Assembly (NCBI GenBank): GCA_022561095.1
Contig: JADFRV010000003.1
Location: 1 to 35,924 of the forward strand
Source of the DNA: Chloroflexota bacterium
GTDB lineage: Bacteria; Chloroflexota; Dehalococcoidia; SM23-28-2; RBG-16-64-32
Length of the DNA stretch: 35,924 bases
Direction of reading: 5' to 3'
Each line of letters starts with the position of its first letter. Position 1 is the first letter of the stretch. Of this stretch, positions 1 to 35,924 are shown in pieces. The position numbers were made by a program, and so were the translations under genes. The notes below the pieces were generated by a model. That model was not told the DNA's origin. It worked only from the letters and a program-made list of their open reading frames with translations, and made no database searches.

Positions 1-93
1 GAGGTTCGTGACGCGGTCGCGAAACGTGTCAGGCAGATCTTCGACCGCGGAGGTTACCAGCCCTTCAAACGTTTCCCGATCGACCTCATACAT
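1..93 (-). CDS. Metallopeptidase family protein (zincin-like), N-terminal fragment cut by window edge
   Basis: Reverse-strand reading MYEVDRETFEGLVTSAVEDLPDTFRDRVTNL... resembles the N-terminus of the PF06262-type zincin family; TATAAT lies just upstream and AGGGGGA precedes the ATG. Confidence 0.65.
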   Translation of the reverse strand, partial: MYEVDRETFEGLVTSAVEDLPDTFRDRVTNL

Positions 94-132
94 GTCCCCC
101 TGGATTATAGGGGAATAAGCGACGGCGCAGGG

Positions 133-171
133 CCCCGCCGCCGTGATTGCGCCCGGCGGGTGGCTGTCAAC
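133..171 (-). repeat. Dispersed GC-rich repeat, copy 1 (divergent)
   Basis: ccccgccgccgtgattgcgcccggcgggtggctgtcaac; reverse complement resembles the family consensus GTTGACACCCGCCCAGCCCAGGCGCACAATCGCGGCGGCGGG. Confidence 0.6.
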
Positions 172-332
172 GGGGCCAAGGGCGGACGGGCAGGACCTCG
201 CGGGACCAGGTGCGGTCTCGCCCCGCTGGGCGTTGAGGACCGCGAGCGCGAAACCAATCGGAGGTCTGACGCAACGATGCTCAATTTTGGTGCATCTAAT
301 ATTGGTGAAGTCCGTGGGCGGACTCTAGCATC

Positions 333-2396
333 ATGCCTGACACTAATGTTCACGACGTTACTGGAGAAGGCCCCGTGGCCGAAACGCCCGCCCCCGCGCC
401 TGCAGAGGCGAGGCACCACCTCAAGGAAATTCGGTCGCTCAGGTTCCGGGTCCGGATAGCGGTCTACCCGGCTATCCTCATACTACTGGCCATCGACTAC
501 TTCGTCCTCGGCTTTACCCCACTCCAAACGTTTGTTACCGCCATCGCTGGCTTGTCTATCGCTATCCTATCTACGGAGACGGCTTTCGCCCGTGGATTCC
601 AGCTTCACAAGCGAACCCGCTATCCACGCGCTGTTATGGAGGAGCTGGGCACCATTAACGGGGTCTCTGAAGCTGGCGACCGCACCCTGGAGGTCGTCCG
701 TCAACTTCTCGATGTCCAAGCCTCCTTTATCATCATCCCTGGCGGCGACGACTGGATACTATCGATATCCGGAATGAGCCGGGACTCCGCAGGCCAACTC
801 ATCGAGGCGGGGATGCAGGCGATCGGAGAGGCGACTCGAACGCGGATGCCCGTGCAATTCAACCCGGCCAGCGGTAGGCGGTCGGAGACCGAGATCAGCC
901 GTCAGACACGCTTGGTGTTTATCCCCATGGTAGCCCTTCAGGAGCCGATTGGAGTTCTTGCCGTGGCGGGCGACAAGGGGAACAGAGACCTCAATGACAA
1001 CCAGCTCTTGAGCAGTATAGGCGTCGCCGTCGGCTTTTCCTTAGAGAACCTTCGCCAGAAGGAACTTATCCGGCATCTGGCCTATCACGATGGCCTGACC
1101 AACCTGCCAAATCGGATGTTGTTTGAAGACCGTCTCAGCGTAGCTCTGGCCCAAGCACGCCGCAGGAAGCAGATGGTTGCGGTGATGTTCGTGGATATGG
1201 ACCGGTTCAAGGTCGTCAACGATACAGTCGGCCACGCCCTGGGAGATCGGCTGCTGAAGGACATTGCCGAGCGGCTGAGTGGCCTCGTGCGCGATGGAGA
1301 CACCGTCGCCCGCATGGGGGGTGACGAATTCACTATCCTGCTCGCAGATGGCTCCGGGCTGGTAGAGGCGGCGGAGGTCGCCGAAAGAATCCTCGATGCC
1401 TGTCGGCGACCATGGCCTCTAGATGCCCGTGAGTTCCGCGTCACCGCCAGCATCGGGATCGCCATGTACCCCAACGATGCGGAAGACGTGGAAAGCCTGA
1501 TCCGGAACGCCGACGCCGCTATGTACCGTGCCAAGAACCAGGGTGGGGACGCATACCATTTCTACACGCCGGCCATGAATGCCACCATTGGGCGGCGGGT
1601 GGTCCTGGAGAGCGATCTGCGTCGAGCGCTGGATCGGAGAGAATTCGTGGTCCACTACCAGCCTCAGGTGAACATAGACACCGGGCAGGTCGTGGGCATG
1701 GAAGCTCTCGTGCGCTGGCAACACCCCGAACGAGGGGTGGTCCTTCCAGCAGACTTTATCGGCGTGGCCGAAGAGACCGGATTGATCGTGCAGCTTGGCG
1801 AGTGGGTGCTACGGTCCGCCTGCTCGCAGCTCAAGGCATGGCAGCAGTTAGGCCTTCCCCCAGTACGGGTGGCGGTGAACCTTTCTGCGCGACAGTTCCA
1901 ACTTCGGGATCTGAAGAACATCGTGGCTCTGGCTCTGGAAGAGACGGGCCTTGACCCTCACTGCCTTCATCTGGAGATCACCGAAAGCGTGGCGATGCAG
2001 GACGCTGAGTATACGATCTCGTTGCTGCGTGAGCTGAGGGAGATGGGGGTTCAGATAGCAATCGACGATTTCGGCACCGGTCATTCTTCTCTCAGCTACC
2101 TCACACGATTCCCTATCGATGTGTTGAAGATCGACCGGTCCTTTGTGACTGATCTCACCACTGACCCGAACGACGCCGCGATCGCCTCCACCATTATCGC
2201 CATGGCGCACAACCTCAAACTGAAGGTGATCGCGGAAGGTGTGGAGACCAAAGAACAGCTCGCTATCCTCTGGCAGCACCAGTGTGACGAGATGCAGGGG
2301 TACCTGTTCAGCAAGCCGGTACCCGCAGAGGAGGCCGAGACGATATTGAGGCGCCACCAGCGTCGGCCACTTCCCCGAGTTCGAGCAGGGCAATAG
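333..2396 (+). CDS. Membrane-anchored GAF-like/GGDEF/EAL bifunctional c-di-GMP protein
   Basis: N-terminal TM stretch; HDGLTNLPNRMLFEDRL; intact GGDEF motif (ARMGGDEFTILL); EALVRWQHPERG and DDFGTGHSSLSYLTRFPIDVLKIDRSFV typical of EAL domains. Confidence 0.96.
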   Translation: MPDTNVHDVTGEGPVAETPAPAPAEARHHLKEIRSLRFRVRIAVYPAILILLAIDYFVLGFTPLQTFVTAIAGLSIAILSTETAFARGFQLHKRTRYPRAVMEELGTINGVSEAGDRTLEVVRQLLDVQASFIIIPGGDDWILSISGMSRDSAGQLIEAGMQAIGEATRTRMPVQFNPASGRRSETEISRQTRLVFIPMVALQEPIGVLAVAGDKGNRDLNDNQLLSSIGVAVGFSLENLRQKELIRHLAYHDGLTNLPNRMLFEDRLSVALAQARRRKQMVAVMFVDMDRFKVVNDTVGHALGDRLLKDIAERLSGLVRDGDTVARMGGDEFTILLADGSGLVEAAEVAERILDACRRPWPLDAREFRVTASIGIAMYPNDAEDVESLIRNADAAMYRAKNQGGDAYHFYTPAMNATIGRRVVLESDLRRALDRREFVVHYQPQVNIDTGQVVGMEALVRWQHPERGVVLPADFIGVAEETGLIVQLGEWVLRSACSQLKAWQQLGLPPVRVAVNLSARQFQLRDLKNIVALALEETGLDPHCLHLEITESVAMQDAEYTISLLRELREMGVQIAIDDFGTGHSSLSYLTRFPIDVLKIDRSFVTDLTTDPNDAAIASTIIAMAHNLKLKVIAEGVETKEQLAILWQHQCDEMQGYLFSKPVPAEEAETILRRHQRRPLPRVRAGQ

Positions 2397-2520
2397 CCCG
2401 GGCCGACTGTACGCCGACGCAACGCCTAAGGTTCGGCCTCAGCCGCTTGGCGACGAGGTACTGAACCTGTTCTATAGCCCGCTCTCTGTCTGTCATCACC
2501 CTCGCTGATTCGCCCCGCTC

Positions 2521-2570
2521 GCCGCCGCGATTGTGCGCCCCAGCCTGGACCGCTGGGTGGGTGGTGTCGG
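2521..2570 (-). repeat. Dispersed GC-rich repeat, copy 2 (divergent)
   Basis: gccgccgcgattgtgcgccccagcctggaccgctgggtgggtggtgtcgg; shares gccgccgcgattgtgcgcc with the family. Confidence 0.6.
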
Positions 2571-2672
2571 ACACCGTCCCTCCGGCAGGGCCCTTGACGT
2601 CGTCCTGCTGAGGTCTCAGGATTGTCCGCAGAAAGATCGGTAGGGGTCAAGGAAAGGAAGAAGGTAAGAAAC

Positions 2673-2744
2673 ATGGAAGAGAAGAAGGAAGGTAAGAAGA
2701 AGGGTAAGAAGACAAGCAGGAAAGGTGGAAAGAAAGACCGTTAG
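2673..2744 (+). CDS. Putative 23-aa lysine-rich micro-ORF (MEEKKEGKKKGKKTSRKGGKKDR)
   Basis: ATG to TAG open frame inside a purine-only-like tract; upstream aggaaaggaagaaggtaagaa is RBS-like. Absent from the ORF track because of its size. Confidence 0.3.
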   Translation: MEEKKEGKKKGKKTSRKGGKKDR

Positions 2745-2800
2745 TGTCTACGTTCGCTTGGGCCCGTCTGCCTAGAGCCAAAGGGACGAGGACGATCGTC

Positions 2801-2841
2801 CGCCCGCCGCGAATGTGCGCCTGGGCTGGGGGGGTGTCAAC
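2801..2841 (-). repeat. Dispersed GC-rich repeat, copy 3
   Basis: cgcccgccgcgaatgtgcgcctgggctgggggggtgtcaac, a near-full-length family member immediately after the cyclase fragment stop codon. Confidence 0.8.
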
Positions 2842-2845
2842 TGGC

Positions 2846-3226
2846 CTAGCCCGGTTCCCGCCACCTCAGCTCGTACAGCCGGACAGGGTCCTCGAAGCCA
2901 CGCGGCTCGGTCTCGCCCAGGTCCGCGAACATGAACTGCTTCCCTGCCGCCAGCTCCCTGACGACGATGGGGGCGAGAATCTGACCCGCCTCAGCCTGTG
3001 CGCATATCCGCGCCGCCAGGTTCACTGCCGTCCCGAACAGGTCGCTGCGCCCGTCTGGGTCCTCCTCCGCTATCGGCTCCCCAGCGTTCATCCCTACTCT
3101 GACCTTGATGGGCTCCTCAGCCGACTCGTTGTGCTCCGCGAACGCCCGCTGCATGGCGATGGCGCACTCCAGCGCCTTCGTCGCGGAGGAGAATGAGGCC
3201 ATGAACCCGTCGCCCAGCGCCTTCAC
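2846..3226 (-). pseudogene. Truncated class III adenylate/guanylate cyclase (C-terminal part of catalytic domain)
   Basis: VKALGDGFMASFSSATKALECAIAMQRAF...VRVGMNAGEPIAEEDPDGRSDLFGTAVNLAARICAQAEAGQILAPIVVREL matches the second half of a class III cyclase. Homology extends slightly upstream (HGGSEVKALGDG) but an in-frame TAG lies 12 codons upstream, so the N-terminal catalytic half is missing. Confidence 0.75.
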
Positions 3227-3255
3227 CTCCGAGCCGCCATGGGCCGTCAGCGCAC

Positions 3256-3288
3256 CGTGCTACACTCCGTCCACCACAGCAGGAGGTG
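3256..3288 (+). repeat. Promoter/leader-like repeat, copy 1
   Basis: cgtgctacactccgtccaccacagcaggaggtg; matches 3898-3930 at 30/33 positions. Confidence 0.6.
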
Positions 3289-3320
3289 AAGAGCATCAGC
3301 CAACTTGGCTGACGCACTGT

Positions 3321-3791
3321 CTAGGAGGCTTCGGGGCTAGGCATAGGCTCGCCCGTCTCGACATAGTGCTTCAAGCCAGCCAATACCAGGGGTAACAAGT
3401 CTTCACGGTTCTGGCGCTCCACCTCTTGCGGGTCCACGGGGGTATCCGACTTAAGCTCGTACTCGAGCGCCAAAGTGACGATAGTTCCATCCCCGTCCTC
3501 TGAGACTGATATTGACCCCGTAGCAGACGCAAACGGCAACGTGCCTTCGTAAAGCTCGAGTGTGATGGCCTCACCAGGTCTCCACTCTACGACATTCTCT
3601 TTCACGTAACCGCCGTCAGGGAAATCGCAATGCCGAGAGGCTTCCAGCCCGCCCTTTGCCGCTGACGTGTAGTGCGAATCGGCAAGTGCGGGATTCCAAA
3701 CACTTACCGCTCCCAAGTCGGCAATAACGTCCCACACCCTGTCTTTGGACGCGCCGATTCGAGCTTCAACTGCAACTCTTGTCATGTTCAT
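3321..3791 (-). CDS. SRPBCC (polyketide cyclase/dehydrase-like) family protein
   Basis: MTRVAVEARIGASKDRVWDVIADLGAVSVWNPALADSHYTS... ; N-terminal strand-helix pattern and length typical of SRPBCC. Confidence 0.88.
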   Translation of the reverse strand: MNMTRVAVEARIGASKDRVWDVIADLGAVSVWNPALADSHYTSAAKGGLEASRHCDFPDGGYVKENVVEWRPGEAITLELYEGTLPFASATGSISVSEDGDGTIVTLALEYELKSDTPVDPQEVERQNREDLLPLVLAGLKHYVETGEPMPSPEAS

Positions 3792-3897
3792 CGTCCCTTC
3801 GTTTGAATAGTCTTGTTTTATTCTACGGACTACTGGTTACTGGATACAACAACCATTCGGATGTACGCTGGTTTCTCCGCTGGCCACTCCGCTGGAA

Positions 3898-3930
3898 CGT
3901 GATACGCTCCGTCCACCACAGCAGGAAGTG
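3898..3930 (+). repeat. Promoter/leader-like repeat, copy 2
   Basis: cgtgatacgctccgtccaccacagcaggaagtg followed by gcATGAGCTAG (Met-Ser-stop). A shorter related string cgtgctacactcc is at about 3946. Confidence 0.6.
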
Positions 3931-4150
3931 GCAATGAGCTAGCCCCGTGCTACACTCCCGCCATCTCACGTCATGGAGGTGGCGGCATGCCGACCATGGG
4001 AATCCCCTTCCCCAGCGTGTAGTAGGCGATGCTCACCCCGTCGCTCGTCTTCGCGTACTGGATGCGCGGCTCCATGGCGGGGATATTGTACGCCTCTGGA
4101 CTATCTCTGTCTCGGTGTCACTGTCGGCAGGCGGTGGCTGCGGTAGGCCC

Positions 4151-4184
4151 CGCGATTGTGCGTCTGGGCTGGGCGGGTGTCAAC
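4151..4184 (-). repeat. Dispersed GC-rich repeat, copy 4
   Basis: cgcgattgtgcgtctgggctgggcgggtgtcaac. Confidence 0.8.
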
Positions 4185-4206
4185 GTGGCGCTAGCTCGTC
4201 TCGCGC

Positions 4207-4234
4207 CACCCAGGCGCACAATCGCGGCGGCGGG
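4207..4234 (+). repeat. Dispersed GC-rich repeat, copy 5 (inverted relative to copy 4)
   Basis: cacccaggcgcacaatcgcggcggcggg; forms a large inverted repeat with 4138-4170. Confidence 0.8.
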
Positions 4235-4383
4235 CCTACGCGACGAACTCGCCGCGATCGGAGAATAGGAAGCCTTTCCGGAGCAGAGGCCACGAACGGT
4301 GCAGCCTAGGTCTTTCAGCCTGAGCCGTCGGGAAGGGGCTGGCGATGTTAGATCGGCGACGACCTTCCAATCGGCAGCTGGTC

Positions 4384-5136
4384 TTACCGTCCGTAGACCA
4401 CCACAAGGTACTTGCTTTCGCTGGTGAACGGCTCGCGGTTCCAGCCGCCCCAACGCTCCTTCAGCCGTAGTCCGGCGATCCGTGCCATGAGATCGAGCTC
4501 GCTAGGCCATGCATAGCGGGTGACCACTGGGTTCACGCGCACGCGATCGCTCGATAGCAACACGTGGCTCTCTTCGAGTAATTGTGTGACCGGGTCGTGA
4601 CGAGCGACATCGAGCCGCACTAGGTCGACTTCGATACGTTCCGCGTCAACGTACTGGTTATCACGCAATCGGTAGAGGAAGTCAGGTCGGAATACTTCGA
4701 TGAGGAACACGCCGTCATCTTCCAAATGAGCCGCGACGTTCTCGAAGCAGCGCACTTGGTCGTCTTGAGTCAGAAGATTAAACAACGAGTTCGCCACAAC
4801 AAAGATCAACCGATAGGTGCCGGAAACGGTAACGTCGGCCATGTCGCCGATCGTAACCGCGATCTGTTCCCCTCCGGGCTTGGCGCGGAGCTGGTCGACC
4901 ATGGCGACCGACAAGTCGATCCCATCGACACGAATACCGCGAGCGGCAAGCGGGACCGCGATCCACCCGGTGCCGATGGCAAGCTCCAACGCAGGACCGC
5001 CACCTGCCAAGTTCTCCAAAAGTGCGACGGCCGCGTCACGGTGGCTACTGCTCGGGGTCTTCGAGAAACCTCGTAAGTCATCGTACACCTCGGCAACCTT
5101 CGGGCCAAAGCTCATGACTGGCTCGTAGTCCTTCAC
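4384..5136 (-). CDS. Class I SAM-dependent methyltransferase
   Basis: GGGPALELAIGTGWIAVPLAARGIRVDGIDLSVAMVDQLRAK...DMADVTVSGTYRLIFVVANSLFNLLTQDDQVRCFENVAAHLEDDGVFLIEVF. Confidence 0.92.
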   Translation of the reverse strand: MKDYEPVMSFGPKVAEVYDDLRGFSKTPSSSHRDAAVALLENLAGGGPALELAIGTGWIAVPLAARGIRVDGIDLSVAMVDQLRAKPGGEQIAVTIGDMADVTVSGTYRLIFVVANSLFNLLTQDDQVRCFENVAAHLEDDGVFLIEVFRPDFLYRLRDNQYVDAERIEVDLVRLDVARHDPVTQLLEESHVLLSSDRVRVNPVVTRYAWPSELDLMARIAGLRLKERWGGWNREPFTSESKYLVVVYGR

Positions 5137-5444
5137 ACAAGCCTCCTATTGCTAGTGATGTAAGAAACTAAGTCGTTCTCCTGCTCGCCGGTTCGGCAGC
5201 AGGCGATCGTGGAGTTCGTGATTCGCGTGTCGAGCCTTCATTGTTGCCTCCTTTGTTCTGCACCGAGCAGCTAAAAGCGCCGGTAGCCACCACTGAGACC
5301 CGACTCGCGCCGCCCGAGCGGCTCGGCAGCGGTGGGGATCACGTAGGGGGGGGCGCTCGCCTGTTAGGGCAGAGCCATTATAGCCCTTCGGCGATATGGT
5401 GGGCGCACTTCGACTAGGAGTACGGGTCTGCCAGGGACACACCC

Positions 5445-5486
5445 GTTGACACCGGCCCCGCCCAGGCGCACAATCGCGGCGGCGGG
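5445..5486 (+). repeat. Dispersed GC-rich repeat, copy 6 (best full-length copy)
   Basis: gttgacaccggccccgcccaggcgcacaatcgcggcggcggg. Confidence 0.85.
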
Positions 5487-5633
5487 GGCGTGTCGAGCGG
5501 AGCGGGTTGCCGATGCTGCTCAACCGACTCTTAACTGATCCTTAACCTTTCGCCGTCCGAAGTTCACCCTGGTATATACCCTACGTTGATAAATTGAAGC
5601 TATCGGACGAGACCAAAAGGGGAGGGGTTAATC

Positions 5634-5882
5634 ATGGCAGGGTTTCGCGAGAGTAAGCCTGCCGATGAGGCAGTGCCAGAGCACGCTGAGGAGCCGCGCC
5701 GTCGGGGTCTTGACGAGCTCAGCGGCAAGGGCGGTTCAGAGGAGGAATTCCCGGAGCTGGCGGACGAGCTCAAGGGGATCGGCGATATCGCTGACCTGCT
5801 TCGGGAGGTCGGACGCGAGCGGCGTCGCTTCGGCGAGGACCTGATGCGGCTGTTCGAAGTGAGGTGGCAGAAGGAGGGCTAG
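5634..5882 (+). CDS. Small (82 aa) charged protein with cyclase-like C-terminal tail
   Basis: RBS-like aaaaggggagggg before ATG; C-terminus MRLFEVRWQKEG resembles the cyclase tail VRLYELRWREPG at 2846-3226. Confidence 0.55.
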   Translation: MAGFRESKPADEAVPEHAEEPRRRGLDELSGKGGSEEEFPELADELKGIGDIADLLREVGRERRRFGEDLMRLFEVRWQKEG

Positions 5883-5887
5883 GCTCT

Positions 5888-5917
5888 GTTGACACCCGCC
5901 CCACCCAAACGCACAAA
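5888..5917 (+). repeat. Dispersed GC-rich repeat, copy 7 (truncated)
   Basis: gttgacacccgccccacccaaacgcacaaa, directly after the stop of 5634-5882. Confidence 0.75.
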
Positions 5918-6017
5918 AGGAAGAGGCGCTCCCAAGTCCGCGTTGTCGCAAGGGGTGTGGCGATGAGACCCGGTTAGCGCCATTTAGGCGCGGTTTGGCG
6001 CAATCACGGGCCCTTTA

Positions 6018-6188
6018 TTACTTGTTCTTGATGATGATGGGCGGCTCCTGCCGCCACGTGTAACTCGCCCTGTAGTTAGGCGCGCTGGCTGCCTTTCTCG
6101 GCGAGGCAAAATGATAGATGGAGAGCGCCGACTTGGCGCAGTAGACACACAGCCGCTGCACGCCCCGCTTGTATTTGTGGTAGCTCAC
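6018..6188 (-). CDS. Putative 56-aa small protein with a CxxC motif
   Basis: GTG start with AGGAG upstream; reads (M)SYHKYKRGVQRLCVYCAKSALSIYHFASPRKAASAPNYRASYTWRQEPPIIIKNK. Below the ORF-track cutoff. Confidence 0.3.
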   Translation of the reverse strand: MSYHKYKRGVQRLCVYCAKSALSIYHFASPRKAASAPNYRASYTWRQEPPIIIKNK

Positions 6189-6348
6189 TTCAGCCTACTC
6201 CTAACCGCCAGTAGCACGTCCAGGTAGATTACTTGCCGCCTCGTGTGTCGGCTCGTCTCGCCTGCCCATATCGCACTTCCTGCTCACCCTGTAAACAACA
6301 GAGAGCCCCGTCTGTTACCGTTCCCTGTGCAGTATTGCTGCGCCGCCA

Positions 6349-6380
6349 TTGACAGTCGCCCGGCCCAGGGGCACTGTCGC
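6349..6380 (+). repeat. Dispersed GC-rich repeat, copy 8 (divergent)
   Basis: ttgacagtcgcccggcccaggggcactgtcgc, sharing the ttgaca...cgcccggcccaggggcac core. Confidence 0.5.
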
Positions 6381-6391
6381 GCCGGCGCGAC

Positions 6392-6427
6392 TGACAGCCC
6401 GTTTGACAGCCACGTTGACAGCCACAG
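6392..6427 (+). repeat. Three tandem 12-bp repeats with TGACAGCC core
   Basis: tgacagcccgtt / tgacagccacgt / tgacagccacag starting at 6392, 6404 and 6416. Confidence 0.8.
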
Positions 6428-6493
6428 GCCGACGTTGGCGGACGCCTACAGACGACAAACAGATAGGGGATGGGGTATCCTCTACCTACGGAA

Positions 6494-6543
6494 CGCGACT
6501 GAAAATCGCGGTGTCGGCAGTTCAAATCTGCCCCCCGGCACCA
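6494..6543 (+). pseudogene. 3'-half fragment of tRNA-Phe (anticodon GAA at 6501-6503)
   Basis: Perfect anticodon arm CGCGA-CTGAAAA-TCGCG, T-arm GGCAG-TTCAAAT-CTGCC, acceptor 3' strand CCCCGGC-A-CCA. No matching 5' acceptor (GCCGGGG) or D-arm upstream. Confidence 0.85.
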
Positions 6544-6576
6544 GTTTGCATCTCCGTTCCGGAAGCGAGGTTGGAT

Positions 6577-7779
6577 GTGGCTGGTGCACTTGAGGGAGTG
6601 AAGGTTGTCGAGCTGGGGCTGTGGGTGGCCGCACCATCGGCGGCGGCGATGCTGTCCGATTGGGGCGCCCAGGTGATCAAGATCGAGCCACCGCAGGGCG
6701 ACCCGTTCCGGGGCCTGTTCGCGTCCTTAATGGGCTCGCCGGTGACCGTGAACCCTCCTTTCGAAACCGACAACCGGGGCAAGCGCAGCGTGGCGTTGAA
6801 CCTGGAGAGAGAGGAGGCGCGCGAGATCGCCTTCCGCCTCATCGAGGGGGCGGACGTGTTCGTGACCAACATGCGGCCGCGCGCCCTGGACCAGTTCGGG
6901 CTGAGCTACGAGGAGCTAAGCCGCCGCTACCCGCGGCTGGTCTACTGCCAGGTGACGGGCTACGGGCCGGACGGGCCGGACCGGAACCGGGCGGCGTACG
7001 ACATAGGGGCGTTCTGGTCGCGGGCCGGTGTCGCGGCCGCCCTCACGCCGGCGGGGGCTGAGATACCGCAGCAGCGAGGCGGCATGGGCGACCATATGGC
7101 CGGCACCGCCGCGGCGGGCGCGGTATGCGCCGCTCTGCTGGCCCGGGAGAAGACCGGCAAGGGGCAAAGAGTGGACGTGTCTCTCCTTCGCATGGGGGTG
7201 TACATGATGGGCTGGGATGTCAGCCTGGCCCTCAGGCTCAAGGTCCCTATCGTGCCGTACGACCGCCAGCACGCCATCAACCCCATCATCACGTGCTACA
7301 AGTCAGGCGACGAGCGTTGGTTCTGGCTTCTCCTTCTCCAGGCGGACCGGCACTGGGGCGACCTGTGCCGGGCGATCGGGCGGGAGGAGCTGATGACGGA
7401 CAGCCGGTTCGAGAACATCGAGCAGCGGCGGGCTAACGGCCCGGCGCTTGTGGCGGAGCTGGACGCGGTGTTCGCTACGAAGAGCATGGCCCAGTGGGGG
7501 GAGATATTCGACCGGCACGACGTGTGGTGGGCGCCGGTCAACTCCATCAACGAGGTGGTGGAGGACCCGATGGCCCAGGCCGCAGGCGCCTTCGCCGAGA
7601 TCCCTGGGCCGGACGGCCCCATCCCGGTGGTGGCCACACCAGCCGATTTCACCGACACGCCCCAGGCGCCGCGAGGCGCCGTGCCGGAGCTGGGGCAGCA
7701 CACGGAGGAGGTGCTGCTGGAGCTGGGTTACAACTGGGATCAGATCGTGGCTCTGAAAGAGCGGGGGGCGATTCCCTGA
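6577..7779 (+). CDS. CaiB/BaiF (family III) CoA-transferase
   Basis: LEGVKVVELGLWVAAPSAAAMLSDWGAQVIKIEPPQGDPFRG...NRGKRSVALNLEREEAREIAFRLIEGADVFVTNMRPRALDQFGLSYEEL. Start placed at GTG 6577 (GCGAGG upstream) because the listed 6349 start would run through the tRNA fragment. Confidence 0.93.
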   Translation: MAGALEGVKVVELGLWVAAPSAAAMLSDWGAQVIKIEPPQGDPFRGLFASLMGSPVTVNPPFETDNRGKRSVALNLEREEAREIAFRLIEGADVFVTNMRPRALDQFGLSYEELSRRYPRLVYCQVTGYGPDGPDRNRAAYDIGAFWSRAGVAAALTPAGAEIPQQRGGMGDHMAGTAAAGAVCAALLAREKTGKGQRVDVSLLRMGVYMMGWDVSLALRLKVPIVPYDRQHAINPIITCYKSGDERWFWLLLLQADRHWGDLCRAIGREELMTDSRFENIEQRRANGPALVAELDAVFATKSMAQWGEIFDRHDVWWAPVNSINEVVEDPMAQAAGAFAEIPGPDGPIPVVATPADFTDTPQAPRGAVPELGQHTEEVLLELGYNWDQIVALKERGAIP

Positions 7780-7792
7780 GGCGGGAAAAGCA

Positions 7793-7820
7793 AGAAGCGG
7801 GCCGGCACCGGCCCGCTTCT
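7793..7820 (+). terminator. Terminator-like hairpin after the CoA-transferase
   Basis: Perfect 13-bp inverted repeat AGAAGCGGGCCGG-CA-CCGGCCCGCTTCT; no U-tract. Confidence 0.6.
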
Positions 7821-7889
7821 CAGCGGAGCTAACGCGGCGTCAAAATTGCCTTCTTGACGCCAACGCCCAAAGGAGATACGGTGAGCGAG

Positions 7890-8012
7890 GTTGCCCACCA
7901 TCTAGGGCTGTCGGTAGGAGGACCCCTGGCCCCCTGAGGGACGGCAGATACCTCAGGTCGCGGCCGGCCCCCCTTGCGGCGATCTTGCCGGCGGTCCTAG
8001 ACGGTGGGTAAC
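7890..8012 (+). ncRNA. Candidate structured RNA (three-way-junction-like), family not recognised
   Basis: Closing arms gttgcccaccatctagg (7890-7906) and cctagacggtgggtaac (7996-8012) pair over 17 positions with one wobble and one mismatch. Two inner stems: GCTGTC/GACGGC and GCCGGC/GCCGGC. A TTTT run follows arm 2. Strand uncertain. Confidence 0.4.
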
Positions 8013-8117
8013 TTTTATCGCCGCCGTCCCTCCTCGGCTGATTCGTCCCTTACCTTGACTTGAGCAGTCGCCACCCGTCTATGCGGGTTCAGGCCGGCAG
8101 AGCGAGAACTCGCGCGC

Positions 8118-8145
8118 TAATCAGGGGTCTTCCTCCTCCTGATTA
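8118..8145. other. Hairpin in convergent intergenic region
   Basis: TAATCAGG ... CCTGATTA perfect 8-bp inverted repeat. Confidence 0.5.
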
Positions 8146-8254
8146 CGACGTCACGATGTTATGAAAAGCTCTGCGGCCTGGCAAGGTTCAACGGCTGATT
8201 CTTGACTGGTTTTTGTGAAAAGACTGTGAGAATCGCGTGAAGAACACGCCCGCC

Positions 8255-11200
8255 CTACTCGTAACGCAAAGCTTCGGCGATAGGGACGCTAGCGGCCTGG
8301 CGCGAAGGAACGATCGTCATCAGAAGCGAGGCGAAGAAGGCGAAGGCGGAGATGAGCGCTATCTGGAACCAGGGTATGGCGTACCCTGAGTCCGAGGTGG
8401 GGAACTCGTCTGAGGTTATGAGGAAGTAGGAAAGCCAGATAGCCAGCCCAACCCCGGAGAGGACGCCCAGCGCCGCTACGAACGTGGATTCCAAGATGAA
8501 GCTCAAGGCCACCGTGCCGCGGGTGTAGCCTATAGCCCGGAGCATGCCGATCTGCTGCCTGCGCTCCACCACCGAGCGGAAGGCGATGACGCCCACGGCG
8601 GCGATACCCACGAACAGGCCCAGGCCCATGAACGCCTGCATCAGCCGGAAGAAGTTGCGGAACAGCGCCTGATCATCGTCGATGTCATTCTTGATGGACG
8701 ATGCCTGAGCGCCGCTTGTTGTGAGGGCGGACTCGACCTCCTTAGCCACGCCCACCGCGTCGCCAGGGCTCTCCAGCCCGACGTAATACTGGGAAGATCC
8801 CGCCTCGCCGAACACGTCCGCGAAGGTACGCTCCGGGATGAAGACCCCGAAGAAGGCCGAGCTTGAGGCGAAGCTGATGACGCCGATGATGCTCACCTGC
8901 CTGGTGTTTCCGGACACAGGGTCACGCACCTCGATGGTGACAGGGTCGAAGACGTCGGCGCCCTCGGGGATGCCGTCCAGATTGAAGGTGGGACCGAAGT
9001 TGAAACCACCCTCGATAGCGAAGGCGTCGATGAGGGCGACGTCCTCGCCGTCCCGTATCTGCTGCCACACCGCCTGATCGCTATCGAAGCCCGTGGCGCG
9101 GGCCTCGAGCGCGATGTCGGCGCCGTCCACGAAGCCAGGGCTGACGCCGCTGACGAAGTAGTCGTCGAAGTCGTCGCCCGGCAGCTCGCGCACCTCGGGG
9201 AAGGTGAAGCGGCCGGGCAGGCTGAGACGGCCCACGGAGCGGAACTGGGATGTGTCGACGGAGCCCTCAGCCTCCAGCGCCGCCACCAGGTCGCCGCCCA
9301 GGGGGTTGTTGGCGTTCTCCTCCACCAGCACGTCCCAGCCGCCGCGGGCCTCGTCGCCGAGGAACAGCCGGTCGAAGTTGAGGTTCATGGTGGACATCAT
9401 CACGAGGGCGAAGACGATGAGCGAGATCATGGCCATGGTCATGCCGGTGCGGAACTTGTTGGCGAGGGGATAGGCGACGGCGGTCTTCATGGCGGGCAGG
9501 ATGCGTCCGAACCGGGCCCCGAGGCGCGAGAGGAGGGCCAGGATGATGTCTGCGTTGTAGATGAGGACGAAGGTGGAGGCGGCGACCATGGAGATGCCGC
9601 TGAGGAAGAACATCTCGGGGCCGCCCTCCAGCGGCCCGAACAGGAACTCCAGGCGGCTGCCCGCGGTAAGGCCCCAGAGGAGCAGCAGGAAGATGCCCGT
9701 CGCTGTAAAAACGGGGCGCCCAGGCAGCCGGAAGAAGCGGAGGACGATAGCGGCGCCGAAGACGATCAAAGAGAAGCCGAAGGCGAAGGGGAATGTGGAA
9801 TCGGACCCGAGCCCCGACTGCATCATGAGGGCTCCGACGACCACACCTACCGTACCGAAGCCAGCGCTCCACGCGATGGGCCGATCACGGTCCTGAAGCG
9901 CCACCAGGACAAGGCCAAGAGGTGGCACCACGACTCCAAGCAGGACGAACCAATTGGGGACACTCCGAGGCCTGCGATCACGCGTGAGCCGGATTAGGAC
10001 TAGAGATGCCAAGTAGTGAAACGGAGTCAACAAGAGGGGCCAGGTCGGAATCCGCTCGCGGCGTCCCACAAAGAGGGTAACCTGATAGAGCGGAAAAGCC
10101 AGGATCGGGATGGGGAACCATAGGGGCCAAAACCAACGCATCGGACGGTCGCTGGACCTCTGACTGGCTGCCATGCTGAACCTTTCACCTCGCAGCAAGT
10201 AGAGCCATGGGCCAACTAGCCCTATGACGGCGGCAATCAGGAATAAAGGAGCGAGGTCGCCGAATTGGAGCGCTGCAATCAAAGAAAGGAGAATGGTTCC
10301 CACGGCAGCGAAGGCGTTGAGGACGCCACGGAGGTAGCCCTTCACGGTGGCTTGTTCCGGATTCGCCGCCTGGGTCTCCGGGAGGTTACGAATCGCCGCC
10401 ACGATGTTCAAGTTGGAGACGCGCCAGGAGGAGAAGGTGACGGTGATGAAGGTCAGGACCACACCGAGGCTGTAAGAGATGATGATGGTACGAAGGGTGA
10501 TATGGGGCTGAATGTTCAGGTCGAACTCAGAGAAGATGCGGGCCATTATCTGCGTCATGCCGAAGGAGATGAGGATACCGAGGGCGGCGCCGACGGCGGC
10601 TGCGACCAGGTTGTAGACCATGCCTTCCGAGAGGAATGCCTGGACGAGCTGGCCGCGCTTGGTACCGATAGCGCGGGTCATCCCCAACTCTGACTTCCGC
10701 TCGGCGGCCAGCATGACGAAGATCATCAGTATGAGAAGCATGCCGGCGGCGATGGAGAAGAGGCCGAAGATGAGGAAGAAGGTGACCATGAAGCTGCCAT
10801 CCTCCTCAGCATGATCCACGCCGTCCTGCTTGAAAGGCTCGATATCAAGGTCCAGCCCCTCGTCCGCGATCACCCTCTCGACGCTGGCCACAACCGCATC
10901 GGTCAGCTCTACGCCGTCGCGGACGCCGCCGCTGTTGGAGATGGCGATGACGTTGACCTCACCTTCGCGCCCCAGGACACGCTGCACGGTCTCCAGTCTG
11001 GTCACCAGCCCTTCAGTCTGCTCGAAATCGAAGACGCCGGTGGTGACGCGATCCTCCACGACATCCGCAACAGTGAACTCCAGCGGCTGGTTGTGGACGA
11101 ACACCTGGATCAAGTCGCCGGGCTGAATGTCCGCCTCGTCAGCCAGGGATTCGTTCACGTACACTTCGTTTACCGCCAGGTCAGCTACCTGGACGGCGTC

Positions 11201-11731
11201 GCCGCTGGTAGAGACGAAATCGGGGAAGGCAGCCAGCTTGTTCGGGTCGAGGCCCACGATGTTCGCCTCGGGCGAGCTGAGGCCGGTGCCGGGGTTTATC
11301 ACAGGCACAACCTCAAACAAGATGGGCAGAACACCATCGATATTGGGGTCGTCTGCCAGAGCCGCTTCGAACTCCTCCGCCAGAGTCTCAGGAAAGGAGC
11401 CGTTGGGGTTGGCCGCGCCGCCCCCGCCGCTCTGGCTGCGGAGCAGCACTATCTCGTCCACGTGGCCCAGCTGGGTGAAAGTCTGGTTGGTGATGCTGTG
11501 GTTGATGGTATCGCCGGTGGTGAAGGCGGCGGAGATGATCAGAGTGCTGAGCATGAGACCGACCACGATGAGTACGGTCTGGGCCATGCGCCGGGGGATG
11601 TTGCGCAGGCCGATGAGGAACATGACGCGGTTGCGCAGGACGACGTAGCCGACGACTGACAGGGAAACTCCCAGCAGCGCCAGCAGCACCAGCATGATGC
11701 TGGTCATAGGGATGCCGAATAGCGCGTCCAT
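8255..11731 (-). CDS. ABC transporter permease with two FtsX/MacB-like modules
   Basis: Two FtsX-type segments (GLFSIAAGMLLILMIFVMLAAERKSELGMTRAIGTKRGQLVQAFLSEGM and GLFVGIAAVGVIAFRSVVERRQQIGMLRAIGYTRGTVALSFILEST) with large extracytoplasmic domains and many TM segments. Confidence 0.93.
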   Translation of the reverse strand: MDALFGIPMTSIMLVLLALLGVSLSVVGYVVLRNRVMFLIGLRNIPRRMAQTVLIVVGLMLSTLIISAAFTTGDTINHSITNQTFTQLGHVDEIVLLRSQSGGGGAANPNGSFPETLAEEFEAALADDPNIDGVLPILFEVVPVINPGTGLSSPEANIVGLDPNKLAAFPDFVSTSGDAVQVADLAVNEVYVNESLADEADIQPGDLIQVFVHNQPLEFTVADVVEDRVTTGVFDFEQTEGLVTRLETVQRVLGREGEVNVIAISNSGGVRDGVELTDAVVASVERVIADEGLDLDIEPFKQDGVDHAEEDGSFMVTFFLIFGLFSIAAGMLLILMIFVMLAAERKSELGMTRAIGTKRGQLVQAFLSEGMVYNLVAAAVGAALGILISFGMTQIMARIFSEFDLNIQPHITLRTIIISYSLGVVLTFITVTFSSWRVSNLNIVAAIRNLPETQAANPEQATVKGYLRGVLNAFAAVGTILLSLIAALQFGDLAPLFLIAAVIGLVGPWLYLLRGERFSMAASQRSSDRPMRWFWPLWFPIPILAFPLYQVTLFVGRRERIPTWPLLLTPFHYLASLVLIRLTRDRRPRSVPNWFVLLGVVVPPLGLVLVALQDRDRPIAWSAGFGTVGVVVGALMMQSGLGSDSTFPFAFGFSLIVFGAAIVLRFFRLPGRPVFTATGIFLLLLWGLTAGSRLEFLFGPLEGGPEMFFLSGISMVAASTFVLIYNADIILALLSRLGARFGRILPAMKTAVAYPLANKFRTGMTMAMISLIVFALVMMSTMNLNFDRLFLGDEARGGWDVLVEENANNPLGGDLVAALEAEGSVDTSQFRSVGRLSLPGRFTFPEVRELPGDDFDDYFVSGVSPGFVDGADIALEARATGFDSDQAVWQQIRDGEDVALIDAFAIEGGFNFGPTFNLDGIPEGADVFDPVTIEVRDPVSGNTRQVSIIGVISFASSSAFFGVFIPERTFADVFGEAGSSQYYVGLESPGDAVGVAKEVESALTTSGAQASSIKNDIDDDQALFRNFFRLMQAFMGLGLFVGIAAVGVIAFRSVVERRQQIGMLRAIGYTRGTVALSFILESTFVAALGVLSGVGLAIWLSYFLITSDEFPTSDSGYAIPWFQIALISAFAFFASLLMTIVPSRQAASVPIAEALRYE

Positions 11732-11734
11732 CTT

Positions 11735-12535
11735 CTAGCTGGCCTCCGCCGGCGTTGCCGGGCCCCAGATACCCGCTGCCCGATCGATGATGCGGTTGTC
11801 GCTTGTGATCTGACCGTCCTGCATCTTGATGATGCGGCCCGTCCGCTCCGCCACCTCCCGGGCGTGCGTCACGAGCACGAACGTCTGATGGTGCTTCTCG
11901 TTGAGGTCGCAGAGGAGATCCATGATCTCGTTGGCGTTGGTGCTGTCCAGGTCGCCGGTGGGCTCGTCGCCCCAGACGATTGCCGGATCGTTGACCAACG
12001 CGCGGGCGATCGTCACGCGCTGTCGCTGGCCGCCGGAGAGCTCGCCCGGCTTGTGGGAGGCCCAATCGCGTAAGTGGACGGTCTCGAGGGCGGCGAGGGC
12101 CTTCTCGCGGGCCCGGCGGGCGGAGGTGCCGGAGACCAGCAACGGCAGCTCCACGTTTTCGATAGCGGAGAGCACCGGCAGCAGGTTGTAGAACTGGAAG
12201 ACGAAGCCCATATGGCGGGCGCGGTACTCCGTCTTCTTGTTGTCCGATAGGGTATTGACGTCGGCGCCGTCCACGAGCACCTGGCCGGAGTCGATGACGT
12301 CCAGGCCGCTGAGGCAGTTGAGGAGGGTGGTCTTGCCGCAGCCGGAGGGGCCCATGATGGCCACCATCTCCCCTCGTTCGATCGTGAGGCTGACGCCGCG
12401 CAGCGCTTCGACCTTCACCTTGCCTGTGTCATAGGTCTTTACGATATCGGTGGCCTGGATGATGACTTCATCCCGAGACGTCAACTGTCCCTCTCTTTCC
12501 TTGGTATGCGGTCTGGCCAACTGGGCGGATGTCAT
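11735..12535 (-). CDS. ABC transporter ATP-binding protein (LolD/MacB-type)
   Basis: Walker [13 protein letters not shown], signature [15 protein letters not shown], Walker [21 protein letters not shown] upstream of ATG. Confidence 0.96.
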
Positions 12536-12552
12536 GGTTTGTGTTCCTCCTC

Positions 12553-12714
12553 CTATTTAGCCTGAGGGGCGAGTTTGTGCAACATTTCTGTCACGCCAAC
12601 GCTCAGGCCTGCCTCCGTCGCGATCTCCTCAATAGTAGCGCCGTGGACACCGTTACGCACGATCATCCTCATCGCCGCGCCCAAAACAGCCTCCGTTCGG
12701 GCATCGATATGCAC
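12553..12714 (-). CDS. TetR-type helix-turn-helix mini-ORF (53 aa), truncated TetR or HTH-only regulator
   Basis: GTG start with AAGGGAAGG 6 nt upstream; (M)[52 protein letters not shown] matches a TetR N-terminal HTH and stops where YHHF would follow. Not in the ORF track. Confidence 0.6.
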
Positions 12715-12780
12715 ATTCGACCTTCCCTTTCACGGTCCTCTGAACAGGGTAACAACGAGTCAGTACAGCACCACTGTTTC

Positions 12781-12840
12781 ACCATCTGCTTTCTGTGCAC
12801 GGCGTTAGTCCATGAGTCGTGCATGTTTCAGCCGGTGCGG
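12781..12840 (+). repeat. 60-bp direct repeat, copy 1
   Basis: accatctgctttctgtgcacggcgttagtccatgagtcgtgcatgtttcagccggtgcgg; 59/60 identical to 13572-13631. Confidence 0.97.
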
Positions 12841-12945
12841 GCCTACCTTCTTCGGAGTCACTCAACCGAACGCTCGCTTTGGTGCGCTCTCGTTAATCAA
12901 GATCTTCCTTACAGCCTTAGCTCCTAATTGCAATCTATCAACCCA

Positions 12946-13395
12946 TTAATTGACCGACAAGGCATCGGGAGCCAAGTCAGTCTGAATGATAATAAACTCA
13001 TGGGCCTTCCCACCTCTGTTACTCACGTCGAATGTGATAGAGCCTGCCGTTACGGAGGCGCTATCTGCATTGACGAACCACTCTCCCAGTTCCACATTCA
13101 CGGTCGCACCCTGGGAGTCGGCCTCGTCGATGACCTCGAAGGCTGTATACATTCCATTCTTGTAATGGCCCCTGAGGTTGCAGAAGAGTACGTACTTGCC
13201 GGGCGCGAGATCAAACATGCCGCTAGCCGACTTGCCAGGTCCCAACTTGCTCTCCCCGATGCTGCCGTTGACCATTCCAGCTTGCGACTCGTCCACCTGG
13301 CCCCACCCGCAGGCCGCTAGTACCAAAGTCAGGGCCACGACCATCCCCAACAGCATCGTGATGGTGCCAACCGCCCGTCGGTGTCCGCTCGTCAC
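12946..13395 (-). CDS. Lipoprotein cupredoxin with circularly permuted domain order
   Basis: Lipobox LVLAAC; Cu-site motif FCNLRGHYKNGM precedes the motif VTAGSITFDVSNRGGKAHEFIIIQTDLAPDAL that is normally N-terminal. GTG start at 13395 has AAGGGAGG upstream; an alternative ATG is at 13491. Confidence 0.85.
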   Translation of the reverse strand: MTSGHRRAVGTITMLLGMVVALTLVLAACGWGQVDESQAGMVNGSIGESKLGPGKSASGMFDLAPGKYVLFCNLRGHYKNGMYTAFEVIDEADSQGATVNVELGEWFVNADSASVTAGSITFDVSNRGGKAHEFIIIQTDLAPDALSVN

Positions 13396-13571
13396 GACAT
13401 TGGCCTCCCTTGTATGTTGGCCAGTTTTGCCCGTGTCGCCAAGAACCAACGTTGGTTTCTTCTCTTGCGTGCTCTCTCTTACGCTGTTCATGTTGTCCTC
13501 TCTCACCGGAATACAGGTATCGCCTGTTCGGTCATACTCGCCCGGCGGCCTTCTCCCCAGGAGAATTCCTA

Positions 13572-13631
13572 ACCATCTGCTTTCTGTGCACGGCGTTAGT
13601 CCACGAGTCGTGCATGTTTCAGCCGGTGCGG
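13572..13631 (+). repeat. 60-bp direct repeat, copy 2
   Basis: accatctgctttctgtgcacggcgttagtccacgagtcgtgcatgtttcagccggtgcgg; overlaps the 3' end of the LuxR-type gene. Confidence 0.97.
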
Positions 13632-14557
13632 CGGCGGCTGCCAATAGGAGTTGGAACGTACGCTGAGGCGGTGTCACCGGGCTGGACGAAACCAATCTCA
13701 TAGGCGAACGACGCAGCCTGAGTACGGTCTCGAAGATCAAGCTTGGAGAGGACGCGCTTTACGTGGGTCTTGACCGTGCCCTCGCTGATAACGAACGCCT
13801 CCGCGATCTCGGCGTTGGAGTGTCCTCGGGCGATAAGCCCGAGGACCTCCTTTTCTCTGCGTGTCAGGGCATCGAGGCCTGTGAGCCCCTCGGCGGGCGC
13901 CGCCTGTGACTCCTCTATGGGAGCCCTAGAACCTCCCTCCGGACCGCCCGGGGTAGGCTCGATCTCGGGGGGCACCGTTGGGATATTCTTGGCCCGAGTT
14001 CCGAGCATCAGCCTTGCCCATGACGCGTGAACAGCCGAAGCTATGTTGACGAGATGTACAGTGGCCAGGAACATGAGCAGACCCAATGGAACTAGCACGA
14101 GACCTTCTAGGACAGTGTCGACCTGGGGGCCATTCGCCCCGAAGTGCTGGTGAGGGCCGGAAAGCGCGATCACCGCCGGTGCGCTGATGAAGACGCCCGT
14201 GATGACGCTCGCCACAATGAGGCCAACGAACGCGGCGATGCCAATGGGGAACTGCGCGAAAAGGTAGACTATGCCGGTCCACGTAGTGGGGTCGATGAGG
14301 CGCATCCATACTTGGGACCGAGCGGATTGTCCGGCTTCAATTGCGGTCGGCGGACGTCGAAGCTCGATCTGAGCCACCTTTCGAACGACCCAGGCCTCGG
14401 CGTCGCCAGCCCAACGGGATAGAAATAGGGTCGCGATCAGCAACACCGGACCAACGATGGTCCAGATCATGGCCCCGCCGACCGCCAGCGCGACGACAAG
14501 GCCGACAAAGTAGGCAATTCCCAGAGGGAACATTGCCAGTAGGTGGAGCGCTCGCAA
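13619..14557 (-). CDS. Membrane-embedded sensor-domain protein with C-terminal LuxR-type HTH
   Basis: Repeated FPLGIAYFVGLVVALAVGGAM / FPIGIAAFVGLIVASVITGVF TM segments, then LDALTRREKEVLGLIARGHSNAEIAEAFVISEGTVKTHVKRVLSKLDLRDRTQAASFAYE. The frame stays open upstream to about 14644. Confidence 0.9.
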   Translation of the reverse strand: MRALHLLAMFPLGIAYFVGLVVALAVGGAMIWTIVGPVLLIATLFLSRWAGDAEAWVVRKVAQIELRRPPTAIEAGQSARSQVWMRLIDPTTWTGIVYLFAQFPIGIAAFVGLIVASVITGVFISAPAVIALSGPHQHFGANGPQVDTVLEGLVLVPLGLLMFLATVHLVNIASAVHASWARLMLGTRAKNIPTVPPEIEPTPGGPEGGSRAPIEESQAAPAEGLTGLDALTRREKEVLGLIARGHSNAEIAEAFVISEGTVKTHVKRVLSKLDLRDRTQAASFAYEIGFVQPGDTASAYVPTPIGSRRRTG

Positions 14558-14840
14558 GTAGGTGCGCGGTGCGACAATCGGCCCGAATACCTTCCCTAGC
14601 GGCGTCCCAAATGGACCGTAGATACGAGAAATCGCGTCGTTCGTGGCTTTCTCCTTCCGGTGGTGCCCTAAGCCTAGCGCTGAGCTTGCCGATAGGTCTA
14701 GCCTGCGACGCGTACCAGTGCCGGCGCGTCTCTCTAGAGGGGTATTTTGGCGTGATGGAGAGAATATCTAAGAAGGCGAGGCGTTTTGTCTTAGGACGGC
14801 CGTAGCCTAGCAGGACGTCGGCGTTGGCGTCGGCGGACGG

Positions 14841-15551
14841 TCAGATCAAGGAGGTTTGCTGCGGGACGGGAGAGGCGTCCAGCGGAGTGACATCGCGGCC
14901 GAAGACGGCGGCGAACTGGCAAGCCAGACGCTCAGCCACCTGCATCAGCGGTAGCGACAGCCCCAGCACCCTCTCCATGGAGGTGACGCCGTGATCGGCG
15001 ATGCCGCAGGGCACGATGCGCTCGAACCACGCTAAGTCGACGCTGACGTTGAGGGCGAGGCCGTGGCTGCTCACCCAGCCTCCCGCCGCTCCACCGGGCC
15101 GGCTCACCCGCACGCCGATGGCGGCGACCTTGTCGCGGCCGATCCAGACGCCGGTGAGCCCCTGGGCCCTTTCGGCCTCAATGCCGTAGCCGGTAAGGGT
15201 GCGGATAATCGTCTCCTCCAGGCCGCGAACGTAGGCCTGAACGCCGCGGGGACGGGCCCCCAGGCCGATGATCGGGTAGGCGATGAGCTGGCCGGGGCCG
15301 TGGAAGGTGACGTCGCCGCCGCGGTCTACCTCCAGCAGGGGCGCGCCGAGCGCCTCGGCGGGGACGAGGAGGAGGTCGGCGCACGTACGGCGGCCGGTGG
15401 TGTAGACAGGCGGGTGCTCCAGCAGGAGGAGCGTGTCCTCGATCTCGCCCGTGGCGCGGCGGACCGCCAACTCGCGTTGCAGCGCCCAGGCCTCCTCGTA
15501 GTCGACCCGGCCCAGCCAGCGAGCCGTGCAGGGCGGATAGCGCTCGCTCAT
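14841..15551 (-). CDS. lipB: Lipoyl(octanoyl) transferase
   Basis: LLLLEHPPVYTTGRR...EVDRGGDVTFHGPGQLIAYPII...KVAAIGVRVSR..GWVSSHGLALNVSVDLAWFERIVPCGI. Confidence 0.96.
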   Translation of the reverse strand: MSERYPPCTARWLGRVDYEEAWALQRELAVRRATGEIEDTLLLLEHPPVYTTGRRTCADLLLVPAEALGAPLLEVDRGGDVTFHGPGQLIAYPIIGLGARPRGVQAYVRGLEETIIRTLTGYGIEAERAQGLTGVWIGRDKVAAIGVRVSRPGGAAGGWVSSHGLALNVSVDLAWFERIVPCGIADHGVTSMERVLGLSLPLMQVAERLACQFAAVFGRDVTPLDASPVPQQTSLI

Positions 15552-16771
15552 TCCAGGGCTGAGTCCGGGCCGTAGCCCTCCAATCGCTGGACGACGGAGC
15601 GAAGGAATTCGCCCGCCTGGGCGCCGTCCAAGATGCGGTGGTCGAAGGAGAGGCAGAGGTTGACCATAGAGCGTATGGCTATGGCGTCGTTCTCCAGGAC
15701 GACGGGTCGCTTGGTGATGGCCTCCAGGGCGAGGATGGCGGCCTGACCCAGGTTGATGATGGGCATGCTGATGACGGAGCCGAACGAGCCGGTGTTGTCC
15801 ATGGTGAACGTGCCGCCTTGCACGTCCTGCAGTCGCAGCTTGCCGTCGCGGGCCCGCTGGGAGACGTCGTGTACGGCGCGGGCCAAGCCGGCTACGCTCA
15901 GGCGGTCGGCGTCGTGAACGACGGGGACGAGGAGACCCTGGTCGGCGGCGACGGCGATGCCGATGTGGATACGCTTCTTGAGGACGATCTTCTCCTCCGC
16001 CCAGGAGGCGTTTAGGGCCGGGTTCTCCCGCAGCTCATGGGCGGCGGCGGCCACGACGAACGGAAGGTAGGTTAGGTCCACCCCCTCGCGTTCGCGGAAC
16101 GCCTCTCTCTGCGCCTCACGCAGGCGGACGAGGCCGGTGACATCGGCCTCCATCACGAGCCAGGCGTGGGGGGCGCTGAACTTTGAGGCTGCCATGCGCC
16201 GGGCGATAGTGCGACGGATGGCGGTGAGGGGTAGCGTCTCCTCCTCCTGCTCCACCGGCCCGGCCGGGGCCACGCCGGCGGGCGGCTTCTCTCGCCCCCC
16301 CGCGAAGGCGCGGACATCGTCCTCTTTGATCCGGCCACCGGGGCCGCTGCCCTGCACCTGCGCCAGCTCCACACCCAGCTCCTCAGCCAGCTTGCGCACG
16401 CGGGGAGTGGCCCGCCTAGAGGCGGGCTCGCCGCGCTTAGCCGGGGCCCGCTCACGAGGCGGCGCCTCAGCCTTGGGCTTCGCGGCCTCCTCTTTCGGGG
16501 CGGGCGACGGCGTCTCAGCCGGGGTCTCGCCGGCGACTTCCTCGATGATGGCCAGCGGCGCGCCGACCTCGACGACCGCGCCTTCTTCGACGAGGAGCTC
16601 AGTTACCGTGCCCGTGACGGGAGAAGGGATCTCCACGTCGACCTTATCGGTGTTGATCTCGACGATCGGCTCGTACTTGTCTACGTGGTCGCCGGGCTTC
16701 TTGAGCCACCGCTCGATGGTGCCCTCCGTGACGGTCTCGCCCACTTCGGGCATCGTCAGGGTGGTGGTCAT
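15548..16771 (-). CDS. 2-oxoacid dehydrogenase complex E2 (dihydrolipoamide acyltransferase)
   Basis: Lipoyl domain EINTDKVDVEIPSPVTGTV, peripheral subunit-binding domain, catalytic end SFDHRILDGAQAGEFLRSV. Confidence 0.96.
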   Translation of the reverse strand: MTTTLTMPEVGETVTEGTIERWLKKPGDHVDKYEPIVEINTDKVDVEIPSPVTGTVTELLVEEGAVVEVGAPLAIIEEVAGETPAETPSPAPKEEAAKPKAEAPPRERAPAKRGEPASRRATPRVRKLAEELGVELAQVQGSGPGGRIKEDDVRAFAGGREKPPAGVAPAGPVEQEEETLPLTAIRRTIARRMAASKFSAPHAWLVMEADVTGLVRLREAQREAFREREGVDLTYLPFVVAAAAHELRENPALNASWAEEKIVLKKRIHIGIAVAADQGLLVPVVHDADRLSVAGLARAVHDVSQRARDGKLRLQDVQGGTFTMDNTGSFGSVISMPIINLGQAAILALEAITKRPVVLENDAIAIRSMVNLCLSFDHRILDGAQAGEFLRSVVQRLEGYGPDSALE

Positions 16772-16782
16772 GAGCGCCCTCC

Positions 16783-17769
16783 CTAATAGGCGGCGAGGTC
16801 TCTTATCGCTTTCGCTATCTTCTCCGGGTTGGGGAGCAGGTACTCCTCGAGGACGGTGGCGTAAGGCGAGATGGGGACGTCCGGCGAAGCGACGCGGGTC
16901 ACGGGGCCGTCCAGGAACTCGAACGCCTCCTGGGCAATAATAGCAGCAACCTCTGCGCCGAAGCCACCGGTGAGGTTATCCTCGTACACCACCAGCGCCT
17001 TGCCCGTCTTCTCGACGGATTTCAGGATGGTCTTCTTGTCCAGCGGCGAGATGGTGCGCAGGTCGATCACCTCCACGCTGGTACTGTCCTCTTCCTGCAC
17101 CGTCTCGGCGGCCTTGAGGGAGTGGTGCATCATCATGCCGTAGGTGATAAGGGTGATATCCGAGCCCTCGCGCTTCACCTCCGCTTCGCCGATGGGGACG
17201 GTGTAGTCGTCATCCGGGAGATCCTGGCGGTACAGCCGGTAGGCCCTCTTGTGCTCGAGGAAGATGACGGGGTCCGGGTCGCGTATCGCCGACTTGAGGA
17301 GGCCCTTGGCGTCATAGGGGGTAGCGACGCAGACGACCTTGAGGCCGGGTACGTGGCCGTAGATCGCCTCGATGCTCTGGGAGTGGTAAGGGCCACCGTG
17401 GATGCCGCTACCATAGGGAGCGCGGACGGTGATAGGGCAGCCCCAGCTGCCGTTGGAGCGGTAGCGCAGACGGGCGGCCTCGCTCACGATCTGGTCCATT
17501 GCGGGGTGGATGAAGTCTGCGAACTGGATCTCGGCGATGGGAACGACGCCGTTGAGGGAGGCGCCGATGGCGACGCCGATGATGGCGGCCTCCGCCAGGG
17601 GCGTATCGACGCAGCGGTCAGGGCCGAACTCCTCGCGGAGGCCCTGGGTAGCGCGGAACACGCCGCCCCCAGCCACGTCCTCACCCAGGAGGACGACGCG
17701 CGGGTCACGCTTCATCTCCTCCAACATGGCATCGTTGACGGCCTCCACCATGTTCCTCTCAGCCATCAC
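16783..17769 (-). CDS. 2-oxoacid dehydrogenase E1 subunit beta
   Basis: VLLGEDVAGGGVFRATQGLREEFGPDRCVDTPLAEAAIIGVAIGASLNGVVPIAEIQFADFIHPAMDQI. Confidence 0.96.
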   Translation of the reverse strand: MMAERNMVEAVNDAMLEEMKRDPRVVLLGEDVAGGGVFRATQGLREEFGPDRCVDTPLAEAAIIGVAIGASLNGVVPIAEIQFADFIHPAMDQIVSEAARLRYRSNGSWGCPITVRAPYGSGIHGGPYHSQSIEAIYGHVPGLKVVCVATPYDAKGLLKSAIRDPDPVIFLEHKRAYRLYRQDLPDDDYTVPIGEAEVKREGSDITLITYGMMMHHSLKAAETVQEEDSTSVEVIDLRTISPLDKKTILKSVEKTGKALVVYEDNLTGGFGAEVAAIIAQEAFEFLDGPVTRVASPDVPISPYATVLEEYLLPNPEKIAKAIRDLAAY

Positions 17770-18776
17770 GCCACCTCCTCCTCCGCGAAGACATGCCTCA
17801 GGGCGGTCTCCGGATCGGGCAGCGGCGCGTTCTCAGCGTACTCGGTGGCGGCGTCCACCTCTTCCGCCGCCTTCTTGGTCAGCTCGTCCCGGGTCTTCTC
17901 ATCCAGCAGGCCATGCCCCTCCAGGTAGGCCTGGAAACGGATGATGGGGTCCTTCTCGCTCCACTCCTCCACCTCCTCGCGGGAGCGGTAGCGGCGGTCG
18001 TCGTCGTCGCTGCTATGGGGGACGAGGCGGTAGGTCTTGGCCTCGATGAAGGTGGGGCCGTCGCCGCGACGAGCCCTCTCGACTGCCTCCTTGGCGGCGC
18101 GGTAGACGGCCAGCACGTCGTTGCCGTCCACGGTCACGCCGGGGAAGCCGTAGCCCTGGGCGCGCACGGCCACGTTCTCCACCGCCATCTGCTTCGTCCA
18201 GTGGACGGAGATGGCGTACTGGTTGTGCTCGCAAACGAAGACGACCGGCAGCTTGTGGACGCCGGCGAAGTTCATCGCCTCATGGCAGTCGCCCTTGGAG
18301 GTGGCGCCATCGCCGAACCAGACCATCGACACCTCGTCCAGGCCGCGGAGCTTGGCGGCGAAGGCGGTGCCAACGGCGTGCGGGATCTGAGTGGCCACGG
18401 GGGCGCCTTCGGAGACTATTCGCAATTTAGGATGGGAGAAGTGGCTAGGCATGTTACGGCCGCCGCTACTGATGTCATCCTTGCGGGCGAAGAAGGCCAT
18501 GAGGACATCGCGGGCGGTCATGCCGATAGTGAGAACCACACCCACGTCTCGATAATAAGTGAAGACCCAGTCATGACCAGGTTTCAGGGCGTAAGCGGTG
18601 CCCACCTGGGTCGCCTCATGCCCCTCGCCGCTGTAAGTGATGGAGCCCTTGCCCATTCGCTGAAGAAGGCGCTGGCGAACGCTAGCCGCCCGAGATAGAA
18701 CCATCTTGTAGTAGATATCCAGCGATTGACTGTTACTGAGGCCCAGTATGCCGGGCATGTCCTTTACAGCAACCAT
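17766..18776 (-). CDS. 2-oxoacid dehydrogenase E1 subunit alpha (copy A)
   Basis: MVWFGDGATSKGDCHEAMNFAGVHKLPVVFVCEHNQYAISV; start placed at ATG 18776 preceded by GAGGAGG. Confidence 0.95.
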   Translation of the reverse strand: MVAVKDMPGILGLSNSQSLDIYYKMVLSRAASVRQRLLQRMGKGSITYSGEGHEATQVGTAYALKPGHDWVFTYYRDVGVVLTIGMTARDVLMAFFARKDDISSGGRNMPSHFSHPKLRIVSEGAPVATQIPHAVGTAFAAKLRGLDEVSMVWFGDGATSKGDCHEAMNFAGVHKLPVVFVCEHNQYAISVHWTKQMAVENVAVRAQGYGFPGVTVDGNDVLAVYRAAKEAVERARRGDGPTFIEAKTYRLVPHSSDDDDRRYRSREEVEEWSEKDPIIRFQAYLEGHGLLDEKTRDELTKKAAEEVDAATEYAENAPLPDPETALRHVFAEEEVA

Positions 18777-18839
18777 CGCTTCCTCCTCATCAGCTCCGGG
18801 AGCTCTCAACCTTGATACGACTCACGGTCATCTCTTGAC

Positions 18840-19859
18840 TCACTCCGCGAAGACGTGCCTAAGCGCGGTCTCCGGATCGGGCAGCGGCGCGTTCTCGGCG
18901 TACTCGGTGGCTGCATCCACCGCTTGCGCCGCCTTCTCGGCCAGCTGGTCCCGGGTCTTCTCAATCAGCAGGCCATGCTCCTCCAGGTAGGTCTGGAAGC
19001 GCGGGATCGGGTCCTTCTCGCTCCACTCCTCCACCTCCTCGCGGGAGCGGTAGCGGCGGTCGTCATCGTCGCTGGTGTGGGGGACGAGCCGGTAGGTCTT
19101 GGCCTCGATGAAGGTGGGGCCGTCGCCGCGGCGGGCCCTCTCGACAGCCTCCCTGGCCGCACCGTAGACGGCCAGCACGTCGTTGCCGTCCACGGTCACG
19201 CCGGGGAAGCCGTAGCCCTGGGCGCGGACGGCCACGTTCTCCACCGCCATCTGCTTCGTCCAGTGAACGGAGATCGCGTACTGGTTGTTCTCGCAGACGA
19301 AGACGACGGGCAGCTTGTGGACGCCGGCGAAGTTCATCGCCTCGTGGCAGTCACCCTTAGAGGTAGCGCCATCGCCGAACCAGGTCATGGACACCTCGTC
19401 CAGGCCATGGAGCTTGGCGGCGAAGGCGGTGCCAACGGCGTGCGGCATCTGAGTAGCCACCGGCGCCGAGCCGGAGACGATGCGCAGCTTTGGATCGCTG
19501 AAGTGTGAGGGCATGTTGCGGCCGCCGGAGCTGACGTTCTCGCCCCGCGCCAGAAACTCCAGCATCAGGTCGCGCGCGGTCTGGCCGAGGGTGAGGGCGA
19601 CGCCTATATCGCGGTAGTAGGGGAACGCCCAGTCCTTGCCGGACACCAGGGCGTAAGCGGTACCGACCTGCGTCGCCTCGTGGCCTTCGCCGGTGACGGC
19701 GAAGGGGGCCTTGCCCATCCGGTTCAACATTCGCTCCCGCTGCCCGACGGCGCGGGAGAGCATCATCTTGTAGAGCATATCCAGGAGCTGGTCATTGCTC
19801 AGGCTCAGCTCGGTTGGAGATTCCCTTACCGCTACCAGCTTGCATCCCCTCCTTACCAA
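18840..19859 (-). CDS. 2-oxoacid dehydrogenase E1 subunit alpha (copy B, tandem paralogue)
   Basis: MTWFGDGATSKGDCHEAMNFAGVHKLPVVFVCENNQYAISV; near-identical central region to copy A. Exact start uncertain. Confidence 0.95.
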   Translation of the reverse strand: MVRRGCKLVAVRESPTELSLSNDQLLDMLYKMMLSRAVGQRERMLNRMGKAPFAVTGEGHEATQVGTAYALVSGKDWAFPYYRDIGVALTLGQTARDLMLEFLARGENVSSGGRNMPSHFSDPKLRIVSGSAPVATQMPHAVGTAFAAKLHGLDEVSMTWFGDGATSKGDCHEAMNFAGVHKLPVVFVCENNQYAISVHWTKQMAVENVAVRAQGYGFPGVTVDGNDVLAVYGAAREAVERARRGDGPTFIEAKTYRLVPHTSDDDDRRYRSREEVEEWSEKDPIPRFQTYLEEHGLLIEKTRDQLAEKAAQAVDAATEYAENAPLPDPETALRHVFAE

Positions 19860-21235
19860 TAGATGCTGATGCCTGCTGAAAGTTGCGCCGCCTCGCCCAT
19901 CACCTCGCTCAGGCTGGGGTGAGGGTGAACGTTTGTACCCATCTCCCAGGCAGAGGCGTTGAGGAAGCGGGCCAGCGCCGCCTCTGCGATGAGCTCCCCC
20001 GCCTGGTGGCCCAGGATGTGGGCGCCCAGGATGTCGCCGGAGTCAGCGTCGTAGACGAGCTTAACGAAGCCTTCCGTCTCGTCATGGATGAGCGCCATAG
20101 CGTTGTTGCGGAAGGAGAACCGCTGCGTCTTCACGTTGCCGCCCAGCTCCTTCGCCTGCCCTTCGCTGAGGCCGACGGCGGCGACGTGGGGCCGGGTGTA
20201 GGCGACGCGGGGGACGCGATTGTAGTCCAGCGGCTCCACGTCCTTGCCGGCGATCGCCTCGGCGGCGAGGTAGCCCTCGGCGGCGGCCACGTGGGCGAGC
20301 TGCAATCCGCCGATGAGGTCGCCAACGGCGAAGATGCTAGGCTCATCGGTGCGGTAGCTGCCGTCAACCTGTACGGAACTCCGTTCGACCTTCACGTTTG
20401 TGTTCTCCAAACCGAGGCCTTCGGTCAGACCCTCCCGGCCGATAGCGACGAGCACCTTCTCGGACTGCACGGTCTGCTCTTGACCATCACGCTCGATGGT
20501 GAGCTCCACTACGTTATCGAAGGTGCGCGTGGCCTCGGGGCGGACGGTAGCGGCGGTGAGGACGACAGCGCCGCGGGCGGCAAGCAGCTTTTCCATGCCG
20601 TTTCCCAGGCTGGCGTCCTCAAGGGGGAGAAGATGGGGCAGCGCCTCGATGATGGTGACCTCCGCGCCCACGTCCAGGAAGAAGGAGGCGAACTCCAGGC
20701 CGACTGATCCGGCGCCGATGACGGCCAGCGACTTGGGCACCTCGGTCATCTCCAGGCAGTGGTCGCTGGTGAGGATGCGCAGGCCGTCCGGCTCCAGTCC
20801 GGGCAGGCTCTTCGGCTTGGAGCCGGTGGCGAGGACGACGTTATTCGCCTCCAGACGGCGGCCGTCCACCTCCACTTCCGTGGGCGAGAGGAGCCGTGCT
20901 TCGCCCTGGATGATCTCCACCTTGTGCTTCTGGATGAGGGAGCGCAGGCTCTTGTGGAGGGCGCCCACAACCTGCTCCTGGCGCGCGGCGAGCAGGCCGT
21001 AGTCGAGCGAGATGTTATCAGCGGTGATGCCGAAGGTGCGGCTCTTGCGGACCAACGAGAGGTTCTGGGCGGTCTCCAGCAGGAGCTTGGTGGGGATACA
21101 ACCTTTGTGGAGGCAGACGCCGCCGACCTTCTCTCGCTCGATCAGGGCTGCTGTGAGGCCCAACTGGGTGGCGTGAATTGCGGCGGTGTAACCACCGTTG
21201 CCGCCACCGACGGCGACCAGGTCAAACGCCTCCAC
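19853..21235 (-). CDS. lpdA: Dihydrolipoyl dehydrogenase (E3)
   Basis: FAD-binding VAVGGGNGGYTAAIHATQLG, redox-active GGVCLHKGCIPTKLLL, C-terminal HPHPSLSEVMGEAA. Confidence 0.95.
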   Translation of the reverse strand: MEAFDLVAVGGGNGGYTAAIHATQLGLTAALIEREKVGGVCLHKGCIPTKLLLETAQNLSLVRKSRTFGITADNISLDYGLLAARQEQVVGALHKSLRSLIQKHKVEIIQGEARLLSPTEVEVDGRRLEANNVVLATGSKPKSLPGLEPDGLRILTSDHCLEMTEVPKSLAVIGAGSVGLEFASFFLDVGAEVTIIEALPHLLPLEDASLGNGMEKLLAARGAVVLTAATVRPEATRTFDNVVELTIERDGQEQTVQSEKVLVAIGREGLTEGLGLENTNVKVERSSVQVDGSYRTDEPSIFAVGDLIGGLQLAHVAAAEGYLAAEAIAGKDVEPLDYNRVPRVAYTRPHVAAVGLSEGQAKELGGNVKTQRFSFRNNAMALIHDETEGFVKLVYDADSGDILGAHILGHQAGELIAEAALARFLNASAWEMGTNVHPHPSLSEVMGEAAQLSAGISIYW

Positions 21236-21363
21236 GACCTACCTTCCCCAGGTCAACCCCCATCTATCGCTGGTATTGCTACCTTCGATTGCAGAGATAC
21301 AAGTCGCCTATTACATTCTCTCAGGGCAGCCCCAGGCTGTCAACGCGCAAAGCCGCACCGCTG

Positions 21364-21666
21364 TTACTTCGTCACGACTCTAACACCTTTGCGCTCCAGA
21401 GCCCGCACGACTGAGGATATACCGTACCAACTGAAGCTTACCCGGTTCGGTGCGCCCCCATGATGCCGGATTTCCAACCTGTCACCTAGCAGTATTCGCC
21501 AGATGTTCACCCTTTTGAACTCCACCAAATCAATATCCTGGAAGGAGATTGACACTTGTATTGGCCAGGCCTTGACGGTAATCGAGTCTTCATAGCATTC
21601 AATCTTGCCAATGGGCCACGATGCCCCCCATATCCATGGCCAAATTCGAATGCCCAGGAGTTTCAT
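21364..21666 (-). CDS. Small protein, possible bacterial PH-like fold
   Basis: MKLLGIRIWPWIWGASWPIGKIECYEDSITVKAWPIQVSISFQDIDLVEFKRVNIWRILLGDRLEIRHHGGAPNRVSFSWYGISSVVRALERKGVRVVTK; start moved from 21726 to ATG 21666. Confidence 0.55.
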   Translation of the reverse strand: MKLLGIRIWPWIWGASWPIGKIECYEDSITVKAWPIQVSISFQDIDLVEFKRVNIWRILLGDRLEIRHHGGAPNRVSFSWYGISSVVRALERKGVRVVTK

Positions 21667-21895
21667 CGGAGGACCATGGAGCCGTACTGATCCTCTCCGC
21701 TGGCAGGCCAAATCACGACTCTTCATAGGCTAGAGGAAGAACCCGCTCATTTATCGACAGACACGACCTAATTTATCACACCGCCCGCCGCTTGGGGTCA
21801 TTCAACGTGACCTCCTATCCAGCAGCGCCAGGTCTCGCCAATGGGAGGTCGCTTAGGGTAGACTTATCCCTCGGCAGTTCAGCCGCACTCAAGAC

Positions 21896-23056
21896 ATGCC
21901 AGCGAAAGTCGCCATCATCGGTGTAGGCCACACAGCGTTCCGGGCCACCAGCCCGGGGCTCTCCTACAAGGAGCTCATGTTCGAGGCGGCCACCCGCGCC
22001 TACGAGGACGCCGGCCTGGACGCCCGCAGCGAGATCGACTCCTTCCTGACCTGCTCCGAGGACCTGGCCGAGGGCACCAGCATCTTCGACGAGTACGTGC
22101 CGGACCAGATCGGCGGCGCCGAGCGACCCGTCTACACCGTGGGTGGGGACGCCATCCAGGGGCTGGCGACGGCCTACATGCAGATCGCCAGCGGCATCGT
22201 GGACGTGGTATCGGTAGAGGCACACAGTAAGGCGTCCAACGTGGTCACGCCGGGCGAGCTGCACGCCTTCGCCCTCGACCCGATCTTCGTGCGGCCGCTG
22301 GGCTTCAGCGCCCACGCCATGGCGGGGCTGGAGGCGTCCGCATACCTGGCGGCGACCGGCACGACCCGCGAGCAGTGCGCCCACGTGGTCGCCAAGAACC
22401 GGCGCAACGCCCTGGCGAACCCCAGCGCCGCCCACGCCGCCGCGATTGACCCACAGGACGTTCTCGCCTCGCCTCCCGCCTTCGCCCCGCTCACGGAGCT
22501 GGAGGTGAGCGCCCCGGCTGACGGCGCGCTGGTGATCGTCCTGGCGTCCGAGGAGCGTGTTAAGAAGCTGAAGGGGCAACCCGTCTGGCTGCGCGGCATC
22601 GGCTGGTCTACCGGCTGCGGCATCACTGCCGGTCCGGACGGCGCATCCGCGGACTACGCCAGGAGCGCCGCCGAGTTGGCCTATCGCATGGCCGGCATCC
22701 CCGCCGAAAAGGCGGGCCGGGAGATCGACTTCGCGGAGGTAGACGACAGCTACTCGTTCAAGGAGCCGCAGCACCTGGAGGCGCTGGGGCTGTTCGGGCC
22801 GGGGCGCGCCGGCGCGGCGACGGCGGATGGCGCCACCGCCCGCGAGGGCGACCTGCCGGTGAACGTGTCCGGCGGCTCCCTGGGCGTGGGGCAGCTGTTC
22901 GAGGCGAGCGGCGGGCAGAGGGTGGCGGAGGTGGTGGCGCAGCTCCGCGGCGAGGCCGGTCCGCGTCAGATCAAGAAGGCGAAGACCGGGCTGGCCCAAT
23001 CGTGGCGGGGCGTCCCCACGGCGACGGGGGCGGTAGTGGTGCTGAGCCGTGACTAG
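21896..23056 (+). CDS. Thiolase-fold protein (SCP2/lipid-transfer type) lacking canonical nucleophile Cys
   Basis: MPAKVAIIGVGHTAFRATSP..., VYTVGGDAIQGLATAYMQIASGIVDVVSVEAHSKAS, VNVSGGSLGVGQLFEASGGQRVAEVVAQLRGEAG. Confidence 0.9.
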   Translation: MPAKVAIIGVGHTAFRATSPGLSYKELMFEAATRAYEDAGLDARSEIDSFLTCSEDLAEGTSIFDEYVPDQIGGAERPVYTVGGDAIQGLATAYMQIASGIVDVVSVEAHSKASNVVTPGELHAFALDPIFVRPLGFSAHAMAGLEASAYLAATGTTREQCAHVVAKNRRNALANPSAAHAAAIDPQDVLASPPAFAPLTELEVSAPADGALVIVLASEERVKKLKGQPVWLRGIGWSTGCGITAGPDGASADYARSAAELAYRMAGIPAEKAGREIDFAEVDDSYSFKEPQHLEALGLFGPGRAGAATADGATAREGDLPVNVSGGSLGVGQLFEASGGQRVAEVVAQLRGEAGPRQIKKAKTGLAQSWRGVPTATGAVVVLSRD

Positions 23057-23077
23057 AGACGTAGCAAAGGCGATGCC

Positions 23078-24238
23078 ATGCGCAAAGTAGCGGTAGTCGG
23101 GGCCGGGCTGACGCGGTTCATGCGCCGGGCCCAGGAGACGGGGCCGGAGCTGGCCTGGCTGGCGGCCAGCCAGGCGCTGGAGTCGTGCGGGCTGGGGCTG
23201 AAGGACGTGGACAGCGTGGCCATCGGCTCGGCGCCGGACGCCTTCGACGGGGTGCACATGAAGGGCGAATACCTGGCGCCGGGCGCGGGCGGCTGGGGGC
23301 GGCCGGTGACGCGGCCTTACGCCGGCGGCGGCACCGGCGTCCTGGTGCCGATCCACGCCTGGTTCAACGTCGCCTCCGGCCTGTTCGACGTCTGCCTGGT
23401 GGTGGCGGAGGAGAAGATGTCCACCTGCCACCCCCACCCGCAGGGGGCCTTCGTCACCATCTTCGACAATATCCTGGAGCGGCCGCTGGAGCCGAACCTG
23501 ATCTGGATCTTCGCCCTGGAGATGCAGCGCTACATGGATACCTACGGCATCACCAAGGAGGAGATCGCCCTCGTCTCCGTGAAGAATAAGCGCAACGGCC
23601 TGGACCACCCCTCGACGCACGTGGCGGAGGAGATCACGGTCAAGGACGTGATGGAGTCCGAGGTGATGGTGTCGCCGGTGAACCGGCTGGACGTCAGCCC
23701 GGTGAGCGACGGCGCCGCCGCCATCGTCCTCGCCTCTGAGGACGTGGCGCGGCGAATCAGCGACAAGCCGGTCTGGATCGACGGCATCGGCTGGAACCTG
23801 GACACCGCCTACTGGACCAACCGCGATCTGGCTTATCCCAGCTACGTGGAGCGGGCGGCGCGCATGGCGTACAAGATGGCGGGGATCACGGAGCCGCGGA
23901 AGCAGATCAACGTGGTGGAGCCGTACGACCCGTTCTCCTACAAGGAGCTGCACCACCTGGAGGGGCTGCTGCTCTGCGACAAGGGGCAGGCGGCGAAGAT
24001 CACCGCCGACGGCGTGACCCAGCGCGACGGCGACATGCCGGTCTCTCCCTCCGGCGGGCTGCTGGGCGTGGGCAATCCGATCGCCGCGGCGGGGCTGATG
24101 AAGGTCGCGGAGATCTTCTGGCAGCTCAGGGGCGAGGCGGGCCGGCGCCAGGTGCCGGGGCAGCCCAAGGTGGGGCTGGCCCAGGCCTGGGGCGACCTGA
24201 TGCAGGTGGGCACCGTAGTGGTGATGAGGGCCGATTGA
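23078..24238 (+). CDS. Thiolase-fold protein (SCP2/lipid-transfer type), second subunit, lacking canonical nucleophile Cys
   Basis: MRKVAVVGAGLTRFMRRAQETGPELAWLAASQALESCGL..., RPYAGGGTGVLVPIHAWFNVASGLFDVCLVVAEEKMS, SPSGGLLGVGNPIAAAGLMKVAEIFWQLRGEAG. Confidence 0.9.
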   Translation: MRKVAVVGAGLTRFMRRAQETGPELAWLAASQALESCGLGLKDVDSVAIGSAPDAFDGVHMKGEYLAPGAGGWGRPVTRPYAGGGTGVLVPIHAWFNVASGLFDVCLVVAEEKMSTCHPHPQGAFVTIFDNILERPLEPNLIWIFALEMQRYMDTYGITKEEIALVSVKNKRNGLDHPSTHVAEEITVKDVMESEVMVSPVNRLDVSPVSDGAAAIVLASEDVARRISDKPVWIDGIGWNLDTAYWTNRDLAYPSYVERAARMAYKMAGITEPRKQINVVEPYDPFSYKELHHLEGLLLCDKGQAAKITADGVTQRDGDMPVSPSGGLLGVGNPIAAAGLMKVAEIFWQLRGEAGRRQVPGQPKVGLAQAWGDLMQVGTVVVMRAD

Positions 24239-24759
24239 TGACGGAGCGTACGCTTCCCGGCACCCCCCTCAGCGACGAGGCCATCCAGCAAGGGAAGGTG
24301 CTCACCCTGAAGTGGCCGGCGTCGCTGCGCTACGAATGGGATACGGGCGTGGCGATAGGCCGCTTCCTCAGCGAGCTGAAGAACGGCCGCATCATCGGCC
24401 GGAGCTGCCATCGCTGTCAGCGGGTGCTGGTGCCGCCGCGGATGTTCTGCGAGCGCTGCTTCCGCCCCACTGACGCCTGGCAGTTCGTGCAGGACAGCGG
24501 CAGCGTCAACACCTACTCGCTCTCGCACCTGCGCTGGGACGCCAGCCGCGTCGAGGAGCCGATCCTGGTAGCGGTGATCGAGATCGACGGCTCCAGTCAG
24601 GGCGGCCTGCTCCACTACCTGGGCGATGTCAGGCCGGAGGAGATCCGCATCGGTATGAAGGTGAAAGCGGTATGGAAGCCGGCGGAGGAGCGGGAGGGCT
24701 CCATCCTGGACATTCGCCACTTCCGGCCCTTCGACTCCGCTCGGGACAGGCCGGCGTAG
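24238..24759 (+). CDS. DUF35 / Zn-ribbon OB-fold protein 1
   Basis: Zn ribbon SCHRCQRVLVPPRMFCERCF followed by an OB-like region; ATG overlaps the thiolase stop (TGATG). Confidence 0.88.
   Translation: MTERTLPGTPLSDEAIQQGKVLTLKWPASLRYEWDTGVAIGRFLSELKNGRIIGRSCHRCQRVLVPPRMFCERCFRPTDAWQFVQDSGSVNTYSLSHLRWDASRVEEPILVAVIEIDGSSQGGLLHYLGDVRPEEIRIGMKVKAVWKPAEEREGSILDIRHFRPFDSARDRPA
24727..24752 (+). repeat. Palindromic-type interspersed repeat at gene 3' end
   Basis: cccttcgactccgctcgggacaggcc; encodes the C-terminal extension PFDSARDRPA absent from the paralogue. Confidence 0.65.
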
Positions 24760-24767
24760 GAGAGAGC

Positions 24768-25235
24768 ATGGGCAGCAGCGAGCACATAGACCGAGTGACT
24801 GACCTGCGGGCCTGGCCCGGGGAGTTTCCGGTGAGCCACCTGTATACGATGGGCATCGCTGGGGAGCGGTTCTTCCGCGAGCTAAAGGAGAACGGCCGAT
24901 TTCTGGGTAGCCGCTGCGCTGCCTGCGACCACGTCTATCTGCCGCCGTCCATCTTCTGTCCCCGCTGCTTCGCGGCCCTGGATGAGTGGAGAGAGGTGGG
25001 CCCGCAGGGTACGGTGCGCGCGGTAACAACCGCCCATCGCGGCGTGGACGGAGGCGCTCTCGAGACACCGGAGACGCTGGCCCTGATCCAGCTGGACGGC
25101 GCCGATGACCTGCTGGCGCACCGCATCGGGGAGTCAGCGGGGCTAGAGATTGGGGCCAGAGTTGCGCCCGTGCTCAAGGAGACGCCTGAGCGGGAGGGCT
25201 CTATCCTGGACATCCGCTACTTCAGGGCAGTGTAG
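24768..25235 (+). CDS. DUF35 / Zn-ribbon OB-fold protein 2
   Basis: SRCAACDHVYLPPSIFCPRCFAALDEW...REGSILDIRYFRAV; start placed at ATG 24768. Confidence 0.88.
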   Translation: MGSSEHIDRVTDLRAWPGEFPVSHLYTMGIAGERFFRELKENGRFLGSRCAACDHVYLPPSIFCPRCFAALDEWREVGPQGTVRAVTTAHRGVDGGALETPETLALIQLDGADDLLAHRIGESAGLEIGARVAPVLKETPEREGSILDIRYFRAV

Positions 25236-25273
25236 TTTTCAGCTAGATAGGAGGGACCGCCATCGCCGAGTCG

Positions 25274-25642
25274 GTGCGAGTTTTCAGGGCAGAAGAACGT
25301 CGGCAGACGCCCACGACCCAGACCCCTGGCATGCATCGCGAAGAGCTCATGTCAACACCGCAAAGCTGGGCGGGCATCGTTCGCATGCCGCCCGGGTCCG
25401 CTTCGGGCTGGCACCACCACGGCGAGTACGACTCGTACATCTACGGGATCTCGGGCAAAACCCGTCTCGAATTTGGGCCGGGCGGAAAGGAGTCCCTGGA
25501 GGGTGAGCCCGGCGATGTGCTCTACATACCCAAGGGCATCGTTCACCGGGAGCTGGCTCTCGGTTCAGAGGAAGGAGCGGCCTTTCTGGTAAGGGTCGGC
25601 AAGGGCGAGCCGGTGATCAACGTCGATGGGCCGGCCGAATAG
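25274..25642 (+). CDS. Cupin-domain protein
   Basis: MPPGSASGWHHHGEYDSYIYGISGKTRLEFGPGG...GEPGDVLYIPKGIVHREL, cupin motifs 1 and 2. Confidence 0.9.
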   Translation: MRVFRAEERRQTPTTQTPGMHREELMSTPQSWAGIVRMPPGSASGWHHHGEYDSYIYGISGKTRLEFGPGGKESLEGEPGDVLYIPKGIVHRELALGSEEGAAFLVRVGKGEPVINVDGPAE

Positions 25643-25681
25643 CTGACGAGCCCTTCCCTGCCGACCCGGCTAGCCAGCGTC

Positions 25682-26905
25682 ATGAACTTCCGCCTCAGCG
25701 AGCCCCAGGAACGCCTTCGGTCTGAAGTGTGCGAGTTCCTCTCGCAGGAGCTGGGGACGAGCCACACCTCGGAGCCGCGGCCGATGCCGCCCGGCTACCT
25801 GCCCGCGCGCGATTTCGAGCTGAAGCTGGGGGAGCGAGGGTGGCTGGCCCTGAGCTGGCCGGAGGAGTACGGCGGCGGCGGCCGGCCGGTAGCGGAGCAG
25901 TTCATCGTGGAGGAGGAGGTGGCGCTGCACGGCGGCCCCGCAAGCGACGCCATCGCCCGTGTCATCGTCGCCCCCATCCTCATGGCCAAAGGCAGCGAGG
26001 AGCAGAAACGCCGCTACCTCCCGGGCCTGGCCCGCGGCGAGATCACCTTCTGCCTGGGCTATACGGAGCCGGAGTCCGGATCGGACCTGGCGTCGCTCCA
26101 GACGCGGGCCGTGGCCGATGGCGACGACTACGTGATCAACGGCCGCAAGGTGTACACGAGCGGGGCAGAGGAGAGCGATTACTGCTGGCTGGCCGCCCGC
26201 ACCGATCCTGACGCGCCCAAGCACGCCGGTACGTCAGTCCTCATCGTTCCGATGAAGTCCGCCGGCGTGGAGGTACGCCCGTTGCTCAACCTGTTGGACG
26301 AAGAGTGGTTCAACGAGGTGATCTTCGAGGACGTGAGGGTGCCGCGCGGCGAGCTGGTGGGTGGGGAGAACAAGGGCTGGGAGGTGCTCACCTCAGCGCT
26401 GGGGGTGGAGCGGATCACGATCTACCGCGCCTTTGTGCACATGCGAATGCTGTGGGCTCTGGTGCGACAGGCCAGGGAGGAGCGCGGCGGCCGGCGGGCC
26501 CTTCGACAGGCTCTCCGAGCGGGGCATCGGAGTCCGCATAGCGGACAGGGCAGGCCGTGGGACGATCCGGCGGTGCGACAACGTCTGGGGGAGCTGGCGG
26601 CGGAGTTCGAGGTGGCGCGGCTGCTGCTCTGGCGGGCGATCGGTCTGCACGAGCGGGGCGAGGAGTTCCGCGCGCAAGCGGCTATGGTGAAGCTGTTCAA
26701 TACAGAGCTGGCGCAGCGGCTGTACACGGCGGGGATGGGGATGCTGGGCTCGTACGCCACCGTCCTGGGCGGCGAGAGGGCGCTGTGGCAGGGCGCCCTG
26801 CCCCACGCCTACCTATCGGCGGTGCAGGACACGATCGGCGCCGGCACCTCCGAGGTGCAGCGGGAGATCATCGCCCTACGCGGGCTGGGCCTGCCGCGGG
26901 GCTAG
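25682..26905 (+). CDS. Acyl-CoA dehydrogenase
   Basis: FCLGYTEPESGSDLASLQTRAVADGDDYVINGRKVYTSGA...GMGMLGSYATVLGG...QDTIGAGTSEVQREIIALRGLGLPRG. Confidence 0.95.
   Translation: MNFRLSEPQERLRSEVCEFLSQELGTSHTSEPRPMPPGYLPARDFELKLGERGWLALSWPEEYGGGGRPVAEQFIVEEEVALHGGPASDAIARVIVAPILMAKGSEEQKRRYLPGLARGEITFCLGYTEPESGSDLASLQTRAVADGDDYVINGRKVYTSGAEESDYCWLAARTDPDAPKHAGTSVLIVPMKSAGVEVRPLLNLLDEEWFNEVIFEDVRVPRGELVGGENKGWEVLTSALGVERITIYRAFVHMRMLWALVRQAREERGGRRALRQALRAGHRSPHSGQGRPWDDPAVRQRLGELAAEFEVARLLLWRAIGLHERGEEFRAQAAMVKLFNTELAQRLYTAGMGMLGSYATVLGGERALWQGALPHAYLSAVQDTIGAGTSEVQREIIALRGLGLPRG
26495..26554 (+). repeat. In-frame ~60-bp repeat insertion within acyl-CoA dehydrogenase
   Basis: cgggcccttcgacaggctctccgagcggggcatcggagtccgcatagcggacagggcagg with internal palindromes CTCCGA/TCGGAG and GTCCGC-ATA-GCGGAC. 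Confidence 0.65.
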
Positions 26906-27339
26906 CCTTCGAGCTGGGCCTTCAGGCTCTCCAACGACTCCTCGATCTCGTTCTGGAAGACCCGGTTCATGAACAGGGCGTCAACCACCATGCCCAGCGG
27001 ACCCATGGGCGGCCTGTAGCCGATCGTCCACTCCACACGCGTGCCGTCATCGCTCGGCTCGAACGTCATACGGCCTTCCATCTCCATGCCGCTGGTGGCC
27101 TTGCGGGCGAACACGCGGGGCGGGTCGTACTCCGTCCATAGCGCCTCCACCTCCTGGGCTCGCGGCCCCAGCTTGATGACGCTACGATCAGTGGTACCCT
27201 TGCTCTGGCCATCGCCAGAAGTTATGTCGACTGACTTCATAAACATGATCCAGTCCGGCTGAGTGGAGGCGTTGGTGACGTAGTTGAACACGTTGTCCGG
27301 CGAAGCGTCTATATCGATAGACTTGAGGATGCTGGGCAA
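26902..27339 (-). CDS. SRPBCC family protein
   Basis: MPSILKSIDIDASPDNVFNYVTNASTQPDWIMFMKSVDITSGDG...; typical SRPBCC START-like layout. Confidence 0.9.
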   Translation of the reverse strand: MPSILKSIDIDASPDNVFNYVTNASTQPDWIMFMKSVDITSGDGQSKGTTDRSVIKLGPRAQEVEALWTEYDPPRVFARKATSGMEMEGRMTFEPSDDGTRVEWTIGYRPPMGPLGMVVDALFMNRVFQNEIEESLESLKAQLEG

Positions 27340-27418
27340 ACGGCACCTCCATCTCTTGAGAGCTATCGTCGCCGAGATTAGTGCTTGAAGCAGGCGCTGT
27401 CAAGGATGGACGACGGTC

Positions 27419-27446
27419 TTGCAGGTTTGGCGCAGCGCGCTATAAT
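27419..27446 (+). promoter_or_regulatory. Sigma70-type promoter upstream of tRNA genes
   Basis: TTGCAG (27419-27424), 16-bp spacer, TATAAT (27441-27446). Confidence 0.7.
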
Positions 27447-27460
27447 CTAGTGGCGAGAGA

Positions 27461-27535
<75 letters not shown>

Positions 27536-27556
27536 TCTTTCTGCCTGCGGATTGAA

Positions 27557-27645
27557 GCCGAAGTGGCGGAATTGGTAGACGCGGCAGACTCAAAATCTGC
27601 TGAGGGGCAACCCTCGTGCCGGTTCGAGTCCGGCCTTCGGCACCA
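27557..27645 (+). tRNA. tRNA-Leu (anticodon CAA)
   Basis: gccgaag acceptor, anticodon arm gcaga-ctCAAaa-tctgc, long class II variable arm, ttcgagt T-loop, encoded CCA. Confidence 0.97.
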
Positions 27646-27684
27646 CAATCCGTATCTAAATGCGGCTCCCTGAGCCACAAATGC

Positions 27685-27715
27685 AAAGGCCCTCAGCGAT
27701 TGATTGAGGGCCTTT
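27685..27715 (+). terminator. Terminator-like hairpin after tRNA-Leu
   Basis: AAAGGCCCTCA-gcgattgat-TGAGGGCCTTT, perfect 11-bp stem. Confidence 0.75.
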
Positions 27716-27716
27716 A

Positions 27717-27740
27717 GACAGCCACCGAGACAGCCACGCG
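27717..27740 (+). repeat. Two 12-bp-spaced GACAGCC repeats
   Basis: gacagccaccga gacagccacgcg starting at 27717 and 27729; same core and 12-bp period as 6392-6427. Confidence 0.7.
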
Positions 27741-27986
27741 GGTTACTTGCAACCAGGACAGACTCCTGTGCTGAGTTTATGTCGAGGCCTGCCCTACCAC
27801 GAATCGCTATGTGACACTAAGGGTTGTTAGTGGACATACTAGCTGGATGGCGAGCGTTGCGATAAGGTCATGTCATTGAAGAAAGTCTGCACTCGATCTC
27901 GGTCGCATCGCCTCGAAATCATCTGGACGACCCGCTTAGCGTGACGCAGTATATTGGTAGGAGGGGGTAGGCAGGAGGGAGCACGC

Positions 27987-30257
27987 GTGTTGAGGCGGGT
28001 GATCGTGGTGGCGGCGGTAGCTGTGCTCTCCTTGGCCACGGGTTTCGTAGCGCTAGCCTATCCCGCGATCTTCAGACAATCTCTTGCTGAGCCGTGGCTA
28101 CAGTTGGACGCCGCTGAAGGCCGCGTAGGGCTCGACTCCCAGATAGTCATCGAGGTGCGCGGTAGCTTCTCCGAAGAGGAGATCCGGGAGTCCCTGGACA
28201 TCCGCCCGCCGCTCCCGATAGGCGAGGACGACCTGACGGTGAAGCGAGTAGCCGTCTTTCCCTGGCACGAAGGATTTCCGTGGGCAAAGACGCGGGTCAC
28301 GATCAACCCAGCGAAGGCTCGTCTGTTCCAGCCCGAGACCAGCTACGCCATTGCTTTGAAGGATCAGCTCCTCACGTTCGACACGATCTCGCTGCCGCGC
28401 GTGGTGGCCGCCCACATCACCCCGGCCGTGGACGACGTTTCGGGCAGCGTGCCAACCTCCAGCTCAATCGTCCTGCGGTTCAACGAGGAGCTCATCTGGC
28501 AGGACGAGTGGCTGAGCGTTGACCCGCCCGCGGACGTCACGACGACGACGAGAAAGACCGAAGCGGGGGGCACGGAAGTCGTTGTTATGGCCGTCGACCG
28601 GTGGGAGAACTCTACGACCTACACCGTCACGGTTCCCGAGGGGGTAATCGACGTTCACGGTCATGAGGGGGAGGAGCCGTTCTCGCTGAACTTCAATACC
28701 GGGCCCCGGCCCGTGGTCGTCGGGGCGACGCCGACCGGAAACCATCTCTCCCCGGAGAGCGCCGTGAGGGTTGAGTTCGATAGGGCGATGAACCGCCAGA
28801 GCGTCGAGGAGAGCTTACTGCTTCAGCCGGGCGCCACCGGAATCTTCGAGTGGGAGAGCGATCTGGCGTTCAAGTGGAGGCCGGCGGCGCTGGAGTACTC
28901 GACGGCGTATACGGTCTCGCTGGGTGGCACCTCTATCGACGGCGACCCTCTCGTTCCGCACAAGTGGTCCTTCTCCACCCACGACCCGCCGATCCAGCTG
29001 GCGATCGAAGGCGAAGAGACGAGTCCAGCGACACTCGGCGCCGCCGTGTCCGGAGGCACAGGCGATTACTCGTTCGAGTGGAGCTCCGGCGAAACGAGCC
29101 GGGAGATCCGGGTGGACCTGTGGTTCGAGGAGGTGCGGACGTACGCCGTGTCCGTTACCAGCGGTGACCGGAGCGCCTCCGCGGAGTTCGTGGTCAGCGG
29201 CCCGCCGTCCCCTTGTCCGGAGGAGTGGCGGATCATCAACGAGGAGGTCTGCTACAACGAGGAGGTGCTCCCCGGGCCTGTGCAGGTGTTCACCGCGCGG
29301 GTGGACCTTCGCGACCCGGACGTGGGGCTGAGCTCGCTGCCTGCGGGGGACTTCCTGGGCCAGGCCCGCACGGTGAGCGAGTCCTCCCAGCCCAGGGATG
29401 CCGTGGTCGCCGTCAACGGCGACTTCTTTAACATCAGCGGCCCCGAACATTTCACTTTGGGACCGATGATCTCCGGGAGCAGCTTCGTCCGCGCTCCCCA
29501 ATCCGGCGGGGTGGTCCTGGCCCTCGATGGAGCACTCAACTCGTGGGTTGGGCCAGCGAAGACGCTGGAGGTTTACGTGCAACCCCCCGACGGCGACCCT
29601 CACCGTCTGAACTCGGTCAACACCGCCCCCGGCGAGGATCAGCTGGTGCTGTTCAACGCCTACCGGGCTAGCCAGCTCGCAGTCGCGGCGGACGCCTGCT
29701 ACGCGACGTTCGCCCCGGCTGACGATGGCGCGAGCGGCGCCTACGCCTTCTCCTGCGGCGCGACCACAGAGGTCCGGTTACAAGTGGGCGAGTTCGTGCT
29801 GGTGGGACGCGGAGCCGCCGCTGACTGGCTGCGCCAGTACGTCGATCAGCCGCTTGGCTTCGTTATCTCGTTCGCGCTGCCGGACGTCGAGTTCCTGGTG
29901 GGCGGCTCCCACGTTCTCATCAGCAACGGCGAACCAACGGAGCCGATCGAGGGTAAGAGGCACCCACGGACCGCCATCGGCGTCGACGCCGAGAGGTACC
30001 TGTACCTCGTCGTCGTGGACGGACGGAGCGACGATTCTATAGGGATGACGCTGGCGGAGCTCCAGGGGTACCTGGCCGGGTTCGATCTCGTGAGCGCGAT
30101 CAACCTGGACGGGGGAGGGAGCAGCACTCTCGTGCTGGAGGGAGCGGTGATGAACACCCCGTCCGATGGGAAAGAGCGGACTGTAGCCTCGGTCGTGGTG
30201 GTTCAGCTCGCCCAGTCCCCGGAGGCCTGCTGGCACCGGTTCATCCGGTGCAACTAG
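27987..30257 (+). CDS. Phosphodiester glycosidase (NAGPA-like) with N-terminal Ig-like domains
   Basis: Signal/TM N-terminus; Big_5-like repeats (VRVEFDRAMNRQSVEESLLLQP); C-terminal AVNGDFFN...HPRTAIGVDAERYLYLVVVDGRS...GMTLAELQGYLAGFDLVSAINLDGGGSSTLVLEG. GTG start at 27987 with aggaggga upstream. Confidence 0.9.
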   Translation: MLRRVIVVAAVAVLSLATGFVALAYPAIFRQSLAEPWLQLDAAEGRVGLDSQIVIEVRGSFSEEEIRESLDIRPPLPIGEDDLTVKRVAVFPWHEGFPWAKTRVTINPAKARLFQPETSYAIALKDQLLTFDTISLPRVVAAHITPAVDDVSGSVPTSSSIVLRFNEELIWQDEWLSVDPPADVTTTTRKTEAGGTEVVVMAVDRWENSTTYTVTVPEGVIDVHGHEGEEPFSLNFNTGPRPVVVGATPTGNHLSPESAVRVEFDRAMNRQSVEESLLLQPGATGIFEWESDLAFKWRPAALEYSTAYTVSLGGTSIDGDPLVPHKWSFSTHDPPIQLAIEGEETSPATLGAAVSGGTGDYSFEWSSGETSREIRVDLWFEEVRTYAVSVTSGDRSASAEFVVSGPPSPCPEEWRIINEEVCYNEEVLPGPVQVFTARVDLRDPDVGLSSLPAGDFLGQARTVSESSQPRDAVVAVNGDFFNISGPEHFTLGPMISGSSFVRAPQSGGVVLALDGALNSWVGPAKTLEVYVQPPDGDPHRLNSVNTAPGEDQLVLFNAYRASQLAVAADACYATFAPADDGASGAYAFSCGATTEVRLQVGEFVLVGRGAAADWLRQYVDQPLGFVISFALPDVEFLVGGSHVLISNGEPTEPIEGKRHPRTAIGVDAERYLYLVVVDGRSDDSIGMTLAELQGYLAGFDLVSAINLDGGGSSTLVLEGAVMNTPSDGKERTVASVVVVQLAQSPEACWHRFIRCN

Positions 30258-30305
30258 GCGCCCCCAGCTCCACGGCGACCCACACTAAGGCAGATTAGTG
30301 GCGGC

Positions 30306-31100
30306 CTACACCTTCTCAGCCAGGATTTGCGCCGCTGTCAGCTCTTCCTCTTCGTGGGCTCTAATTGTCCAGCTGATGGTTTCCGAAAACAGTTCGTACG
30401 GCTCTTCACCGAACTCCCCAATGAACTCGTCCGCCGCCTCTTTCAATCTCGCCAGGCCGGCCCGCCAACTCTCCAGAACGCGCTGCCTTCGATCCTCTTT
30501 ATGGATGACTCGAAAGCCAGTCCGGTCGAACGCCAAGCAACAGTCGTCCACTGTGCGTATCCCGGGATCGAACCATTTGTCTTTGACCGCTTCCTCGGTT
30601 TGCTTTGTAGTCTTTGGGGTTAGAAAGGCGTCGTACATCACGATCTTGCCCCCTGGTTTCAATGCCTCGTGGATCGTCCTGAACAGATCGGGCCAATCCG
30701 CCACATGTACCCAAGCGAAGACATCTATCGCCGCATCGAACGCTTCTCGTGGATAGGCGTAGGTGACGGCGTCGCCTTCTATGTAGGCGATCAAGGACTG
30801 AAAGCCCTCGTGCGCGGCTTTGGACTTCGCGACATCCAGCTGGTAAGGCACCACATCGATACCGAGAACTTCGCAGCGGAATTCCCGCGTAAGCAGCCGA
30901 CTCACTCCTCCGCTGCCAGAACATGGCTCAAGAATTCGCTGCTCCTTTGAGATTCCTGCAGAGCGCGCTAATTCAATGACTTCGTCATCACGAACCGGGC
31001 TGTCGGTTGTGCCCAAAGCGAAGATTTCGAACGCCCGGCGAAAAGCGGGGCCATAGATTAAGGTGAGGCGCGTTCGCCTCTCTTCAGTCTCAGACAGCAT
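30306..31100 (-). CDS. Class I SAM-dependent methyltransferase
   Basis: ILEPCSGSGGVSRLLTREFRCEVLGIDVVPYQLDVAKSKA...FDAAIDVFAWVHVADWPDLFRTIHEALKPGGKIVMYDAF. Confidence 0.93.
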   Translation of the reverse strand: MLSETEERRTRLTLIYGPAFRRAFEIFALGTTDSPVRDDEVIELARSAGISKEQRILEPCSGSGGVSRLLTREFRCEVLGIDVVPYQLDVAKSKAAHEGFQSLIAYIEGDAVTYAYPREAFDAAIDVFAWVHVADWPDLFRTIHEALKPGGKIVMYDAFLTPKTTKQTEEAVKDKWFDPGIRTVDDCCLAFDRTGFRVIHKEDRRQRVLESWRAGLARLKEAADEFIGEFGEEPYELFSETISWTIRAHEEEELTAAQILAEKV

Positions 31101-31564
31101 GGGGCAAGCCGCGGTTCGAGGGTTCAGCTGTGACGCTGCTTCGATGATAGCACCCTCGGCTGATTAATTCGTATTCGGCCTGCGCCCTTGCCAGATACGG
31201 AGAGCGCGTCCTTCAGGGATCGGCCGCCCAGCTTTCTACAAAGAGCTTGGCGATGGCATCCCCCTGCGGTAAGATCAGACTCCGAAGGGAACCATATATG
31301 ATCCGCCGCATCGCCGCAGTACTCTTGTCATCCCACTCATCGCGCTCACCGCGCTCCTCATCTCGCGCCAGGGCGAGAGGCCGGCCCATCTCCGTTGGTC
31401 GTCGACAGCAACAGCGGCGGCGGTCCCCGTTCCCGACCATGAACATCGTCCGGTCCAGAAAGCGGCAGTTCAGCGAGTCGAGCGGCTCGGGTGAGCGAAC
31501 GTCGATACGAACCAGCTCCGCGGGCGCCACGGTCCCCTGAGGCCATAACGTAAAGGAGAAGGAA

Positions 31565-32737
31565 ATGCGTTCGGAAGCAGACACATCGCTGATCGACGCA
31601 GCGCGAGAAATCGCTCCAATCATCCAGAAACACACTGGGGAAGCAGAGCGGGAACGACGCCTGTCCCGACCAGTCTTAAATGCATTGCGCGAGAAGGGTC
31701 TCTTGCGAATGTTTACTCCCCGGTCTCTAGGGGGGTTGGAGACAGACCCCATAACTCGCGCACTCGTCGTCGAAGAAATTAGTCGTCACGACTCTGCGGC
31801 CGGCTGGACCCTGGAGAACCCTTTGGATTGGGCTTTTTTTTGTGCGCGTCTCCCCAACGAGGGAGCAGAGGAGATCTATAGCCGTGGCGCGGACATTTTG
31901 ATCGCCGCCCAATTTGGCCGCCCACTAAACGCAACTTCGACCGAAGGCGGATACCGTATCTCAGGTCGAGCGCCGTTCGTCAGCAATTGCTATGACGCCG
32001 ATTGGATCTCATCGACAGCCTTGGTGGATGTTGACCAACATTCCGAAGGCGAGCCGGTGACGGTGATGGTCTATTTTCCCAGAGAAGACTGCGAGATCAT
32101 AGACACCTGGGACGTTATGGGGATGCGAGGCACGGGCAGCAATGACATATCGGTGACCGACGTTTATGTACCCAAGTCTAGGACTTTTCCGATGGTGCCC
32201 GAATTCGAGCCGGGGTCCCACTATCAGGGTCCACTTTATCGACTCCCGTTTGTGGGCGCTGCTGCGACAGGCATACCGACGCCAATGCTGGGGGTTGCGC
32301 GAAGAGCGGTTGATGAGGTGACCGATCTCGCCCTAACCAAGACTCCGGTGGCATCAAGCGGCCCTTTAAAAGAACGCTCGTCGGCACAAGTCCAGTTGGG
32401 AAAAGCGGAAGCGGTCTTGCGTTCAGGCCGCTCATTGCTTCTCGACACTGTGAGTGAAGCGTGGCAAAGAAGCGTTGACGGTGGGACCCACTCGCTGAAG
32501 CAAAAAGCGGACATATTGCTTGCAATGACCCACGCGATGAGCAGCGCGGTACAGGCAGTGGAGCTCGCTTGTAGCATTGCGGGAACGACTGCATTTAGAG
32601 CCACCAGCCCGTTGGAACGCTGCTTTCGGGACGTCCAGACAATGAAACATCATGTCTTCGCCTCCGAGGCTCGGTATGGGACCTTCGGGCAAGTGTATCT
32701 TGGAGTTCCACCGGACTTTCCGGTGGTTGCCTTTTAG
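31565..32737 (+). CDS. Acyl-CoA dehydrogenase-fold flavoprotein (possible group D flavin monooxygenase)
   Basis: LREKGLLRMFTPRSLGGLETDPITRALVVEEISRHDSAAGWTL...DTWDVMGMRGTGSNDISVTDVYVPKSRTF...; GGAGAAGG upstream of ATG. Confidence 0.88.
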   Translation: MRSEADTSLIDAAREIAPIIQKHTGEAERERRLSRPVLNALREKGLLRMFTPRSLGGLETDPITRALVVEEISRHDSAAGWTLENPLDWAFFCARLPNEGAEEIYSRGADILIAAQFGRPLNATSTEGGYRISGRAPFVSNCYDADWISSTALVDVDQHSEGEPVTVMVYFPREDCEIIDTWDVMGMRGTGSNDISVTDVYVPKSRTFPMVPEFEPGSHYQGPLYRLPFVGAAATGIPTPMLGVARRAVDEVTDLALTKTPVASSGPLKERSSAQVQLGKAEAVLRSGRSLLLDTVSEAWQRSVDGGTHSLKQKADILLAMTHAMSSAVQAVELACSIAGTTAFRATSPLERCFRDVQTMKHHVFASEARYGTFGQVYLGVPPDFPVVAF

Positions 32738-32861
32738 CCCCGAACGTCCCCGCGGTTACGGAGATATTCAAGAACAATTCGTACACTTAACCCTTTCGCC
32801 GCAACCTCCAGATCTTGCTTCAGCCGCTGGCCGCCCCGTCCCGCTTGTGTTTAGCCCAGGG

Positions 32862-32910
32862 GGGAGAGAAGCGACTCGAACCCATGACCCTCTCTTGACG
32901 TTACCGACTG
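32862..32910 (-). pseudogene. Degenerate tRNA 3'-half-like fragment
   Basis: Reverse strand reads ...aagagagggtcatGGGTTCGAGTCgcttctctcccc; T-loop TTCGAGT recognisable, T-stem damaged. Confidence 0.35.
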
Positions 32911-32912
32911 CA

Positions 32913-32930
32913 CACTAAGTTCCCTTAGTG
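32913..32930. other. Short perfect hairpin
   Basis: CACTAAG-TTCC-CTTAGTG. Confidence 0.6.
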
Positions 32931-33058
32931 CAGCCAGCAGCGTGTGCCACGGCCAGTCCTCCCGACGACGAACGGCTAGTACCGGGCCGCTTCTGGCTCG
33001 CAGAGACGGTACAGCACTGTAACGTGGTGGGCGCGTTAGCTGTTATTAGCTTGGATAT

Positions 33059-33346
33059 ATGGGGCCTCTAGGACTAGCCCTCACTTTAGCCCTCATATTC
33101 CTGGCTCTCGCGGTGGCTGCCGCTTGGGGCGCTCGATACGTCCAACGTTCTCTGCAACGATGGCGGCGTCAAGAGCCGCCGCCGACTTTCGGCGGCCTTC
33201 AGCAGGAGCCGGTAGAGCCAGCGCTTGCTGAGAGCGTCCAGCAATTTCGCCGGCCCCACCTCGTGCAAACCATTAGCCTCGCAGTTGCCACGGCGCTGAT
33301 AGTCGTGTCCCTAGTCGCTCTCTTCCTCGGGCGAAGCGGCCGATAA
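33059..33346 (+). CDS. Small two-TM membrane protein, function unknown
   Basis: MGPLGLALTLALIFLALAVAAAWGARYVQRSLQRW...HLVQTISLAVATALIVVSLVALFLGRSGR. Confidence 0.55.
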   Translation: MGPLGLALTLALIFLALAVAAAWGARYVQRSLQRWRRQEPPPTFGGLQQEPVEPALAESVQQFRRPHLVQTISLAVATALIVVSLVALFLGRSGR

Positions 33347-33405
33347 TCATGACCTCAACGTTGAACGGGCTCATCATTGCGCCATGCACGCTTGCACCCC
33401 AATGG

Positions 33406-34428
33406 CTATTGGCCATGTCCCACTCCCGCAATCACCTCCGCGAGCTTCTGGGCCGTGGTGCTCACATCGTATTTGCTGGCGTTCTGCCGGCAGCGCTGGG
33501 CCACTTCGGCTCGGAACTCTGGCTCCTGGATTAGTCTGTCCACCGCCGAAGCGATCTGACCATGGGGCACGAGGACCGCTCCGCTGTGAATTCCGGGATA
33601 GGCTACGGTGTTGGGGACGACGCAGGCGACGCCGGCGTAGGCCTTCTCCAGCATGGCGATGCCGAAGGTCTCGTGGTACGAACAGGAGAAGGCGATATCT
33701 ATCCCGGAGATGAAGCGCCAGTAGTCGACCTGGGTCTCAAACCGGGGTATGAACTGTACGTTGCCCAGCCGGTTGAGCCTGGTCGCGGCGTCTGCGTAGT
33801 AGTCTTTGAGGCTCTGAGGGACCCAGAACGGCTCATCCCAGTCCTCTTTCCGGCCGATGATGAACTTCACGTCCCTATGCTTGGCCGCCAGGCTCTCGAT
33901 GACGTCCAACGCTCCCTGGAGGTTCTTGTCGGTGCGCCAGCGGTGCTGCCACAAGACCGTCAGGCCGGAGCGCCGGGCCCTGTTCTCGCGCCGGCAGCGG
34001 TCTATGCCCTCGAGGTCGATGCCGAGGAAGCAGACCTGGAACTGGTAGCCATCGATGCGCTCCTCCAAGAGACGTTTGGTAAATACGCTCTGCGCAAGAT
34101 GTCTCTTGAAATAGGGCATGAGAATGGCTACGGACTCCAGGAAGCCGTCTTCATGCGCGTTCTTCCCCCGGTCCCAGCCCGTGATGTAGTCCGGATAGAG
34201 GGCCCACAGGACGGTTGGCGTGCGGAGGACGTCTTCTTTATGGAGCGCGAGTGCGTCCACGCGCCGGTGAGGGCCGTATACCACCACGTCAGGGGAGAAC
34301 TCCTCTAGCTCGCGGTACAAGGGGGGATCCAACCAGTTGCCGGCAACTTCAAGGCCTTTTTCGCATAGGATCTCGCTTCCCCGATTGGGGAAGATCCAGG
34401 ACTCGATGTTGGCCAGATAGAGTCTCAT
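33406..34428 (-). CDS. Glycosyltransferase (GT4-like)
   Basis: LTVLWQHRWRTDKNLQGALDVIESLAAKHRDVKFIIGRKE...FIPRFETQVDYWRFISGIDIAFSCSYHETFGIAMLEKAYAGVACVVPNTVAYPGI. Confidence 0.9.
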   Translation of the reverse strand: MRLYLANIESWIFPNRGSEILCEKGLEVAGNWLDPPLYRELEEFSPDVVVYGPHRRVDALALHKEDVLRTPTVLWALYPDYITGWDRGKNAHEDGFLESVAILMPYFKRHLAQSVFTKRLLEERIDGYQFQVCFLGIDLEGIDRCRRENRARRSGLTVLWQHRWRTDKNLQGALDVIESLAAKHRDVKFIIGRKEDWDEPFWVPQSLKDYYADAATRLNRLGNVQFIPRFETQVDYWRFISGIDIAFSCSYHETFGIAMLEKAYAGVACVVPNTVAYPGIHSGAVLVPHGQIASAVDRLIQEPEFRAEVAQRCRQNASKYDVSTTAQKLAEVIAGVGHGQ

Positions 34429-34497
34429 GCCACCTCATCGGCGAGAGTCAAGAAACCTGTGGCCCGGCGGGATCTAGAGGGAGATGGGCTGGGCGGA

Positions 34498-35223
34498 CTA
34501 CCGTCCATGCTTCTTGCCGATCAAGAAGCCTCTTCCCCCTTTGGGGATGCCTTCTGGGGTCTTTTCGCTGTGCGGTTCGTAGTAGAAGCCCCGGAACTCT
34601 GCGCTCCCGAAGCCGGCCGCCCTCACCATACCCTCCAGGCACTGGGGCCCGTATATCCACCAATTGGTCGGATCACCCATGTAGGCGCCCTCGATGAACC
34701 TGCCCATGGAGATGAGGGCAGGGTCGAGGAGGAACACGCTTTCGATAAGGATCGTGTCAGTGCAGACGGCAGCCAGCTTCGATAGCACGTTCGTAGGGTC
34801 CGGTATGTGATACATCAGTCCTGTGCAGATGACGATGTCGAAGGTGCCGAGGCTGGCATCGACCTTGTGGGCGTCGTCGTTTATGAACTGTACGTCAAGC
34901 CCAAGGAGGTTGGAGAGGTACTGCGCTTGCCGGACGTAGCGGGGGTCCAGTTCCACCCCCAGCACGCGCTCGGCGCCCCTGCGTTTGGCCACGAAGCTGT
35001 AGTATCCGGCGTTGCAGCCCGCGTCCAGGACGGTCTTGCCGGAGAAATCGCGCGGGAAGCCGAGGCGGTCCAGCGAGGCCAGGACGGAGTCACCGTCATG
35101 GATCCCCTCGATCTTCAGCCAGTCCGCCAGGTGAAAGGAGTGGTACCAGGGTTCCAGCCGCTTGACGGCGCTCAGTATCTCTTTTCTCTCCTCGGTAGAA
35201 TGCACATCTAGATGCCAATTCAA
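34498..35223 (-). CDS. SAM-dependent methyltransferase (CmoB-like DUF1698 style)
   Basis: WYHSFHLADWLKIEGIHDGD...FSGKTVLDAGCNAGYYSFVAKRRGAERVLGVELDPRYVRQAQYL...FDIVICTGLMYHIPDP. TTG start at 35223 after gaggagaaga; the listed ORF extends to 35274. Confidence 0.88.
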   Translation of the reverse strand: MNWHLDVHSTEERKEILSAVKRLEPWYHSFHLADWLKIEGIHDGDSVLASLDRLGFPRDFSGKTVLDAGCNAGYYSFVAKRRGAERVLGVELDPRYVRQAQYLSNLLGLDVQFINDDAHKVDASLGTFDIVICTGLMYHIPDPTNVLSKLAAVCTDTILIESVFLLDPALISMGRFIEGAYMGDPTNWWIYGPQCLEGMVRAAGFGSAEFRGFYYEPHSEKTPEGIPKGGRGFLIGKKHGR

Positions 35224-35364
35224 ATCTTCTCCTCGCTTTCGGTAAACAGCGTGTCGGCACAAGCCGCAGCACAATCTCGTGCCGCTGCGACGACTCTCGC
35301 AGGTCGTGCAGGTCCATGTTCGAGCTGTCTCACCGTAGTAGTATGGGGCGGGGGTGCGACGTGC

Positions 35365-35924
35365 TCACTCCTTAGTAACGTAATATCGAAAACTTACCCA
35401 GTCCTGAGGTGCCGGCGGGGTTTGATCTTGCATCACGTCCACGATTTTGGCTCCATGCGCTTCGAGAGAGGCTACAACCTCCTCTGGCTTTATCCCATAC
35501 ATCTCCATCCTTGGCTGGTTAGGGCTCTTCGCTCCTGGCTTGTCGCCACGGGCCTCTAGTATTGGTTCGCTTGGCTGTTGAAATATTAGCAGGCCATGTG
35601 GGATAAGTATCCGCACAAATTCCTTTATATAGTTCTTAGAATATCGTGGTGCGATGTGTTGAAGCGTAATGTTTGTATAAATAAGGTCGAACCTATTATC
35701 GGCGAATAACTTGAGGTCAGCAGTCTCATTCAGATAGTATCTGCATCTATCGCCGCGGCTATTGAATTTGTTAGCTCGCTCGATCATAGATGGGGCGATA
35801 TCAACGCCATCAACTTCGTCGAAATAATTGGCAAGCGCCTGAGTTAACCTTCCAACACCACAGCCAAAGTCGAGCGCTTTTCTGCGTGCAGTATTGAGAC
35901 CCAATGATTCGACATGCCTAATGA
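35365..35924 (-). CDS. SAM-dependent methyltransferase, N-terminus cut by window edge
   Basis: KALDFGCGVGRLTQALANYFDEVDGVDIAPSMIERANKFN...FDLIYTNITLQHIAPRYSKNYIKEFVRIL; frame stays open to the window end. Confidence 0.9.
   Translation of the reverse strand, partial: IRHVESLGLNTARRKALDFGCGVGRLTQALANYFDEVDGVDIAPSMIERANKFNSRGDRCRYYLNETADLKLFADNRFDLIYTNITLQHIAPRYSKNYIKEFVRILIPHGLLIFQQPSEPILEARGDKPGAKSPNQPRMEMYGIKPEEVVASLEAHGAKIVDVMQDQTPPAPQDWVSFRYYVTKE

Follow-up and report, generated by a model that had tools for sequence, protein, structure and literature searches.

A putative natural circular permutant of a type 1 copper lipoprotein in a Chloroflexota genome

The window analysed here, a stretch of 35,924 nucleotides from a Chloroflexota bacterium, carries on its minus strand an open reading frame (ORF) of 149 codons plus stop, which starts with GTG at 13395 and ends with a stop codon at 12946-12948. 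Its translation agreed with the ORF, coordinates, lipobox and sequence quoted in the preliminary description of this DNA. The encoded protein (P0001) begins with a lipoprotein signal ending in LVLAAC and continues with GWGQ, the half that normally comes second in a cupredoxin domain (C-half), the linker DEADSQGAT and the half that normally comes first (N-half). Codon usage was coding-like in this frame in both halves, at a strength comparable to that of the neighbouring luxR gene. A promoter-like site for the gene was looked for and none was seen. The features of the locus are collected in Table 1.

Table 1. Features at the locus of the cupredoxin gene, with positions in the window and residues of P0001
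Feature	Position	Strand	Remarks
tetR-type gene, remnant	12553..12714	-	53 residues
60-bp direct repeat R1, tetR side	12781..12840	.	98% identical to R2; single copy in G001 and G002
731-bp insertion	12841..13571	.	empty site in sister species G002:C5 and G001:C73
Putative permuted cupredoxin lipoprotein gene	12946..13395	-	GTG start, TAA stop; from translation; Shine-Dalgarno-like GGGAGG upstream
N-half (normally first), VNVELGEW...KAHEFIIIQTDLAPDALSVN	12949..13101	-	N-half HMM E=9e-25; Cupredoxin_1 positions 17-63
Ligand His133 (mature H104)	13000..13002	-	aligns with invariant His of A2
Linker DEADSQGAT, native C-terminus to native N-terminus	13102..13128	-	within length range of inter-domain linkers of tandem relatives
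C-half (normally second), VDESQ...CNLRGHYKNGMYTAFEVI	13129..13296	-	C-half HMM E=3e-22; SoxE positions 90-137
Axial ligand Met83 (mature M54)	13150..13152	-	aligns with near-invariant Met of A2
Ligand His78 (mature H49)	13165..13167	-	aligns with invariant His of A2
Ligand Cys73 (mature C44)	13180..13182	-	aligns with invariant Cys of A2
Lipobox Cys, predicted lipidation site	13309..13311	-	LVLAAC motif
Signal peptide, hydrophobic core TITMLLGMVVALTLVLAA	13312..13395	-	charged n-region, hydrophobic core, LAAC lipobox
60-bp direct repeat R2, luxR side	13572..13631	.	includes luxR stop codon
luxR-type gene	13619..14557	-

The gene sits inside a 731-bp insertion with a 60-bp flanking duplication, a feature that was absent from the preliminary description. 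The two copies of the repeat were identical at 59 of 60 positions and thus one base apart. The corresponding locus of two congeneric species (G002:C5 and G001:C73) has a single copy of the repeat immediately after the luxR-type gene, with the tetR-ABC genes next, and both flanks of the insertion were syntenic with these sister species at ~90-94% identity. Since the repeat is single and the site empty in the sisters, either the gene came by insertion or the others lost it. A DNA source of the 731 bp was sought in the rest of the host genome and in 14 other close genomes, with no match, and the insertion contained no other evident gene and no recombinase. The repeat, which carries a small hairpin, was rejected as a dispersed element, since only two copies exist genome-wide; 60 bp is long for a transposon target duplication. 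The tetR-type remnant encodes a helix-turn-helix (HTH) and then jumps to the C-terminal end. The gene is intact in G001, and G002 and the window carry different internal deletions, which suggests a spot prone to rearrangement. On the other side, the product of the luxR neighbour combines a LuxR-type HTH with a Pfam Sensor domain (PF13796) at its N-terminus.

It had been claimed that the two halves of the protein are reversed, and this was borne out by comparison with a paralogue in the host genome (G000:C48), which has the normal order of N-half then C-half: residues 33-89 and 93-148 of P0001 matched it in the opposite order. The same reversal was observed against ~30 relatives. In Pfam, residues 42-88 corresponded to positions 90-137 of the 149 positions of SoxE, and residues 94-139 to positions 17-63 of the 104 of Cupredoxin_1. 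The E-values of the two half profiles (3e-22 for the C-half, 9e-25 for the N-half) indicate that the reversed match is not due to chance. The first His ligand, which precedes the Cys in the canonical strand order, follows it in P0001, and no full-length match to sulfocyanin (SoxE, PF06525 / TIGR03094) was obtained: PF06525 scored 27.4 bits (cut-off, 21) over the partial stretch given above only, and TIGR03094 reached 21.8 versus a cut-off of 168.4. Flanking halves hidden by a frameshift, which the preliminary description had named as a finding that would speak against its reading, were searched for in all minus-strand frames: no N-half lay upstream of the gene and no significant C-half downstream. 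A suggestive in-phase resemblance (W-VD--Q-G) 3' of the stop codon was considered as a C2 remnant but rejected for want of proof (HMM E 0.43, shuffle p ~0.11).

The domain itself appeared to be complete. As previously noted, each of the four ligands (His, Cys, His, Met) occurs once, as C73, H78 and M83 in a C-x4-H-x4-M motif and as H133, which corresponds to the ligand set of type 1 copper sites. Completeness was assessed by rotating the sequence to the normal order and aligning it with 41 canonical domains (alignment A2). The rotated sequence aligned end to end. At 23 positions, conservation within the family is 85% or higher, and the sequence retained 23 of these 23, ligands included, compared with 19 to 23 in the canonical members themselves. 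The break falls in one loop, as had been proposed, with the end at ...DALSVN and the start at (C)GWGQVDES... leaving practically no gap or overlap. The uncut equivalent of this loop is seen in the relative L014 (...DELSVTGGKVDEE...), where SVTGGKVDE resembles the rejoined ends. A complete domain with exchanged N- and C-parts and with new termini in one loop corresponds to what is called a circular permutant. The short tether was considered as an objection to function and dismissed, since the tethers of canonical lipoproteins measure ~1-44 residues.

The mature chain was modelled with AlphaFold2 from an input alignment that combined C1-N2 stretches of tandem proteins with rows for single half-domains, and these half-domain rows aided the prediction. 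The predicted fold, which had been suggested as a check, was confident (mean pLDDT of 94.1 and pTM of 0.87, versus 96.0 and 0.88 for the canonical paralogue). The strand series of the permuted and canonical models were rotations of each other, and the permuted chain is predicted to form the two-sheet cupredoxin beta-sandwich, the same fold as in its unpermuted relative. When 350,542 PDB chains were searched with Foldseek, only chains A and B of 5syd matched the permuted model at a probability of 1.00 (E 0.013, TM ~0.49), the other listed matches being at or below 0.35. The canonical model gave 348 matches at E<=0.001, with auracyanins and azurins on top. This difference in the best matches of the two models is a clear sign of a permuted cupredoxin topology.

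The 5syd entry is cpAz, an engineered circularly permutated azurin. Like the permuted protein, it has a cupredoxin fold in which the native termini are connected and the chain begins and ends within the domain. However, cpAz was made in the laboratory from Pseudomonas aeruginosa azurin, whereas the permuted protein is natural, is predicted to be lipidated and shares only ~20% identity with cpAz. The auracyanin/sulfocyanin-like lipoproteins of Chloroflexota (6kol, 1qhq, 2aan and the paralogue G000:C48) have superfamily and ligand set in common with the permuted protein but run from N-half to C-half; G000:C48 is a lipoprotein too and is ~50% identical to it in each half. Tandem cupredoxins of two or three domains, which we observed in Chloroflexota and Ilumatobacteraceae (L102-L106, L111, L112, L114), contain the same C1-linker-N2 stretch. 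In contrast to the permuted protein, they retain N1 and the last C-half and consist of complete domains only. In L102 and L103 (Candidatus Aquidulcis and uncultured Chloroflexi), the triple-domain gene lies beside a COX2-like ORF on the opposite strand, in which a further half or whole cupredoxin domain of this family is present. Outside the cupredoxins, natural circular permutants are known among exported bacterial proteins, for example in the metal-related imelysin-like proteins of Bacteroidales; these are all-helical and occur in several species (PMC3143127), whereas the permuted cupredoxin has a different fold and was found in one genome.

The distribution of the reversed order was surveyed with separate N-half and C-half profiles made from 36 canonical relatives, with which every related ORF fetched was typed. 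The 104 distinct ORFs comprised 78 NC, 18 NCNC, 3 NCNCNC, 2 CNC, 2 N and 1 CN types. Canonical or complete tandem orders thus accounted for 99 of them, and the sole C-N ORF was the permuted gene. Both lone-N ORFs were located at contig edges, and in the two C-N-C ORFs the first N-half was probably too diverged to score. We ran 1668 genome scans on ~950 distinct genomes, mostly of one class and phylum, and searched further contigs, viral contigs and plasmids. No second permutant was found in these ~950 genomes, and none among viral contigs, viral structures and plasmids. C-N junctions were detectable in these scans, since the junctions of tandem proteins were reported. Junction-spanning matches in G136, G173, G342, G080, G443, G620 and others were traced to tandem domains or to alignments of signal peptides. 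A low correlation between the affinities of the two halves (rho of 0.04 versus a canonical median of 0.36) was set aside as evidence, since it is biased downwards when, as here, relatives are selected because they resemble one or the other half of P0001. In the literature, we found no report of a natural circularly permuted cupredoxin or blue copper protein in the open text of PubMed Central, and this absence is weak evidence since subscription papers are mostly outside that text. As far as we found, azurin was permuted earlier in the laboratory and a natural case is apparently unreported.

We consider it probable, though by no means assured, that the product of the gene is a type 1 (blue) copper lipoprotein with a natural circular permutation, which derives from a tandem ancestor and is likely a membrane-tethered electron carrier. 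The permutation, already proposed in the preliminary description, is the best reading and is supported by the half order unique against the 99 ORFs, the full set of conserved positions, the predicted fold (pLDDT 94) and 5syd as the only convincing structural match. In our estimate, it is an even bet that this is a functional protein and the first example of a type 1 copper protein permuted circularly by nature. The strands of the first half would fold back into their usual places in the cupredoxin sandwich, and the predicted fold and the alignment suggest that His, Cys, His and Met come together around a single copper. In this arrangement, the protein would be lipid-anchored through the loop that connects the halves of a canonical domain, and the nine-residue linker would join the native termini. 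Its most likely role would be that of a carrier of electrons like the auracyanins and sulfocyanins, with a type 1 copper site and a tether to the membrane.

Regarding the origin, the ancestor may have been a tandem two-domain cupredoxin, whose first half-domain was lost with fusion of the signal peptide to C1 and whose last half-domain was lost through a stop after N2. Such trimming of a tandem ancestor at both ends had been suggested, and it was backed in part: the phylum has intact proteins of the NCNC and NCNCNC types, and their linkers match in length, with -5 to 19 residues between the profile ends of a C-half and the next N-half in the tandem relatives and 2 in the permuted protein, but no intermediate was found. 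No tandem protein was seen in the taxonomic order to which the host belongs. Since a search of the insert in its minus-strand frames gave no significant N1 or C2 remains, the tandem route is deduced indirectly, and we regard this origin as plausible.

The main rival to a functional permutant is a recent, non-functional relic, namely a C1-N2 fragment of a foreign tandem gene that landed in frame behind a signal peptide at a hot spot of rearrangement. We regard it as rather unlikely, although it draws on several observations: the insertion is missing from both sister species that keep the locus, its GC content is below that of the neighbourhood, the adjoining tetR is a deletion remnant and no orthologue of the permuted gene was found in the ~950 genomes. 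Moreover, the 60-bp repeats are only one base apart, which leaves little time for decay, so that an intact sequence tells little about function. A loss of function would also be tolerated, since the host has other cupredoxins (11 Cupredoxin_1 matches). However, the gene begins and ends within one and the same loop, so that exactly one domain is kept, which by our estimate would occur by chance in ~6% of cases (random ends, period of ~110 residues). Retention of all 23 conserved positions, together with a lipoprotein signal, a Shine-Dalgarno-like site and coding-like codon usage, likewise argues against a relic.

A functional protein could also be a domain-swapped dimer or oligomer, in which the two halves of each sandwich, C-half and N-half, come from different chains. 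Short linkers between halves can permit chain swapping, and the linker here has nine residues, but the monomer was predicted confidently (pTM 0.87) and, among known structures, it most resembles a chain of permuted azurin; we therefore hold swapping to be improbable. Even less credit is due to an assembly artefact that misjoined half-domains of different genes or strains. The host assembly, the only genome with the permuted gene, is indeed a metagenome-type draft of 267 contigs (87% complete, 5.7% contamination), and the 60-bp repeat has the size of a k-mer. However, neither half has a DNA source in this genome or in the 14 other close genomes, both flanks are syntenic with the sister species, a continuous frame crosses both junctions, and the two copies of the repeat differ by one base.

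Cupredoxins are textbook electron carriers, and to our knowledge engineering has been the only approach to the role of chain connectivity at their constrained copper site. A natural permutant that retains all ligands would provide a ready-made test of connectivity at the copper site and an example of how circular permutation arises in a family rich in tandem duplicates. If our reading is true, a topological change of the kind engineered in cpAz has also been made by nature, which in addition moved the membrane tether to another of the domain's loops, and the protein would offer a system for testing how anchoring through a different loop alters electron transfer.
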